Source: Lachnospiraceae bacterium oral taxon 500 (GTDB lineage Bacteria > Bacillota > Clostridia > Lachnospirales > Vallitaleaceae). From it: 64,000 bases of DNA. Location of the stretch: positions 1,863,001 through 1,927,000 of the forward strand of contig CP027241.1 in the NCBI GenBank assembly GCA_002999035.1, in the 5' to 3' direction. The notes under the pieces are model-generated. The model searched no databases and was not told the DNA's origin. It was given only the letters and a program-made list of their open reading frames with translations. Positions 1 to 64,000 of the stretch are shown piece by piece (the stretch's first letter is position 1; each line of letters starts with the position of its first letter). A program made the translations under genes and the position numbers.

Positions 1-2
1 AT

Positions 3-1607
3 TTGGAAAAAGAAGTGATTACCATGACCGGTGCCGGCATTGAGGTCAGTGGTTTTGATTCGACCACAGAGGGCGAAAAGCAGTTGACATTTACTTATAT
101 GGATGTGCAGGCGGTTATGACGATTTATGTCAGCAAGAAGGAACCGGTTAATAAAGAAAAGTTGCAGGAAATCATTGGTCAAGTCCGCCTCTTGATGGAA
201 GAAGAAATGTTTGAAAAAGCGGAAGAAGACTTGCAGCAGGATTTAAAAGCAGCACTTGCCGCAGCGAACGCTGTTTTTGAAGATGAGGACGCAGACAAAG
301 ACCAGGTGGCTGAAGCGGCAGCGAGCCTTCAGCAGGCGATTGACCGCTACCTGCAAAGAGTAATCAAGAGCGTCGAGTTGAAACAGGCTCCGGCTAAGAT
401 AGAATATGATTTTGGCGAAGAACTGGATCCGGATGGCGGCGTACTGATGCTGACTTATGGCAATGGCCGAACGGAAGAGGTGCCGATGACCAAGGGCATG
501 ATTCGGGGCTATGAGGCAGAAAAAGCCGGATATCAGACGTTGACGGTAGTTTATGAAAGCTACTTGGCCGGAGAAATTAAGATTCGGGTCAGAATTGAAC
601 AAACCGAAAAAATCAAAGCCCTGAAAGCGGCAATCGAAGCAGGCAAGGCGGCCAAAAACGGTCCGGAATATGAAAGAGCAAGTCGGTTGGCCAAAGAAGC
701 GCTGGATAATATTCTTGACCGAGCCGAACTTTTGGCTGAAGAAGGAGCGGACGAAAATACGCTGACGCAGGTAATTCGTGAAATTGAACAGGCAATTTTG
801 GATTTATCAAGAGAAATTGCGCCGTTGGTACCGTATACGCCTTCGGAAAGCCAAGAACCGCAAACTCCGAGTTTCCCGATTCTTCCCGGTAAAAAAGAGG
901 AAAGAATTGAAGATGAGAAAATCGCACAGGCTTCCGCAGAAACTTTGCGGGCGCAGGAATTATCCAAGACACTGAGTCAGGAAGACGATAAAAGCCGGAT
1001 TATGGATTGGGCGGCGAAGAGGATTACCGATCGTCAGCTGATTCAAAGTCTGAGTGATACGGCATTAACGGAGTTGGCGGAAAATGTGGCAGCCAAGTTT
1101 AAAGACGAAGCCAAAACCAATTGGTACGCCAAGGAATTAAGTGCAATTCAGTTGATCGGCTTGGTAAATGGTTATGAGGATGGTACTTTTGGAGCGAATA
1201 AGGAAGTAACCGGTAAAGAATTGACGGCAATATTGCTACGGGCAGCCGGAATGGCACCGGCGAAAGGCGAAAAGGCCGGTGACTGGTTTGCTCCGTATTT
1301 ACAGGCAGTGGAAAAAGCGGGCTTGCTGAAGAAAGTTTCCTTTGATTTAAGCAAGGAATTGACCCGGGAAGAGGTTGCAGCTTTAGCCTATGCTTTTGCA
1401 GAGCTTATCGGCAAGAAACCGTTGGTAGCCGGAACAGAAGTGAAGTTTACGGATAAAGAAATGTTTAGTGCCGGTTATGAGGAAGCAATTACTTATCTGA
1501 CACAAAACGAAATCCTAAAAGGCTATGAGGACGGCAGCTATCAGCCGAAAGCGCCGGTAAAACGGTCGGAAGTTGTTGCGATTGTATACCGTTTGCTGAA
1601 AAAATAG
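3..1607 (+). CDS. S-layer homology (SLH) domain surface protein, 5' end outside window
   Basis: Probable cell-surface protein held to the wall by C-terminal SLH domains. The visible 534 residues begin inside a bacterial Ig-like (Big_3) module ending near residue 45, then a helical stretch (about 60-120), a second Big_3-like module (about 122-200, with a GYQTLTVVY core), a charged helical region (200-270), a Pro-rich linker (275-295), and three SLH-like repeats (about 380-415, 425-470, 480-534) with motifs such as NGYEDGTFGAN and KGYEDGSYQPK. No ribosome site or signal peptide precedes the first in-frame TTG, so the real start almost certainly lies upstream of the window. The carried ligand or enzymatic activity cannot be judged from this part. 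Family assignment is confident; function beyond wall anchoring is not. Confidence 0.85.
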   Translation: MEKEVITMTGAGIEVSGFDSTTEGEKQLTFTYMDVQAVMTIYVSKKEPVNKEKLQEIIGQVRLLMEEEMFEKAEEDLQQDLKAALAAANAVFEDEDADKDQVAEAAASLQQAIDRYLQRVIKSVELKQAPAKIEYDFGEELDPDGGVLMLTYGNGRTEEVPMTKGMIRGYEAEKAGYQTLTVVYESYLAGEIKIRVRIEQTEKIKALKAAIEAGKAAKNGPEYERASRLAKEALDNILDRAELLAEEGADENTLTQVIREIEQAILDLSREIAPLVPYTPSESQEPQTPSFPILPGKKEERIEDEKIAQASAETLRAQELSKTLSQEDDKSRIMDWAAKRITDRQLIQSLSDTALTELAENVAAKFKDEAKTNWYAKELSAIQLIGLVNGYEDGTFGANKEVTGKELTAILLRAAGMAPAKGEKAGDWFAPYLQAVEKAGLLKKVSFDLSKELTREEVAALAYAFAELIGKKPLVAGTEVKFTDKEMFSAGYEEAITYLTQNEILKGYEDGSYQPKAPVKRSEVVAIVYRLLKK

Positions 1608-1662
1608 GATTTGGCTGGTATGGCGAGTTTAACAGCAAAAAAATAAAAAACTAAAATAAAAG

Positions 1663-1703
1663 ACGCCGGTTGTTCTGGTAAAAAGAGAACAATCGGCGTT
1701 TTT
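1663..1703. terminator. bidirectional intrinsic terminator between convergent genes
   Basis: A 14-bp stem (ACGCCGGTTGTTCT against AGAACAATCGGCGT, one G-U type mismatch) with a 9-base loop is followed by TTTTT on the plus strand and preceded by an A-rich run. It can stop both the SLH gene and the convergent LacI-type gene. Confidence 0.85.
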
Positions 1704-1718
1704 GGTCTTAACTGATCT

Positions 1719-2747
1719 TTAATCTCCGGTTGAAGCCTTAAATATCAATTCGGACAGAACGTAGGTTACCGCGTAGGCGGAGGTCGGGTATTTCATCCGA
1801 AATAAAAGCTGGGCAGCTAAGCGCTTGCCTAAGTTGTCGGTCTGAACCAGCGCTGTGGTCAGCATATCGGCTACATTGCTGTATTCCTTTCGGCCGTCAA
1901 AGCCGGTCATAAGAATGTCGCCCGGAATCGAATAACCGTTAGCGGATAAGTAGCTTTCTACATATTGAGCAACAAAATCACTGACGCAGACAAAGGCTTC
2001 GGGCATTGATTTCAGCCCTTTTAAAAAGGTATGGATTTCTTCCTCGTAGTGATAAATATTGATCGGATCGGTCAGGCAGATTGCGGGGTCGACCTTTAGC
2101 GAGCAGTCGGCCATGGCATCTAAATAGCCGTGGTAGCGTTCAAAATTGGTTTGGGCATAATGGATATCGCCGATAAAGCCGATGCGGGACCGGCCCTTGG
2201 CCAGAATATGCGCTGTCAGCCGTTGAGTAGCGGAACGCCCTTCAATCAGCACCAAATCGCCCTTTAGGTTTTCTGTCTTGGTCTGCGGCGGAATATCCAG
2301 AAAAACCAGAGGAATCTTTAATTGATTAATCAGCTTCGTCATTTCGGGGTCATTGACATTTAAAACGATAGCGCCGGCAATCTGACCGGAGGTTAAAATG
2401 GCCGGCAGCTGATAGCTGCCCTTGCGCTGGGTGGGAACATAGGTATACATTAGATTAATATTATATTTATTTAATTCCTTGGCAATCTGATGAATAATAT
2501 CCATCCAAAACTTGGAGGAATCCGGTCGGGAAACAATAACTGATACCGTTTGTTCGGCTTCTTTTTCTTGATCGGGGGGAAGCATAGAAGTGATATTATT
2601 TTTTAAATAACCCATTTCTTTGGCTTTTAAAAAGATTTCTTCTTTCAGCCGTGCTGAAATTCCGGGATAGTCATGAAAGGCTTTCCAAACAGAAATTCTG
2701 AAAATACCGATTGCATCGGCAATATCCTGCATCGTTGTTTTTTTCAT
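1719..2747 (-). CDS. LacI/GalR-family transcriptional regulator of the mannoside locus
   Basis: DNA-binding repressor or activator with an N-terminal LacI helix-turn-helix (about residues 3-22, containing MQDIADAIG and SVWKAF) and a periplasmic-binding-protein-like effector domain for the rest of 342 residues. An in-frame TTG lies 9 bases upstream, but GAGGGAG sits 10 bases before the ATG at 2747 and only 1 base before that TTG, so I take the ATG. The gene is divergent from the GH38 alpha-mannosidase, so it probably controls that gene and perhaps the transporter operon; that link is inferred from position. Its leader carries a dispersed two-hairpin repeat (2812-2848) and two TTGAGTWAC motifs. 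The effector sugar is unknown. Confidence 0.88.
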   Translation of the reverse strand: MKKTTMQDIADAIGIFRISVWKAFHDYPGISARLKEEIFLKAKEMGYLKNNITSMLPPDQEKEAEQTVSVIVSRPDSSKFWMDIIHQIAKELNKYNINLMYTYVPTQRKGSYQLPAILTSGQIAGAIVLNVNDPEMTKLINQLKIPLVFLDIPPQTKTENLKGDLVLIEGRSATQRLTAHILAKGRSRIGFIGDIHYAQTNFERYHGYLDAMADCSLKVDPAICLTDPINIYHYEEEIHTFLKGLKSMPEAFVCVSDFVAQYVESYLSANGYSIPGDILMTGFDGRKEYSNVADMLTTALVQTDNLGKRLAAQLLFRMKYPTSAYAVTYVLSELIFKASTGD

Positions 2748-2773
2748 AGTCTGCAAACTCCCTCTTTAATGTA

Positions 2774-2798
2774 AGTAACTCAATTTTATGTTACTCAA
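2774..2798 (-). promoter_or_regulatory. two direct TTGAGTWAC motifs upstream of the LacI-type gene
   Basis: Read on the minus strand, TTGAGTAAC and TTGAGTTAC are spaced 16 bases start to start, just before the regulator's ribosome site. Related TTGAGTA words occur at about 2932, 6483 and 27633. They could be autoregulatory operator half-sites. No palindrome with a central CG, usual for LacI proteins, is seen here. Confidence 0.3.
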
Positions 2799-2811
2799 CT
2801 TTCTCCTGATT

Positions 2812-2848
2812 GAAAGCTCCGCTTTCTGCCCGGGTGGGCAACCTACCT
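2812..2848. repeat. dispersed two-hairpin element, copy A
   Basis: Hairpin GAAAGC-tcc-GCTTTC is followed directly by TGCCC-gggt-GGGCA and the tail GCAACCTACC. Two related units occur at 27370-27406 and 27413-27450 with altered stem bases that still pair. It lies in the untranslated region between the LacI-type gene and GH38. Nature unknown: a mobile palindromic repeat or a small structured RNA are both possible. Confidence 0.5.
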
Positions 2849-2891
2849 GAAAAAGATTGTTATGGTTTGGCAGAACATAGGAAAGTTGATT

Positions 2892-2905
2892 ATGTTACAT
2901 AACAT
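2892..2905. promoter_or_regulatory. perfect palindrome ATGTTACATAACAT
   Basis: A 14-bp inverted repeat (ATGTTA-ca-TAACAT) in the divergent region between the LacI-type regulator and GH38, preceded by the word AACATAGGAAAGTTGA that recurs with two changes at 3169-3184. It is a candidate operator for the divergent pair; binding is inferred only from symmetry and location. The rest of 2748-3220 is AT-rich non-coding sequence with a possible TATAAT at 3133-3138 but no good -35. Confidence 0.35.
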
Positions 2906-3220
2906 TTTACCATAATTTTTTTTTGAGTACAATGGAAAAATGTTATTTTTGTTTACAAAAAAGCAAAAAATGGCAATCTGTCGTGATGCCCTTTGCTCAA
3001 AGCAAAAGAGAATAATTAAAAAAAGAAAAGCCATAGAATTTCAAATAGATAGTTAAGTAGGATTTTAACATTTTATAACAGATTTTGTATATAAAAAGTA
3101 TTTTTCCTCTTTCTTTTTTTAGGTTTTCCGATTATAATAAGAGAGAATTGAGAGTTGGTTAATTGGCGAACATGGGAAAGTTAAGTTAATGAAATATCAT
3201 ATTTCAGACAGGAGGTATTT

Positions 3221-6200
3221 ATGTTTTTTGAAGCAGAGAGAATTCAAAAGATTACGGCTGATTTGCAGGAGTTGATTACCGTCGATAAGCTGGAGCTGGC
3301 GGAAATAAAGATGAAAAGGGGATTGTATAACAGTCCGGCCGAGGCGGAAGCGGCAGTCGAGCCGTTTCAGAGTTTTGGCTTTCACGACCGCTGGGGCGGG
3401 AAAAATATTTACGTTTGGTTTCGGGCGGAATTTTCTGTGCCGGAGGCCTTTGCCGGCAAGCGCTTGGTTTATCGGGTAACAACCTCGCACGAGGGCGAAT
3501 GGGACGCCAAGAATCCGCAGTTTTTGATTTTTGTCAATGGCCGGTTAATACAGGGGCTGGACGTTAATCATACGGAAGTTCTGCTGACGGAGCAGGCAGC
3601 GGCCGGTCAGAAATATGTTGTTGATTTACAGGCGTTCAGCGGCATGGAAGAACATTTATCAGAGTGCAAAAATGTCGTCTGTGTTTCCGACAGCCGGATT
3701 GAGCAGCTTTATTATGATATTCTGGTGCCGTTAGAGGCGGCCAAACTGTTAGCTAAAACCGATTATTACCGGATTGAGATTTTACGCTATTTAACGGCGA
3801 CTGTTAATTTGATTGATTTGCGTCAGCCTTATTCGCCGGAGTTTTATGCCAGTGTTGACCGGGCGCTGGCCTATATGGCGGATGAGTTTTACGGCAAATA
3901 CTGCGGTCATTCCGATATGATCGCTAACTGCGTGGGACATACGCATATTGACGTGGCGTGGCTGTGGGATTTGGATCAAACCAAGCATAAGGTAGAGCGG
4001 AGCTTTAGTACAGTGCTTGAGCTGATGCGCCAATATAAGGAATACATTTTTATGTCCAGTCAGCCGCAGTTGTATCGCTTTTTGCAAAAGTCCAGACCGG
4101 AGCTTTATGATCAGATTAAGGAAAGAGTAAAAGAGGGGCGCTGGGAGCCGGAGGGGGCAATGTGGCTGGAGGCTGACTGCAACCTGAGTTCGGGCGAGTC
4201 GTTGATCCGGCAGGTTGTTTTGGGCAAGCGCTTTTTCCGGGAGGAATTCGGCGTGGAAAGCAAGATTCTCTGGCTGCCGGACGTATTCGGCTACAGTGCT
4301 GCCTTGCCGCAAATTTTACAAAAGGCGCATATTCCTTATTTTATGACGACCAAAATCAGCTGGAATGAATACAATAAGCTGCCCTATGATACTTTCCGCT
4401 GGGTGGGTCTGGACGGCAGCAGTGTTTTGACGCATTTTATCACGACGGCCAATTTTGATGAACTGCCGGAGAAGTTCTTTACTACCTATAACGGCGATAT
4501 CAATGCCAATTCGGTGCGCGGTGCGTGGGAAAGATACCAGCAAAAGGATTTGAGCAATGAAGTGCTGATTAGTTACGGCTGGGGCGACGGCGGCGGCGGA
4601 CCGACCAAGCGGATGATTGAATACGGCAAGCGGCTGGCCAAGGGGATTCCGACAATGCCGAAAGTCGAGTTTACCAATTCGCTTAGTTTCTTTGAAAAAT
4701 TAGAGCAAAAGACGAAAAATAATAAGAAAACGCCGAGCTGGGTGGGTGAGCTGTATTTTGAATATCATCGCGGCACCCTGACCGGTATGGCGCGCAATAA
4801 AAAGTATAATCGGAAATCCGAGTTTTTATATGAGGAAATTGAATGGCTGTCGGATATGGCGCTCGAGCTGGGCGGCCAGAGCTATCCGCAGCAGGAAATT
4901 ACAGATGCATGGGAAATTATCTGCTTGAACCAATTTCATGATATTATTCCCGGTTCTTCGATTAAAAAGGTTTACGAGGATTCCAAGGAACAGTATGAGC
5001 AGATATTGGCGGATGGTCAAAAGCTGAAGGATAACGCTTTGAGCAGCTTACTGCCGCAGATTACGGCTGACGGCAAATCAGTGGTGGTGTTTAATCCGAC
5101 CGGTTTTGAGCGGACAGATGTGGTTGATGTGGCGCTGCCGTCTGCCCATGGTGCATATTTTGCCGGTCAAAAGCTGGCCTCTTATTATTGCCCGAACTGC
5201 GGCGAGCTTAGCTTTTTAGCGGAAAAAGTTCCGGCCAAGGGCTATAAGGTCTTTCTCTTAAAGGAGGAAGAAAACGCCGCGCCGGAATATTTGACGGTTA
5301 GTCCGACCCATTTGGAAAATGAGTTTTTGCGGATTTCCTTAAATGACAAAGGACAGTTTACCTCGATTTATGATAAGAAAGCGGCGCGGGAGATTTTGCC
5401 GGCCGGCAGACTCGGCAATGTCTTGCAGGCGTTTGAAGATCGGCCGCATAACTGGGACGCGTGGGATATCAATATTTACTATCAGGAGAAAATGTGGGAA
5501 ATCACGGAGATCAGCCAAATAAAAGTGGAAAGAGTTACGCCGCTTAAAGCGGTGCTGAAAATTGTCCGGCCGTTCCTATCTTCAACGATTACGCAGTGGA
5601 TTACGATTTACGCCCATACGGCCAGAGTCGATATTGTAAATGAAATTGACTGGAAAGAAAAGCAAATCCTTTTGAAAGCGGCCTTCCCGGTGGATATTCA
5701 TGCCGAAAAGGCAACATATGATATTCAGCTGGGCAATGTCGAGCGGCCGACGCACTGGAATACCAGCTGGGATACGGCCAAGTTTGAGGTGTGCGGCCAT
5801 AAGTGGGCGGATTTAAGCGAGTATGGTTATGGCGTCAGTTTGCTCAATGACTGCAAATATGGCCATGATATCAAGGACAATGTCATGCGGCTAACGCTCC
5901 TTAAGTCGGCGGTGATTCCCAATGAGGATGCGGATCGGGAGGTGCATCACTTTACCTATTCGCTCTTCCCGCACAGCGGCGATTTCCGCAGCGGCCGGGT
6001 GGTGCAGGAGGCTTATTTCCTAAATCAGCCGTTGACAGCCCGTCTTGTGGAAAAGCAGGCCGGAAAGCTGCCGGCGGAGATGTCGTTTGCTTTTGTCGAT
6101 GCAGAAAATGTGGTCATGGAGGTAGTGAAAAGGTCGGAGTATGACGACGCGCTGATTTTGCGGGTGCATGAATGTTACAATCAGCGGACAACAACCAGTA

Positions 6201-6349
6201 TCTGCACCTATTTGCCAATCGAAAGCGTCTGCGAATGTGATTTGGAAGAAAGGGAAACCCTGGAAACCTTAAAAGCAGAGGGCAATCGCTTTGTCTTTAC
6301 CATCAAACCTTATGAAATCAAGACTTTTAAGATTGTGTTTAAAAAATAG
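3221..6349 (+). CDS. GH38 alpha-mannosidase
   Basis: Hydrolyses terminal alpha-linked mannose, probably in the cytoplasm because no signal peptide is present. The 1042 residues match the length and order of bacterial GH38 enzymes: an N-terminal accessory domain (1-230), the catalytic domain with the zinc-site motif GHTHIDVAWLW (about 239-249) and the nucleophile region WLPDVFGYS (about 352-360, Asp near 354), a helical middle domain with NQFHDIIPGSS (about 570), and C-terminal beta domains. The ribosome site ACAGGAGG sits 6 bases before the ATG. It has its own terminator, so it is probably monocistronic. With the GH130 gene and sugar transporter downstream it suggests growth on mannose-containing glycans, for example N-glycan fragments. 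Exact linkage preference cannot be read from sequence. Confidence 0.93.
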   Translation: MFFEAERIQKITADLQELITVDKLELAEIKMKRGLYNSPAEAEAAVEPFQSFGFHDRWGGKNIYVWFRAEFSVPEAFAGKRLVYRVTTSHEGEWDAKNPQFLIFVNGRLIQGLDVNHTEVLLTEQAAAGQKYVVDLQAFSGMEEHLSECKNVVCVSDSRIEQLYYDILVPLEAAKLLAKTDYYRIEILRYLTATVNLIDLRQPYSPEFYASVDRALAYMADEFYGKYCGHSDMIANCVGHTHIDVAWLWDLDQTKHKVERSFSTVLELMRQYKEYIFMSSQPQLYRFLQKSRPELYDQIKERVKEGRWEPEGAMWLEADCNLSSGESLIRQVVLGKRFFREEFGVESKILWLPDVFGYSAALPQILQKAHIPYFMTTKISWNEYNKLPYDTFRWVGLDGSSVLTHFITTANFDELPEKFFTTYNGDINANSVRGAWERYQQKDLSNEVLISYGWGDGGGGPTKRMIEYGKRLAKGIPTMPKVEFTNSLSFFEKLEQKTKNNKKTPSWVGELYFEYHRGTLTGMARNKKYNRKSEFLYEEIEWLSDMALELGGQSYPQQEITDAWEIICLNQFHDIIPGSSIKKVYEDSKEQYEQILADGQKLKDNALSSLLPQITADGKSVVVFNPTGFERTDVVDVALPSAHGAYFAGQKLASYYCPNCGELSFLAEKVPAKGYKVFLLKEEENAAPEYLTVSPTHLENEFLRISLNDKGQFTSIYDKKAAREILPAGRLGNVLQAFEDRPHNWDAWDINIYYQEKMWEITEISQIKVERVTPLKAVLKIVRPFLSSTITQWITIYAHTARVDIVNEIDWKEKQILLKAAFPVDIHAEKATYDIQLGNVERPTHWNTSWDTAKFEVCGHKWADLSEYGYGVSLLNDCKYGHDIKDNVMRLTLLKSAVIPNEDADREVHHFTYSLFPHSGDFRSGRVVQEAYFLNQPLTARLVEKQAGKLPAEMSFAFVDAENVVMEVVKRSEYDDALILRVHECYNQRTTTSICTYLPIESVCECDLEERETLETLKAEGNRFVFTIKPYEIKTFKIVFKK

Positions 6350-6411
6350 CAGGCTCTCCATTGTTATATTTGGCATAAATATTGGTTTGCCTTAAACTGT
6401 AATCAAATAAC

Positions 6412-6457
6412 CGAAACGGTCAAAACAGCCTTTGAGTGGTGGTTTTGACCGTTTTTA
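6412..6457 (+). terminator. intrinsic terminator after GH38
   Basis: Stem AAACGGTCAAAAC paired with GTTTTGACCGTTTTT around a 14-base loop, ending in a T run. Confidence 0.85.
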
Positions 6458-6503
6458 TTGCAGGGGCTTTAACGTATAAAAAAAGTTGAGTAAACAGAGG
6501 CGG

Positions 6504-6531
6504 AAAAAGTTAAGAATGAGATTAACTTTTT
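6504..6531. promoter_or_regulatory. inverted repeat AAAAAGTTAA / TTAACTTTTT
   Basis: A perfect 10-bp inverted repeat with an 8-base spacer, 150 bases upstream of the transporter promoter; a TTGAGTAAA motif sits just before it (about 6483). It may be an operator or a second weak terminator. The rest of 6458-6680 is AT-rich and shows nothing else I can name. Confidence 0.35.
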
Positions 6532-6679
6532 TAATATAAAGAAACAAAAAAAGAAACAAAAGGGCAAGTACTTAGTAATAATCAATGGATTAGAAAGTAA
6601 TTACTCACCAAAATGCATAAATAAAAAAAGAATCTCTTTAAAAATATAGTAATAAATAAGTGGAAACAGAAAAAAGCCC

Positions 6680-6708
6680 TTGACATTTAAGAAAGCAAAT
6701 GTTAAAAT
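6680..6708 (+). promoter_or_regulatory. sigma-A promoter of the mannoside transporter operon
   Basis: TTGACA at 6680-6685, a 17-base spacer, then TAAAAT at 6703-6708. The transcript would have a leader of about 125-165 bases before the first permease. Confidence 0.75.
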
Positions 6709-6878
6709 CGAGTTAATAAAAGGACGGCAATAAAAAAGAAAATGTTAACTAATTATTTGTTGGTACAGATGACAGCGGTAAATGGCGGGATAAAAAGCAA
6801 AATGTTCGCTGTTTTGCGGCCAGGTGAAGGCGCAAGATGCTTAAAGAAAACAAGATGCCAAAAGAAACGAGGAGGAAT

Positions 6879-7838
6879 ATGGCAGATCAAAGTAAAAAAA
6901 GGCTGAAGAAGAAAAGCTGGACAATGGATGATACCGAATTGGCTTTGTTGGGGCTGCCGACTTTTGTCTGGTATGTGATTTTTTGCTATTTGCCGATGTT
7001 TGGATTGATTATTGCATTTAAGAAATATAAGATTGCGACCGGCAAGAGCTTTTTAGTCAGCCTGCTGCAAAGTAAATGGGCGGGTTTCAGCAATTTTACT
7101 TTTTTTATTAAATCCAATGCGTTTGGACTTTTGCTGCGCAATACTATTTTATATAATATAGTTTTTATTGTTTTGGGAATTGCAATACCGGTTGTTTTGG
7201 CAATGATGATTAGTCAGCTTTACTCAAAATGGAAATCCAAGACCTATCAGACGATGATGTTTTTTCCGCATTTTATGTCATGGGTAGTTGTTAGCTTTTT
7301 TGTATATGCTTTCTTAAACCCGGATAAAGGTCTTTTTAATACGATTTTGCAGGCTTTGGGCAAAGATAAAATTGATTGGTACACTGAAGCCGGATATTGG
7401 CCGTTTATTTTAACCTTTATGGCATTGTGGAAATCAACCGGTTACAGTATGGTTGTGTATTTGGCCAGTATTACCGGGATTGACCAGAGTTTATATGAGG
7501 CAGCGGTGCTGGACGGAGCCAGTAAGTTTCAGCAGGCCAGATATATTACGCTGCCGTCAATCAAGCCGATTATCATTATGATGTTTATTTTGAGTTCAGG
7601 GCGAATTTTTTATTCGGATTTCGGTCTGTTTTATCAGGTCACGCAAGGCGTGCCGTCTACGCTTTACGAGGTGGCATCAACCTTTGATACCTATATCTAT
7701 AATGCGGTTATGAATGGTACTATTAAGTTGGAGAGAATAGCGGCCGCCGGACTCTTTCAATCGGTTGCCTGCTGCCTGACGATTTTGCTGACGAATTACA
7801 TTGTAACTAAAATTGACAACGACAGCGCTATTATATAA
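6879..7838 (+). CDS. sugar ABC transporter permease, LplB type
   Basis: Inner-membrane permease of a carbohydrate uptake (CUT1) ABC importer, with about six hydrophobic segments and the EAA-loop motif YEAAVLDGASKFQQ (around residues 206-220) that contacts the ATPase. The N-terminal LGLPTFVWYVIFCYLP and GLIIAFKKY stretches are typical of the LplB branch, which carries oligosaccharides. I take the ATG at 6879 behind GAGGAGG, although an ATG at 6837 behind AGGTGA would add 14 residues. It is first in an operon with a second permease, a lipoprotein binding protein and a GH130 enzyme. No ATPase gene accompanies it, so an MsmX-type shared ATPase is presumed. The substrate is inferred to be a manno-oligosaccharide from its neighbours. 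Confidence 0.9.
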   Translation: MADQSKKRLKKKSWTMDDTELALLGLPTFVWYVIFCYLPMFGLIIAFKKYKIATGKSFLVSLLQSKWAGFSNFTFFIKSNAFGLLLRNTILYNIVFIVLGIAIPVVLAMMISQLYSKWKSKTYQTMMFFPHFMSWVVVSFFVYAFLNPDKGLFNTILQALGKDKIDWYTEAGYWPFILTFMALWKSTGYSMVVYLASITGIDQSLYEAAVLDGASKFQQARYITLPSIKPIIIMMFILSSGRIFYSDFGLFYQVTQGVPSTLYEVASTFDTYIYNAVMNGTIKLERIAAAGLFQSVACCLTILLTNYIVTKIDNDSAII

Positions 7839-7848
7839 GGAGAAGAAA

Positions 7849-8742
7849 ATGAAGAAAAGAGCCTTAAATCAAATCAAGCCGGCGACAAACTTCATCTTTA
7901 ATATTATCTTTGCTGTAGCGGCGGCTGTTTCGATTGTACCGGTTATTTTTGTGCTGATGATTTCTTTTAGTTCGGAGTTTTCGTTAAATCATTATGGTTA
8001 CCGGTTCATCCCGACAGAGTTTTCGATGGCGGCCTATAATTATTTGTGGAGAGAGCGCCGGATTATTTTTAACGCCTTTGGGATTTCAGTGTTTGTTACA
8101 GTGGTCGGTGTACTTTTGGGTTTGGTTTTGACAACAACGATGGGCTATGTCCTATCACGGCGGGAATTTAAATTAAGAGGCTTTTATACCGGCGTTGTGT
8201 TTGTGCCGATGATTTTTAACGGCGGTATGATTGCCAGCTATGTTGTTATGGTTCATGTGTTGGGACTAAAAGACAGCATTTGGGCGCTGATTTTGCCGAT
8301 TGCGGTTTCTTCCTTTAATATTATTATCTGTAAGACTTTTTTCCGCAGTACGATTCCCGATTCCATTATTGAATCCGGAAAAATAGACGGTGCTTCACAG
8401 CTTCAGATTTTCGGTCAGATTGTACTGCCGATTTCCAAGCCGGTTCTGGCGACCATTGGTTTATTCTTATCCTTTGGCTACTGGAATGACTGGTTTCAGG
8501 CGGCACTTTATATTACCAGCACGGAAAAGAACTCTTTGCAGTCGCTCTTAAATCAAATTTTGCAGAATGTGGAATATATGAACAAGCATCCGGAATATGC
8601 AACGGCGCTGCAAGAGCAGATTCCGTCCGAGTCAGTGCGGATGGCGATTGCGATTGTGGTTATTATACCGATTGCGCTGGCATATCCGTTCTTTCAAAAA
8701 TATTTTATTACCGGCCTGACGATTGGTGCGGTTAAGGGCTGA
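7849..8742 (+). CDS. sugar ABC transporter permease, YtcP type
   Basis: Second membrane subunit pairing with the preceding LplB-type permease. It has 297 residues, six predicted membrane segments and the EAA-type loop IIESGKIDGASQLQIFGQIVLP. I use the ATG at 7849 with AAGGAGA 6 bases upstream rather than an in-frame TTG at 7813 inside the previous gene, leaving a 10-base gap that fits translational coupling. The C-terminal YPFFQKYFITGLTIGAVKG resembles the end of the second rhamnogalacturonan permease at 61470, marking both as the same subfamily. Confidence 0.9.
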   Translation: MKKRALNQIKPATNFIFNIIFAVAAAVSIVPVIFVLMISFSSEFSLNHYGYRFIPTEFSMAAYNYLWRERRIIFNAFGISVFVTVVGVLLGLVLTTTMGYVLSRREFKLRGFYTGVVFVPMIFNGGMIASYVVMVHVLGLKDSIWALILPIAVSSFNIIICKTFFRSTIPDSIIESGKIDGASQLQIFGQIVLPISKPVLATIGLFLSFGYWNDWFQAALYITSTEKNSLQSLLNQILQNVEYMNKHPEYATALQEQIPSESVRMAIAIVVIIPIALAYPFFQKYFITGLTIGAVKG

Positions 8743-8907
8743 TACTTGAAAGATTATCAGGGCAGGTGGTGCGGCTGCTCGGAAAGGGCAAGTCTTTCCG
8801 CAGGGGAAAGCAAGTTAAGAAAGGGTATCAGATAGCAGCAGATACTTCCGGCAGCGGAAGGCTGTTTCTATAAAAAAATGTGGCGGCATTTTGAGTGCTG
8901 CTGTAAG

Positions 8908-8941
8908 GAAAGCCGATTTTGACATGCTGTGTCAGGCTTTC
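8908..8941 (+). other. bulged hairpin ahead of the binding-protein gene
   Basis: GAAAGCC (8908-8914) pairs with GGCTTTC (8935-8941), and the inner TGACA (8920-8924) pairs with TGTCA (8930-8934). No T run follows, so it is not a simple terminator. It lies in the 236-base gap between permease and lipoprotein genes, where an mRNA 5'-stabilising or processing structure could raise binding-protein expression over the permeases (inference). Confidence 0.4.
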
Positions 8942-8978
8942 AGGAAAAATAACATGCAAAATAAAAGGAGGAAACAAC

Positions 8979-10490
8979 ATGAAGAAACTAATGGCGCTGA
9001 TGTTGTCGCTGGTTATGGCTTTGTCTTTAGCGGCCTGCGGACAGACGACGGAACAGCCGAAAAAGGAAGACACCAAAAAGGAAAATACGGACAAACCGGA
9101 GACGAAAGACGAAAAGACGCCGGAAGCAAAGAATGATGAAAAACAGCCGGAAATGAACAAGGATATTGTTCCGTTAAAGTGGGTCTTAATCGGCGGCGGT
9201 CAGCCGAAGAATTATGATGCATGGAAAGAGCATATCAACAAGTATTTGGCTGAAAAAATCGGCGTAGAGTTGGATGTTCAGATTATTTCATGGGGTGATT
9301 GGGACAGCAAAAGAAAGCTGATGATTAACTCCAATGAGCCGTATGACATTATGTTCACCAATGTAGGAACTTTTGTTGACGATGTAAATGTAGGCGCTTT
9401 TGCCGATATTACCGAAATGCTGGATACCGTTCCGGAATTAAAGAAACTGATGCCGGAAAAATACTGGGATGCAGTCAAGGTAAACGGTCAAATCTATGGC
9501 GTACCGACCTACAAAGACAGCTCTTTGACCGGATATTTTATCTGGGATAAGGAAATGCTGGATAAGTATGAAGTAAAAGATGTAGAAAAATTAGATACCT
9601 TGGAAAAAGCCAAGGATACTTTGCAGAAGATGACGGACGGCGAAAAGAAGCCGGCTTTATATCTGACGACGATTAATAGTATTGATCCGATTGAGTTTTA
9701 CGATGGCATGGGCTTAAATCTGCCGATTGGCGTTAAGATTGACGATGCTTCCCGCAAGGTAGTTAAGACTTATGAGCAGGAAAATATCATAAAGCATTAT
9801 GAAACTTTGCACAGCATGTTTAAGAGCGGAATTATCAATTCGGATGCAGCGACCTTAAAGGAAATGCCGAAAATTCGGACTTTCTTCTGGGCACAGGGCT
9901 GGAGCGGTGCTGCTAAGACGGTTTGGGGTCCGCAAATGGGCAAAGAAGTAATAGCGATTCAAAACGGCGAAACGATTTTGACCAACGATACGGTTCGCGG
10001 TTCGATCAACTGTATTTCGGCGAATTGCAAACATCCGGAAAAGGCATTGCAGCTTTTACAGCTGGTTAATACCGATACTTATGTTCGGGATGCTTTCTTC
10101 TATGGCTTAGAAGGCGATAACTTTGATTATACTGCCGATAAAAAAGTACATAAGAATAATACCGATTGGAGCATGGCCGGTTATGCACAGGGAACTTTCT
10201 TTAATGTCAGTATGCTGGATGATGTTGATTTCAATCAATGGGACGAAGTAAGGGCATTAAACGAAAAAGCAATCGCTTCTGTTTTACTGGGCTTTAACAT
10301 TAATACGGAAGAGTTTGAAGATGAATTGGCTAACTGCGCAGAAATTTTCAATAAGTACAGAGATCAAATCGTTACCGGTATAGGCGAACCGTCGGAAGTA
10401 TTTGCGAAATTGGACGAAGAATTAGAAAAAGCTGGTATTCAGACGATTATAGAAAAAGTACAGGCCCAGATTGACGCAGCGTATAAATAA
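8979..10490 (+). CDS. lipoprotein sugar-binding protein of the ABC importer (LipO-like)
   Basis: Extracellular solute-binding protein anchored by lipid to the membrane outer face. The start has AAAAGGAGG upstream; the signal peptide runs MKKLMALMLSLVMALSLAAC with lipobox LAAC (Cys20), then a charged linker rich in Lys, Glu and Pro (about 25-60), then the binding domain. Total 503 residues, the usual size for this family. It captures the oligosaccharide for the two permeases upstream. A longer in-frame TTG start at 8919 lacks a ribosome site and would bury the signal peptide. Mannoside specificity is inferred from the GH130 and GH38 genes. Confidence 0.9.
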   Translation: MKKLMALMLSLVMALSLAACGQTTEQPKKEDTKKENTDKPETKDEKTPEAKNDEKQPEMNKDIVPLKWVLIGGGQPKNYDAWKEHINKYLAEKIGVELDVQIISWGDWDSKRKLMINSNEPYDIMFTNVGTFVDDVNVGAFADITEMLDTVPELKKLMPEKYWDAVKVNGQIYGVPTYKDSSLTGYFIWDKEMLDKYEVKDVEKLDTLEKAKDTLQKMTDGEKKPALYLTTINSIDPIEFYDGMGLNLPIGVKIDDASRKVVKTYEQENIIKHYETLHSMFKSGIINSDAATLKEMPKIRTFFWAQGWSGAAKTVWGPQMGKEVIAIQNGETILTNDTVRGSINCISANCKHPEKALQLLQLVNTDTYVRDAFFYGLEGDNFDYTADKKVHKNNTDWSMAGYAQGTFFNVSMLDDVDFNQWDEVRALNEKAIASVLLGFNINTEEFEDELANCAEIFNKYRDQIVTGIGEPSEVFAKLDEELEKAGIQTIIEKVQAQIDAAYK

Positions 10491-10520
10491 AACTGCTTGC
10501 CTGAACTGACGTAAAGTGTT

Positions 10521-10574
10521 AAGAGGGAATACCCGGAAAATATGTATGGTATGAACCGGTGTATTTCCTCTTTT
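10521..10574 (+). terminator. long hairpin between binding protein and GH130
   Basis: AAGAGGGAATACCCGG pairs imperfectly with CCGGTGTATTTCCTCTT around a loop of about 19 bases, followed by a short T-rich stretch. It is probably a partial terminator or an RNA-stability element that lowers GH130 expression relative to the binding protein. Confidence 0.5.
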
Positions 10575-10600
10575 CCTTAAAATGTGATAGGAGAAAAGAA

Positions 10601-11590
10601 ATGGCAAAAATTATTGGACATGACCTGCCGAATATTCCGTGGGAAGAAAAACCGGCGAACTGCCGGGAGCCGATTTGGCGTTATAGCCGGAATCCGATTA
10701 TTGGCCGGAATGTAAGCAAACGCTCGAACAGCGTGTTTAACAGTGCGGTTGTACCCCTTGGCGATGAATTTATCGGCGTTTTTCGGTGCGACAGCCGGTC
10801 GATTAGTATGGATATTTTCTTAGGCCGGAGCAAGGACGGACTTGATTGGGAAATTGAAAGTGAGCCGATTCAGTTTGTCGGCGCGGATAAAGAGATTCTG
10901 AATCGAGAGTATCGCTATGACCCACGAGTCTGTTTTTTGGAGGATCGCTATTATATTACCTGGTGCAACGGTTATCACGGACCGACCATCGGCGTGGCAT
11001 ATACTTTTGATTTTAAAGAGTTTATTCAGCTGGAGAACGCATTTTTACCGTTTAACCGCAACGGCGTGTTATTTCCCCGCCGGATTGGCGGCAATTATAT
11101 GATGATGAGCCGACCCAGCGATAACGGTCATACTCCGTTTGGCGATATTTTTGTCAGTCAGTCAAAGGATTTGGAGTTTTGGGGCAGACATCGCTATATG
11201 ATGGGGGCGGTCAAAGGGGATGTGTCGGCTTGGCAGTCAACTAAAATCGGGCCGGGGCCGATTCCGATTGAAACCGATGAAGGCTGGCTCTTGATTTATC
11301 ATGGTGTCATTACTACCTGCAACGGTTTTGTCTATCGGATGGGAACAGCGCTGCTGGATTTGGAGGAGCCTTGGAAGGTGCTTAGCCGCAGCCGGGATTA
11401 TTTGCTGGCGCCGTATGAATATTATGAATGTGTTGGCGATGTGCCGAATGTGGTCTTTCCCTGCGCTGCGCTGACCGATGCTGCCACCGGCCGGATTGCG
11501 GTATATTACGGCTGCGCCGATACCGTAACCGGTGTGGCGTTTACAACAATTGATGAATTATTAACATTTACGAAAGAAAATGCGATGTAA
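10601..11590 (+). CDS. GH130 family beta-mannoside phosphorylase or hydrolase
   Basis: Five-bladed beta-propeller enzyme acting on beta-1,4- or beta-1,2-linked mannosides, usually by phosphorolysis to mannose-1-phosphate, in the cytoplasm. Family features seen: NPII near the N-terminus, the YDPRVCF motif (about residue 104-110) carrying the presumed acid Asp, GWLLIYHGV (about 228-236) and a C-terminal [10 protein letters not shown]. Length 329 is normal. The ATG at 10601 follows ATAGGAGAAAAGAA; no alternative start has a better site. It is last in the operon after the binding protein, so it would act on the imported sugar. Which GH130 subfamily, and phosphorylase versus hydrolase, cannot be settled by eye. 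Confidence 0.85.
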
Positions 11591-11613
11591 AATTGTTTGA
11601 CAGTTTTTTACTT

Positions 11614-11653
11614 GCTGCCGGTTGGTTTAATTTCCGACTGGCAGCAGTTTTTT
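11614..11653 (+). terminator. intrinsic terminator of the mannoside operon
   Basis: GCTGCCGGTTGG pairs with CCGACTGGCAGC around an 8-base loop, followed by a T run. Confidence 0.8.
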
Positions 11654-11745
11654 TATCCGCAAAGATAGGCGGTTGATTCCGTAAAATTGGCTGATTTGCT
11701 AATCTGACCATGCTTTCTGTAAAAATGTCAATAATCCCAAAAATC

Positions 11746-11774
11746 TTGACATTTCTTTGCAAATACCGTACGAT
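11746..11774 (+). promoter_or_regulatory. promoter of the Bce-type regulator genes
   Basis: TTGACA (11746-11751), a 17-base spacer, TACGAT (11769-11774). The start codon follows about 35 bases later. Confidence 0.7.
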
Positions 11775-11809
11775 ACAAAAAAATAGTCTACAAAAAATGG
11801 AGAATACTT

Positions 11810-12499
11810 ATGTATAAAATAATGCTAATTGAAGATGATCCGGTGATTGCCGGGCAGTTGGCCGATTTTTTAAGAAGCTGGAATTATGAGGTGGTGTTGG
11901 CGGTTGATTATACGGCGGTTTTGGCGGAATTCTGCCGGGAGATGCCGCAGCTGGTGCTGTTGGATATCAGCCTCCCCTATTATAACGGCTATTACTGGTG
12001 CGAGCAGATTCGCAAGGTATCGAAAGTGCCGATTATTTTTATTTCCGGACAGGCGGATAATATGAATATCATTATGGCGGTCAATCAAGGCGGCGATGAT
12101 TTTATTGCCAAGCCTTTTGATTTGTCGGTGCTGGCGGCGAAAGTCAGCGCGCTGCTGCGCCGGACGTATGATTTCGGCGAAAGCAGCAGTTTTATGGAAT
12201 ATCAGGGCTTTATCCTGAACTTGGCGGAAGCGCGGCTTTTATATCAGGAAAGAAGTGTGGAGCTGACCAAGAATGAGTACCGCATTTTGCAGACTTTATT
12301 TGAAGCCGGCGGCTCGCTGGTCAGCCGGGAGGAAATGATGCGCCGGCTCTGGGAGAGTGAACTGTTTATTGATGATAATACCTTGACTGTGAATATGACC
12401 CGGCTGCGAAAAAAGCTGGAAAAAGAGCAGATTCCGGAAATCATTGAAACCAAAAAAGGAATTGGCTATCGGCTCGGAAAGGCAGAAAAAAATGAGTAA
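11810..12499 (+). CDS. OmpR-family response regulator, BceR-like
   Basis: Two-component response regulator. Receiver domain residues 1-115 with acidic pair D9/D10, phospho-acceptor D52 in LLDISLP and conserved K101 in AKPFD; winged-helix DNA-binding domain about 130-225, ending in the usual KKGIGYRL hairpin. ATG behind TGGAGAATACTT. The stop overlaps the following kinase gene by 8 bases, so the pair is cotranslated. The partner kinase is of the short intramembrane-sensing type and a BceAB transporter follows, so it should activate that transporter in response to cell-wall-active peptides (knowledge of the family). A matching inverted repeat lies at 13632-13680. Confidence 0.9.
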   Translation: MYKIMLIEDDPVIAGQLADFLRSWNYEVVLAVDYTAVLAEFCREMPQLVLLDISLPYYNGYYWCEQIRKVSKVPIIFISGQADNMNIIMAVNQGGDDFIAKPFDLSVLAAKVSALLRRTYDFGESSSFMEYQGFILNLAEARLLYQERSVELTKNEYRILQTLFEAGGSLVSREEMMRRLWESELFIDDNTLTVNMTRLRKKLEKEQIPEIIETKKGIGYRLGKAEKNE

Positions 12500-13505
12500 A
12501 ATAGGAGAAACGCTGCGGGCTTATTTGGCCGACCGCTTGGGCGGGGCGCTGCTGTTTTTGGCTGAGGGCGCTGTGATATGGCTGGTATTGTGGTTGGGCG
12601 AAGTGGCAATGGATATCCGGGATTATATTCTGCTGCTGCATTTCGTGCTGTGGGGATTGGCGTTTTGTTTTGATTTTAGCAGCTACCACCGGCAGTACCG
12701 GTATTTGCAAAAGCTTCGGGATAAAAAGGGTGAGCTTGACCGGCAGGAAAACCGAATCGGTTTAGGGGATAAAAAGCTGTTTCAGCTTTGCGATGAGATC
12801 TTGGAAGAACAAAATCATCTGCTCCGTCAGCGGGAAGAGGAAGAAAAAAACCGGCTGAAATCGTATCAGGAATATTACAGTTTGTGGGTACACCAGATAA
12901 AAACGCCGATTTTTGCATTAGAGCTTTTGTTGCGCGGCGTAGCTGAGCCGGGACTTTCTTCGCAAATGAACGCGGAGCTTTTAAAAATCAAGGATTATAC
13001 CCAGTTGGCGCTGCAATATATCCGGCTGGAGGATATGGCGGCTGATTTGGATTTAAAGACATACGCGCTGGAAAACATTGTTAAAAACCAGTTAAAAAAA
13101 TATGCGCTGCTGTTTATCAACCGAAAAGTTCGGTTGGAGCTGGCGGAGTTTCAGCTGGATGTTATCACCGATGAAAAATGGCTGGCCTTTGTTTTGGGGC
13201 AGATTTTAACCAATGCCTTAAAATATACGGCGCCGGGTGGTCAAATTCGGATTTGGTTAAAAGACCGAACGCTGATCATTGCCGATACGGGACTGGGGAT
13301 TCGGGCGGAAGATATCCCGCGTCTTTTTACCAAGGGCTTTACCGGCGACAATGGCCGGCGGCAAAAAGAGGCCAGCGGTATGGGCCTGTATTTATCGGCC
13401 AAGGTCATGCAGACTTTGGGTCATGCGATTTGGCTGGAGTCGGAGCAGGGGAAGGGAACACAGGTGTTTCTAAACTTCCCGGAGCAGTCTTTGCAGGAGT
13501 ATTAA
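12492..13505 (+). CDS. intramembrane-sensing histidine kinase, BceS-like
   Basis: Sensor kinase of 337 residues. Two N-terminal membrane helices (about 16-38 and 43-60) have almost no extracellular loop, the hallmark of Bce-type kinases that sense through their transporter. Next come a coiled linker (70-125), the dimerisation/H-box with H134 in WVHQIKTPI, and an HATPase domain with N-, G1- and G2-box motifs (NALKYTAPGG, ADTGLGIRAED, GMGLYLSAKV). The start is the ATG at 12492 inside the end of the regulator gene. Longer in-frame starts exist but would overlap that gene by more than 50 bases. Confidence 0.88.
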   Translation: MSKIGETLRAYLADRLGGALLFLAEGAVIWLVLWLGEVAMDIRDYILLLHFVLWGLAFCFDFSSYHRQYRYLQKLRDKKGELDRQENRIGLGDKKLFQLCDEILEEQNHLLRQREEEEKNRLKSYQEYYSLWVHQIKTPIFALELLLRGVAEPGLSSQMNAELLKIKDYTQLALQYIRLEDMAADLDLKTYALENIVKNQLKKYALLFINRKVRLELAEFQLDVITDEKWLAFVLGQILTNALKYTAPGGQIRIWLKDRTLIIADTGLGIRAEDIPRLFTKGFTGDNGRRQKEASGMGLYLSAKVMQTLGHAIWLESEQGKGTQVFLNFPEQSLQEY

Positions 13506-13631
13506 AGTTGTTTTATGCCTCTTTCTCATTACTGACGTGCAGGCGGTAGCCGCTGTTTGCGCGCATATGGGGAAGAGGATTTTATTTTTCGGTATTCGGT
13601 CTTTTAGCAGCTTATATGGCAGAGGACGGTT

Positions 13632-13680
13632 TCTTACAGTTAAACTTACGATTTTGTAAGATGAAACGGCTTTTTGTAAG
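13632..13680 (+). promoter_or_regulatory. probable BceR-type operator
   Basis: CTTACgattttGTAAG (13645-13660) is a perfect inverted repeat close to the TTAC-N-GTAA pattern of Bce regulators. It is flanked by a further TCTTACA (13632) and TGTAAG (13675), so four half-sites lie about 55-80 bases upstream of the -10 at 13713. Confidence 0.6.
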
Positions 13681-13689
13681 TCAGCGGCA

Positions 13690-13718
13690 AGGACAAAAAC
13701 GGAAAAACCGGATATAAT
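13690..13718 (+). promoter_or_regulatory. activator-dependent promoter of the BceAB-type genes
   Basis: TATAAT at 13713-13718 is preceded at 17 bases by a poor -35 (AGGACA), as expected of an activated promoter. The leader to the ATPase gene is about 135 bases. Apart from this and the operator, 13506-13859 holds nothing recognisable. Confidence 0.55.
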
Positions 13719-13859
13719 ATTTTCAGACAGAAGGAAAGCCGATGGCCAGAAAAACGCCTTAAAGCAAATCCAAAGAGGCGGCTTTCAGGCGCTCACAGAG
13801 GGAAGAAGCTTGCTTCAAACTTCGGAGAAAGCAGAAAAACAGACAAATGGGAGGAATTT

Positions 13860-14612
13860 ATGAAAATATTGGAAGTTCGGGAATTACGAAAGGTATATAC
13901 GACCAGGTTTAACTTAAATAAATGTGAGGCACTGCGCAGCGTCAGTTTTCAGGTGGAGCCGCAGGAATTCGTGGCGATTATGGGCGAGTCCGGTTCCGGG
14001 AAAAGCACCTTGCTCAATATTATTGCCTCATTGCTGAAACCGACCTCCGGTCAGATTTTGCTGAACGGCCGCGATATGGCGGAGGTGAAAGACAGCCAGC
14101 TGTCGGCTTTTCGGCGGGAGCACTTGGGCTTTGTTTTTCAGGATTTTAATTTGCTGGATAATTTCAGCGTTAAGGATAATATGCTGCTGCCGCTGGTACT
14201 GGCGCAAAAACCCTATCCGGAAATGATGAAAAAGGTAACGGAGGTGGCCGAACTTCTCCGGATCAGCGATTTGCTGGAAAAGTTTCCCTATGAGATTTCC
14301 GGCGGTGAAAAGCAGCGGACGGCGATCGGCCGGGCAGTTATTACTGCGCCGGAGCTGCTGCTGGCGGATGAGCCGACCGGGGCGCTGGATTCTAAAGCGT
14401 CGGAGCGGATTTTAAAATTATTTCAGCAGATTAACGAGAGCGGACAGACCATTTTGATGGTAACGCATAGTGTCCGGGCGGCCAGTAAGGCAAAGCGGGT
14501 GCTGTTTATCAAAGACGGTCAGGTATTTAACGAGATTTATAAAGCGGAGCAGAGCGATGATGATTTCTACCAAAGAATTATGAATACTCTGTCTGTTATG
14601 GCGAATAATTAA
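13860..14612 (+). CDS. ABC transporter ATPase, BceA-like
   Basis: Cytoplasmic ATPase of a MacB-superfamily transporter that protects against or senses peptide antibiotics. 250 residues with Walker A GESGSGKST (42-50), Q-loop FVFQDFNLL, signature ISGGEKQR (about 145-152), Walker B LLLADEPTGALD (about 165-176) and a switch His in VTHSV. ATG behind GGGAGGAATTT. It pairs with the FtsX-type permease that starts 88 bases downstream, and the adjacent two-component genes complete a Bce-type module. Confidence 0.92.
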   Translation: MKILEVRELRKVYTTRFNLNKCEALRSVSFQVEPQEFVAIMGESGSGKSTLLNIIASLLKPTSGQILLNGRDMAEVKDSQLSAFRREHLGFVFQDFNLLDNFSVKDNMLLPLVLAQKPYPEMMKKVTEVAELLRISDLLEKFPYEISGGEKQRTAIGRAVITAPELLLADEPTGALDSKASERILKLFQQINESGQTILMVTHSVRAASKAKRVLFIKDGQVFNEIYKAEQSDDDFYQRIMNTLSVMANN

Positions 14613-14699
14613 CTCAACTTAAATAATGGATGATATAGAAACCAAGAAAGGAAAATAGACAGTGAATTTCCAGAGGAGTTCATTGTGAAAGGTGAGTAA

Positions 14700-16742
14700 A
14701 TGAACAGTCGTTTTTTTTATCTTCAGTTGGCGCGGAATAACCTGAAAAGAAATCAGCGCAATTTTATTCCGTATTGGCTGTCCTGCGTGGTGGTAGTGGC
14801 GTTTTTCTTTAATTTGGCCAATTTGCAGAAAATTATAGGGGCAGCCGAGCATGTTTATGGCAATACGACGGTGGCTGGTATTTTGAGTTTTGGTACGGTG
14901 ATTGTGGCGGTACTGGCGGCGATTTTTATTTTTTATGCCAATAGTTTTTTAATGCGGAACCGGAAAAAAGAGATTGGCTTGTATGGCATTTTGGGACTGG
15001 AAAAAAGACATGTGGCCAGGATGCTCTTTTATGAAAGCCTGGCGGTGGCTGTTACTTCGATTGCCGTTGGGCTTTTGCTGGGGATTGTTTTCGGTAAACT
15101 CCTGTTTTTGCTGATGGCCAAACTGATTCGCTATCAGGTTGGAGTTAGCTATATGATTTACGGCCAAGCAATCCTGTACAGTATTTTGGTGTTTGCGCTG
15201 CTTTTTGTGATGGTACTGATTTTTAATTTGATTTCTATGCACTTGACTGAGCCGATTGAACTGCTTAAAAGCAAGAATCAGGGCGAGAAGAAAATGCGTT
15301 TTGTGAAGCTGATAGCGTTGCTGGGGCTGCTTTGCCTATCCGGCGGCTATTATATCGCCATTGCCGTAACTGCCCCGCTGACGGCGCTGCTCCTCTTTTT
15401 TGTAGCGGTGCTGCTGGTAATTGCGGCGACGCATTACCTGTTTCGGGCGGGCAGCGTGGTGCTTTTGGGGGCATTAAAGAAAAACCGGCATTTTTATTAT
15501 CGGCCGTCCAACTTTATTTCAACTTCGGCGCTGATTTACCGGATGAAGAAAAATGCAGCTGGCCTAGCCAATATTTGTATTTTAAGCTGTATGGTGATGG
15601 TGACGGTGGCTGGGACGGCGGCGGTCTACCATACGACCGAACGCCGAACGCAGGCGGAGTTTCCGACCGCTTACACGGCATCATGGGGGTGGCAAGAAGA
15701 CAAGGACTGGTTTTCGCTTTATCGGGATGTGGTGCTGAAATATGCGGAAGAAAGCCATGTCACTGTCGACAGGCTTTATGATACGCAAAGGCTGGGGCTG
15801 ATGGTGCAGGAAAAAGACGGTGGGTTTATCGGGGTACAGGGCTGGGACAGCAATGAAGCATCGACTTACCGGTATCTGTCTATTCTCCGGCAGGAGGACT
15901 ATGCCAAAATTACCGGTGAAGATTTGCCGGTTTCTTTGCAGGGCAAAGAGATTGCACTGTCGACCGGGCAGGGCGAAAAACTGCCGGCTGAGTTTGTCCT
16001 AGAAGGGGTAAGCTATCCGGTCAAAACCGGACTAAATGAGGAAAAGCTAAAAGACGCGCGCATGGTCGGGCTATCCGGGCAGATTATTTTGCTGGTGGCC
16101 GGCGAGGAAGAACTGCGGGCGGTACGGACCAGCATAAAAGAAGCGCAGGCTGCGCGCTCCGATGTGCCGGAATTCAGCAGAGAAGCCTGCTGGATTGAGC
16201 AGACTATGTTTTTTGATGTCAAGGGCGATGCGGAAGCAATTGCTGAGTTTGAGCAAAAAGCTAAGGCCGGTACCGGTTTGCCGGAAGAAGAGCGGCCGTT
16301 GGGGCTGAGGATTCGGGAAGAGTATCAGGCGGAGTTATACAGTGCGAACGGGGGACTTTATTTTATCGGTATCTTTTTAGGGAGTCTATTTTTGCTGCTG
16401 ACGGTTTTAATTATTTACTTTAAGCAAATTTCCGAGGGCGAGGAGGACAGAGAGCGTTTTGCTATCTTAAAGCAGGTCGGCTTATCGCAGCGGGAAGCTA
16501 AACAGGTGATTCACAAGCAGCTTTTAATGATCTTTTTCCTGCCGCTGGCGACAGCTATTTTGCATGTCAGCGTGGCGACCGTGATTATCGGCCGGATTTT
16601 GACGGTCAGCTTTGGGATTTTGACGGCGGAAGTGATTCCCTATATGGCAGTGACGATAGCGGTCTTTGCGCTTCTGTATCTGGTGGTTTATCTGTGGACA
16701 TCAAGAGTGTATTATGTTACCGTTCAGACCAGCCGTTCGTAA
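14700..16742 (+). CDS. FtsX-type permease, BceB-like
   Basis: Membrane subunit of the peptide-sensing/resistance transporter. 680 residues with the Bce topology: two FtsX-type membrane blocks (about 20-240 and 550-675) and, between the later helices, a large extracellular domain (about 310-545) that in known relatives recognises the antibiotic-target complex. The start ATG is behind AAAGGTGAG. The substrate peptide cannot be predicted. Together with the preceding four genes this is a complete regulator-kinase-ATPase-permease set. Confidence 0.9.
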   Translation: MNSRFFYLQLARNNLKRNQRNFIPYWLSCVVVVAFFFNLANLQKIIGAAEHVYGNTTVAGILSFGTVIVAVLAAIFIFYANSFLMRNRKKEIGLYGILGLEKRHVARMLFYESLAVAVTSIAVGLLLGIVFGKLLFLLMAKLIRYQVGVSYMIYGQAILYSILVFALLFVMVLIFNLISMHLTEPIELLKSKNQGEKKMRFVKLIALLGLLCLSGGYYIAIAVTAPLTALLLFFVAVLLVIAATHYLFRAGSVVLLGALKKNRHFYYRPSNFISTSALIYRMKKNAAGLANICILSCMVMVTVAGTAAVYHTTERRTQAEFPTAYTASWGWQEDKDWFSLYRDVVLKYAEESHVTVDRLYDTQRLGLMVQEKDGGFIGVQGWDSNEASTYRYLSILRQEDYAKITGEDLPVSLQGKEIALSTGQGEKLPAEFVLEGVSYPVKTGLNEEKLKDARMVGLSGQIILLVAGEEELRAVRTSIKEAQAARSDVPEFSREACWIEQTMFFDVKGDAEAIAEFEQKAKAGTGLPEEERPLGLRIREEYQAELYSANGGLYFIGIFLGSLFLLLTVLIIYFKQISEGEEDRERFAILKQVGLSQREAKQVIHKQLLMIFFLPLATAILHVSVATVIIGRILTVSFGILTAEVIPYMAVTIAVFALLYLVVYLWTSRVYYVTVQTSRS

Positions 16743-16804
16743 TGAGGTGAACGAAGAAAGAGCAGACCAGGGCTATTTTTTAAAACAAGAAAGACGAGGC
16801 AGAA

Positions 16805-16830
16805 TGTACCGCCCCCAAAAGTTAGACCAA
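16805..16830. mobile_element. insertion-sequence end remnant (IS3-like)
   Basis: The segment beginning TGTACCGCCCCCAAAAGTTA resembles terminal inverted repeats of IS3-family elements, as I recall them. No transposase follows; a truncated recombinase begins directly after it. Probably one surviving IS end. Confidence 0.4.
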
Positions 16831-16835
16831 AAAAT

Positions 16836-17500
16836 CTAAAGACAAGGACGATAAAAATCAGTGGATTATCGACGAAAAAGCGGCAGAGATTGTCCGAAGA
16901 ATATTTCATCTGACAATGGACGGAAAAGGGCCCTATGCCATTGCAAGGATATTGGAAGCCGACAAGATAGATATACCCGCTTATGATACTGGAGAAGATA
17001 CCGAATAACCGATATGAAATTCTAAACAATCAGTATGAAACCGAAGGGAACTTAGCAAAGAAATTGATGGGTTGGAAAAAGCCGTCAAGCGATACGAAAA
17101 AGAAACAGACAGAGCCAAAAAGTTTATCCGGTTGATTGAACGCTATGATAACTTTGACGAACTGACACCGACCATCATCAACGAGTTTGTAGAAAAAATC
17201 TTAGTCTACGAACGAGATCGAAAAGGCAGTCAAACCGCCAATCAGAAAGTCGAAATCTACTTCAACTTTATTGGTAACTATGAACCGTCGAAAGAAGAAT
17301 TATCTGAAGAAGAAATGTAGAAATTAAAGGAGGAGGAAGAAAAAGAAAGAGCAAGAAAAGACAGGCTTCATCAAAACTACCTCAAGCGTAAAGCAAACGG
17401 CAAGCAAAAAGAATATGAGGACAGATATAGGGCAAGGAGAGAGGAGAAAAAAACAGGAGAAACTAAAGGTTTTGAAAAGAGCAGGGATACCGGTAAGTGA
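16836..17500 (+). pseudogene. decayed large serine recombinase (TndX/Tn4451 type)
   Basis: Two pieces of one protein remain in different frames. Piece A (about 16836-17009) encodes NQWIIDEKAAEIVRRIFHLT and GPYAIARILEADKI, typical of the recombinase domain after the catalytic part. Piece B (about 17050-17500) encodes the C-terminal coiled coil and the region with ELTPTIINEFVEKILVYERD and FNFIGNY, interrupted by a TAG at 17318 and then continuing in frame to a stop near 17500. The catalytic N-terminus is missing and a deletion separates A from B. It is the likely integration enzyme of the acquired segment to its right, now inactive. Confidence 0.8.
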
Positions 17501-17505
17501 ATATG

Positions 17506-17537
17506 AAAAGAGAGATTGAGGTTAATCAATCTCTTTT
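17506..17537. terminator. bidirectional terminator
   Basis: AAAAGAGATTGA pairs with TCAATCTCTTTT around an 8-base loop. It serves the minus-strand AraC gene and the dead recombinase. Confidence 0.75.
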
Positions 17538-17539
17538 CA

Positions 17540-18502
17540 TTATGAAGAACCGGTATTTTTTGTGTATTTTTTGATGTCTTTAGGGTAAAACCCTTTGTAT
17601 TTTTTGAAACAGGTACTAAATTTACTGTGAGAGGAATATCCTACAGCTTCCGCTATATCCAGAATTCTAAGTGTGGAGTTCAACAAAAGAATTTCCGCCA
17701 TATTCATTCGCCGTCTTTGAGTATATTCTGTAATTGTGCATTGATATTTTTGCTTAAATAATTTTTTTAGCTTTGTACCGCTCATAGTGGATATTTTTTC
17801 TAAAGTATCTTGTGAGATTGATGTTGCATAATGATCGTCTATATAATTAGCAACATTTTTCAAAGCTTCATCATCAGCAATTGATATAGGATTGTTGTAT
17901 TTATTTAAAAATGAGTCTATTGTAATGCTTAGCCATTCTTTTGCCTTTGATTCAAAAAAGATTTCAGCAGCAGGAGATATCATCTTGCAATTAAGTATAT
18001 CTTTTGCAATTCTTTCTAAAGGTTTGTTTATGATGGTACTGGTATTGAAAAATAAATCTTCATAGTTACAAACTTTATTTTTATAAGAGGACAGGCATTC
18101 ATCTATCATAGATTGTTTGAAGTTTATGCCTATTCCTAAATATGGAGAATTTTTATGAAGTATGAACCTATAATTCTTAGAATTTTTTGTATTTATAATA
18201 TAGAGTGAGTTTGAAGAAAGATTTTGATAAGGATTAAAACATTCTCCATTTGCAGTAACTAAATAAGAGGAGTAAAAGGAATAGAAATTATCCAAGCCGG
18301 AAAAACTTGTATGGATAATTTCTTTTTTTATGAAGACATCATGGATGTCGATTGTAAAATTTTCTCCTTCATAAAACCAAAATATGCCTTCTGCATCATC
18401 CGTATCGAAACGGAATGTATGCCCTACAGCGGAGTATTTTGTATTACCCACACATTCATCTGTAGAAAAAAAGCTTTTAACGAAGTTATAAAAATCACTC
18501 AT
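17540..18502 (-). CDS. AraC-family regulator of the ECF/ABC cassette
   Basis: 320-residue transcription factor with a ligand-sensing N-terminal domain (1-200, no clear cupin motif) and a C-terminal AraC pair of helix-turn-helices (about 215-315), including TQRRRMNMAEILL and IAEAVGYSSHSKFSTCFKKY. The ribosome site GGAGG lies 6 bases before the ATG. It is divergent from five transport genes, the usual arrangement of an activator sensing the transported compound, as in siderophore systems such as YbtA. The codon and base composition is AT-rich like the cassette and unlike the flanking host genes. Confidence 0.85.
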   Translation of the reverse strand: MSDFYNFVKSFFSTDECVGNTKYSAVGHTFRFDTDDAEGIFWFYEGENFTIDIHDVFIKKEIIHTSFSGLDNFYSFYSSYLVTANGECFNPYQNLSSNSLYIINTKNSKNYRFILHKNSPYLGIGINFKQSMIDECLSSYKNKVCNYEDLFFNTSTIINKPLERIAKDILNCKMISPAAEIFFESKAKEWLSITIDSFLNKYNNPISIADDEALKNVANYIDDHYATSISQDTLEKISTMSGTKLKKLFKQKYQCTITEYTQRRRMNMAEILLLNSTLRILDIAEAVGYSSHSKFSTCFKKYKGFYPKDIKKYTKNTGSS

Positions 18503-18573
18503 AGAATGCCTCCATCCTTATATTTTATCCCAAACAGACATTATCCCGAATAGACATAGTTATCTGTGTTTAA

Positions 18574-18602
18574 TTGATTAAAATTCTCATTTATTATACA
18601 AT
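18574..18602 (+). promoter_or_regulatory. promoter of the ECF/ABC cassette
   Basis: TTGATT (18574-18579), 17 bases, TACAAT (18597-18602), in the 225-base divergent region. A repeated word (ACAGACATTATCCC, then TAGACATAGTTATC) just upstream may be regulator half-sites. Confidence 0.5.
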
Positions 18603-18727
18603 AAATAAGAGATAAAAACAAGGAAAAGGCATGTGTATTAAAGATGAATTAAAAACAAGTTCATGCAATTAGTCTGGAAAGGCTATTTTTAGAGCTTATT
18701 GATTTCAAGAAAAGGAGGAGTTATTCA

Positions 18728-20485
18728 GTGGAGAATAAGAAAAAATCAATACTGAAAAGATTAATGCCTTACGGTGGTAAAAAAAGTTTTTTGCTGTATA
18801 TTGCTATGGTTATGTCTGCTGTATCAGGAATCATGGTTTTGATGCCTATGGTTTATATTCATAGAATTGTAAATAACTTAATTTTGAACGGGGCGGTAAA
18901 TTTTGATTATGTAAAGGAAAACTCGATATATGCGGCAGTCTTTGCCGGAATTGGTCTATTTATATACTTAATAGGTCTAATTTTATCTCATATTTTTGCA
19001 TTTGAAGTGGAAGATAACATTATTAAGAGTTCAGTGACAAAACTAATAAACAAACCGCTTGGGTATTTCGATGACAAAGAAAGCGGAAGGATAAGAAATG
19101 TCATTGTATCCGGAGCTTCTGAAACCCATTCTTTTTTAGCACATCAACTTCCTGATATGGCGATGACGATTATATCACCGATCGTTCTAATTGTGTTTTT
19201 CTTTATGTTTAACTGGAAGTTAGGACTTGCCAGCATGATACCGATGATTATCGGCATGACATTAATGTCATCAATGATGACAGCCGAAACCAAGAAAATG
19301 AAAGATGAGTATTATGCAGAGCTTTCCAACTTATCTTCTCAGACTGTGGAATATGTTAGAGGAATTCCGGTTGTTAAAACATTTGCGCAAAGTGTTGAGA
19401 GTTTTGATAAGCTATATGCCTTAATCATAAAAATAAAAGATAATGTACTTAAACTTACTATGAGTTACACGAATAAAATGTCATGGTTTGAAACAGTTTC
19501 TACATCGACTGCATTTTTCTTAGTGCCTGTGGCATTACTCTTAATAAAATTTAATGGAAACTTATCTAATGTAGTTGCAGATTCTGTTATTTACTTTCTG
19601 ATAGGACCGGCATTTGCTATTTTTATTATGAGAACTGCGACGATTACACAATTCAGCTACTTTGCAGAACTTGCTTTAGATAAAATTGAAAAGATACTTG
19701 AATTTGATGATTTTGTTTATGGAGATAAGACAAGTTCAGAGGTTGGGATAGAATTCAAAAATGTAAGCTTTTCTTATGGCGGCGAAAATGTCTTAGATAA
19801 TATTTCATTTAAAGTAAACAAGGGAGAACGAGTTGCTTTAGTTGGAATGTCGGGCAGTGGTAAAACCACTGTAGCAAGGCTTGCTGCCAGATTTTATGAT
19901 ATTAAATCAGGTGAAATTTTAATTGGTGGGGTTCATATAAAGGATTTTGAAAAAGAGGCTTTGATGAAAAAAATCGCTTTTGTTTTTCAAAATTCCAAGC
20001 TATTTAAAATGAGTTTAAGAGATAATCTTTTGCTCGCAAAACCTGATGCGCTGGATAAAGAAATAGATAGTGCTTTGATAAGTTCAGGATCTAAAGATAT
20101 TGTTCAGGGTTTGGAAGAGGGACTCGATACGGTTTACGGGACAAAAGGCACATATTTTTCGGGCGGAGAAGCTCAAAGGCTTTCTATAGCGAGAGCGTTT
20201 CTAAAAGACGCAGATATTATCATTTTGGACGAAGCCACAGCTTTTGCAGATCCTGAAAATGAACATTTGATTCAGGAGTCTTTTAAGAAGCTGTCAAAAA
20301 ATAAGACAACACTAATGATCGCTCATAGATTATCTACAGTAATCGATGCGGACAAGATTCTCGTTATTGATAAGGGAAAAATTGTAGAAGAAGGCAAGCA
20401 TGCAGATTTAATAGATATAAATGGGCATTATAAAAAGCTTTGGGATGAATATCAGAGATCCATAAATTGGAAGATAGGAGGTTAA
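18728..20485 (+). CDS. ABC exporter-fold half-transporter, first of a heterodimer (YbtP/IrtA-like)
   Basis: 585 residues: six-helix transmembrane domain (about 15-310) fused to an ATPase domain with Walker A GMSGSGKTT (around 373-381), signature FSGGEAQR and Walker B IIILDEAT with the catalytic Glu. GTG start, 7 bases after AGGAGGAG. Exporter-fold pairs of this sort serve as importers of iron-siderophores in the YbtPQ and IrtAB systems. Because an ECF-type importer follows in the same operon, an uptake role is plausible, but drug or peptide export cannot be excluded. Confidence 0.87.
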   Translation: MENKKKSILKRLMPYGGKKSFLLYIAMVMSAVSGIMVLMPMVYIHRIVNNLILNGAVNFDYVKENSIYAAVFAGIGLFIYLIGLILSHIFAFEVEDNIIKSSVTKLINKPLGYFDDKESGRIRNVIVSGASETHSFLAHQLPDMAMTIISPIVLIVFFFMFNWKLGLASMIPMIIGMTLMSSMMTAETKKMKDEYYAELSNLSSQTVEYVRGIPVVKTFAQSVESFDKLYALIIKIKDNVLKLTMSYTNKMSWFETVSTSTAFFLVPVALLLIKFNGNLSNVVADSVIYFLIGPAFAIFIMRTATITQFSYFAELALDKIEKILEFDDFVYGDKTSSEVGIEFKNVSFSYGGENVLDNISFKVNKGERVALVGMSGSGKTTVARLAARFYDIKSGEILIGGVHIKDFEKEALMKKIAFVFQNSKLFKMSLRDNLLLAKPDALDKEIDSALISSGSKDIVQGLEEGLDTVYGTKGTYFSGGEAQRLSIARAFLKDADIIILDEATAFADPENEHLIQESFKKLSKNKTTLMIAHRLSTVIDADKILVIDKGKIVEEGKHADLIDINGHYKKLWDEYQRSINWKIGG

Positions 20486-20488
20486 AAT

Positions 20489-22213
20489 ATGGTTTCTTAT
20501 TTTATGAAACGCTATGCCATGTCGGAAAAAGGAGCGATTAACTTAAAAAAAGCCATCCTTTCGCACACCCTTGTTAATTTAACAAAATTATTTTCGCCCA
20601 TCATTGCCTTTATGTTTTTATTCCAGTATATAGGCATTTTAAAAGGCGTTGAGAGCTATAATTTTACTCCTGTTCATTATATGGCACTAATTGTAGTGAT
20701 GATGATAGTGATGTTTTTAATAGCAAGGTGGGATTATGTAAGGCTTTACACCAATGTGTACAACGAGAGTGCAAGTTCAAGAATTGATTTGGCGGAAAGA
20801 TTAAAGAAATTACCTCTTTCTTATTTTGCTAAAAGAGATTTGGCAGACCTTGCTGAAACCATGATGAATGACATGAACTTATATGAAACAATTTTTTCTC
20901 ACGCTGTACCTCATATATATTCAACGGCTATCTCCACAAGCATTATTGCTTTCATGCTCGTTATCTATAATTGGAAGCTTGCGCTTGCAGCGTTATGGGT
21001 GATTCCTATTTCCATCCTGATAATATTCTTAACAAAGAAAAGCCAGAAGAAAATAGTACAAAGCTGGATAGACGATAACCGCATGGTATTTGATGATTTA
21101 CAGGAAAAGATAGAGCAGATTGAACAAATAAAATCTTACAATTTAGAAGAACGAATGCTGAATGATTTTTTTGAAAAATTAAACAAATCCACAAAACAGA
21201 AAACGAAAGGGGAAGTTGTTGCCGGAACGCTTACAGGAGTAGCTACTGCAATTTTAAAGCTTGGAATTATAAGTGTTGCCGTTATCGGAGTAAACATGCT
21301 TATGGCAGGTGAGGTAAGTGTGCTGGTTTATATAGCTTTTCTAATGCTGACAACAAGCATTTATCTTCCTATAGAAGGAATCATCACCTTCATGTCCATG
21401 ATAGTTATGCTTGATGCTGTTGTTGGAAGAATAAAGGAAATAAAAACTATGCCTGTCCAAGAGGGTAAAAAGCATATGAACATCAAAAATTATGATATTG
21501 AGTTCAAGGATGTTCATTTCGGTTATGATGATTATTCCGTTATAAACGGTGTGAGTTTTACGGCAAAGCAGGGTGAAATTACGGCTCTAATCGGCTCAAG
21601 CGGAAGTGGAAAAACAACACTTACCAAGCTTGCTGCAAGATTTTGGGATGTAGATAAGGGGGAAATCTCTATAGGCGGAGAGGATGTAAGTGAGATTGAT
21701 CCGGAAGTACTCCTTAAAAATTTCTCTATAGTATTTCAAGATGTTACTCTCTTTAATTCAAGCATCAAAGATAATATAAAAATCGGTAAAAAAGGAGCTA
21801 CGGACGAAGAGATTGTAAGAGCAGCTAAAATAGCAAGATGCTATGAATTTATTAATAAAATGCCGGAAGGGATAGATACCATAATAGGGGAGAATGGACA
21901 AAGACTTTCAGGAGGAGAAAGACAGAGAATATCCATAGCAAGAGCTATTCTGAAAGACGCACCGATTATACTTCTCGATGAGGCTAGTGCTTCTCTTGAT
22001 GTTGAGAATGAGAGTTTTATTCAAGAAGCACTGTCCGAACTTATAAAAGAAAAGACGGTTATGGTAATTGCCCATAGATTAAGAACGATTAGAAATGCAG
22101 ATAAAATCGTTTTGTTAAATGCTGGGAAAATAGAAGCCATGGGAACTGATGATGAACTTTGTAAAAGTTCAAAATATTATAAAAATATGTTAGAAAAATC
22201 TATCGCAGGTTAA
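20489..22213 (+). CDS. ABC exporter-fold half-transporter, second of a heterodimer (YbtQ/IrtB-like)
   Basis: 574 residues; membrane domain about 20-310 and ATPase domain with Walker A GSSGSGKTT, signature LSGGERQR and Walker B IILLDEAS. It starts 3 bases after the first half-transporter behind ATAGGAGG, so the two are made together and probably form a heterodimer. Both halves keep the Walker B glutamate and an LSGGQ-like motif, so both nucleotide sites look competent. Confidence 0.87.
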   Translation: MVSYFMKRYAMSEKGAINLKKAILSHTLVNLTKLFSPIIAFMFLFQYIGILKGVESYNFTPVHYMALIVVMMIVMFLIARWDYVRLYTNVYNESASSRIDLAERLKKLPLSYFAKRDLADLAETMMNDMNLYETIFSHAVPHIYSTAISTSIIAFMLVIYNWKLALAALWVIPISILIIFLTKKSQKKIVQSWIDDNRMVFDDLQEKIEQIEQIKSYNLEERMLNDFFEKLNKSTKQKTKGEVVAGTLTGVATAILKLGIISVAVIGVNMLMAGEVSVLVYIAFLMLTTSIYLPIEGIITFMSMIVMLDAVVGRIKEIKTMPVQEGKKHMNIKNYDIEFKDVHFGYDDYSVINGVSFTAKQGEITALIGSSGSGKTTLTKLAARFWDVDKGEISIGGEDVSEIDPEVLLKNFSIVFQDVTLFNSSIKDNIKIGKKGATDEEIVRAAKIARCYEFINKMPEGIDTIIGENGQRLSGGERQRISIARAILKDAPIILLDEASASLDVENESFIQEALSELIKEKTVMVIAHRLRTIRNADKIVLLNAGKIEAMGTDDELCKSSKYYKNMLEKSIAG

Positions 22214-22223
22214 GGAGGGCATT

Positions 22224-22811
22224 ATGAAAACGGAAAAATTAAGAATCAAGGACTTAGTCACAATAGGCGTATTCACAGTAATATATTTTGTGGTGATGTT
22301 TATTTCCGGAATGCCTGGTATGATTCCGATTTTATTCTTGGCAAATCCTGCAATAGCCGGAATTACAACCGGTATTGTAATGATGCTGTTTATGGCGAAG
22401 ATTCAAAAACCTTATGCAGTATTTATTTTAGGCATAATTTGTGCTCTTATTGTATTTGCGATGGGAAACACATATATAGTGTTAATTCATACGATAATTA
22501 TCATGGTAATTGCTGAACTTTTAAGAAAAAAAGGTGAATATAAATCTTTCAAATATAACACGATCTCTTTTGCTGTGTTTAACACATGGAATTGTGGAAT
22601 GATCATGCAAATAGCATTAGCAAAAGATAGATTTATAGAAATGGCTAATGCAAGAAATATGAGGCAAGAATTCACAACAGGTCTTTTGAATCTTATCAAT
22701 TATAGAAACATTTTACTTGTGTACATTGCCGCAATCGTAGGTGCTATTATAGGTGCTTATATTGGGAAACTTTTCTTGAAAAAGCATTTTGAAAAAGCGG
22801 GTATTGTATAA
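22224..22811 (+). CDS. MptD-family ECF transporter substrate-binding (S) component
   Basis: 195-residue membrane protein with five to six hydrophobic helices (about 12-30, 38-58, 63-82, 85-100, 110-130, 160-182). Its place directly before T and A subunits and its MptD-like sequence (GVFTVIYFVVMFISGMPGM) mark it as the subunit that binds the small molecule. Ribosome site AAGGAGGG. The ligand is unknown; homologous loci in some streptococcal integrative elements accompany metallophore genes (from memory). Confidence 0.75.
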   Translation: MKTEKLRIKDLVTIGVFTVIYFVVMFISGMPGMIPILFLANPAIAGITTGIVMMLFMAKIQKPYAVFILGIICALIVFAMGNTYIVLIHTIIIMVIAELLRKKGEYKSFKYNTISFAVFNTWNCGMIMQIALAKDRFIEMANARNMRQEFTTGLLNLINYRNILLVYIAAIVGAIIGAYIGKLFLKKHFEKAGIV

Positions 22812-23500
22812 TGCCTGCTTTTCAAGATAACCCTTATAATCCCAATCCTATTACCAAGATGTGCATTATTATTTTACTTGGATTTACAGTGTTTCATCAA
22901 GTAAATATATATTTTGAATGGGGCATAATATTTTTAATTTCATTTCTTTTTTATAAAAATGGATTAAAAAAAGAAGCTTTAAAAAATGCAGCTTTTTTTG
23001 CTGTATTTTCTTGCATAGTTCCTAATATTGGGGTTATTAAAAATATGAACCCTTTTATTATGATGTTTTTCATAGTGTTTGTAGTTTGCAGGATGATTTA
23101 TTTGCCGTATAGTGCCGGTAAATTTTTTATAAGGACATCCGACGTGGGGAGCATTATATCTTCGATGGATAAAATAAAAGTTCCTCAGAATATTTCTATA
23201 CCTATCGCTGTAATGTTTCGTTTTTTTCCATCATTTAAGGAAGAGTGGAAAAATATAAAAATGGCAATGAAGATCAGAGGAATTACCTTTAAAACCCCTT
23301 TTTCTTATATGGAGTATGTAATTGTTCCATTGCTTGTGGTTTCATCAAACATTGCTGATGATATTGCAAAGGCGGCGGAAACAAAATGTATTGAAAATCC
23401 TATTAAAAAAACAAGGTATATATCTGTTAAGATAAAAGCAGTTGATTTTGTCTATGTGTTTTTAATGCTAATTATGATTGTAGGAGGAATTTTATGGTAG
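22811..23500 (+). CDS. ECF transporter transmembrane (T) component, CbiQ/EcfT family
   Basis: 229-residue integral membrane coupling protein linking the S component to the ATPases. It shows four to five hydrophobic segments and the cytoplasmic coupling-helix motif MAMKIRGI (about residues 154-161), matching the A-R-G signature class of EcfT. Its ATG overlaps the S-component stop by one base, so expression is coupled. Confidence 0.8.
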   Translation: MPAFQDNPYNPNPITKMCIIILLGFTVFHQVNIYFEWGIIFLISFLFYKNGLKKEALKNAAFFAVFSCIVPNIGVIKNMNPFIMMFFIVFVVCRMIYLPYSAGKFFIRTSDVGSIISSMDKIKVPQNISIPIAVMFRFFPSFKEEWKNIKMAMKIRGITFKTPFSYMEYVIVPLLVVSSNIADDIAKAAETKCIENPIKKTRYISVKIKAVDFVYVFLMLIMIVGGILW

Positions 23501-24864
23501 AAATTGAAAATTTATCTCTATCTTATGGGAATTCCCCCAAAGTGTTAAAAGACATTTCTTTAAGTATAAATAAAGGTGAATGTGTATTATTTACAGGAAA
23601 AAGTGGAAGCGGAAAATCTTCGATTATAAATTCTATCAATGGATTAGCTGTACGATATGATGGGGCTATCATGGAGGGGGCTATCAAGATAGAAAATAGA
23701 GATGTTAGAGATCTCCAATTGTATGAAATTTCCAGTTTGGTATCAAGCGTATTTCAAAATCCAAAGACACACTTTTTTAATATAAATACTACCCTTGAAT
23801 TACTTTTTTATTTAGAAAATATAGGGCTTTCAAAAAAACAAATGGATGAAAGACTAAATAATATGTTGGAGTTATTTCCGATAAGGCACCTTTTGAATAG
23901 GGATATTTTCAAGCTTTCAGGTGGAGAAAAGCAGATTTTATGTATTGCTGCAAGTTATATAGCAGGAACGGAAATAATTGTTTTAGATGAGCCTTCCTCA
24001 AATCTTGACGAAGAAAACATTAAAGTCATAAAAGAAATGCTTACCAAACTTAAAGATAAGGGGAAAACTCTTATAATTTCAGAGCATAGAATATTTTATC
24101 TCATGGATATTGTAGATAAAGTTTTTTTGATTAAAGATGGTGAACTACAAAAGGAATATACGAAAACAGATTTTATGAAAATACCGTCTGAAAAACTAAA
24201 CGAGTTAGGTTTAAGAGATAAAGCTAAAGTAAATCTTACAGTACCTGAAATTCAAAATGGGGGAAGTTTTCAGATAAAAAATATTGAATTTAAGTTTGGC
24301 AGAGAAAACAATAAATTGCTTTTCAAAGATATCTCGTTTGAAATGGGCAAAATTTATGGAATAGTGGGAACAAACGGACTTGGGAAATCTACTTTATTGA
24401 GGTGTCTTATAGGCTTAGAAAGAAAATCTAAGGATGAAATTTATCTGGATGGTAAAAAACTTTCAAAAACAGACAGGCTTAAGATATCTTCACTTGTAAT
24501 GCAAGATGTTAATCATCAGCTTTTTACAGATTCTGTTATAAATGAAGTAAGACTTGGAATAAAAAATATTGAAAGTAGTTATGTTGAAAATATTCTAAAA
24601 AAGCTTGATTTGTATGAATTGAAAGATTGTCATCCAATGAGCTTATCAGGCGGGCAAAAACAAAGAGTGGCAATTGCATCCGTATTGTGTAAGAATTCTA
24701 AACTTATATTTTTTGACGAACCGACAAGCGGAATGGATTATTATAACATGATGAATATATCGCATCTAATTAATGAATGCAAAAGTGATAATAAAATAAT
24801 ATTCATTGTTTCCCATGACCAAGAATTTTTAAATTCTACAGCTGATTATGTTATGCATTTATAA
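23494..24864 (+). CDS. ECF transporter double ATPase (fused EcfA-EcfA')
   Basis: Two ABC ATPase domains in one 456-residue chain. Domain 1 (about 1-225): Walker A GKSGSGKSS, signature LSGGEKQI, Walker B IIVLDEPSS. Domain 2 (about 255-456): Walker A GTNGLGKST, signature LSGGQKQR, Walker B LIFFDEPTS. It overlaps the T gene by 7 bases behind GGAGG. A fused pair replaces the separate EcfA1/EcfA2 of housekeeping ECF systems, marking this as a dedicated transporter. Confidence 0.88.
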   Translation: MVEIENLSLSYGNSPKVLKDISLSINKGECVLFTGKSGSGKSSIINSINGLAVRYDGAIMEGAIKIENRDVRDLQLYEISSLVSSVFQNPKTHFFNINTTLELLFYLENIGLSKKQMDERLNNMLELFPIRHLLNRDIFKLSGGEKQILCIAASYIAGTEIIVLDEPSSNLDEENIKVIKEMLTKLKDKGKTLIISEHRIFYLMDIVDKVFLIKDGELQKEYTKTDFMKIPSEKLNELGLRDKAKVNLTVPEIQNGGSFQIKNIEFKFGRENNKLLFKDISFEMGKIYGIVGTNGLGKSTLLRCLIGLERKSKDEIYLDGKKLSKTDRLKISSLVMQDVNHQLFTDSVINEVRLGIKNIESSYVENILKKLDLYELKDCHPMSLSGGQKQRVAIASVLCKNSKLIFFDEPTSGMDYYNMMNISHLINECKSDNKIIFIVSHDQEFLNSTADYVMHL

Positions 24865-24940
24865 ATATCAACAGAGGATACTACTATTTTTCAAGACTAA
24901 AATAAAGGAGATTAAAAAATGTTAATGTTAAGGAGATAAA

Positions 24941-24979
24941 GTTATGCGATGGTATGACATGATAACAGAAAAGAAATGA
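24941..24979 (+). pseudogene. truncated gene start after the ECF operon
   Basis: AAGGAGATAAAGTT is followed by an ATG encoding MRWYDMITEKK and then a stop. The excellent ribosome site and a tiny product suggest the first codons of a deleted sixth cassette gene. The identity of the lost gene is not readable. Confidence 0.4.
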
Positions 24980-24992
24980 ATGGATATTAGCT

Positions 24993-25030
24993 AATGACGA
25001 TTAGAGAAAATCACGAATCGTCATTTTTTA
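24993..25030 (+). terminator. terminator at the right edge of the cassette
   Basis: ATGACGATT pairs perfectly with AATCGTCAT around a 13-base loop, followed by T6. It is close to the junction where host-like base composition resumes. Confidence 0.85.
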
Positions 25031-25048
25031 TTGCAATGAAGGAAAGCG

Positions 25049-26176
25049 ATGGAGATTAAAAGAGCGGAAATTATTGAAAAATTAGATTTGGTGATTGATA
25101 AACTGATGAACTTAGAGGGGCCGGAAAATGAGGAAGAATTGAAAGCCAAAGGCGGCGAGGCGATCGGTTACTTTAAAAGAGATTTCGGCATCAAGGAATG
25201 GGACTGGCCGCAGGGCGTCGGTTTATATGGCTTGTTTAAGCTGATTAAATGCCTCGGCCGCGAAGAGTACAAAGATTTCTTGTATCGCTGGTTTAAGGAT
25301 AATTTAAAAGCCGGTCTGGGGTCGCGCAATATCAATACCACCGCGCCGCTTTTGACCTTGGTGGAGGTCAATGAGTTTTTTCATGATCCGGAGTTTGAGG
25401 CGCTGTGTTTGGACTGGGCGGCATGGCTGATGAACTGCCTGCCGCGGACCGAGGAAGGCGGCTTTCAGCATGTGACCAGCGCCAACGGCGACCGTTACGG
25501 TGTCCGCTTAAATGAGAACGAGATGTGGATTGACACCATTTTTATGACGGTTTTGTTCTTAAACAAGATGGGCCATCGCTACGGGCGGGCCGACTGGGTG
25601 GCGGAAGCCGAGCATCAGGTGCTGATGCATATCAAATATTTGTATGATAAGCAAACCGGGCTGTTTTATCACGGCTGGACCTTTAACGGCCGCAATAACT
25701 TCGGCGGTATTTTTTGGTGCCGGGGCAACAGCTGGTTCACCGCCGGGATTCTGGAATATATCGAGGCCTTTGACGGCCGGATGAACGCCGGTTTAAAGAC
25801 CTTTATCGTTGACACCTATAAAGCCCAGGTCAAAAAGCTGAAGGAACTGCAGGCCCCCTCCGGCTTATGGCACACCGTGCTGACGGATGAGTCCAGCTAT
25901 GAGGAAGTATCCGGTTCGGCGGCAATCGCGGCCGGCATCCTGCGCGGCGTTAAGACCGGGATTTTAAGCGATGAATACTTAGAATGCGCTTTTCGGGCGA
26001 TTAAGGCGATCCTGCAAAACATTGCCGCCGACGGAACGGTGCTGAATGTTTCCGGCGGCACCGGCATGGGCTATGACGCCGAGCATTATAAAAATATCCT
26101 GATCGCGCCGATGGCGTATGGTCAGTCCTTGACCATTCTGGCGCTGGTCCGGGCGATTGAGTATTTGTCCCGATAA
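25049..26176 (+). CDS. GH105 unsaturated rhamnogalacturonyl hydrolase, copy 1
   Basis: Cytoplasmic enzyme removing the unsaturated galacturonyl residue left by rhamnogalacturonan lyases (YteR/YesR family). 375 residues of alpha/alpha-barrel; family motifs WDWPQGVGLYG (51-61), the acid Asp in EMWIDTIFM (D162), FYHGW, WCRGNSWFTAG and YEEVSGSAA. Ribosome site AAGGAAAG. By eye it differs at only 20 of 375 positions from the copy at 62182, and it too is followed by the TIM-barrel isomerase, so this is a block duplication. It sits just past the acquired cassette, without its transporter operon; its promoter is not obvious after the terminator at 25030. Confidence 0.9.
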   Translation: MEIKRAEIIEKLDLVIDKLMNLEGPENEEELKAKGGEAIGYFKRDFGIKEWDWPQGVGLYGLFKLIKCLGREEYKDFLYRWFKDNLKAGLGSRNINTTAPLLTLVEVNEFFHDPEFEALCLDWAAWLMNCLPRTEEGGFQHVTSANGDRYGVRLNENEMWIDTIFMTVLFLNKMGHRYGRADWVAEAEHQVLMHIKYLYDKQTGLFYHGWTFNGRNNFGGIFWCRGNSWFTAGILEYIEAFDGRMNAGLKTFIVDTYKAQVKKLKELQAPSGLWHTVLTDESSYEEVSGSAAIAAGILRGVKTGILSDEYLECAFRAIKAILQNIAADGTVLNVSGGTGMGYDAEHYKNILIAPMAYGQSLTILALVRAIEYLSR

Positions 26177-26190
26177 ATAAGGAGATTATG

Positions 26191-27009
26191 ATGAAAATAG
26201 GAGTTCGGGCCCATGATTATGGGCGGTTTACAGTGGCGGAGCTGGCGGCGCTCTTAAGGCGTGAGGGCTATGACGCAGCCCAGCTGGCACTGCCCAAGGT
26301 ATTTACCGGGGTGGATAGCTACGCCGTGATTGATGGCCGGCTGATCGAAAGCATTCGGCAGGAGTTTGACCGGCAAAAGATAGAAATCGCCGTATTTGGC
26401 TGTTACATGGATCTGGCCAATCCCGATCGGGAAATCCGGCGCAAGGCGGTGGAGACGTTTTGCGCTTGTCTGAAGTGGGCCAAAGAGTTAGGTGCTAGGG
26501 TGATCGGCACGGAAACGGCTTATGCTAGGTTAAGCGGTGATGACCGCAAGGCGTGGCGGCCGGATATGCTCGACAGTATTTGGCGCATATTAGAAGCAGC
26601 CAACCGGATCGATATGACGGTAGCGCTTGAGCCGGTGTATTGGCACCCGCTGACGGGTTTAGAAGAGGTGCAGGAGCTTTTGCGTCAGGCGCAGGATAAG
26701 ACGCATTTAAAACTGATTTTTGACCCAGCCAATTTGTTGGAGTTGCCGGAGGCGACCGATCAGGACGCTTACTGGCGGAAGTGGCTGGGCGCGGTCGGCG
26801 AGTGGATTGAGATTTTTCATATCAAGGATTTTACGGTATCGCCGGCCGGCGAGTATGTACCCAGACTTTTGGGGGAAGGCGTCATTCGGTACAAGCCGAT
26901 CGCAGCTTGGATCAAGGCCAACCGGCCGGATAGTTGTCTGATCCGCGAGGAAATGGCGCCGGCCGAGGCGCAAAAGGACATTCGGTTTTTAAAAGAAATG
27001 TTTTGCTAA
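26191..27009 (+). CDS. sugar isomerase/epimerase-like TIM barrel protein, copy 1
   Basis: Xylose-isomerase-like TIM barrel (AP endonuclease 2 superfamily) of 272 residues. Metal-site type residues are seen in ETAYAR, ALEPVYWHP (Glu), IFDPANLLE (Asp) and FHIKDF (His/Asp). The second ATG (26191) is better spaced from AAGGAGATT than the first (26188), and copy 2 starts at the equivalent codon. It follows GH105 by 14 bases in both copies of the block, so it probably handles the freed unsaturated uronate or a rhamnose-related sugar. The precise reaction is unknown. Confidence 0.8.
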   Translation: MKIGVRAHDYGRFTVAELAALLRREGYDAAQLALPKVFTGVDSYAVIDGRLIESIRQEFDRQKIEIAVFGCYMDLANPDREIRRKAVETFCACLKWAKELGARVIGTETAYARLSGDDRKAWRPDMLDSIWRILEAANRIDMTVALEPVYWHPLTGLEEVQELLRQAQDKTHLKLIFDPANLLELPEATDQDAYWRKWLGAVGEWIEIFHIKDFTVSPAGEYVPRLLGEGVIRYKPIAAWIKANRPDSCLIREEMAPAEAQKDIRFLKEMFC

Positions 27010-27090
27010 AGCGGAAGATTACCGTCAGGATTCGCGGAAAATTGGCAGATCAGACCATAACCTGCCGGTCTGAATGGTGGGTAAAAAGGA

Positions 27091-27130
27091 AAGCCTGCCG
27101 GATTTTAATCAGAAATCTGGCAGGCTTTTC
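27091..27130 (+). terminator. terminator after the duplicated GH105/isomerase pair
   Basis: AAAGCCTGCCGGATTT pairs with AAATCTGGCAGGCTTTT around a 7-base loop. Confidence 0.85.
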
Positions 27131-27198
27131 GATGCTTTTGTGCTAAGGATGACCCGGCGGCGGAAAATCTTGGCGGGCAAAAAAGGATTCGCTTTATT

Positions 27199-27230
27199 GG
27201 CGCCTTACTTTTGAGCGGCGCCGGCTTTTT
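27199..27230 (+). terminator. possible second terminator
   Basis: GGCGCC (27199-27204) pairs with GGCGCC (27217-27222), followed by GGCTTTTT. Confidence 0.35.
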
Positions 27231-27334
27231 GTTCTCCTTTTTGGATCTTTGCCGGAACAGAAGAATCCCGCTATCGGCCAATTAGAAATTTATACCGGAG
27301 ACTTTCCCTGAAAATAAGTCCATCCAACCAGTCC

Positions 27335-27580
27335 TATCGAAGCGCTCTGTGTTTCTACCATGAGTGCGAGAAACGAGAAGCGTTTCCGCAATGCCGCGCA
27401 ACCTGCCCTGTCGAAAGGCTTCGCCTTTCTGCGCGGGCGCGCAACCTGCCAAGCAAAACGCCATAGGCGTTCTGCAAACGGCAAATATCGAAGCGCTCCG
27501 TGCTTCTGCCAACAACGCAAGCGACCTACTAAGCGGAATACCCAGCGAAAAGGCGAAGCTCTTTGGCGAACATAATTAAG
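27335..27580. repeat. cluster of hairpin repeats, including two copies of the dispersed element
   Basis: No gene is supported here. A 25-base word TATCGAAGCGCTCYGTGYTT and following bases occurs at 27335-27359 and 27486-27510 (about 22 of 25 identical). Between them lie two units of the element at 2812-2848: GAAACG-agaag-CGTTTC then GCAACCTGCC (27370-27406), and GAAAGGC-ttc-GCCTTTC, TGCGC-ggg-CGCGCA, ACCTGCC (27413-27450). A further hairpin AACGC-cata-GGCGTT follows at about 27456-27472. Open frames in this stretch are low-complexity translations of the repeats. Confidence 0.55.
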
Positions 27581-27671
27581 ATATTTGACGATCTCTTACC
27601 TAAATAAAAAAGATTGCTTTGACGAATGTGGAAAAGTTGAGTAAATCGCTTTGCTCAAACGGAGATAAAAA

Positions 27672-28070
27672 TCATTCGTAAGAAATAGCGCCTCGGACAC
27701 AGGTGACTTCAATTTCCACTTTCGCGCCCAGCGGCAAGGCAGCTACCTGAACGCAGGAACGAACCGGATAAGGCTCCTCGACATATTCAGCATAAGCTTC
27801 GTTGACCGCGGCGAAATCATGGATATCCGCCAAAAAGATAGTGGTACGGACGATATCCCGGTAAGTCAGGTCAGCGTCTTTTAGCAGCGCGCCGATATTT
27901 TTCATGGCTTGCCGGGTTTGTTCCCTAATGTCCTCGGTCTCGATCCGGCCGCTGGCGGGGTTGATTGGGAGCTGGCCGGACAGCAAAACCAAACCATTTA
28001 GACAAAGGCCGGGCGAATAGCTGCCGATGGCTTTGGGCGCGTTTTCTGATGAAATCACATTATGAAACAT
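27672..28070 (-). CDS. ridA: RidA family enamine/imine deaminase
   Basis: Hydrolyses reactive 2-aminoacrylate and related enamines formed by PLP enzymes, releasing the keto acid and ammonia. 132 residues, the normal size; family motifs NAPKAIGSYSPG, VLLSGQLPINP, RTTIFLADI, PVRSCVQV (catalytic-site Arg) and VEIEVTCVRG at the C-terminus. I use the ATG at 28070 with AAGGAGG upstream rather than a longer frame to 28133. A good promoter at 28279-28307 implies a 200-base structured leader. Confidence 0.92.
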   Translation of the reverse strand: MFHNVISSENAPKAIGSYSPGLCLNGLVLLSGQLPINPASGRIETEDIREQTRQAMKNIGALLKDADLTYRDIVRTTIFLADIHDFAAVNEAYAEYVEEPYPVRSCVQVAALPLGAKVEIEVTCVRGAISYE

Positions 28071-28272
28071 TTTATTTTCCTCCTTGGAAAGCTGAAAATT
28101 TTCCCCGGTAAGCGCGGCGCGCAATTGCCCCAAAGGCCGTAACCGGGAAAGCTTGGTTTATAATTTCATAAATTTTCCGCTCCGGCCGGGCCGGCGGAAC
28201 GGGCGATCCCATGCTTTTGGCGCGGCAGCTTTTGTATCGCTGCCGCGCCTGACCGGGAAAAGCAAAGGGTTT
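28071..28272 (-). other. structured 5' leader of the RidA gene
   Basis: Between promoter and start codon the RNA contains a perfect 11-bp hairpin (GGCGCGGCAGC at 28219-28229 with GCTGCCGCGCC at 28239-28249) and a second, larger stem (TTTCCCGGT with ACCGGGGAAA, about 28103-28150). Neither is followed by a U run on the sense strand. I recognise no known riboswitch class. Confidence 0.35.
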
Positions 28273-28278
28273 TCCACT

Positions 28279-28307
28279 ATTATAATTACTTTTGGCGGAT
28301 AAGTCAA
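28279..28307 (-). promoter_or_regulatory. promoter of the RidA gene
   Basis: On the minus strand TTGACT (28307-28302), 17 bases, TATAAT (28284-28279). Confidence 0.7.
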
Positions 28308-28515
28308 AGAGTTTATTCGCTTTGACCGGTTCTTATAAGGCACAAATGAAAATGTTCCGTTTATGCCGAGAAAACTAGTTGATAGTGAGTTAACTTTTTG
28401 ATATACTTGTAGACCAGATAGCTTCATGAAAACGCCCGGCTTAGATAAGCCGCTGAAATGGCGGCGGATCATGAGGATGACTTAAGCCGGCTGGGGGGGC
28501 GACCAATATTGGGAC

Positions 28516-28545
28516 TTGACTTACTTTTCCCCTGTTTTATATAAT
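28516..28545 (+). promoter_or_regulatory. promoter of the Crp/Fnr regulator
   Basis: TTGACT (28516-28521), 18 bases, TATAAT (28540-28545). The leader contains a hairpin, AGGAAGAAAGCGG with CCGCTCTTTCCT, ending just before the ribosome site. Confidence 0.7.
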
Positions 28546-28642
28546 ATTCTTAGAAACGACGGGCGCTGGCATACGGCGGCCTATTACATAGGAAGAAAGC
28601 GGAAAGCAAGTCAGACCGCTCTTTCCTAGGAATGGAGGGAAT

Positions 28643-29329
28643 ATGGAGATTCCGGCAAAATGCCGCCGCTGTCAGCAGCGGTGCATTGACAATGTGACGT
28701 TTTTAACGGATCTGACTGAGGAAAAGCAGCAAAAGATCATGCAAAGCGCGGTCAGAAAAAAGTATAAAAAAGACAGTTATCTTTTCATGGCAGAAGACCC
28801 GATCGACGCGATTTATATCGTCCACAGCGGAAAAGTAAAGCTAAGCGTGTGCGACCGGGAAGGCCGAGAGCAGATCATCGGCGTTTTCACCGAGCGCGAT
28901 ACTATTTGGGAAGGCATTTTTACCGAGGAAAACAAATATCCCTACGGAGCGGTCTGTATGACGGACGTGGATTGCTGTAAGCTTTATCGCCGGGACGTGG
29001 AAAGTATCATGCGGGACTCGGCGGTTGCCCTTCGGGTGATTGGACTGTTGAGCCGGAAGCTGAGTGACGCCAATGAGCGGATCTTGCTGCTGGCGACCGA
29101 TTCGCCGAAAGCGCGGCTAGCCGGGTTTCTGTTGCAGCGGAGCCGGCAGCTTGGCCGGGATATCTTTGTTTCAAGGCTGGAAGAGATCGCCGCCTCGATC
29201 CATTTGCGGCCGGAAACGGTCAGCCGCAAAATTAAGGAAATGGAAAGAGAAGGCCTGATCGTTAAGAGCGGGCAGAGCGGCATTCAGATTTTGGACAGCG
29301 AAGGGCTGCGCCGGGTCTTTCAGGAATAG
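28643..29329 (+). CDS. Crp/Fnr-family transcriptional regulator
   Basis: 228-residue regulator with an N-terminal cyclic-nucleotide-binding-like beta roll (about 25-140) and a C-terminal winged helix (about 150-225) with ASIHLRPETVSRKIKEMERE as recognition region. The extreme N-terminus has closely spaced cysteines (C8, C11, C15), and further Cys occur near 107-114 (CMTDVDCCKL), so redox or iron-sulfur sensing is possible but not proven. ATG behind TGGAGGGAAT. A perfect Fnr box lies just downstream at 29437, before the DUF1858 operon, and is the obvious target. Confidence 0.88.
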   Translation: MEIPAKCRRCQQRCIDNVTFLTDLTEEKQQKIMQSAVRKKYKKDSYLFMAEDPIDAIYIVHSGKVKLSVCDREGREQIIGVFTERDTIWEGIFTEENKYPYGAVCMTDVDCCKLYRRDVESIMRDSAVALRVIGLLSRKLSDANERILLLATDSPKARLAGFLLQRSRQLGRDIFVSRLEEIAASIHLRPETVSRKIKEMEREGLIVKSGQSGIQILDSEGLRRVFQE

Positions 29330-29436
29330 CGGCCATGAAGGAGATAAGTTTTTGCTTTTAGCGGATGGTAAGACAAGCGGCCTTGGTTGAGGAAAATATA
29401 CGCAGCTTTTGCCGGCCAAAAATAAAGTATTAAAAT

Positions 29437-29478
29437 TTGATTCCAATCAAGTTTTTACTAAAAAGAATAAGATATACT
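29437..29478 (+). promoter_or_regulatory. Fnr box and class II promoter
   Basis: TTGATTCCAATCAA (29437-29450) is an exact TTGAT-N4-ATCAA palindrome. TATACT at 29473-29478 with no consensus -35 predicts a start near 29485, putting the box centre at about -41.5, the classical position for class II Crp/Fnr activation. Confidence 0.75.
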
Positions 29479-29614
29479 GTCTTCATCAACAGCCAGAAAG
29501 GCGGAGCTTTAATTAAAAATATTTCGCGGGCAGGCGGGGCGGAAGAAGCCTAGTCCGAAAGCGGTAATGCTTTGAGCCCGCGTCACTTATCAATAGCAAA
29601 ACGGAGGAATTAAA

Positions 29615-29842
29615 ATGGCTAAAGTTTTAGATTTAAAGAAAACAGTATTTGAATTGGTGCAGGAAAACCCGGAAGTGGCTGAGGTATTAAGCAGCATTGG
29701 ACTAACGGAAGTTAAAAATCCTACGGTCTTAAACACGGTCGGCAAGCAGTTTACTATCCCGCAAGGAGTGGGCCAAAGAGGCGTCAGCCTAGAAACTGTG
29801 ATCGCCGCCTTTCGGGCGCACGGCTTTGAGATCAAGGAATAA
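29615..29842 (+). CDS. DUF1858 domain small protein
   Basis: 75 residues matching the DUF1858 fold, often found in anaerobes with hybrid-cluster proteins and Fnr/HcpR-type regulators. Seen: the N-terminal LKKTVFELVQENPEVAEVL and the C-terminal SLETVIAAFRAHGFEI helix. It lacks the Cys pair of the disulfide subgroup, having no cysteine at all. Ribosome site ACGGAGG. It overlaps neither neighbour and is followed 5 bases later by the bicupin gene, both behind the Fnr-type promoter. Molecular function unknown. Confidence 0.75.
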   Translation: MAKVLDLKKTVFELVQENPEVAEVLSSIGLTEVKNPTVLNTVGKQFTIPQGVGQRGVSLETVIAAFRAHGFEIKE

Positions 29843-29846
29843 AGCG

Positions 29847-30500
29847 ATGGCGCAAGTCTTTTCGATTGCCGCGGACCGGCCGCCCCGAAGCGGCATGACG
29901 ATATCAACCGTTTCCGGGCTACGGGCTAAGGCGGAGGTCGTTTATTTTTCGCTAGGAGCGGGCACCGATATCAGCGCCGAAACCTATCCCTCACCGAAAC
30001 TATATATCGGTGCGGCCGGAATGACGGTATTTGAGCTGGGCGGTAAGGAACACAGAAAAAAGGCGGAAGTTAGATCTGGCGAGCTGCTGATCGTACCGGC
30101 TGGGACTTTATGCGGCATGGCGGCGGCAGACGGATCAGTTTACACGGAAATTATTCCGGGAGAGGAGCTTACTATGAATCAAGCGGTCAAAGCCGGGGAA
30201 GTTTTTCAATTGGCGGATCTGGTCGCCTATGAACCGGGCAGTATCGTGAATATGGATGTGGCCTCGAATGAGGCGATGAAGTTTGTAATCATGGCTTTTG
30301 ACGAGGGCACGGGGTTATCTCCGCACAGCGCTCCGGGTGACGCGCTGGTGTTTGCGCTGGAAGGTAAAGCCGTAATCGGCTATGAGGGGCAGGATCATCC
30401 GATTCGGGCCGGCGAGAACTTTCGTTTTGCCAAGGGCGGATTGCACAGCGTAACGGCTGACGGCCGCTTTAAAATGGCGCTGCTGCTGACGCTGAAATAA
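29847..30500 (+). CDS. bicupin-domain protein
   Basis: 217 residues forming two cupin barrels (about 25-110 and 130-215). The second barrel shows the cupin-like order SPHSAPGDALVFALEG, then GENFRFAKGGLHSV; the first is degenerate in metal-ligand His residues. ATG at 29847 behind AAGGAATAAAG; the TTG at 29826 inside the previous gene is rejected. Cotranscribed with DUF1858 under anaerobic control. Cupins of this type can be small-molecule binders or isomerases; I cannot assign a substrate. Confidence 0.75.
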   Translation: MAQVFSIAADRPPRSGMTISTVSGLRAKAEVVYFSLGAGTDISAETYPSPKLYIGAAGMTVFELGGKEHRKKAEVRSGELLIVPAGTLCGMAAADGSVYTEIIPGEELTMNQAVKAGEVFQLADLVAYEPGSIVNMDVASNEAMKFVIMAFDEGTGLSPHSAPGDALVFALEGKAVIGYEGQDHPIRAGENFRFAKGGLHSVTADGRFKMALLLTLK

Positions 30501-30542
30501 GAAAGCGCCGGCCGCTTACGGCGGTCAAAGAAAAGATGGACT

Positions 30543-30589
30543 AAGCAGAAGCAACCGATGCCATCAGGTTTCCGGTCTTCTGCTTTTTG
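30543..30589 (+). terminator. terminator after the bicupin gene
   Basis: AAGCAGAAG pairs with CTTCTGCTTTTT, with an inner ACCG/CGGT pairing. The following 30590-30836 holds no gene or structure I can support. Confidence 0.7.
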
Positions 30590-30836
30590 TTAATTGTGCA
30601 GACAAGAAGCCTTTAGGCGGACAGGCCGTAGAAAGCCTGCTCACTATGGTCTGTAAGTCTATTAGGCTATTGGGATGAACGCCCATATGTGTCGCTTAAT
30701 ACGAATTATGCGTGGCTTGTCTGAATTATGGCGCGCAGTAAGCCAGGCAAGATCTCAGCGATACGCCAACGGAAAACTTGTCGTAAATGGCTTGGTAGGG
30801 ATAAACGGTTATGGTATAACGAAAGGAACATAGGAT

Positions 30837-33800
30837 ATGAAACAACTGGGAATGGATATCGGAACGTCCAGTGTCAAGCTGGTGCTGATGGAAGACGGCG
30901 TAATTCGCGGGAAGTGGATGGGTAAGCACCACGGGCGGCTGCTGGCAACGATTTTGGCCGGACTGGAGAGCCTTGCACCCCGGGATGAGGATTGGCTGTG
31001 CGCTGTGACCGGCGCTAACGCTAGGATCGTGACGGAGCGGACGGACGTCTTTCGCTTGGGGGATGTTCCGGCGCTGACCGAGGGCCTAAAAAAGATTTGC
31101 CCAGAAGCCGGGAGCGTGATTGATATCGGCGGTCAGGGTGCCCGGTTTGTCACCGGTCTAACTGCGGGAATGCCGGAATTTAATATCAACGAGCATTGCG
31201 CGGGCGGAACCGGTTCTTTTTTTGAGGATCAGATGTCCCGGCTGAACATGAAGATCGAGGATTATTCGGCACTGGTTCGGCAGGCGCGGTCGGTGCCGAG
31301 ATTATCCGGGCGCTGCGCGGTCTTTGCCAAAAGCGATATTATCCATCATCAGCAGGAAGGTGTGCCGGCACCGGATATTTTGCTGGGGCTATGCTATGCG
31401 ATGGTCAGAAATTACAAAGCGGCGATTGTCAAAAACTTGCCGGTCGTTAAACCGGTTGCCTTTGTCGGCGGAGTAACCCTGAATGAAGGCGTGGTACGGG
31501 CGGTGCGGGAAGTCTTCGCGCTGATGGATGGAGAATTGCTGATCCCGGAGGAGGCGCTTTATGTCTCGGCTATCGGCGCGGCGGTTAAGGCGGAAACGGT
31601 AGTATCCTTGGAAGGGCTGACCGCCGACTTGACCAAAGCCGGCGAGCGGGAGGCGGAGCGGATCTTGCCCAAGCTGCTCTTAACGCCCGGAACGGTGCTG
31701 GCGGAGCCGAAAATGACCGGACTGATCCCGGCGGACGGCTGCGCGCTGGGAATAGATATCGGCTCGACCAGCACCAATTTGGTACTGATCGGCCGCGATG
31801 GCAGGCTGCTTGACGCCCAATACCTGCGGACGGCCGGCGATCCGGAAGCAGCGGTTCGGCGCGGCCTAAACACGATCCGGCGCAAGTACGGGGAAATTCC
31901 TTTTCTGTCAGTCGGCGTGACCGGCTCTGGCCGGGAGAGGATCGGCCGGATGATCGGTGCGGACGCGATCAGGGACGAGATTACCGCCCAAGCGAAAGGA
32001 GCGGTTTTTGCCGTACCGGAAGCGGATACGGTCTTTGAGATCGGCGGGCAGGACTCCAAGTATATTTCCCTGAAAAACGGAGAAGTTGCTGATTTTCAAA
32101 TGAATAAAATTTGCGCGGCCGGAACCGGCTCGTTTGTCGAGGAACAGGCGGCTCGAATGAATATTCCGATTGGGGAGTTCGGGGATTTGGCGCTGACCGC
32201 AGAAATGCCGGCCGAACTAGGCGAGCGGTGTACAGTTTTTATCGAGACGGCGATTGAGTCAAAACAGGCCGAAGGCGCCGAGCCCAAGGATATTGCCGCT
32301 GGGCTTTGCCATGCGATTGTCCGGAATTATCTGCATAAGGTGGTCGGCAATCGGCCGGTCGGCCGGCATATTGTTCTTCAGGGCGGGGTTGCTTATAATC
32401 CGGGAATTGTGGCGGCGTTCCAGCAGGAGTACCGGGAGCGGCTGACGGTCTCGCCTTGTTTTTCCGTCAGCGGGGCATTTGGCGTGGCACTGCTGGCGCT
32501 GGAAGCGGCCGGTACCGAGCCAAGCGGTTTTAAGGGCTATGATTTTCCGGGCGCCGAAGCCGGGAGCGCGGTCTATTCGGCCGAAGTGGAAAAAAATATT
32601 GCGTTTTACCGCCGGGCTAAGCAGTCCTTTTTCAAAGGCTATGAGCCGGCAGCCGTCCCGGGCCGAAAAACCGTGGGTATTCCCTATGTTCTGATGATGC
32701 ATAAGTTTTTTCCGCTGGCCAACGCGTTTTTTAAAGCGCTGGGCTTTAACGTGCTGTTATCCGACCCGTCTAACCGGGAAACGATCCGGCTCTCCCAGGA
32801 AAGCGCCCGGGGCGAAACCTGCTATCCGGTCAAATTGATTTACGGGCATATGCTGGAGCTGGCTGCCAAAAAGGTCGATTATATTTTTCTGCCGCATGTG
32901 CGGACAATCAAACATGAAAAATCAGGGGCGGTGTCCAATTATGGCTGCGTTTACATGCAGTCGGCAGCGGTTTCAATTGCCCGTGTCCTTAGACTTGAGG
33001 AAAAGGGGATCAAGCTTTTAAATCCAACCTTTGATCTGGACTTTGGCAAAGAAGCAATGGCCGCGGCGATGCTGGCGGTCGGTCAGGAGCTGGGGCGGCC
33101 GAAGCCGCTGTGTGTACCGGCGCTGATGGCGGGGGCGATGGCGGTTCGGCAGTATACCGCTGCCGCCGAAAAACTAGGCCGGGAGCTACTGGATACTTTG
33201 CGGCCGGAGGACAAGGTGCTGGTCATGATCACCCGAAACTACGGTCTGCAAGATCCGGTGCTGAATATGGGAATTCCGGAGCTGCTGCTGGAAAGAGGCT
33301 ACAAGGTCATTAATTTGGAGCATTTGCCGGCACATGATCTGTCGCTGGAAGAGGATTACCCCAATCTGTACTGGCCGTTTGGGCAGCATATCCTATCCGG
33401 CGCCAAACTGATCGCCCGCCACCCGAACTTATACGCGGTTTATCTGACCAATCACGGCTGCGGGCCGGATACGATGCTGGCGCATATGTTTAAGGAAGAA
33501 ATGGGCGAAAAACCCTATCTGCAAATTGAGGTTGATGAACATTTTTCCAAGGTTGGGGTAATCACCCGGATCGAGGCGTTTTTGAACAGTCTGTCGCGCC
33601 GGCCGGCTCTGCCGCTGCCGGATGATTTTGAGCTGACAGCGGTTAAGCCGCGGCACCGGCGGTTGTTTGTCCGACCGGAGGAGCTGCGCCGGGAGCGGGA
33701 TTTGTACCTGCCGGAGCTGGGCGCCTACACCGAGTATATCCGCGATTATTTCCGCCGGGCCTATGGTCTGGAAACCAAAGTAATGCCCGGCGCCGGCCGG

Positions 33801-34739
33801 CTGCAGCTGATGCTGGGCCGGGCGGAAACGAGCGCCAAAGAATACCTGCCGTTTACGGCGCTGCTGGGCAGCGTCTTGCACCAACTGCAAAAAATTAAGC
33901 CGGAGGAAAGAGCGCGCGCCGATTTTCTGATTCCGATGACGGAAGGGGCGGAAGCGGACGGACAGTATGCCGGCGGGATTCGCAGCGTGTTAAACGGCAA
34001 GGGCTATGAGCAGACGGGGATTTTTGCGCCGATCTTGGAGCAGGCGCCGATCACGCTGAAAGAACCGGAACTCCTGTTTCGAGCCTTGCTGGCCGGTGAC
34101 CTGTTTTACGCGGCACCGCCGGAGAAGCGGGAAAATACCAAGCGGCAGCGGATACCAGACGCAGCCGAGCTGGTACGGCTGGCGGCCGAGAGCCGGCCGG
34201 AGCAAGCGGCGGGGGCGGTCATTGCCGTAGTTGGGACGCCGCTGTGTCAAACCGTCTTAAATGAGGGCGTGCTGGATACGCTGGAAGCGGAAGGGATCCG
34301 GATCGTCCGTGCGCCGTTGGCGGAAGCCTTACTCTTTCAGTGGCGGGAAGAGGCGCATGTCCAAAAAAACGGCGCCGAAACGCTGCGGCGAATGCGGGCA
34401 CTATTAGCGGAAGTGTTTGCTTGTCTTGGTCAGGCATCGGCCGTTACGGCCGATATGGATCAGTTGACGCAAACGGCCGACCGCTATGTGAAAGGCGTGC
34501 AGGGCGGGAACCTGCGTTATCGCTACGCCAAAGCGGTGGAGCTTGGGGAGCGCTTTTCGGCGGTCTTGGCGCTGGCACCGCGCTATGAAAACGCCGCTAT
34601 GGTGATGGAAATGAGAAATCTTTCGGCCGAGGTCAAAGCCCGGTTTATGCAGATATATTTTGACGGCGACTGGGACGAAACCGCCTGGGCCAGACTCCGC
34701 TCATTTTTGTATTATTTAAAGGCTGGGAAAAACCAATAA
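30837..34739 (+). CDS. giant acyl-CoA dehydratase activase (tandem BcrA/BadF/HgdC domains plus DUF2229)
   Basis: ATP-dependent electron-transfer activator family of 2-hydroxyacyl-CoA dehydratases and benzoyl-CoA reductases. 1300 residues contain two ASKHA ATPase domains (about 1-270, starting GMDIGTSSVKL; and 302-560, starting GIDIGSTSTNL), then a DUF2229 domain (about 620-900, with RGETCYPVKLIYGH and LPHVRTIK), then a C-terminal part. Each ATPase domain keeps the two cysteines that hold the [4Fe-4S] cluster in HgdC dimers: C121/C160 and C426/C465. The single chain could therefore form a pseudo-dimer around one cluster. No dehydratase subunits lie nearby, so its partner is unknown. ATG behind AAAGGAACATAGG. 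Confidence 0.88.
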   Translation: MKQLGMDIGTSSVKLVLMEDGVIRGKWMGKHHGRLLATILAGLESLAPRDEDWLCAVTGANARIVTERTDVFRLGDVPALTEGLKKICPEAGSVIDIGGQGARFVTGLTAGMPEFNINEHCAGGTGSFFEDQMSRLNMKIEDYSALVRQARSVPRLSGRCAVFAKSDIIHHQQEGVPAPDILLGLCYAMVRNYKAAIVKNLPVVKPVAFVGGVTLNEGVVRAVREVFALMDGELLIPEEALYVSAIGAAVKAETVVSLEGLTADLTKAGEREAERILPKLLLTPGTVLAEPKMTGLIPADGCALGIDIGSTSTNLVLIGRDGRLLDAQYLRTAGDPEAAVRRGLNTIRRKYGEIPFLSVGVTGSGRERIGRMIGADAIRDEITAQAKGAVFAVPEADTVFEIGGQDSKYISLKNGEVADFQMNKICAAGTGSFVEEQAARMNIPIGEFGDLALTAEMPAELGERCTVFIETAIESKQAEGAEPKDIAAGLCHAIVRNYLHKVVGNRPVGRHIVLQGGVAYNPGIVAAFQQEYRERLTVSPCFSVSGAFGVALLALEAAGTEPSGFKGYDFPGAEAGSAVYSAEVEKNIAFYRRAKQSFFKGYEPAAVPGRKTVGIPYVLMMHKFFPLANAFFKALGFNVLLSDPSNRETIRLSQESARGETCYPVKLIYGHMLELAAKKVDYIFLPHVRTIKHEKSGAVSNYGCVYMQSAAVSIARVLRLEEKGIKLLNPTFDLDFGKEAMAAAMLAVGQELGRPKPLCVPALMAGAMAVRQYTAAAEKLGRELLDTLRPEDKVLVMITRNYGLQDPVLNMGIPELLLERGYKVINLEHLPAHDLSLEEDYPNLYWPFGQHILSGAKLIARHPNLYAVYLTNHGCGPDTMLAHMFKEEMGEKPYLQIEVDEHFSKVGVITRIEAFLNSLSRRPALPLPDDFELTAVKPRHRRLFVRPEELRRERDLYLPELGAYTEYIRDYFRRAYGLETKVMPGAGRLQLMLGRAETSAKEYLPFTALLGSVLHQLQKIKPEERARADFLIPMTEGAEADGQYAGGIRSVLNGKGYEQTGIFAPILEQAPITLKEPELLFRALLAGDLFYAAPPEKRENTKRQRIPDAAELVRLAAESRPEQAAGAVIAVVGTPLCQTVLNEGVLDTLEAEGIRIVRAPLAEALLFQWREEAHVQKNGAETLRRMRALLAEVFACLGQASAVTADMDQLTQTADRYVKGVQGGNLRYRYAKAVELGERFSAVLALAPRYENAAMVMEMRNLSAEVKARFMQIYFDGDWDETAWARLRSFLYYLKAGKNQ

Positions 34740-34774
34740 ACGGACGTGGCTAAGCGCTTCATCGGATTGCGCTA

Positions 34775-34812
34775 CACTCGTGATTTGCCGATATTTCGGT
34801 GAAGTACGAGTG
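34775..34812. other. symmetric hairpin downstream of the activase
   Basis: CACTCGT (34775-34781) pairs with ACGAGTG (34806-34812), and the inner CCGA with TCGG, separated by matching 6-base internal loops. No T run follows. It could be a processing signal or a weak terminator. Confidence 0.35.
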
Positions 34813-34846
34813 ACTTATTTGGACGGTAATTCCTTGTTCGGAGCTT

Positions 34847-34875
34847 TTGTTTTTGAAATTAAATGCTTATAAAAT
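34847..34875 (+). promoter_or_regulatory. possible CRISPR leader promoter
   Basis: TTGTTT (34847-34852), 17 bases, TAAAAT (34870-34875) in an AT-rich stretch 230 bases before the first CRISPR repeat, pointing towards it. Between them the word TTTTGCGCCGATA occurs twice (34975, 35052), and CTCTGGCAGCGGG (34991-35003) pairs with CCCGCTCCCAGAG (35077-35089). Confidence 0.35.
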
Positions 34876-35107
34876 ACTGAAAATTTAATCAATCTATCCG
34901 GCGTGATTGACAAAACCGGAAAAACCATTTAAAATAAAGATGTTAGGGAATATTTCTGGACATTTTATTTTCCGTTTTGCGCCGATATACTCTGGCAGCG
35001 GGATAGAGCGGAATTTCAGGAAAAAATTCAGCCGAAAACCGGTCAAAAACTTTTTGCGCCGATAAATGAATTTTAGCCCGCTCCCAGAGCCGGATTGCAA
35101 GGATGGG

Positions 35108-35363
35108 GTATGAACTAACAAATCCCCGCAAGGGGACGGAAACTATGTTACATACCCATGCAAAACTAAGAAATTTCGTGTATGAACTAACAAATCCCCG
35201 CAAGGGGACGGAAACCATATACTCTTCTTTCTTATCAATTGAAATCTTAATATTGTATGAACTAACTAATCCCCGCGAGGGGACGGAAACGACTTCTATC
35301 ATCTCAAGAACCGTGAACAGATCCTTCGTATGAATTAATAAATCCCCGCGAGGGGACGATTTC
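35108..35363 (+). CRISPR. short CRISPR array, 4 repeats and 3 spacers
   Basis: 36-bp repeats at 35108-35143, 35180-35215, 35255-35290 and a degenerate last copy from 35328. They begin GTATGAACTAAC and end GGGGACGGAAAC. Spacers are 36, 39 and 37 bases (35144-35179, 35216-35254, 35291-35327) and unrelated to each other. The repeat centre forms a 5-bp stem TCCCC/GGGGA with loop GCAA in copies 1-2 and GCGA in copies 3-4, both GNRA tetraloops. The worn 3' end of copy 4 marks it as the leader-distal end, so transcription should run on the plus strand. No cas gene is in the window, so the type is unassigned. Confidence 0.9.
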
Positions 35364-35384
35364 GCAATCTTTATGTAACTGTAA

Positions 35385-35424
35385 ACAAAATAAGACTTTG
35401 CTTTGGGCAGGTCTTATTTTGTTA
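35385..35424. terminator. terminator-like hairpin after the CRISPR array
   Basis: ACAAAATAAGAC (35385-35396) pairs perfectly over 12 bp with GTCTTATTTTGT (35411-35422) around a 14-base loop. Confidence 0.65.
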
Positions 35425-35498
35425 TAGTGCGGACGATCGAAAGCGGTTGTGGGCAGTGCATATTTGGGGGGAAGTCTGGGGAAAGGAAGAAATAAACC

Positions 35499-35987
35499 AT
35501 GAAAATAGCAATTATCAGTGATACGCATAAAGTACTGGGCAACTTGGTCTCAAGTTTGCGGCGGCAGGCGCCGGACTGTCTGATTCATTTGGGTGATGGG
35601 ATTCGGGAAGCGGCGCTGCTGAAAGAGGAACTGGAAATCAAGGTTTACGCGGTCAAGGGTAAGATGGACTCGGAAGACGACGAGCTGGCAATGCCCAGCA
35701 CCAAGGAAACGTTGGTGTTGGAGCTGGAGGGGATTCGTTTTTTGCTGACGCATGGCCACCGATTTGGTGTGAAAGAAGGAAAAGTTGCCTTGCTGGCTGA
35801 AGCCAAGAAACAGAGGGCAGCGATCGCGCTGCATGGCCATACGCATATATTTTGCGATGAAACGGTAGACGGCATTCGGATCATTAACCTCGGATCGCCG
35901 GTTCTGCCGAAAAACGGCGATTCGGCCGGCTATGTAATTTTTGACACCGAAACCGGCCGAGCGGAGCGGATTTTTATAGAGGTATAG
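35499..35987 (+). CDS. YfcE/MJ0936-type metallophosphoesterase
   Basis: 162-residue phosphodiesterase of the calcineurin-like superfamily with metal motifs in order: SDTH (8-11), HLGDG (31-35), THGH (about 83-86), HGHTH (about 108-112) and LGSP. The usual GNCD motif reads GKMD (54-57), so the Asn metal ligand is replaced by Lys. Activity may be altered; comparison with close relatives would show whether this is normal for the clade. ATG behind GGAAAGGAAGAAATAAACC. It stands alone between the CRISPR array and a mobile-element remnant. Confidence 0.85.
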   Translation: MKIAIISDTHKVLGNLVSSLRRQAPDCLIHLGDGIREAALLKEELEIKVYAVKGKMDSEDDELAMPSTKETLVLELEGIRFLLTHGHRFGVKEGKVALLAEAKKQRAAIALHGHTHIFCDETVDGIRIINLGSPVLPKNGDSAGYVIFDTETGRAERIFIEV

Positions 35988-36171
35988 AAAAAACAATGAA
36001 ATATCAAGTTTATTTCCTCCCATAATTATTAGGCCAATTTTTATTAATGTTCCGTTTCCTGTTTCCGTGTTTAATTAAATCTATTCGACTTATCTGATTA
36101 CAGTACAGACCCCGACAATAAGTGTTGTGAAAACTGCTGAAATTAAAAATTTTATTTTGTGGATGAGCAAG

Positions 36172-36218
36172 AGCATTTCGGAGCAACCTGAGGATAGGAA
36201 TCTGGAAATGCTTTTTTT
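36172..36218 (+). terminator. terminator-like hairpin
   Basis: AGCATTTC pairs with GAAATGCT across a 25-base loop, followed by seven T. Apart from this and the next promoter, 35988-36369 shows no gene. Confidence 0.5.
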
Positions 36219-36318
36219 CGTCAGGCAGATGGCTTCTTTTGTTGGTTTTTCCCTTCATTTTCTCTTTTTCTTCGTAGTTATCCACAGTCAAAATGACGAG
36301 AGCCCTTTTGGGGGAAAC

Positions 36319-36346
36319 TTGCTTTTTTTCTTTTTTCCGGTACAAT
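36319..36346 (+). promoter_or_regulatory. promoter of the coiled-coil gene pair
   Basis: TTGCTT (36319-36324), 16 bases, TACAAT (36341-36346), 24 bases before the start codon. Confidence 0.5.
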
Positions 36347-36369
36347 GGTTTTCATCAGGGAGGGGAAAA

Positions 36370-36591
36370 ATGGGTACTATGAATTTTAATCAAAAAACGG
36401 AGAAATATATTAAAGAACTGAAAACTCAGATAGAGCTTCAAGATAAATTGATTGAATCGCAGGACGAGATTATTACAAATCTGAAAACGGAGATAGAGTA
36501 CTATAAAAAATACATCCAAGACATTGAAAAACGGTTTGATCGAATGCTCCAGTTAGGAAAAGAATTAATGGAAAAGGGCTCCAAAAAATGA
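36370..36591 (+). CDS. small coiled-coil protein, mobile-element accessory type
   Basis: 73 residues, almost entirely a heptad coiled coil (about 8-60: ELKTQIELQDKLIESQDEII and onward). The ATG at 36370 follows GGGAGGGGAAAA; the longer in-frame ORF upstream is non-coding in character. It overlaps the next gene by 4 bases (ATGA). The pair resembles accessory genes of clostridial mobile elements because of the TnpW-like tail of its partner. No enzymatic motif is visible. Confidence 0.7.
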   Translation: MGTMNFNQKTEKYIKELKTQIELQDKLIESQDEIITNLKTEIEYYKKYIQDIEKRFDRMLQLGKELMEKGSKK

Positions 36592-37175
36592 AGAATCCTT
36601 TCGAATCGCTCACCACGGTACAATATCATCTTAAGGCAGTGAGGAAGGAATTAGCCGCCTTTAAAAGCGGAGAAAAATATATTCAGATGAAAGCCTATTT
36701 TTTGGGCATTATCCGGGGGCTGGAAGCGAAAGTCAAAAAGGCAGAACAGGAACTGGCCAAGGCGCATGTTCAAATCGTAACGGTACGCAATTACTGGTTT
36801 GAAGTAGCCAATGATCTGGAACGAGAAAAGCAGAGGCAAGTGCAAAAAGTTGAAAAAGAATTAGAAAAGATGAAAAATCGGGCGCTAAAGGCAGAAAAAG
36901 AGAGAGACGATGCCAAGGATAAAATAACCGCCCAAAGACAGGAAATCTATCGTTTGGGAACCGCATTAGAAGAAGAGAAAGGAGAGCATATGCAAGAAAA
37001 AAGAAATGAACAAAATACAGGAACAAAGACAACAAAGAAGATTGGAAAGACCAGTTATGAGGTGATTGTCCATTTTAATGATAAAAGCAGTGAAACTATG
37101 CAGGATAAGCTAAAAAGGATAATGCTGAGGGAGCTTAGGAGAGAATCGAACGAAAAAAAAGATGATTTTGATTAA
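36588..37175 (+). CDS. coiled-coil protein with C-terminal TnpW-like domain
   Basis: 195 residues: a long charged coiled coil (about 45-140) joined to a C-terminal segment KIGKTSYEVIVHFNDKSSET followed by MQDKLKRIML, which matches my memory of the TnpW family of Tn4451-class elements (single small domain, function unknown). It is translationally coupled to the upstream coiled-coil gene. No transposase, recombinase or relaxase is next to it, so it is probably a stranded part of an element. The link to TnpW is by motif recall and needs a profile search. Confidence 0.6.
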   Translation: MKNPFESLTTVQYHLKAVRKELAAFKSGEKYIQMKAYFLGIIRGLEAKVKKAEQELAKAHVQIVTVRNYWFEVANDLEREKQRQVQKVEKELEKMKNRALKAEKERDDAKDKITAQRQEIYRLGTALEEEKGEHMQEKRNEQNTGTKTTKKIGKTSYEVIVHFNDKSSETMQDKLKRIMLRELRRESNEKKDDFD

Positions 37176-37295
37176 AAAGTCCTTGACAAGTAGCAACAGG
37201 TAAGACTGCTTGATGTAGATGTCTTGATTGCCTTTATTTCCAGTAATAGATACATACACAATGCTTTTTTCCTGTAAAAAAAATTTGGTTTTCTT

Positions 37296-37491
37296 TATTA
37301 TACCACAAAGCGTACAAAACAGCACTATAAAAATCATAAAATTTGACAAAAATAAGCCGAAAATAAGCCGAAAATGGCTTAAATAAAGAAGCTGCATTAA
37401 ACCGCTAAAAAAAGAAGTGTCAAACTCCCGGCTTAAAAAAGGAAAAACTGCAAGGATTCTCTCGCACTCAGGCTGAGTTTGTGGTATAATA
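37296..37491. promoter_or_regulatory. divergent 14-bp inverted repeat containing -10 boxes
   Basis: TATTATACCACAAA (37296-37309) and TTTGTGGTATAATA (37478-37491) are exact reverse complements, each containing an outward-facing TATAAT -10. The right one would transcribe into the tandem repeats at 37507. Between them lies AT-rich sequence with a duplicated AATAAGCCGAA word (about 37350-37375). Confidence 0.4.
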
Positions 37492-37506
37492 TTGCGCATT
37501 AAAAGC

Positions 37507-37629
37507 GTGAGTGCAAGGTGTGAGGGAAATGAGCGGGACATGCTTGCATGTCCAAGCGCATTTTCCGAGCAGCTTATATGAGCGCTGATGCGGGGAGAAA
37601 ATCCGTAAGGATTTTCTCATGCACGCACG
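37507..37629. repeat. 122-bp structured tandem repeat, copy 1
   Basis: Begins GTGAGTGCAAGG and ends CATGCACGCACG, so its ends are near-inverted repeats. Inside are GGACATGC-tt-GCATGTCC (37536-37553), enclosed by GGAAATGAGC/GCGCATTTTCC, and GAGAAAATCC-gtaa-GGATTTTCTC (37595-37618). Only about three positions differ from copy 2, mostly in a loop. No reading frame is supported. Confidence 0.75.
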
Positions 37630-37645
37630 TTACGGGCCTTAATAA

Positions 37646-37767
37646 GTGAGTGCAAGGTGTGAGGGAAATGAGCGGGACATGCTTGCATGTCCAAGCGCAT
37701 TTTCCGAGCAGCTTATATGAGCGCTGATGCGGAGAGAAAATCCGCAGGATTTTCTCATGCACGCACG
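37646..37767. repeat. 122-bp structured tandem repeat, copy 2
   Basis: Same unit as 37507-37629, 16 bases further on: palindrome at 37675-37692 and hairpin at 37734-37756 with loop GCA instead of GTAA while the 10-bp stem is unchanged. It ends just before the -10 (TATACT, 37780-37785) of the following membrane-protein gene. Confidence 0.75.
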
Positions 37768-37813
37768 CTAAATTTATGATATACTTAAAGAAATAAGGCA
37801 AGTTGGAGGAACC

Positions 37814-38464
37814 ATGGAAAAATACGGTAAGAGTTTTAAAGAACTAAATAATCGGGAAAAGAAAGAATACATCATAGAATATTATAAATTTCATATTATC
37901 GGCGGAATTGCGGCGCTGGTGATAGTATTTTCGCTGCTGAACCACTATGTTTTTAATCCGCCGAAGCAAGTGATTGTTGATATTACGATTACCGCACCCT
38001 ATGCTGATCCGGAGGGAGTTGAAGAACTTCAGGCGGAAATAAAAAAATGCGTAGAAGCAAAAACAGCGGATAAAACCGGTCTGGTTGAGATTCTTTATTT
38101 TTCTGAAAAAAACGATCCGCAGATGCAGATGGCGATGACGGCGAAGCTGATGGGTAAGGCCGGCACCGGCGAATTAGACATTTTGATTTTGGATCAGGAT
38201 CATTTGGCCTATTTTATGGAAAATGAAATATTGCTGCCCTTAGCCGATTATCTGACCGCGGACGAGCAGGCAGAATATGCCGCCAAATCACCGGTAATGG
38301 GGGTAAAGGACGGTCAAAAAACGGCAGTGGCTTTTGCCGTTCCCAAAGACAGCCCCGTCGGGCGGCTTTTGCCGAGTGATTTTCAGGGATATTTGGCGGT
38401 TTATGTGAACGCGCGGGATATGGAACTGGTTAAGGAATTGCTGCCGATTTTACTGCGGAAATAA
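37814..38464 (+). CDS. membrane-anchored protein of unknown function
   Basis: 216 residues with one membrane helix (about 29-48, IIGGIAALVIVFSLL) after a charged N-terminus, then an extracytoplasmic domain of about 165 residues containing DILILDQDHLAYF and PLADYL, reminiscent of the core of extracellular binding proteins. No known family recognised. ATG behind TTGGAGGAACC. It lies between the structured repeats and a NERD-domain gene and is probably monocistronic. Confidence 0.7.
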   Translation: MEKYGKSFKELNNREKKEYIIEYYKFHIIGGIAALVIVFSLLNHYVFNPPKQVIVDITITAPYADPEGVEELQAEIKKCVEAKTADKTGLVEILYFSEKNDPQMQMAMTAKLMGKAGTGELDILILDQDHLAYFMENEILLPLADYLTADEQAEYAAKSPVMGVKDGQKTAVAFAVPKDSPVGRLLPSDFQGYLAVYVNARDMELVKELLPILLRK

Positions 38465-38633
38465 ACAAGCCGCTTCTAGTGGCAAAGGAAAAATGGTGTT
38501 TTAGACTTGGCGAAAAATAAAGCTGCTGTTTAGGCAAGAAAGCTTGGTTATAAAATGCCAAGGAAAATACGGAGAAAATATTTTATTTTTGGGGAATCTA
38601 TGGTATACTAAGACGACCCCAAAAGGAGAAATC

Positions 38634-39335
38634 ATGGCACAGATTATAAAAAAATCAAATCATTTGCATTCTCAAATCCGCAAGCTGTACCTAGAGTGGC
38701 TGTTTTACGGAATACTGGCGGCGGCTTGTCTGGCGCTGCTTGAGATTACGCAAATGTTTTCTTTTTTGGGCATTCAGTTGATTTTTCTGAAGATACTGGA
38801 CAGTCTGAATAATTACCGGATTTTAAAAACCGGTCTGGGCGGCGAAAAGAAAGTGTTTGAACTCATCAACCGGCTGCCCAGGGGCTATAAGATTCTGACG
38901 GATGTTAAGCTGGTCAGCGGCAATAAGTCCAGTCAGATTGACTTTGTGATTATCGGCCGAAACGGTATTTTTATCATGGAGGCCAAAAATATGCGGGGCA
39001 TCATTCGCGGCAAAGAAAGCGATAAAATGCTGAAAAAAACTAAAATCGGTAAGAGTAAGGATAAGTATGTGTCGGAAATTTACAATCCGATTCTGCAAAT
39101 CCTAGGGCATAAAAAGGGAATCGACAGCTTTTTGGCCAGCCGCGGCCACTCCTACCGGGCGATACCGATTCTGTACTTTTCGGGAGAAGGGCGGCTTGAG
39201 GTGGAAAGCGAGAAAGTAAAAATCATTGACCAGCCGGTGCTGGTGATTGATTATATCAAGAGGCATGACCAGGATCATATTTCTGATTTTGTCCAGAACA
39301 AAATCATTGAAGATTTGATGGAAACCATTGATTAA
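38634..39335 (+). CDS. NERD (nuclease-related) domain membrane protein
   Basis: 233 residues: a hydrophobic N-terminal region (about 20-55, two helices) then a NERD domain (about 70-190) with LGGEKKVFELINRLP, QIDFVIIGRNGIFIMEAKN (Asp and Glu-x-Lys of the nuclease-like core). ATG at 38634 behind AAAAGGAGAAATC, not the longer frame from 38544. The family is predicted to process DNA or RNA, but the activity is rarely shown. A possible TATACT -10 lies at 38604. Confidence 0.8.
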   Translation: MAQIIKKSNHLHSQIRKLYLEWLFYGILAAACLALLEITQMFSFLGIQLIFLKILDSLNNYRILKTGLGGEKKVFELINRLPRGYKILTDVKLVSGNKSSQIDFVIIGRNGIFIMEAKNMRGIIRGKESDKMLKKTKIGKSKDKYVSEIYNPILQILGHKKGIDSFLASRGHSYRAIPILYFSGEGRLEVESEKVKIIDQPVLVIDYIKRHDQDHISDFVQNKIIEDLMETID

Positions 39336-39365
39336 ACTTGTCTATGTTCGTTAAAGCAGTTTTTG

Positions 39366-39401
39366 GGCAGCCTGAAATGGCAGATACATTGTCAGGCTGC
39401 C
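39366..39401. other. strong hairpin upstream of clpC
   Basis: GGCAGCCTGA (39366-39375) pairs perfectly with TCAGGCTGCC (39392-39401). No T run, no CIRCE (HrcA) or CtsR-box pattern. Possibly a terminator of the NERD gene or a clpC leader structure. Confidence 0.4.
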
Positions 39402-39557
39402 GGCTGACAGAAAACCATGCGGGCGGCTGCGTCCGGCCGGAATCACTTTTGGCAGGGTCAGCCCGGCGGTTGGTGAAAAATGAAAATGAAAAATCAGGGC
39501 CGGTGACAGTAGCCGGTGCGCCGGATGGAATAAACGGAAAAACAGGAGGAAAGTTCC

Positions 39558-41963
39558 TTGAAAGAATTGACATTAAAAGCCCGGGAGGCTTTGGAACATG
39601 CCGCCGCGGCGGCGCAGAATTTGAGCAGCGGCCAAATCGGCACGGAGCATATTCTGCTGGGGCTTTTGCACAGCGCCAATTTAGCCTCGGAGGTGCTGGA
39701 AGCGCATAATTTAACCTATGGCGCAGTATCGGAAAAATTAAAAGAAATGAAGCGAAAGGAGCCGGTTGTCCGCAAGGAAGCCAAGGGCTATACGCCGGGC
39801 GCAGAGCGGGTGCTGGCGGGAGCGGCAGAGGTTGCCGCCAAAATGAAAAGCCAGCAGACGGGTACGGAGCATATTTTAATCGCCATTTTACAGGATGCTG
39901 ACAGCATGGGCAGCCGGATGCTTGACCTTTTGGGTGTGTCCGGCACCAATGTCTATCAGGCCCTTTTAAAATCAATCGGTCAGGATTACCGCAGCCAAAA
40001 ATTAAAATATACCCGCGATAAAAAAGAGGGCGGCGTGTTGGAAAAATATGCCAAAGACTTAACGGAAGAAGCCAGGGCTAAAGTTTTTGATCCGATTATC
40101 GGCCGTCGCCGGGAAATCAACAGGCTGATTCAAATTTTAAGCCGCCGGACCAAAAACAATCCCTGTTTAGTCGGCGGGCCGGGTGTAGGCAAAACCGCTA
40201 TTGTGGAGGGCTTGGCGCAGCGGATTGCCGCCGGAGAAGTGCCGGATAATCTGAAAAAGAAAAGATTGATGGCCTTAAATCTGTCCTCAATGGTGGCCGG
40301 GTCAAAGTACCGGGGCGAGTTTGAGGAGCGGATTCGGGCAGTACTGGAAGAAGTGATGAGCAGCGGTCAGATTATTCTGTTTATTGACGAGATTCATACC
40401 ATGATTGGGGCGGGCGGTGCGGAAGGCTCTCTGGATGCAGCCAATATTTTAAAACCGCAGCTGGCCAGAGGAAATCTGCAAGTTATCGGCGCTACCACGC
40501 AGGAGGAATACCGGAAATATTTTGAAAAGGACGGGGCACTGGAAAGACGCTTTCAGCCAATCCATGTCGAGGAACCGACGGAAGAAGAAACGATTCAGAT
40601 TTTGCGTGAGTTAAAGCCGATTTATGAAGAGTTTCATCAGGTCAGCATTACCGATGAGGCGCTGATCGATGCAGTCCGGTTGTCGGTTCGCTATATTTCC
40701 GACCGGCTACTGCCGGATAAAGCAATTGATGTTTTGGACGAGGCGGCTTCCAAGACCAAAATGGGGCGCTGGGAGCTGCTGCCGGAAACGGGCGGACGGG
40801 AAATCCGCAAATGGCAGGCGGAAAGAGCCGAAGCACTGAGACAAGGGGATTTGCCGTTGGTGAAAATGCTGCAGCGCAAGTTGGAGCGGAAAAAAGAAGG
40901 GCTGAAGCAAAGCGGCGATGGCAGCTATGTGGTGGATAAAGAACGGATTGCCGAGGTAGTGTCAGACTGGTCAGGCATTCCCGTTAAGCAGCTAAGCGAA
41001 GAGGAAAGCGAGCGGCTGCGGCATTTGGAAGAGCGTTTAAAGCAAAAGATTATCGGTCAGGATGAAGCGGTGGAAGCGGTCAGCCGGGCAATCAAAAGAG
41101 GCCGGGTCGGGGTCAAAGATCCGGCGAAACCGGTTGGTTCGTTTATGTTTTTAGGGCCGACCGGTGTAGGTAAGACGGAACTGTCCAAGGCTTTAGCCGA
41201 GATTTTATTCGGGGATAAAAATATGCTGATTCGGGTTGATATGTCCGAATACATGGAAAAGCACAGTGTGGCCAAGTTTATCGGCTCGCCGCCCGGTTAT
41301 GTCGGGCATGAGGACGGCGGTCAGCTCAGTGAAAAAATCCGGCAGAAGCCTTATTCCATCATCTTATTTGACGAGATTGAAAAGGCTCATCCCGATGTGT
41401 TCAATATTTTGCTGCAGGTGCTGGATGACGGGCATATTACCGATTCGCACGGCCGCCGGGTTGATTTCAAAAATACAATCATTATTATGACATCGAACTT
41501 AGGTGCGCAAAATCTGGTCAATCAAAATTCACTCGGTTTTCAGACGACGGAGAACCGGGAACAGGATCATAAGGCCATGAAGAAGAAAGTCATGGACGAG
41601 GTCAAGCGCCTGTTCCGGCCGGAGTTTATTAACCGTCTGGATGAGTTGATTGTTTTTCACAGCTTATCCGAGGACGATATTAAACGCATTGTCGGTTTGC
41701 TGTTTGAAGATTTGGCGAAGCGGCTTTCGGCCGCCCGGGGGATTTTCCTGCGTCTGACCCCGACAGCGGTCAGCTTTATCGCCCGGAAAGGCTATAATAA
41801 AAGTTACGGAGCCAGACCGATTAAGCGGGCGATACAGGAACATATTGAAGATGAACTGGCCAATCAGATCTTAGAGGGCCGGATCAAAGCGGGCGATACC
41901 GTCAGTATCCGGGCTGTCAAAGAGAAGTTGACCTTTACGATAAAACAAGGAAAAGAAAATTAG
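39558..41963 (+). CDS. clpC: ATP-dependent Clp protease ATPase ClpC
   Basis: Hsp100 unfoldase that feeds substrates to ClpP. 801 residues: N-terminal Clp_N repeats (1-145, including [10 protein letters not shown] and [10 protein letters not shown]), first AAA+ domain (Walker A GGPGVGKT, about 206-213), a middle region (about 395-480), second AAA+ domain (Walker A GPTGVGKT, about 533) and the ClpP-docking loop LGF in [12 protein letters not shown] (about 655). The start is TTG, 7 bases after AGGAGGA. The usual ctsR-mcsA-mcsB genes are absent upstream; downstream are the endosialidase-like gene and radA, preserving the clpC-radA neighbourhood. Confidence 0.95.
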
Positions 41964-41972
41964 GAGGACAAA

Positions 41973-42377
41973 ATGAAACTGGAAAAATTGATCTCGGCGG
42001 CTAAGGGTTTACTTAATTTCGGCGATTGTGAGAGTGTCGAAAAGCAAAAGCAGGAGGGCTTTGAATTAGACGGAAACATTTATAACATCAAAAGCCATAA
42101 GGAGATCACCCGACTGGAAAAGAATTCGTATCTTTTATATGAATCGGTGCCGGGAACGGTGGTAACGGATTTTTGTGTCGGAGCGAGTGAAGTGACATTT
42201 ACGGTTAACGGAGTGGAGCCGGTGCAGGTTACGCTGGGCCTGGAGCCGGACGCAGAATACCGGCTGCTGATCAATTCAACTCAGGTTGGTAAAGTCAATG
42301 CCAATCATTCCGGCAAGATTAGCTTTAGTTTGAGCTTTGATGCCGGCGCACAAAAGATTAAAATGGAAAAGAAATAA
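41973..42377 (+). CDS. 'endosialidase'-annotated small protein
   Basis: 134 residues resembling a family found in Lachnospiraceae under the label endosialidase: NIYNIKSHKEITRLEKNSYL, then YESVPGTVV and a C-terminal beta-rich part (LGLEPDAEYRLLIN, GKISFSL). No sialidase catalytic signature (RIP or Asp-box) is visible, so the label should not be read as an activity. It begins 9 bases after clpC behind TAGGAGG and ends 1 base before radA, so the three form an operon. Confidence 0.7.
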   Translation: MKLEKLISAAKGLLNFGDCESVEKQKQEGFELDGNIYNIKSHKEITRLEKNSYLLYESVPGTVVTDFCVGASEVTFTVNGVEPVQVTLGLEPDAEYRLLINSTQVGKVNANHSGKISFSLSFDAGAQKIKMEKK

Positions 42378-42378
42378 G

Positions 42379-43758
42379 ATGGCCAAGGAAAAAGCGGCTA
42401 AATCGGTTTTTTTCTGCAGCGAATGCGGCAATGAAAGTCCTAAATGGCTGGGTAAATGTCCGGCTTGCGGCGTCTGGAACAGCTATGTGGAAGAGCCGAA
42501 GGCAAGGGAAAAAGGGGTCTCAGGGCCGGTCAGACGGAATCTGCTGCCGGAAGCCGCCCGGCCGGAAAAGCTGAAAGATATTTCACTGAGCGAAGAAATC
42601 CGGATCAGTACCGGCTTGCAGGAACTCGACCGGGTTCTGGGCGGCGGCGTGGTGGAAGGTTCGGTTATCTTGATCGGCGGCGATCCGGGCATCGGCAAAA
42701 GTACTTTGCTCTTGCAGATTTGTCAAAGGCTCGGCCATCAGGATAAAAAAATCTTATATGTGTCCGGTGAAGAAGCACTTCGCCAGATTAAGCTGCGGGC
42801 TGACCGTTTGGGCGTGAATGAGGAAAATTTGCTGATTTATTCGGAAGTGGGTTTTGACGCGATTGCTGATACCATTGCTCAGGAGAAACCGGATATTTTG
42901 ATGCTGGATTCCATTCAAACGATTTATCAGCCGGAAATCAGTTCGGCGGCAGGTTCTATTAGCCAAGTGCGGGAAGTGACGGCCGAACTGGTGCGACTGG
43001 CCAAAACAACGGGCATGGCGGTTTTTATCGTTGGTCATGTTACCAAGGAAGGCCTGATTGCAGGCCCGCGGGTGCTGGAGCATATGGTGGATACGGTTCT
43101 TTATTTTGAAGGCGATAAAAATGCCGCTTACCGCTTGCTGCGGGCGGTTAAAAACCGGTTCGGCGCGACCAATGAAGTCGGCATCTTTGAAATGAAGCAA
43201 ACCGGTTTACAGGAAGTCCTGAATCCATCCGAATATATGCTGAACGGCCGGCCGGTGAATGAATATGGCTCGGTGGCTGCCTGCGTGATGGAAGGTACCC
43301 GGCCGCTGATTATTGAAGTACAGGCGTTGCTGGCGGGGATGGCCTTTAATATTGCCCGCCGGACGGTAACCGGTTATGATTATAACCGGCTGCTGATGCT
43401 GTTGGCGGTTTTAGAGCGCAAGGGCGGCTTGAAGCTGAATATGCTGGACTGCTTTGTCAATTTAGCCGGCGGTTTAAAGGTCGATGAAACGGCCGTTGAT
43501 CTGGGTGTAGCTACGGCGATTTATTCGGCTTATTTGGAGATCCCGCTGCCGCAGCCGGTGCTGGTCATGGGTGAGGTTGGTTTGACCGGTGAAATCCGGG
43601 GGATTCCCTTTGGCGAACAAAGGATTAAGGAAGCAAAAAAGCTGGGCTTTGAAAAGGTGATTATTCCGCAGGCTAATCTTACCAAGTCAAATGCGGATAA
43701 AAGCATAGAACTGATCGGCATCAGGCATATTAAACAGTTAAAAGAACTTTTGTTTTAA
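42379..43758 (+). CDS. radA: DNA repair protein RadA (Sms)
   Basis: Branch-migrating helicase in homologous recombination. 459 residues: zinc finger C13-C16-C27-C30 (CSECGNESPKWLGKCPAC), RecA-like core with Walker A GGDPGIGKST (about 100-109), the family motif KNRFGATNE and a Lon-protease-like C-terminal domain (about 280-459). ATG at 42379 directly after the stop of the previous gene; a longer frame from 42337 overlaps that gene. It is third in the clpC operon. Confidence 0.95.
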   Translation: MAKEKAAKSVFFCSECGNESPKWLGKCPACGVWNSYVEEPKAREKGVSGPVRRNLLPEAARPEKLKDISLSEEIRISTGLQELDRVLGGGVVEGSVILIGGDPGIGKSTLLLQICQRLGHQDKKILYVSGEEALRQIKLRADRLGVNEENLLIYSEVGFDAIADTIAQEKPDILMLDSIQTIYQPEISSAAGSISQVREVTAELVRLAKTTGMAVFIVGHVTKEGLIAGPRVLEHMVDTVLYFEGDKNAAYRLLRAVKNRFGATNEVGIFEMKQTGLQEVLNPSEYMLNGRPVNEYGSVAACVMEGTRPLIIEVQALLAGMAFNIARRTVTGYDYNRLLMLLAVLERKGGLKLNMLDCFVNLAGGLKVDETAVDLGVATAIYSAYLEIPLPQPVLVMGEVGLTGEIRGIPFGEQRIKEAKKLGFEKVIIPQANLTKSNADKSIELIGIRHIKQLKELLF

Positions 43759-43970
43759 GCAGCTGATTCAGTTGTTAGGCGGGTCATATTTTGACTGCGG
43801 CCGGTAGGAAAATCGAGCTGTTAAATAAGGCCGGTGTCAGAAGTATAAAACAGGTATTCCGGATCGGACAGGCATGTGCAGTTTGTCGAGATAAATGCGG
43901 ATGTTAAGCCGATAGATATTTATGCTTGCCAGAACCGGAAAACAAATATATAAGTGGAAAGGAACCAGAG

Positions 43971-44819
43971 ATGATTAAATTGATAGTGGATTCTTCGGCG
44001 GATTGTCCGGATTTTGTAGTTAATGATGAGAGAGTGACAATTTTGCCCTTAAGCATTAACTTTGGCGATAAGGAATATTTTGACCGGAGAACCCTTACTC
44101 CGAATGAGTTTTTCGAGAAACTGAAAACCGAAAAAGAAATGCCGAAAACGTCGCAGGTAACACCTGAGGCTTTTATCGGAGAGTTTAAAAAAGAACTGGC
44201 AGCCGGCAATCAGGTGGTTTGCCTGACGATTGCGTCAGTGGCCAGCGGCACCTTTCAATCAGCCATGATTGCCAAGGAAGAAGTCGGCGGCGGGGATGAT
44301 ATTTTGCTGATTGATTCCAATATGCTGTGTCTGGGCGAGGCATACCTGGCAATTAAGATTTTAAACTGGATCGGGGAAGGCAAGAGTCTGACAGAGATTG
44401 AAGAACTGGCGAAGCCTTACACTAAAAACAAAATTGAGCATTTGTTTTCAGTCGATACTTTGGAGTTTTTAAAACGAGGCGGCCGGATTACCGGAACCAA
44501 AGCCTTTGTGGCTGAGCTTTTGGATTTAAAGCCGATTTTGATCGTCGAGGATGGGATGACCAAGCCAATTAGCAAGGTCAGAGGCCGCAAGCGCGTCATT
44601 CCCTACTATATTAAACACATGAAAGAAAATCTTGACCGTGAGCAGACCGAGTTTATCTGTCTGGGGCACGGAGCCGATCCGGCGATTGCAAAGCAGCTGG
44701 AACAGACCATTCGGGAAGAACTGCAATGGGAAAAGCCGATTTTTATTTCCGAGATTGGGCCGACGATCGGTACACATGCCGGTCCGGGCGTATTTGCGGT
44801 CTTTTATGTAAAAAAATAA
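43971..44819 (+). CDS. DegV family fatty-acid-binding protein
   Basis: 282 residues with the DegV hallmarks: IVDSSADCP near the N-terminus, TSQVTPEAF (about 59-67), and a C-terminal FVEIGPxIG-type motif seen as ISEIGPTIGTHAGPG. Proteins of this family (FakB) bind fatty acids for phosphorylation by FakA; a kinase gene is not in view. ATG at 43971 behind GGAAAGGAACC. The 212-base gap to radA shows no clear promoter. Confidence 0.9.
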   Translation: MIKLIVDSSADCPDFVVNDERVTILPLSINFGDKEYFDRRTLTPNEFFEKLKTEKEMPKTSQVTPEAFIGEFKKELAAGNQVVCLTIASVASGTFQSAMIAKEEVGGGDDILLIDSNMLCLGEAYLAIKILNWIGEGKSLTEIEELAKPYTKNKIEHLFSVDTLEFLKRGGRITGTKAFVAELLDLKPILIVEDGMTKPISKVRGRKRVIPYYIKHMKENLDREQTEFICLGHGADPAIAKQLEQTIREELQWEKPIFISEIGPTIGTHAGPGVFAVFYVKK

Positions 44820-44839
44820 TGATACAATAAGGAGGCAAT

Positions 44840-45712
44840 TTGTTGCGGTGTTTTTTTTCTAATCAAAGAAAGTTTTTGGTATTGGCAGTTTTGCTTTTAG
44901 CCATTCTGACGGCCTGCGGCCAGAAAGCAGAGCCGAAAACGGAGCCTGAACCGGCAGAACAGAAAGCGGAAACGGGCAGCGAAGTGAAAACGGATGAAAG
45001 TACGGAGGAAGTGATTTCCAAAAGTTTTGTGCCGGTGCCGGTCAAGGATATTACCGAGATAAAGAGAATGAAAGCCTGGCTGGAGTATTTTTATTATAAT
45101 AATCTGTTTGATAAGGAGTTAAACAATGAGACCGGTGAGATTTCACCGGACGCGATGCTTAGTTTTGCCGTTTCCTATATCATGCAGATGGAAAGTCAGG
45201 GTCTGCGCTTTGACACGGATACTTTCCGGCTGTATATTCCCAAAAAACAAATGGAGGAAGTCGTGCTGCGTTTTTTTGACAAAAAGATTGAGGCGCATCA
45301 TTCCTTGAGTCAGCACGAGATTTTGTTTGAGGACGATAATTATGTAATCAAGGCTGACCTGAGAGAATGGCCGACGCGACTGGATATTTTATCGGTGACG
45401 GAAACAGCGCCCAAGGTGTATTCGGCGGTTTTAAACGGCAACAATACCGAGGTCGGTCAAATTGACCATCAGGTTAAGGCCGAGTTTCAACTGGTCAGCG
45501 ACCGCTATGTGTTAAAGAAATATCAAATGATTACCGATCCGGCCGCTTTTGTCAGCGGCAATCCGATTGATGTCGGCAATCCGCCGGAAGATGAAAGTAC
45601 GGTCGAAGATTCCGGCAAATATGAAGAAAGCGGCGAGCAGCAGGGAAGTTCCGATAAAACGCCTGCTCCGTCCGAGGGCCAGCCAGAGCAGCCGGCAAAT
45701 CCTGCACCGTAA
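44840..45712 (+). CDS. lipoprotein of unknown function
   Basis: 290 residues with a lipoprotein signal: FLVLAVLLLAILTAC, lipobox LTAC (Cys about 26), then an acidic linker (about 28-58), a folded domain (about 60-245) and a Pro/Glu/Ser-rich tail (250-290). TTG start (44840 or 44843) after AAGGAGG. No family recognised. The charged linkers at both ends suggest it works at the envelope surface. Confidence 0.75.
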   Translation: MLRCFFSNQRKFLVLAVLLLAILTACGQKAEPKTEPEPAEQKAETGSEVKTDESTEEVISKSFVPVPVKDITEIKRMKAWLEYFYYNNLFDKELNNETGEISPDAMLSFAVSYIMQMESQGLRFDTDTFRLYIPKKQMEEVVLRFFDKKIEAHHSLSQHEILFEDDNYVIKADLREWPTRLDILSVTETAPKVYSAVLNGNNTEVGQIDHQVKAEFQLVSDRYVLKKYQMITDPAAFVSGNPIDVGNPPEDESTVEDSGKYEESGEQQGSSDKTPAPSEGQPEQPANPAP

Positions 45713-45951
45713 GGCGCTGCATACACGCCATTCAGCGCCGGCGAAAGCAAGGTGCGGGTACGAAAGAACAGGTGTATTTTGGCAGCAGGCAAGGTATTTT
45801 GCACAAAGGATCAGAACAAAAAAAGGAATTTTAACAGAGAAACGTGAGGGCGTTTCGATCAGAGGAAAGCGGAGTTAAAAACTGTTTTAGAAAACAGGGA
45901 AAAATGAAGCGAAAGATTGAAGCAATATCAGAAAAGGAAAAGGGGCAAATC

Positions 45952-48354
45952 ATGAAATATGAACATCGAAGCATAGAAGCTAAATGGAGAAAACATTGGC
46001 AGGAAAATCCAATCAATCAGCCGGGAGCGGGCAAGAAAAAATATTATTGCCTGGATATGTTTCCCTATCCGTCCGGCAGCGGACTGCATGTCGGGCATTG
46101 GCGGGGATATGTCTTAAGTGACGCCTGGAGCCGTTATAAGGTGCTGCAGGGCTATCATGTCCTGCATCCGATGGGCTGGGACGCTTTCGGACTGCCGGCA
46201 GAGAATTATGCAATTCAGCAGGGAGAACATCCGGCAGTCAGTACGGCGGCCAATATTGCCAATTTTAAAAAGCAGCTCCATGATATCAGCGCGATTTATG
46301 ATTGGGAAAAAGAAGTCAATACGACCGATCCTGACTACTATCGCTGGACACAATGGATTTTTGCCAAGATGTTCGAGGCGGGTTTAGCCTATGAAAAGGA
46401 AATGCCGATTAACTGGTGTCCGTCGTGCAAAACGGGTCTGGCTAATGAGGAAGTAAAAGAGGGCCGGTGCGACCGCTGTGGCATGGAAGTAACCAAAAAA
46501 AATCTGCGTCAGTGGATGCTGAAGATTACCGCTTACGCCGAGCGGCTGCTGCAGGATTTGGACAAGCTGGATTGGCCGGAGAAGGTAAAAAAGATGCAGG
46601 CCGATTGGATTGGCAAGAGCTTCGGTGCGGAAGTGGATTTTCAGATTGAGGGCCGCGAGCAGAAAATAAAGGTCTTTACTACTCGGCCGGATACGCTGTA
46701 CGGCGCGACCTTTATGGTTTTGGCGCCGGAACATGCTTTGGCTCAAAGCCTTGCCACCGAGGACAACCAAGCGGCTGTTGAGAAATATATTTTTGAAACT
46801 TCCATGCGTTCGTCGGTTGACCGGATGCAGGGCAAGGAAAAAACCGGCGTATTTACCGGCAGCTATGCGCTTAATCCGTTCAGCGGCGAGAAGATGCCAA
46901 TCTGGCTGTCGGATTATGTTCTGGCTGATTACGGCACGGGCGCAATCATGTGTGTACCGGCCCATGATGAACGGGACTTTGAGTTCGCCAAAAAGTTTGG
47001 CCTGAAAATTACCCCGGTTATTGCTAAAAGCGGTCAGGCCGAGGAATTGCAGGCCGCCTATATCGAGCCGGGCATCATGATTAATTCCGGTCAGTTTAAC
47101 GGCCTGGATTCGGAAGAAGCCAAAGCGGTTATTTCTGATTATGTCGAGCAGCAAGGCATCGGCAAAAAGACGATTAACTATAAGCTGCGGGACTGGGTAT
47201 TTTCGCGGCAGCGCTATTGGGGCGAGCCGATTCCGATTGTGCATTGCGCCAAATGCGGTGCGGTAGCCGTGCCGGAAACCGAGCTGCCGGTGCGTCTGCC
47301 CGAGGTCAGCTCTTATGAGCCGACCGGTACCGGCGAATCACCGCTGGCAGCGATTGAGGAATGGGTTAACACCACCTGTCCCAAATGCGGCGGGCCGGCC
47401 AAAAGAGAAACCAATACCATGCCGCAGTGGGCGGGGTCGTCTTGGTATTTTCTGCGCTATCCTGATCCGAAAAATGATAAGGCATTGGCAGACCCGGCCA
47501 TTTTAAAGGAATGGCTGCCGGTTGATATGTATGTCGGCGGGATTGAGCATGCGGTTTTGCACCTGTTGTATTCCCGCTTTTATACCAAGTTTTTATATGA
47601 TATCAAGGCAGTTGACTTTGAAGAACCGTTTACGCGCCTGTTCAATCAGGGTATGATTGGCCGGAATGGTGTTAAAATGAGTAAATCCAAGGGCAATGTG
47701 GTTTCGCCCGATGAATTGGTTGAGAATTACGGCAGTGATTCCCTGCGGATGTATGAATTATTTGTCGGCCCGCCGGAGCTGGATGCCGAGTGGGATGACA
47801 AAGGCATTGACGGTGTATACCGCTTTTTAAATAAGCTGTGGAACTTAATCAGTGCCAATATCGGCAAATCCGGCCGGGAAACCAAAGAGAGCTTAAAACT
47901 GCGGCATCAGCTGACTTATGAAATTACCGAGCGGCTGAATGCCTTTCGGCTGAATACGGTGGTCAGCAGCTTTATGGAGTTTACCAATAAATTAAATGAG
48001 TATGCCAAAAAAGAAGCCTTGGATCAAAGGACGATGGAAACACTGCTGATTTTATTGTCGCCGTTTGCGCCGCATATCGCCGAGGAGCTGTGGGAGCAGT
48101 TAGGCCATAAAACCTCGATTTTTGAGGAAAGCTGGCCGGAATACGAAGCCGAGCATATGAAGGAAGAAGTGCTGAATATTCCGATTCAAATTAACGGCAA
48201 GATGAGAGGAATGGTGGAAGTAGCGGCGAGCGCATCCAAGGAGGAAGTGCTGGAGCAGGCCAGACAAGCGGTCGCCGGACGGCTGACCGGGGTTTCTCTG
48301 GTCAAAGAGATTTATGTGCCGGGTAAGATTGTAAACCTGGTTGTGAAGGAATAA
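45952..48354 (+). CDS. leuS: leucyl-tRNA synthetase
   Basis: Charges tRNA-Leu. 800 residues, normal for Firmicutes. Class I signatures GLHVGHWRG (HIGH type, about 44-52) and KMSKSKGN (about 574-581); CP1 editing domain with TTRPDTLYGATF (about 242-253) and CVPAHDERD. Zinc-type cysteines are in CPSCKTG and CDRCG. ATG at 45952 behind AAAAGGGGCAAATC; the frame upstream to 45844 is spurious. No T-box (AGGGTGG-type) was found in the 240 bases before it, unlike many Firmicutes leuS genes. Confidence 0.96.
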   Translation: MKYEHRSIEAKWRKHWQENPINQPGAGKKKYYCLDMFPYPSGSGLHVGHWRGYVLSDAWSRYKVLQGYHVLHPMGWDAFGLPAENYAIQQGEHPAVSTAANIANFKKQLHDISAIYDWEKEVNTTDPDYYRWTQWIFAKMFEAGLAYEKEMPINWCPSCKTGLANEEVKEGRCDRCGMEVTKKNLRQWMLKITAYAERLLQDLDKLDWPEKVKKMQADWIGKSFGAEVDFQIEGREQKIKVFTTRPDTLYGATFMVLAPEHALAQSLATEDNQAAVEKYIFETSMRSSVDRMQGKEKTGVFTGSYALNPFSGEKMPIWLSDYVLADYGTGAIMCVPAHDERDFEFAKKFGLKITPVIAKSGQAEELQAAYIEPGIMINSGQFNGLDSEEAKAVISDYVEQQGIGKKTINYKLRDWVFSRQRYWGEPIPIVHCAKCGAVAVPETELPVRLPEVSSYEPTGTGESPLAAIEEWVNTTCPKCGGPAKRETNTMPQWAGSSWYFLRYPDPKNDKALADPAILKEWLPVDMYVGGIEHAVLHLLYSRFYTKFLYDIKAVDFEEPFTRLFNQGMIGRNGVKMSKSKGNVVSPDELVENYGSDSLRMYELFVGPPELDAEWDDKGIDGVYRFLNKLWNLISANIGKSGRETKESLKLRHQLTYEITERLNAFRLNTVVSSFMEFTNKLNEYAKKEALDQRTMETLLILLSPFAPHIAEELWEQLGHKTSIFEESWPEYEAEHMKEEVLNIPIQINGKMRGMVEVAASASKEEVLEQARQAVAGRLTGVSLVKEIYVPGKIVNLVVKE

Positions 48355-48456
48355 CTTAATTTGACGGCAAAAGCCGCGGCGTTGCTGACTGATTTATGAA
48401 AACTGCCGGTTGACCGGCTGCAGAGGCGGTCGCCGGCGGCAAGGGAGAAAGGGAAA

Positions 48457-49611
48457 ATGGATTACAGCAGGCATTTTGAAGAATTGGTAAAGGAACAATT
48501 AGCCCGGGTAGAGCGGATAAAAAATGATCATACCATGATTGATTATTCGGCCTTATCCCCGGTTATCATCGGCGTAATCGGCGGCGACGGTATTGGCCCG
48601 GCGATTACGGCAGTCGCCCGGCAGCTGCTGGAATATTCCTTAAAGGACGAAATTGCAGCCGGCAAGGTGGAAATTCGGACGATTGAGGGCCTGACTATTG
48701 AAAATCGGGCCAAAGAAAATGCCGCCATTCCGGCGGCGGTCCTGGCGGAAATCAAGCAGTGTCATGTGCTGCTCAAAGGCCCGACTACCACGCCTCGAGC
48801 CGGTGATGGCTATCCCAATGTCGAATCGGCCAATGTGGCGATGCGTAAGGAGCTGGATTTATTTGCCAATGTCCGACCGGTCAGTGTACCGGAGGAGGGG
48901 ATTGACTGGACTTTCTTTCGGGAAAATACCGAGGGTGCTTATGTCTTAGGCAGCAAGGGGATTGAGATTACCGAGGATTTGGCCTTTGACTTTAAGGTTA
49001 TTACCAGTCCCGGAGCCGAGCGGATTGCCAGGGCGGCGTTTGATTTTGCCCGCCGAAACGGCAAAAAAAAGGTAACTGCCGTCACCAAAGCTAATGTCAT
49101 AAAAACGACGGACGGCAAGTTTTTGCAAATTTGTCAGGAAGTGGCCAAGGAATATCCGGAAATTGAGTTTGATGACTGGTATATTGATATTATGACGGCC
49201 AAGCTGATTGATCCCAAGCGGCGGACGGATTTTCAGGTGTTTGTCCTGCCGAATCTGTACGGTGATATTTTAACCGATGAAGCGGCGGAGTTTCAGGGCG
49301 GGGTCGGAACGGCCGGCTCGGCTAATATCGGTAACCGCTACGCCATGTTTGAGGCCATTCACGGTTCCGCTCCCCGAATGGTGGCTGAGGGCCGGGACAA
49401 GTATGCCGATCCGTCGTCGATTATTCGGGCGGCAGCCATGCTGCTGGCGCATATCGGCTATGCCGATCGGGCAGCGGCGATCGTTCAGGCGCTGGAGGCG
49501 GCGGCCAAAGAGCCGAAATGCCGCCTGACCGGCCGAGCAGGCGGTATGACCGGTCAGGAATACGGTCAGTTTTTAATGGAGCATTTGCAGACTAACAAAT
49601 CGTCATTTTAA
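48457..49611 (+). CDS. isocitrate/isopropylmalate dehydrogenase family enzyme, probably NAD-isocitrate dehydrogenase type
   Basis: NAD(P)-dependent oxidative decarboxylation of a 2-hydroxy-dicarboxylate. 384 residues with GVIGGDGIGPAI near residue 40, the substrate-site motif RENTEGAY (about 151-158), catalytic Lys in VTKANVIKTTDG, and NLYGDILTDEAA (metal Asp). RENTE favours isocitrate or homoisocitrate over isopropylmalate; no leuC/D/A genes are near. An extra 35-residue N-terminal extension precedes the fold. ATG behind AAGGGAGAAAGGG. Its 3' end overlaps the convergent lyase gene by 20 bases. Confidence 0.85.
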   Translation: MDYSRHFEELVKEQLARVERIKNDHTMIDYSALSPVIIGVIGGDGIGPAITAVARQLLEYSLKDEIAAGKVEIRTIEGLTIENRAKENAAIPAAVLAEIKQCHVLLKGPTTTPRAGDGYPNVESANVAMRKELDLFANVRPVSVPEEGIDWTFFRENTEGAYVLGSKGIEITEDLAFDFKVITSPGAERIARAAFDFARRNGKKKVTAVTKANVIKTTDGKFLQICQEVAKEYPEIEFDDWYIDIMTAKLIDPKRRTDFQVFVLPNLYGDILTDEAAEFQGGVGTAGSANIGNRYAMFEAIHGSAPRMVAEGRDKYADPSSIIRAAAMLLAHIGYADRAAAIVQALEAAAKEPKCRLTGRAGGMTGQEYGQFLMEHLQTNKSSF

Positions 49612-51406
49612 AATCGGAGCCGGTCATCTTTAGGCGCAGGCGATAGAGGTCGTGATCCCAGGACCACTTTAGCCGGGCATCGGTGATGGCCAGGGTTTCC
49701 AGGGCGAAAAACTCGGCGCCTTCAGTCAAAACCTCACAGTTTTGGCCGATTTGCAGCCGGCCGGGAGCGGTCAGCACCGGTTTTTCATAGGTGATAAAGT
49801 TTAAGATAACATTTTCGGCATTGGTGTGATCGTGCAGATCAACCGTGCCGATTTCTTTATTTAAGACCATTTCCCGGGTATAGGAAATCGCTTCCGGCAG
49901 AGAATAGGCGGTGGCCAATTCCATTGAGATAGCGGGCGCGGCCGCATCCGGCCGGGCAAGGACATGGCTGGCCTGAAACTCTTTGCCGGCCTGCTGCTGC
50001 TGGCCGTTAATGGTCGGCAGATTATGATAATCGCTTTGCATTGTCCAGATTTCATAGCGCTCGGCAGAAAAGGTTTTTTTGGTATAAGTTTCAACGCCGA
50101 TATCGGCAAAAAGCGGCTGCCCGTCCTTATATAGGATAAAGCTGCCGGTATCGTTGTGATTATGGCTGTCGCCGTTGCCGCCGGCCTTGACGGCCAGAGC
50201 CAGGCTGCTGCTGCGGGCAATCAATAAACCGGTGCTGGGATAAAAAATATCATCGCAGGCGACGGGCCGGCTGGTATCAAACCGCATAATTTCCGAATAG
50301 TGAAACACCGTTTGCAGCAGATAATAAAGATTGATATGCGGCTCCTGACCGGCAAATAAATCCTGCGCTCCGGCCTGAAAATCCTGCGCAGCAAACAGCA
50401 TCAAATTCGGCAGCCCGGCGGCCCGGCCAAATAAGTATTCTCTGGCGCCGCAGGGGCCGGGAGCGGCTGCGCAGTCAGCAAAGTTAAAGTAATATTTGCC
50501 GCTGACATGCACATTTAAAATATAGGCGGCGATATTTTGGATTTTGCTCCAGCGGTACAAGGATTGGAAATGTCCGGCGCTGACCTGATTTAAAATGTCC
50601 AAGGCGCCGAATAAAGTCAGGCCGGCATGGCGGTAATAGCCGGCGCCTTCTTCGCAGCAGCCGTCCTCGCCGTAGTCTTTCAAAAAGAAATCGCAGCTTT
50701 GGCCGGCTTTGTGAATGCATTGCCGCCGGATGTCATCGGTAAAAGGCGCCAGGAAAACTGTTAGCAGGACATTTTGGGTACACCAGGTCGTCCAGTTGCA
50801 CATCGGTTCAGTGCCGTGCCCCATCCACCAGAAATGCCGATTCAGGTACGGGCGGATAATCCGGTGATTTAATTCCCGGATGATGCGCGCGCCGATTTGA
50901 CTGCTGATTTCTTCTAATTTAGTGTGCAGCAAATAAAAAACGCAGGCCAGCAGCGCACCGGTTTCGCAGGCAAAAAGATCCAGCACCGGCGCGGCGGTAT
51001 CGGGCAACAGGTGAGTAGTAGTATTCCTGATATAGCTGTTATGCGCTGGCAGCTGCCAGGCACTTTCTTCACAAATCGCCCAAATACCGTTAATGATGTC
51101 ATCCAGGAATCGGCCCTGATCTTCAACACATTCGGCTAAAACTAAAAAGTTTAAAGCCTGACGGCGGGCAAAATAACGGGCCTCAAAATCAGCCCGGTTG
51201 CCTCTGCGCTTGAAGCTCATAAAATCGGTGGCCCGCAGCACCGGAAAGTTATAGTTTAAATAGCTTTCCCCCATTTTTAAAATTTGATTTTTCACTTCCG
51301 GCGGCAGGGCGGCATAAGCTGTCCGGTCAACGGCAGCGGGAAAAGGAGAAAAGCGTTGCAGCTTTTCGGGTAAAGAATTGACTAATCGGGAAAAACGCAT
51401 TTCCAT
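49592..51406 (-). CDS. heparinase II/III-fold polysaccharide lyase-like protein
   Basis: 604 residues: an N-terminal alpha/alpha toroid (about 20-370) and a C-terminal beta-sandwich with the heparinase II/III motif DSHNHNDTGSFILYKDGQ (about 405-422). No signal peptide, so it probably acts on imported oligosaccharides. ATG behind AGGAGGATATCA. It is transcribed alone, opposite to the rhamnogalacturonan regulator, and overlaps the dehydrogenase 3' end. Substrate is unknown; the neighbourhood suggests uronate-containing pectic or glycosaminoglycan oligomers. Confidence 0.82.
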   Translation of the reverse strand: MEMRFSRLVNSLPEKLQRFSPFPAAVDRTAYAALPPEVKNQILKMGESYLNYNFPVLRATDFMSFKRRGNRADFEARYFARRQALNFLVLAECVEDQGRFLDDIINGIWAICEESAWQLPAHNSYIRNTTTHLLPDTAAPVLDLFACETGALLACVFYLLHTKLEEISSQIGARIIRELNHRIIRPYLNRHFWWMGHGTEPMCNWTTWCTQNVLLTVFLAPFTDDIRRQCIHKAGQSCDFFLKDYGEDGCCEEGAGYYRHAGLTLFGALDILNQVSAGHFQSLYRWSKIQNIAAYILNVHVSGKYYFNFADCAAAPGPCGAREYLFGRAAGLPNLMLFAAQDFQAGAQDLFAGQEPHINLYYLLQTVFHYSEIMRFDTSRPVACDDIFYPSTGLLIARSSSLALAVKAGGNGDSHNHNDTGSFILYKDGQPLFADIGVETYTKKTFSAERYEIWTMQSDYHNLPTINGQQQQAGKEFQASHVLARPDAAAPAISMELATAYSLPEAISYTREMVLNKEIGTVDLHDHTNAENVILNFITYEKPVLTAPGRLQIGQNCEVLTEGAEFFALETLAITDARLKWSWDHDLYRLRLKMTGSDFKMTIC

Positions 51407-51434
51407 ATTGATATCCTCCTGATGTTCTTATTTT

Positions 51435-51448
51435 AATAAACGCTTATT
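51435..51448. promoter_or_regulatory. CG-centred near-palindrome AATAAACGCTTATT
   Basis: Lies just upstream of the heparinase-fold gene; 12 of 14 positions are symmetric around the centre. It resembles LacI-family or CcpA-type operators. Confidence 0.3.
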
Positions 51449-51735
51449 TTTTTAAATCTTACAGAAACATTTTGTCGAAGGCGTTGTTTCGACCGGGATT
51501 AAGGGATAACGGATTCCAATACTGGTCAAAGAGCGGTTAAAGACCTTGCCCGGGAAATAGATTTCTACGGAAATTATGAATGTTGGCGGAACAGTAACAT
51601 TTTTGGCCGAAACAGCCGATGTTAGAATTAGGCAGTAATAAATTAAATGAAAAAGCCAATGCAAGCCAAACTCAAAGATAGGAGATGTCTAATTGGACAA
51701 GAAAAGTTTATCACAGATGGCATGGAATGTAAATC

Positions 51736-51749
51736 TAAACATATGTTTA
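51736..51749. other. perfect palindrome TAAACATATGTTTA
   Basis: 14-bp palindrome in the intergenic stretch before a broken gene, extended imperfectly on both sides by GTAAA/TTTAC. Role unknown. Confidence 0.3.
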
Positions 51750-51775
51750 CAAAATCTAAAAACAGAGGGATGAAT

Positions 51776-51993
51776 ATGACAGACAGAAATCAAAAATATA
51801 TAAATACAGCAAAGGTTGAGGAAATACCTTGGCACCGGCTGACGACATCTTATGGCAGAGCAACCTTATTTCCTCAATATTTTAAAGTGCTGGAAACGAT
51901 GCAGGATACGGATATTATTCTTTTGAGGTTTTAAAAACATATCGGGAAGAACTTGCAAAATTGAAAGATACGGAATTTGCCGATTTTGATTAA
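51776..51993 (+). pseudogene. gene remnant (two joined fragments)
   Basis: A well-started frame (ribosome site AGAGGGATGAAT) gives about 52 residues, with EEIPWHRLTTSYGRAT, and then stops near 51934. Another frame continues with YSFEVLKTYREELAKLKDTE and FADFD to a stop at 51993. This looks like an N-terminus and a C-terminus fused by deletion. I do not recognise the family. Confidence 0.4.
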
Positions 51994-52053
51994 CTGCCAT
52001 ACTTGCTTACCTGAACGCAAAAAACAACTATAAATTTTTCGCGACTTATGATA

Positions 52054-52068
52054 TACTGGTATACAGTA
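52054..52068 (+). promoter_or_regulatory. palindrome over the -10 of the AraC-type regulator
   Basis: TACTGgtataCAGTA (52054-52068) overlaps a GATATACT -10-like box (TATACT, 52052-52057), so a bound protein would block the regulator's own promoter. A GCCAAA-gggta-TTTGGC hairpin follows in the leader (about 52090-52106). Confidence 0.4.
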
Positions 52069-52135
52069 AGAGCGTGAGCACGAACCGCTGCCAAAGGGTA
52101 TTTGGCGGATATCTAAGCGAAATAAGGGGGTTGGT

Positions 52136-54325
52136 TTGAAAAGAGCATGGGGTTATCAATCGATTTTTAAATATTTTATTTTACTATCCTGTCTGCCGTT
52201 GATTATTATTTCCATCGGTGTATTTTTGGTGACCAATTATACGATTCGGGAGCGTCTTTTAGAAGAGCAGATCAGGATTGTGGAGAATCAAAACTACCGT
52301 TTCCATGAGCAGATTACGCAGCTGGAACTGGAATTTCGCTATTTTGGCTATGAACTGCAAAAAAAGGTAAGCGAAATTCAGAGTGTGGATTATGAAAACA
52401 GCCGGCGAATCAATGAAGTGGCTGGTTCGCTTTTTTATTTTACCAACAGCAATCTTTTGGTGACCAGCGCGGAAGCACTGCTGACCGGAATTGAACAAAA
52501 TGATTTTTACGCGGCGATCGGCGAGCAGGGCAGCTTTTATAAAAAAAGAGAAGGTGAATATGCCCTGTTTGACCAAGGGATCGCGGCCGGAGGCTGGCTT
52601 GAATACTCCGGCCAAATTTATTTTGTACAAAAATTGAACGTCAATTCTTATTTGCAGGTCAAACTGAACATCGCGGAATTAAAAAAACTATTGTTTTCCG
52701 AAAGCGAAAATTCCTATACCGCCTTTTTATTTGACGGCCAAAAAATTATCAGCAGCGATGACGGGGCCGACCGGTACGATAGTTTGACGGATTCGGCTGC
52801 GGCTCAGGCTTTTAATCAAAAAAACAGAGGGCGGCACGCGGTCTTAAATACCGGCCGGCATTTGTTGTCCGAATGGAAGATCCTGACGGTTTTAGATATG
52901 GAGAGTGCTTTTCGGCCACTGATTCTGTATTTTAAGATTGTATTTTTTATGATTTTGGGTTTGCTCCTGGTGATGCTGGCGATAGAAGGGCTTCTTTATA
53001 CCCGTTTTTCCGGCTATGTCAAAACAATTTTAAGAAGCATGTTCGGCAGTGATGAGTTGGGGCAGACCGGTGAACTGGAGCTGATGCAGGCCAAATGGAC
53101 ATCCATTGTGCAAGATAAATCTTCTTTGCAGGGGGAGTTATTGACTAAAAATCAAAGACTGATTTCTTCCTTATTGCAGCAATTAGTGAATGGGCGAAGC
53201 AGCCGGTATATTGATAGCATTGCCAAGGAGATTGAAAAACTGGGATTTCCTGCGGCGGAGGGTTTTCAGATTTTAAACTTGACCCTGACTGAGCAAATTG
53301 GCCGGCCGGGGACGCATGTCTTTGCCGGTGAGGGACTCCAGCCGCTGTCGGAAGCGCTTCAGCCGATTCTGGCGGAGCTTTTGCCGGAGACGGAATATTT
53401 TATTTTGGCGCAGGGCCACTATTCGGTCTTTATTCTGATTGCCGGTCAGACTAAGAAGCTTGCTCAGGAACGGCTGGCGGAGCGGATTAATACCGCACTC
53501 AACCGCTATGTGACGGTGATCAGTCATGATAAAAAAGTACAGTTAAATGAGCTGTATGAGGAAGCGGCCACACTGCTGGCGTACCGGACGTATCAAAAGC
53601 TGATTTTGGCTAACCAATTTATTGAAGTCAGCAGCTTTGACCCGGCTAAGCTGGAGTATCACCCGTCAATTGCCGACGTATATTTGAACTCTTTGCTGTC
53701 GGCTTTTGAAAGCGAAGATTTGAAAACCATTGAAGTTCAGTACTTTCGCTGGATTGAAAGCTTAGCGGAAAATTATCGTTATCAGTTTATGATTATGCAG
53801 GAAGTTCAAGTCTTTTACGAAAAATTAAAGCTGCTGCTGCGTACAAACAAGCTGAACTTGACGGAACTGGAGGATTATTATGATATTTCCCGCAGTTTGA
53901 TTGGTCAAGTCAGTATTGAGTCAATCGGCGATATGATTTGGGAGCGGCTGCTGATTCCCTGTTATTCTTTATATGCCGAGGAAAAAGGACAAAGGATTGA
54001 AAACTCGGTGCAGCTGTTGATTGAAAATATCAATCAAAATTATCAGGATCAATATTTATCGCTGGATCAGCAGGCGGACGAGCTGAATATTCCGGTGGCT
54101 AATCTGAGCCGCTGGTTTAAAAATGTGGTCGGTGTCAGCTATATTGATTATTTAACCAAAATTCGAATGGAACAGGCGGTCAAGCTCCTGATTACGACCG
54201 AGGAGCCGGTTAAACAGGTGGCGGTTCGGGTCGGCTATGAACCGACCTATTTCAGCCGGATTTTCAAAAAGCAGTACGGTGTTACGCCGGGAACATATCG
54301 GCAGGAAAACCAGTCGGCGGAGTAA
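52136..54325 (+). CDS. membrane-bound AraC-family regulator of pectin use (YesS-like)
   Basis: 729 residues: membrane helix 1 (about 12-33), extracytoplasmic sensor domain (35-255), helix 2 (about 261-283), a cytoplasmic linker, and C-terminal AraC helix-turn-helices (about 630-725, with RMEQAVKLLI and VGYEPTYFSRIFKKQYGVTP). Such one-component sensors (YesS, YtdP) detect sugars outside and activate adjacent transport operons. TTG start after AAGGGGG; no in-frame ATG is near. It precedes the rhamnogalacturonan operon and is its likely activator. Confidence 0.88.
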   Translation: MKRAWGYQSIFKYFILLSCLPLIIISIGVFLVTNYTIRERLLEEQIRIVENQNYRFHEQITQLELEFRYFGYELQKKVSEIQSVDYENSRRINEVAGSLFYFTNSNLLVTSAEALLTGIEQNDFYAAIGEQGSFYKKREGEYALFDQGIAAGGWLEYSGQIYFVQKLNVNSYLQVKLNIAELKKLLFSESENSYTAFLFDGQKIISSDDGADRYDSLTDSAAAQAFNQKNRGRHAVLNTGRHLLSEWKILTVLDMESAFRPLILYFKIVFFMILGLLLVMLAIEGLLYTRFSGYVKTILRSMFGSDELGQTGELELMQAKWTSIVQDKSSLQGELLTKNQRLISSLLQQLVNGRSSRYIDSIAKEIEKLGFPAAEGFQILNLTLTEQIGRPGTHVFAGEGLQPLSEALQPILAELLPETEYFILAQGHYSVFILIAGQTKKLAQERLAERINTALNRYVTVISHDKKVQLNELYEEAATLLAYRTYQKLILANQFIEVSSFDPAKLEYHPSIADVYLNSLLSAFESEDLKTIEVQYFRWIESLAENYRYQFMIMQEVQVFYEKLKLLLRTNKLNLTELEDYYDISRSLIGQVSIESIGDMIWERLLIPCYSLYAEEKGQRIENSVQLLIENINQNYQDQYLSLDQQADELNIPVANLSRWFKNVVGVSYIDYLTKIRMEQAVKLLITTEEPVKQVAVRVGYEPTYFSRIFKKQYGVTPGTYRQENQSAE

Positions 54326-54405
54326 ATCGCGGAGATTAGTAAGGCATTCCGCAAGCTGCCAATTAAAAAGAGTATTCGGACCAATAGGGAAAAATAAAGT
54401 TTTTC

Positions 54406-54440
54406 AATGCTCAAGGCAAGGCGCTTTGAGTATTTTTTTG
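54406..54440 (+). terminator. terminator after the AraC-type regulator
   Basis: AATGCTCAA pairs with TTGAGTATT (one G-T) followed by T7. Confidence 0.8.
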
Positions 54441-54612
54441 CAGTTTGGCAGGAAAAAAGAAATGATTTTTGGTCGGTTGAGTTCATAGGGCGCAAGACAT
54501 TATGAACAAAACAAGGCAAAAAAAATATGAAATATGACGATTGTAAGGGATTGGACTTTTTTGCAGAACAAAAAAACAGTGTATTATCAACGGTTTTTAG
54601 AAAAAATTCCAA

Positions 54613-54641
54613 TTGAATTTAATGAAATAGAGCAATAAAAT
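54613..54641 (+). promoter_or_regulatory. promoter of the rhamnogalacturonan operon
   Basis: TTGAAT (54613-54618), 17 bases, TAAAAT (54636-54641). A partly symmetric AAATTCCAATTGAATTT overlaps the -35 and could be the regulator's site. The stretch 54441-54612 is AT-rich with nothing else recognised. Confidence 0.6.
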
Positions 54642-54704
54642 AGGTGATGAAAAGGAAGCATTGAATCATACAGCAGCATATTGGATAGCGCGAAGGGAGA
54701 ACCC

Positions 54705-55376
54705 ATGAAAGAGTTAAAGGAAATTTATTTCAATTCTCTTTGTCAAAAAAATGCCATTCAGGATTGGGTGGCGGAAGGCAATATTTTAATAGAAGAAAAT
54801 GAGGCTGGGATTATTTTAGCAAACGGTGATGATGAAAGTCTGGGTGACCACGCGCACTGGACGATCTGGCTGCCGCAGAAGTTTCCGGACAATCTGCAAA
54901 TTGAATGGGAGTTTTTTCCGCTGAGAGAGCCGGGCTTATGTATGACATTTTTTTCGGCGCTCGGCCGTCGGGGGGAAAGTATTTTTGATGAGAGTTTAGC
55001 CAAGCGGACCGGTTATTATCCGCAGTACCATTCAGGCGATATTAATGCTTATCACATTTCTTATTTTCGGCATAAATATGAGTCGGAAAGGCAGTTTCGA
55101 ACCTGTAATTTAAGGAAGAGTTATGGTTTTCACTTTGCTCACCAAGGTGCCGATCCGCTGCCGCCGACAGAGGATGCCAGAGAGTTTTTCCGGATGAAGA
55201 TTGTCAAGGATGGCAATCAAATCAGTTTTTCCATTAATGACTTGGACATTTTCTGCTGGACGGATGACGGCGAGACTTTTGGTCCGGTTCTGAAGGAAGG
55301 CTATATCGGCTTCCGGCAGATGGCACCGATGAAGGCGCAGTACCGGAACCTGAAAATCTCTCAGATTTTATCATAG
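54705..55376 (+). CDS. YesU-like DUF1961 family protein
   Basis: 223 residues of the DUF1961 family, a concanavalin-like beta-sandwich found in rhamnogalacturonan loci such as yesU of Bacillus subtilis. Seen: HAHWTIWLPQKFP, PQYHSGDINAYHISYFRH and the C-terminal EGYIGFRQMAPMKAQYRNLK typical of the fold's last strands. No signal peptide. ATG at 54705 behind GAAGGGAGAACCC. First gene of the eight-gene operon. Catalytic role not established; a lyase or hydrolase is suspected. Confidence 0.82.
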   Translation: MKELKEIYFNSLCQKNAIQDWVAEGNILIEENEAGIILANGDDESLGDHAHWTIWLPQKFPDNLQIEWEFFPLREPGLCMTFFSALGRRGESIFDESLAKRTGYYPQYHSGDINAYHISYFRHKYESERQFRTCNLRKSYGFHFAHQGADPLPPTEDAREFFRMKIVKDGNQISFSINDLDIFCWTDDGETFGPVLKEGYIGFRQMAPMKAQYRNLKISQILS

Positions 55377-55438
55377 ATTCGGCTAGAAAGTGAAAGTTTA
55401 GTAATAAAACAAATGCAAAGATTATAAAGGAGAAAAAA

Positions 55439-57973
55439 ATGCTGACATGGTTAGGACTTCCCCCGGAGGGGAAAGCGGGGAAAAGCTTCGGCCTGCCGTG
55501 GAGTCAGGGCCGGCTGGAGCCAGAGGAACTGGCGGCAAAAGATTTTTATTTGAATGATGTTCCGGTACAGAGCCGGATTATGGCGTACTGGCCGGACGGG
55601 AGCGTCAAATGGACGGAACACGCGGCGGTGATAGAAGCGGATGGTACGCGGTTGGAGCTTACGGAAAAGTCAAAGGTTGAAAGTGATGAGTCGGATCTGC
55701 TGACGGAAAAGTTTAACGCCTTTTATATTCAATCGGGCCGGATGCGGGTTAAGGTTTCCAAACACAGCAATCGCCGCAATTTAATTGATTATGTTAAGAT
55801 AAATGAGCAGATCGTTGCCAAAGATTTTCAGTTGATTTTAGGTCTTGATGGCCGGCAGACCCGCTCCTGGGTTGAAAGCCTGACCGTCCGGCAAAATGGG
55901 CCGGTGAAAGCGGTGCTGCGTTTAGCCGGCAGATATGTGCCCGCCGAAAGCAGTCTGTTTGGCGGCAGCACCGGGGAAAGCGGCAATCGCTTTGTGATTT
56001 ACCTGACAGTTTATAAAGAGCTGAACCAGATTGAGGTTTCACATACTCTGGAAATCGGCCGGGTGGAAAAACTGCAAAGTGTCGGCCTAAGCTATAAGGT
56101 TGAATTAAAGGGCGAGTTGTGGAACCGCTTTATCGGCCTACCCAATCAGGAAAATGTTTATTTTGAAGCGGCTCAGTCCCTACTGTCGCGGCGCCACATG
56201 AAAAATAACACCGAATATGCCCGGCAGGTGGAAGGGAAGATCACCCAGCCGGAGGAAAATACCGATTTTCCGCAGTTATTGGCGCATGCTAAAGAAAATG
56301 CCGTTTGGGACAGCTTTAGTCTGTATCAGGCAGCGCATAATGCCTTTGAACTTACTAAGGGGACACGCAGCGGGCTAGCCCGGATTAAGATCGGCGACGG
56401 ACAGCATAGCGATGGAGTGCTTTATGTAGGTGGAGCGTCCGGTGGAACGGCAGTTAGCGTCGATAAGTTCTGGCAAAAATATCCGGCAGAGTTGGAAGTA
56501 TCGGGCCTGAGCAGGGAAGAAGCCGAGGTTCGGGTCTGGTTTTGGAGTCCCAAGGCAGAGCCGATGGATCTGCGCCATTATGACGACCGGGATCATATGC
56601 TGAGTGCTTATGAAGGGATGAAGGAAGTACGCTCTACGCCCGAGGGTATTGCCAATACATCATTGCTGCGGCTGGCTTTTTATGACCGGGCTGTCTCGCG
56701 GGAAGAGCTCTCGGCTTTTCGCCGGGACAGCTTAGATAATCCCAGAATTGTTTGCCGGCCGGAAGATTATTACACTACCGGTGTGTTTGGCCCGTTCAGT
56801 CTGCCGGATATGGAAAAGCATAAAGCCTTGGAAGATAAACTGAACTTTTTCTTTGACTTCTATCAAAGACAGGTCGAGCAGCAGGGCTGGTACGGTTACT
56901 GGAATTACGGCGATTTTATGCACACTTATGACCCGTACCGGCATACATGGCTTTATGATTTTGGCGGATATGCCTGGCAAAACACGGAGCTGGTGCCGAA
57001 TATGTGGCTGTGGCTTTATTTTCTGCGGACTGGCCGCCGGGAAGTATTTGATCTGGCCGAAGCCATGACCCGGCATACATCGGAAGTTGATATATATCAC
57101 TCCGGTGAATATGAAGGGCTGGGCTCGCGCCATAACGTCATTCATTGGGGCTGTCAGGCCAAGGAAGTTCGGATTTCGATGGCTGGTCTGCATAAATATT
57201 ACTATTACTTGAGTTGTGACGAGCGCAGCCGGGAAATATTGGAGTCCTTAGCCGAAAATGAAAAGGCGTTTGAAAGATTAGAGCCGCTGCGTGAGTTTTA
57301 TCACCGCCCCGCTGACCGAATGCCGATCCGAACCGGGCCGGACTGGACGGCACTGGTGTCAAATTGGTTCACTAACTTTGAACTGACGGGTCGGGATAAC
57401 TTTCTGCGAAACATTGAGCGGGGGATTGAGGACATTTACGCCATGGAAGATAAGCTGCTGTCGGGGCCGACGGTACTGTTTGACGCAAAGACCAAGCAGC
57501 TGGAGTACTATGGTACCGGTAATGTCGGTGAATACCATATGGTCATTTCCTTCGGCGCGCCGGAAGTGCTGATTGAGTACGCTGAGGCTAAGGGAAATGA
57601 TAAACTTCGCCAAATGATCGCTGAGTTTGGCCGGTATTACACTTACACCAATGAGGAAATGCTGGAACGGTCAAACGGCCGTTTGCATGAAAAAAGATTT
57701 GCCTGGCGGATGTTTGCGACTACCATGATGGCCTACGCAGCTAAATACTACCAAGATGAGAGCTTAGCGCAAAGAGCCTGGCACTTTCTGCTGGATCCAG
57801 AGCTATCCGGTGTGCCGAAAGATCCGGCCGCAACGCTGCGGGCAGTCAACAACTGGAAAACAGTGGAAGAAATGCCGTGGGTTACGACCAATGTGGTTTC
57901 ACAGTGGTGTCTGAACACCATTATGTGTCTGGAGCTGATCGGCGGCAGCTTACCGTCGGAACGATACTTTTAA
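55439..57973 (+). CDS. PcRGLX/YetA-like exo-rhamnogalacturonan lyase family protein
   Basis: 844 residues, the same size as YetA of the lplABCD-yetA locus. The N-terminal beta-barrel (about 1-430) has the family openings LPPEGKAGKSFGLPWSQG and WPDGSVKWTEHA; the C-terminal part (about 440-844) is an alpha-toroid with WYGYWNYGDFMHTYDP and DFGGYAWQNTE. Relatives release unsaturated disaccharides from rhamnogalacturonan ends, which GH105 then splits. No signal peptide, so it acts on imported oligomers. ATG behind AAAGGAGAAAAAA. Confidence 0.85.
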   Translation: MLTWLGLPPEGKAGKSFGLPWSQGRLEPEELAAKDFYLNDVPVQSRIMAYWPDGSVKWTEHAAVIEADGTRLELTEKSKVESDESDLLTEKFNAFYIQSGRMRVKVSKHSNRRNLIDYVKINEQIVAKDFQLILGLDGRQTRSWVESLTVRQNGPVKAVLRLAGRYVPAESSLFGGSTGESGNRFVIYLTVYKELNQIEVSHTLEIGRVEKLQSVGLSYKVELKGELWNRFIGLPNQENVYFEAAQSLLSRRHMKNNTEYARQVEGKITQPEENTDFPQLLAHAKENAVWDSFSLYQAAHNAFELTKGTRSGLARIKIGDGQHSDGVLYVGGASGGTAVSVDKFWQKYPAELEVSGLSREEAEVRVWFWSPKAEPMDLRHYDDRDHMLSAYEGMKEVRSTPEGIANTSLLRLAFYDRAVSREELSAFRRDSLDNPRIVCRPEDYYTTGVFGPFSLPDMEKHKALEDKLNFFFDFYQRQVEQQGWYGYWNYGDFMHTYDPYRHTWLYDFGGYAWQNTELVPNMWLWLYFLRTGRREVFDLAEAMTRHTSEVDIYHSGEYEGLGSRHNVIHWGCQAKEVRISMAGLHKYYYYLSCDERSREILESLAENEKAFERLEPLREFYHRPADRMPIRTGPDWTALVSNWFTNFELTGRDNFLRNIERGIEDIYAMEDKLLSGPTVLFDAKTKQLEYYGTGNVGEYHMVISFGAPEVLIEYAEAKGNDKLRQMIAEFGRYYTYTNEEMLERSNGRLHEKRFAWRMFATTMMAYAAKYYQDESLAQRAWHFLLDPELSGVPKDPAATLRAVNNWKTVEEMPWVTTNVVSQWCLNTIMCLELIGGSLPSERYF

Positions 57974-58007
57974 ATCCAATAAACATGACAAATAAAAGGA
58001 GAATAAT

Positions 58008-59612
58008 ATGAAGAAAAAGAGCTTTTTGAAAACAGGTATGATACTGGCCATGTGTGTAGCACTTTTGGCAACCGGCTGCGGACAGACTGCGCAGCAGCCG
58101 GGCAACGATCAGACCACGGCGCAGGACAATAAAGACACGGGTAAAACCGAAACACCGGTCAAAGAGTTGATTCCGGAAATTAAGATTATGTCGCCGTTCT
58201 TAGAGCCGACTGCGCCGGAAGAGGGCAACCTGATCGATGCTAAGCTGGAAGAAATGACCGGCAAGAAAGTAACAGTTTCCTGGGTACCGAACAGCAACTA
58301 TGAAGACCGGATGAATATTGTTTTGGCTTCCGGCGACCTGCCGCATATCATGGTCGTTACCCAAAAATCCGGCGGCTTTGTAACTTCGGCAAATGCCGGT
58401 GCATTCTGGGATTTAACCGATTACTTGGCAGATTATCCGAATCTGGCAAAGGCTGACGCGGCAACCACCCAGAACGCCAGCTTAAACGGCAAGGTCTTTG
58501 GCATTTATCGTAAGCGTGACCTGATCCGCTCCTGCGTTGTACTGCGTAAGGACTGGCTGACTAAGCTGGGACTGGAAGAACCGAAGACGGCAGAAGACCT
58601 GTATAATATTGCTAAGGCCTTTACCGAGAAGGATCCGGACGGCAACGGCAAGAACGATACGACCGGTATCATTATTCCGCAGTGGCCGGCATCCATCAAT
58701 ACCAACAGTCCGCTGGACGTGATCGTTAACTGGTACGGTGCGGCTAATGCCTGGGGCAAGGACAAGGACGGCAATTTAGCACCCAGCTTTATGCAGGAAG
58801 AATATATGCAGGGCTTGGAGTTTATCAAGAAGATGTACGATGAAAAATTGATCAATGCCGACTTTGCCACCCTTTCTTCCAATAACTGGAACGATGAATT
58901 CTTAAACGGTCACGGCGGCATCATCATTGATACCTATTCCCGGGGCTTGCAGCTTCAGAAAAAATTAAAAGAAGCCTACCCGGATACTTTCGGTGATATG
59001 ATCACCATGACCGGAAATCTGGCCAGTGAAAACGGCAGCTTTGCTTTGCCGACAGCCGGCTATGCGGGATTTTTGGTTATCCCCAAAACCAGCGTTAAAA
59101 CTGAGGAAGAATTAAGAGAAGTATTGAGTTTTATTGACAAAACCAACGAAAAAGATGTTCAAGTCGTGATGAACAATGGTTTGGAAGGTGTTAACTTTGA
59201 AGTCAGCGAGGGCTTTTCGCAAAGCATCAACTCGGATTCGGCCGAAACGAAAGCTTTGATCAGCCTGGTTAGATGCTATGCTCAGATTGGTACCAATGTC
59301 GGCGGAAATCAATATTATGTAGATAAGCCGGCGACTGATGTGGAAAAGGCAAATTATGAAAAGCAAAAGCAGCAGATGGCAACGGACTCCGGAAAAGCGG
59401 TGCATAATCCGGCAGCATCTTTCATCTCGGAAACCTACACCAAGAACGGTGTCCAACTGGACAATATTATTCAGGACGCAAGAATTCAGTTTATTGCCGG
59501 TCAGATTGACAAAGCCGGTTTTGAGCAGGCAGTTGAGTTATGGAAGACTTCCGGCGGCAATAAGGTGATTGAAGAAATGAATACCCTTTATAAAGCAACA
59601 GGAGAGAAATAA
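58008..59612 (+). CDS. lipoprotein sugar-binding protein, LipO/YtcQ type
   Basis: 534 residues: signal MILAMCVALLATGC with lipobox ATGC (Cys about 24), a Gln/Thr/Asp linker (25-55), and a two-lobe binding domain. The motif DPDGNGKNDTTGI (about 203-215) resembles the calcium-binding loop common in this family. ATG behind AAAGGAGAATAAT. It delivers rhamnogalacturonan oligosaccharides (inferred) to the two permeases directly downstream. Confidence 0.9.
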   Translation: MKKKSFLKTGMILAMCVALLATGCGQTAQQPGNDQTTAQDNKDTGKTETPVKELIPEIKIMSPFLEPTAPEEGNLIDAKLEEMTGKKVTVSWVPNSNYEDRMNIVLASGDLPHIMVVTQKSGGFVTSANAGAFWDLTDYLADYPNLAKADAATTQNASLNGKVFGIYRKRDLIRSCVVLRKDWLTKLGLEEPKTAEDLYNIAKAFTEKDPDGNGKNDTTGIIIPQWPASINTNSPLDVIVNWYGAANAWGKDKDGNLAPSFMQEEYMQGLEFIKKMYDEKLINADFATLSSNNWNDEFLNGHGGIIIDTYSRGLQLQKKLKEAYPDTFGDMITMTGNLASENGSFALPTAGYAGFLVIPKTSVKTEEELREVLSFIDKTNEKDVQVVMNNGLEGVNFEVSEGFSQSINSDSAETKALISLVRCYAQIGTNVGGNQYYVDKPATDVEKANYEKQKQQMATDSGKAVHNPAASFISETYTKNGVQLDNIIQDARIQFIAGQIDKAGFEQAVELWKTSGGNKVIEEMNTLYKATGEK

Positions 59613-59615
59613 ACT

Positions 59616-60569
59616 ATGATGAACGGAATAGCAAAACAAAAGACGACCAATGCCGGTTTTTTTTCCAAGCAAAACGTTAAGAATATTAAAAAACATAAGT
59701 GGTTATATGTTTTGCTGATGCCGGGATTGATTTACTTTATTATCTTTCGTTATCTGCCGATGTATGGATTGATTATTGCCTTTAAAAATTATGTTCCGTT
59801 TTTGGGCATCAACGGCAGTGAGTGGGTGTATTTTGAGAACTTTAAAAACTTTTTCATTAATCCCGATTTTTTCCGGTTGCTGAAGAACACTTTGGCGATT
59901 GCCTTTTTGAATATCGGGATAGGGTTTCCGATTGCGATTTTATTAGCCTTGCTGCTTAATGAACTGCGTTGTCAGACCTATAAGAAATTAATCCAAAGCT
60001 TCATTTATATTCCGCACTTTATCTCCTGGACGATTACCGCCAGTATTACCTTTATCCTGCTGTCGGTTAATACCGGAGTGGTGACTGAAATCATAGAAGC
60101 TTTGACCGGTCAAAGAATTGATCTGTTGACGAGTGTGGGGGCGTTTCGCCCCCTGATCGTCCTGCAGAGTATCTGGAAAGAATCCGGATGGGGCACCATT
60201 ATTTATTTGGCGGCTTTGGCCGGAGTTGACCAGGAGCAGTATGAGGCGGCGATCATGGACGGTGCGGGGCGGTTTCGGCGAGTCTGGCACATCACCCTGC
60301 CGGCTATCCGCAGCACGATTGTAGTCATGCTGATTTTGCGGGTAGGCAGCTTTTTAAGTACTGGCTTTGATCAGATTTATCTGATGACCAATTCCCTGAA
60401 CCGGACGGTGGCGGACGTTTTTGACACCTATGTTTATACGGTCGGTATCACTCAGGGAGCATACAGTTACAGTACGGCGGTTGGTTTATTCAAGTCCCTG
60501 GTCGGAATTATCCTGGTGATGACGACGAACAAGATTGCCCGGTCAATGGGCGAAAACGGATTATATTAA
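59616..60569 (+). CDS. sugar ABC transporter permease, LplB type (locus 2)
   Basis: 317 residues with six membrane segments; N-terminal LMPGLIYFIIFRYLPMYGLI and EAA-loop YEAAIMDGAGRFRRVWHITLP (about 208-228). It begins 3 bases after the binding-protein stop, with AGGAGAG as ribosome site. It forms the importer core with the next gene. No ATPase in the operon. Confidence 0.92.
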   Translation: MMNGIAKQKTTNAGFFSKQNVKNIKKHKWLYVLLMPGLIYFIIFRYLPMYGLIIAFKNYVPFLGINGSEWVYFENFKNFFINPDFFRLLKNTLAIAFLNIGIGFPIAILLALLLNELRCQTYKKLIQSFIYIPHFISWTITASITFILLSVNTGVVTEIIEALTGQRIDLLTSVGAFRPLIVLQSIWKESGWGTIIYLAALAGVDQEQYEAAIMDGAGRFRRVWHITLPAIRSTIVVMLILRVGSFLSTGFDQIYLMTNSLNRTVADVFDTYVYTVGITQGAYSYSTAVGLFKSLVGIILVMTTNKIARSMGENGLY

Positions 60570-60588
60570 GAAGGAGGACGATATTATT

Positions 60589-61470
60589 ATGGATAGCAAA
60601 CGATTTAATACGCCTCTGGGCAGAGTATTTGATGTTTTCAATATCATCTTTTTGGGGTTGATTGCTCTGGTTATGATTTTGCCGTTTTTGTATATTTTAG
60701 CCGGTTCATTTGCCACGGAAACAGAACTGACGGCGCGTTCTTTCTTTATTTGGCCGAACGAGTTCAGCGTTGAGGCGTACCGCTATACTTTTTCCACGCC
60801 GACTTTTTTGCGGTCGCTGTTTGTCACGGTCGGTGTAACGGTGGTTGGAACGATGATTCAGCTCTTTGCCACTTTGACAATGGCCTATCCGCTGTCGCGG
60901 ACGGATATGCCGGGCAGAAAGTTTTTCCTGAATATGGTCATTTTCTGTATGCTCTTTTCCGGCGGTATGATTCCGACGTTTTTGGTGGTAAAAAATCTGA
61001 AACTTTTGGACAGCTACTGGGCACTGATTTTGCCGATCGCTGTCAGTCCTTTTAATCTGTTGATCATCAAAAACTTTTTCCAAGAACTCCCCAAAGAGCT
61101 GGAAGAAGCGGCTCGAATTGATGGCTGCTCGGATATCGGGGTGTTTGCTAAAATTATTTTGCCGTTGTCCAAGCCGACTATCGCGACCTTTACACTTTTT
61201 TACGCCGTTGGCATCTGGAACGACTTTATGAGCGGTTTACTGTATATCAGCGATAACAAAAAATGGCCGATTCAGCTGCTGCTTAGGCAAATTACTATGT
61301 CGTCGAGCGGCGCCAATGCGCTGGGGACGATGGACATGAACTATACGCCGCCGGAGCAGGGTATTAAGTTTGCGGTAATTGTAATTGCGACTGTGCCGAT
61401 CCTGCTGTTTTATCCCTTCCTGCAAAAGCATTTTGCTAAGGGATTGCTGGTTGGCTCGGTGAAGGGATAG
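60589..61470 (+). CDS. sugar ABC transporter permease, YtcP type (locus 2)
   Basis: 293 residues, six membrane segments, EAA-loop LEEAARIDGCSDIGVFAKIILP and C-terminal YPFLQKHFAKGLLVGSVKG. ATG at 60589 behind AAGGAGG; the in-frame TTG... upstream start at 60535 lies within the previous gene and is rejected. It partners the preceding LplB-type permease. Confidence 0.92.
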   Translation: MDSKRFNTPLGRVFDVFNIIFLGLIALVMILPFLYILAGSFATETELTARSFFIWPNEFSVEAYRYTFSTPTFLRSLFVTVGVTVVGTMIQLFATLTMAYPLSRTDMPGRKFFLNMVIFCMLFSGGMIPTFLVVKNLKLLDSYWALILPIAVSPFNLLIIKNFFQELPKELEEAARIDGCSDIGVFAKIILPLSKPTIATFTLFYAVGIWNDFMSGLLYISDNKKWPIQLLLRQITMSSSGANALGTMDMNYTPPEQGIKFAVIVIATVPILLFYPFLQKHFAKGLLVGSVKG

Positions 61471-61473
61471 GAT

Positions 61474-62160
61474 ATGATTAAGATATTTATTGCGGGCGAT
61501 TCAACTGCTTCGATTAAAGACGCAGCGGCTTATCCGGAAACAGGTTGGGGCGAGGCCTTCCGTTTTTTTCTGCGCAAAGGGGCGGAGCTGCGTAACTACG
61601 CATATAACGCCAAAAGTACCAAAAGTTTTCGGGACGAAGGAAGACTGGCGCGGATTTTAGAAGAAGCCGGGCCGGGAGATTTTGTTCTGATTCAGTTTGG
61701 CCATAATGATGGCAAGGAAGATGATCCCGCCCGCTATGCTGCTCCGTTTGGAGCGTATCAGGAAAACCTAAAGGATTATATTCAGAAGATCCGGCAGCGG
61801 GGGGCGACGCCGATTTTATTGACGTCCTGTTCCCGGCGGCTGTTTGGCGCTGATGGGAAACTACAGCCGGATACACTTGGGCCCTATCCGCAGGCAATGC
61901 GGGAAGCGGCCGAGCGGGAACAGACCGAATGGGTCGATATGTACGCCCGGTCAACGGAATTGCTGGAAGCGTACGGCAGCGAAAAAAGTAAAGATTTGTT
62001 TATGCATCTGGCGGCGGGCGAACATGAAAATTATCCGGAGGGAAAAGAGGACGATACGCATTTTTCTCCGTTGGGGGCTTATCAGCTGGCGAAGATATTG
62101 GCTACAGAGCTGCTAAAGACCTCAGCCGGAAAATGGATTTGTCCGGAGGTTACCGAATAA
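61474..62160 (+). CDS. SGNH-family rhamnogalacturonan acetylesterase (RhgT/YesT-like)
   Basis: Removes acetyl groups from galacturonate in rhamnogalacturonan oligomers. 228 residues with the GDST block (catalytic S10), the oxyanion Asn block FGHNDGK (about 75-81), and the catalytic DxxH in DDTHFSP (about 193-199). The second block reads YNAKSTKSF rather than GRSSKSF, so its Gly is replaced. It starts 3 bases after the permease gene. No signal peptide: a cytoplasmic enzyme working after import. Confidence 0.9.
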   Translation: MIKIFIAGDSTASIKDAAAYPETGWGEAFRFFLRKGAELRNYAYNAKSTKSFRDEGRLARILEEAGPGDFVLIQFGHNDGKEDDPARYAAPFGAYQENLKDYIQKIRQRGATPILLTSCSRRLFGADGKLQPDTLGPYPQAMREAAEREQTEWVDMYARSTELLEAYGSEKSKDLFMHLAAGEHENYPEGKEDDTHFSPLGAYQLAKILATELLKTSAGKWICPEVTE

Positions 62161-62181
62161 CAGCAAACGGGAAGGAAAGCC

Positions 62182-63309
62182 ATGGAGATTAAAAGAGCGG
62201 AAATTATTGAAAAACTGGATTTGGTCATTGATAAGCTGATGCATCTGGAAGGGCCGGAGAATGAGGAAGAACTCAAGGCAAAGGGCGGCGAGGCAATCGG
62301 CTACTTTAAAAGAGACTTTGGCATCAAGGAATGGGACTGGCCGCAGGGAGTCGGCTTATATGGGCTTTTTAAGCTGATCAAGTGCCTGGGCCGGGAAGAA
62401 TACAAGGATTTTTTATACCGCTGGTTCAAGGATAATTTGCAGGCCGGTCTTGGTTCGCGCAATATCAATACGACCGCGCCGCTTTTGACCTTAGTGGAAA
62501 TCAATGAATTTTTTAACGATCCGGAGTTTGAAGCGCTTTGCCTGGATTGGGCCGAATGGTTGATGAACTGCCTGCCGCGGACCGAAGAAGGCGGCTTTCA
62601 GCATGTGACCAGCGCCAACGGCGACCGCTACGGTGTCCGCTTAAATGAAAATGAAATGTGGATTGACACCATTTTTATGACGGTTTTGTTCTTAAATAAA
62701 ATGGGACATCGCTATCAGCGGCCGGATTGGGTGGCGGAGGCCGAGCATCAGGTGCTGATGCATATAAAATACCTGTATGACAAGCAAACCGGTCTGTTTT
62801 ATCATGGCTGGACCTTTAACGACCGCAATAATTTTGGCGGCGTTTTCTGGTGCCGAGGCAACAGCTGGTTTACCGCTGGTATTTTGGAATATATTGAGGC
62901 CTTTGACGGCAAGATGAATGCCGGCTTAAAAACATTTATCGTCAATACCTATAAAGCGCAGGTGAAAAAGCTGAAAGAGTTGCAGGCACCGTCCGGTTTG
63001 TGGTATACTGTGTTGACGGATGCGACCAGTTATGAGGAAGTATCCGGTTCGGCTGCCATTGCTGCCGGAATCCTGCGGGGCGTTAAGACCGGAATTTTAG
63101 GCGACGAATATTTGGACTGTGCTTTTCGGGCGATTAAGGCAATTTTGCAGAACATTGACGCCGACGGAACGGTGCTGAATGTTTCTGCCGGCACCGGCAT
63201 GGGATATAATGCGGAGCATTATAAAAATATCGTGATTGCGCCGATGGCCTATGGCCAGTCTTTAACCATTCTGGCGCTGGTGCGGGCAATTGAGTATTTA
63301 TCCAGATAA
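62182..63309 (+). CDS. GH105 unsaturated rhamnogalacturonyl hydrolase, copy 2
   Basis: Same enzyme as the copy at 25049 (20 differences in 375 by eye, none in the motifs WDWPQGVGLYG, MWIDTIFM with D162, or WCRGNSWFTAG). Here it sits in its functional operon after the acetylesterase, so this is the likelier parental copy. Changes are mostly conservative, plus GRAD to QRPD and DESS to DATS. Ribosome site AAGGAAAG. It cleaves the unsaturated disaccharide made by the lyases. Confidence 0.92.
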   Translation: MEIKRAEIIEKLDLVIDKLMHLEGPENEEELKAKGGEAIGYFKRDFGIKEWDWPQGVGLYGLFKLIKCLGREEYKDFLYRWFKDNLQAGLGSRNINTTAPLLTLVEINEFFNDPEFEALCLDWAEWLMNCLPRTEEGGFQHVTSANGDRYGVRLNENEMWIDTIFMTVLFLNKMGHRYQRPDWVAEAEHQVLMHIKYLYDKQTGLFYHGWTFNDRNNFGGVFWCRGNSWFTAGILEYIEAFDGKMNAGLKTFIVNTYKAQVKKLKELQAPSGLWYTVLTDATSYEEVSGSAAIAAGILRGVKTGILGDEYLDCAFRAIKAILQNIDADGTVLNVSAGTGMGYNAEHYKNIVIAPMAYGQSLTILALVRAIEYLSR

Positions 63310-63347
63310 ATGAAAACGTTCAGGCAGGCAAAGGCAAGGAGAACAGG

Positions 63348-64000
63348 ATGAAAATAGGAGTTCGGGCTCATGATTACGGGCGTTTTGAAGTTAAAGAGCT
63401 GGCGCAGCTTTTAAAGCAGGAAGGCTATGACGCGGCCCAGCTGGTGCTGCCTAAGGTATTTGCCGGCGTGGACAGTTATGCCGCCATCGACGGCCGGCTG
63501 ATTGAAACCATCCGGGAAGAGTTTGACCGGCAGAAGATAGAAATTGCTGTATTTGGCTGCTATATGGATTTGGCGAACCCCGATCAGGAAATCCGGCGAA
63601 AGGCGGTGGCAACCTTTTGCGATTGCCTGATTTGGGCTAAAGAACTGGGAGCCGGGGTGATCGGCACGGAAACGGCTTATGCCCGGCTATCGGCGAAGGA
63701 GCGAAAAGAGTGGCAGCCCTATATGTTAGACAGTATCTGGCGGATATTGGAAAAGGCCAACGCGGTGGATATGACGCTGGCGCTGGAACCGGTGTATTGG
63801 CATCCGCTGACCGGTCTGGAGGTGGTTCAGGAAGTCCTGCACAAGGCACAGGATAACAAGCATTTGAAACTGATCTTTGATCCGGCCAATCTTTTGGAGT
63901 TTCCGGCAACGACCGATCAGGATGCTTATTGGACAAAATGGCTGAGCGCGGTGGGGGAGCAGATTGAAGTCTTTCATATCAAAGACTTTACTGTGTCGCC
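63348..64000 (+). CDS. sugar isomerase/epimerase-like TIM barrel, copy 2 (3' end outside window)
   Basis: Partial: about 217 codons visible. It is closely similar to the copy at 26191 (same MKIGVRAHDYGRF start, ETAYARL, ALEPVYWHPLTGLE and FDPANLLEFP motifs) but has more substitutions than the GH105 pair. It starts 38 bases after GH105 behind GCAAGGAGAACAGG. Probably the last catabolic step encoded in this operon; reaction unknown. The gene runs off the window end. Confidence 0.82.
   Translation, partial: MKIGVRAHDYGRFEVKELAQLLKQEGYDAAQLVLPKVFAGVDSYAAIDGRLIETIREEFDRQKIEIAVFGCYMDLANPDQEIRRKAVATFCDCLIWAKELGAGVIGTETAYARLSAKERKEWQPYMLDSIWRILEKANAVDMTLALEPVYWHPLTGLEVVQEVLHKAQDNKHLKLIFDPANLLEFPATTDQDAYWTKWLSAVGEQIEVFHIKDFTVS

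Follow-up and report, generated by a model that had tools for sequence, protein, structure and literature searches.

A tandem pair of probable MITE-like elements with a four-way-junction body, divergent relatives of Clostridiales-1 RNA, in an oral Lachnospiraceae bacterium

Clostridiales-1 RNA has been known as a family since 2010 and was judged probably not to be cis-regulatory (Weinberg et al. 2010, PMC2864571). Rfam types it (RF01699) as a small RNA gene, and no follow-up on its function was found in the literature searched; nor did that search, outside of which most subscription papers lie, return a statement that Clostridiales-1 is a MITE. Among short non-autonomous repeats, the Correia repeat enclosed elements of Neisseria sit mostly upstream of genes, create promoters at their ends and give folded transcripts (PMC2649163, PMC10969869), and the BOX, RUP and SPRITE repeats of pneumococcus are intergenic, folded and non-autonomous and form clusters and nested copies (reviewed in PMC10969869). 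The family described here resembles each of these systems in part. With Clostridiales-1 RNA it shares a four-armed unit closed by its ends, a long second arm tipped GCUUGC, a tendency to tandem arrays and a spread within the same order, but its units are shorter (122-126 nt, against about 154-175 nt), have a much shorter third arm and a dissimilar fourth arm, and lie mostly at -10 boxes. Judged by published anatomy only, it differs from the Correia elements in its phylum, its apparent 7-bp, -10-like target and its four-way junction. BOX repeats have a modular A-B-C make-up, of which we saw none in the present family.

The window, a stretch of 64,000 nt from contig CP027241.1 of Lachnospiraceae bacterium oral taxon 500, holds two units of this family in tandem on the + strand, their starts 139 nt apart, which are 95% identical over 108 nt and 96% identical over a further 25-nt tail, much as a preliminary description of nearly identical repeats had it. 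Unit limits are structural and were set by covariance model; the 122-bp units recognized earlier fall inside them. We posit that the feature is probably a tandem pair of a MITE-like non-autonomous transposable element of ~140 bp, with a four-way-junction RNA body, belonging to a genus-specific sister lineage of Clostridiales-1. The locus comprises the following features, in which R3 denotes a covariance model widened to the order:

37451..37473, + strand: 3'-terminal fragment left by an older copy, comprising half of P4 and the 3' P1 strand, immediately ahead of the promoter; CAAGGATTCTCTCGCACTCAGGC matches the unit's 3' end
37482..37490, + strand: extended -10 element TGGTATAAT of the promoter that precedes copy 1; -10 hexamers lie upstream of most arrays
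37505..37630, + strand: copy 1, a four-way-junction unit (R3 105.3 bits, E 5.5e-24; fold z -5.4; covariation), with P1 at 37505-37514/37621-37630, P2 at about 37516-37575 with a CUUG tip, P3 at 37582-37591 and P4 at 37595-37604/37609-37618
37631..37643, + strand: linker separating the tandem copies
37644..37768, + strand: copy 2, a four-way-junction unit with the P4 loop GCA instead of GTAA (R3 105.8 bits, E 4.3e-24; fold z -6.2)
37777..37785, + strand: second extended -10, TGATATACT, 11 nt past copy 2, the presumed promoter of the downstream gene; it resembles the -10 of a sister-species orthologue
37814..38464, + strand: downstream gene for a 216-aa predicted membrane protein, with orthologues in both sister species and no Pfam family over cut-off

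Each unit consists of a closing stem (P1), a long arm with a CUUG loop (P2), a very short P3 (3 bp and a loop of 4-5 nt) and a 10-bp hairpin (P4). The hairpin (GAGAAAATCC/GGATTTTCTC, its loop GTAA in copy 1 and GCA in copy 2 on an unchanged stem), the inverted ends (GCGTGAGTGC/GCACTCACGC) and the TATAAT ahead of the repeats (within TGGTATAAT, which ends 14 nt before copy 1) are all as first reported, whereas the supposed 18-base palindrome GGACATGCTTGCATGTCC is a hairpin, a 7-8 bp stem around the CUUG tip (centre TT), and not a perfect palindrome. The P4 stem is invariant in most copies of the same genome, but the stems of the sister species are quite different, so its constancy within the window reflects recent kinship and does not necessarily indicate constraint. 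Elsewhere, the exact P4 hairpin gave one chance-like match among 85,000 species and none in viral contigs. The unit has no coding capacity, a P4 loop of 3 or 4 nt breaking any conserved frame, and for the same reason a leader peptide from TATATGAGC was discarded; a hammerhead-like core, CUGAUG, was rejected because it differs between copies, and an intrinsic terminator because 5' copies have no T run after P4. Folded as single strands, copies 1 and 2 reach -63.9 and -57.3 kcal/mol, respectively, values that 0 of 200 shuffles equalled, and neither the repeat pair nor its fold is due to chance.

The unit is dispersed. BLAST places it at 17 sites in its own 3.2-Mb genome and found no matches in the relatives searched. 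R1, a covariance model built from nine copies of the same genome, recognized 22 there and, through structure, 11 and 3 in two other species of the genus, but none in 19 further genomes from the same family. A second model, R2, raised the counts to 28 in the source genome and to 35 and 11 in the two sister species, and found weaker relatives across the order, where a match occurs in 42 of 392 genomes, a count that takes in the three of this genus. Several of these relatives (L096, L101, L065 and L091) carry TATAATGTNCG or TAAGATGTACG just upstream and are therefore unlikely to be mere look-alikes. Both sides changed in 37 of 45 pairs of the genus alignment, which holds 216 cells with both-side changes against 66 +/- 7 when shuffled and 38-82 in slid controls. 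In a permutation test that requires no stem alignment, the 5' halves of P2 paired best with their own 3' halves, at a mean of -31.2 kcal/mol (against -14.7), which 0 of 20000 permutations equalled. All 45 pairs covary order-wide (533 versus 166 +/- 11 shuffled) in an alignment fitted to the structure, which favours that result. A lack of further copies and of covariation had been named beforehand as what would count against the preliminary description; with copies throughout the genus and very strong covariation within it, that description survives.

How the family relates to Clostridiales-1 can be judged from both directions. No Rfam family matches the window at cut-off: a window copy scores 23.5 bits with RF01699, whose gathering cut-off is 48, and no window-type locus of the source genome is among the RF01699 matches at E<=1. 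The copy nevertheless aligns end to end (1-166) on the same strand and has the closing stem and the GCUUGC-tipped long arm; the long third arm and the GGGAG/GGAG fourth arm of RF01699 are absent, and P4 is a 10-bp hairpin without GGGAG/GGAG. Some loci score in both models (L101, at 42.9 bits, and one locus in genome G332 that both R2 and RF01699 match in the same orientation), and R3 recovers 9 of 23 canonical RF01699 loci at E<0.01 in the right place and on the right strand, chiefly via P2 and P1. RF01699 itself exceeds its cut-off in 92 of the 392 genomes of the order and at ten places in the source genome. Because the window family scores below the cut-off and differs in P3 and P4, we regard it as a divergent relative of Clostridiales-1 RNA and not a member. 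The earlier alternative of a non-autonomous mobile repeat or an uncharacterised structured RNA thus holds on both counts, although a relative of a catalogued family is uncharacterised only in part.

The window-type unit is short, multicopy and non-coding and has terminal inverted repeats, as expected of a MITE. In the genomes G381 and G374, near-identical RF01699 copies are delimited exactly as 183-185 bp with 18-bp inverted ends (GATRYNRGGGTCAAAAGG; the ends read GATACCAGGGTCAAAAGG and GATGTAGGGGTCAAAAGG); 11 of 12 parsed copies of this type are flanked by an exact 7-bp AT-rich target duplication, the twelfth by one of 8 bp, and a further copy (L158) shows an exact 7-bp duplication by eye. 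G381 contains more than 100 such ends per strand, compared with 1-2 for a reversed control pattern. By anatomy, these Clostridiales-1 elements are MITEs. Target duplication in the window's genus, in which the 7-mers flanking the arrays are -10 boxes, is suggestive but not proven: an automatic test found identical 7-mers near both ends of 7 of 32 genus arrays (L020, L022, L023, L052, L054, L090 and L094), against 7% in a cross-control, among them off-consensus 7-mers present at both ends (AATAATA in L052, TATAATT in L090), and L173, read by eye, adds a further case with TATATTA twice. Near the end of P1, 12 of the 32 arrays have no repeat, and in many of these, truncated extra copies might mask where the element really ends. 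The two 7-mers flanking the pair in the window differ (TATAATA on the left, TATACTT on the right); among arrays whose left and right sides are unlike, the difference often lies in the preceding TGN (TGT/TGA in L021 and L174, GGA/TGA in L089, AGA/TGA in L028). The six intervals between inverted ends that were inspected contain no transposase or autonomous element.

The arrays keep a near-fixed distance from promoter elements. Within 8-23 nt upstream of 33 of 42 arrays in the three species lies a -10 hexamer, at a distance of 9-16 nt and mostly of 12-15 nt, compared with 13% at random places within the same loci, and 27 of the 33 hexamers are extended (TGn). Array orientation follows the genes: 27 of 29 arrays, assessed by eye and by script, are co-directional with the next gene or tRNA, and the other two lie at gene 3' ends. 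Downstream genes start 12 to 184 nt from the array, with one at 345. Orthologues of nine downstream genes in the sister species G001 and G002 lack the element, and, for upstream regions that allow a judgement, a similar -10 is found near the orthologue in at least one sister species for the AKR, window, MiaB, SnoaL, RelA and PGM genes. That of the window gene's orthologue (L079), GTGGTATACT, is similar to TGATATACT in place and sequence type, and upstream of the miaB array the native -35 and -10 both appear conserved. Other loci of the source genome have 5'-truncated left-hand copies comparable to the remnant at 37451..37473.

These features suggest how the element might spread without silencing its hosts. 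A DNA transposase supplied in trans, whose existence we infer, probably moves it; the preferred target in the genus would be an AT-rich 7-mer, usually a promoter -10 hexamer (TATAATR), and this 7-mer, a hexamer with one additional base, is probably duplicated on insertion. The left -10 copy would keep the native upstream promoter sequence, and from it the element would be transcribed as a 5' leader to the gene. Ahead of the right -10 copy would stand the 3' terminus of the element itself, in many cases TTTATGG or TTTATGA, whose TG would make the -10 an extended one, and the gene would thereby retain a promoter that can do without a -35. Tandem and truncated copies could then arise when the element inserts again into the duplicated box, or through unequal exchange. 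If the TG does come from the 3' end of the element, the gene would retain its promoter after insertion and arrays could grow by repeated insertion into the same box. In its most general form, that an RNA-encoding mobile family inserts into the host -10, duplicates the hexamer and brings the TG of an extended -10 at its 3' end, so that a single promoter becomes two functional ones, for the element RNA and the host gene, with Clostridiales-1 as the body of the same transposon superfamily, the proposal is tentative, and we put its chances a little short of even. Were it true, an element that targets and rebuilds -10 boxes would secure its own transcription and leave the host gene active, and dozens of genes in these bacteria would have their 5' leaders rewired, with whatever effects on expression might follow. 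Mobile-element anatomy also offers a testable explanation of why Clostridiales-1, a functional orphan since 2010, has the copy number it does, forms tandem arrays and is found beside scattered genes; so far as the literature searched goes, neither the mobility nor the targeting of -10 boxes appears to have been described before.

The folding and covariation data demonstrate a conserved fold and, taken alone, cannot distinguish between RNA and DNA. The + strand folds 5.2 kcal/mol better than its complement, but shuffles give 5.4; base composition fully explains the difference, which is thus no proof of selection on RNA, and the count of G.U against A.C mismatches (16 versus 10) is not decisive. 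A purely DNA-level element, a cruciform or palindrome that a transposase or nucleoid protein recognizes, whose stems template-switch repair keeps perfect and whose RNA has no role, would be in keeping with this compositional asymmetry, with the inverted ends and with the 7-bp duplications in the relatives; the C(GNA)G tip of P4 and the perfect P2 stems of 17-22 bp would fit DNA hairpins as well. G(CUUG)C tips, GNRA-like loops and tandem G.A are features of the RNA type, and the family displays all three, its P3 loops being GUAA, GCGA or GCAA beside tandem G.A in G001-type copies. Together with the fixed -10 just upstream and the fixed orientation relative to genes, they favour transcription and make the DNA-level account unlikely. 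On sequence grounds, we consider the unit to be presumably transcribed and perhaps selected as RNA.

The same near-fixed promoter spacing, 5'-leader position, co-directionality, strong covariation and RNA-type loops could be claimed for a conserved cis-regulatory leader, of the riboswitch or protein-binding type, that controls the next gene and was spread by duplication together with its promoter. We find this improbable: the downstream genes, named from their translations, encode an isochorismatase, an aldo-keto reductase, an aspartase, MiaB, RelA/SpoT, a phosphoglucomutase, a PTS component, RsmI and others, with no common function of the kind that a riboswitch controls and with a tRNA among them; their orthologues do without the element; and we saw no conserved terminator or partner that would hide a ribosome-binding site. 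Stand-alone small-RNA genes, trans-acting and each with its own promoter, would accord with the Rfam type of Clostridiales-1 and with its assessment as probably not cis-regulatory (Weinberg et al. 2010, PMC2864571), but are highly doubtful for a unit that has no terminator after it, in most cases ends 12-184 nt before a gene and has dozens of copies that differ greatly in P2 sequence.

A MITE-like element may nevertheless be kept once it has landed. The rpsI stop codon is directly followed by an element in the source species, and likewise at L092, from a sister species, and at L106, from a different genus in the family; stem sequences differ and the fold is alike, and P1 includes the stop codon in the source species and in L092. 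In the source genome, about six or seven near-identical copies stand there in tandem (L171 717-1700, near 1798600-1799600). Since rpsI-adjacent copies occur in three species of two genera, retention in place, and not mobility alone, is indicated: this copy seems to have been inherited where it stands, and it might act as a 3' end structure.

Many arrays (L050, L051, L052 and L049) end in a truncated copy that has only the P1 5' strand and part of P2 and is followed by a ribosome-binding site; its P1 strand could compete with the full copy for pairing. Five tandem canonical Clostridiales-1 copies at 1032209-1032955 of the source genome (L130, L133-L139) include two with identical scores, which suggests recent growth of the array. 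Clostridiales-1-type copies also separate a T-box leader from its gene, lying right behind the leader's terminator, in L105, where the T-box is an Rfam match, and in L131, where it is a T-box-like sequence. Within the window, the gene upstream of the repeats (36588-37175) has a C-terminal Pfam TnpW domain (PF14202, E 4.7e-14), placing a transposon-associated protein next to them, and four CRISPR-like direct repeats (GTATGAACTAACAAATCCCCGCAAGGGGACGGAAAC), spaced 72-75 bp apart and the last one decayed, lie at 35108-35366.
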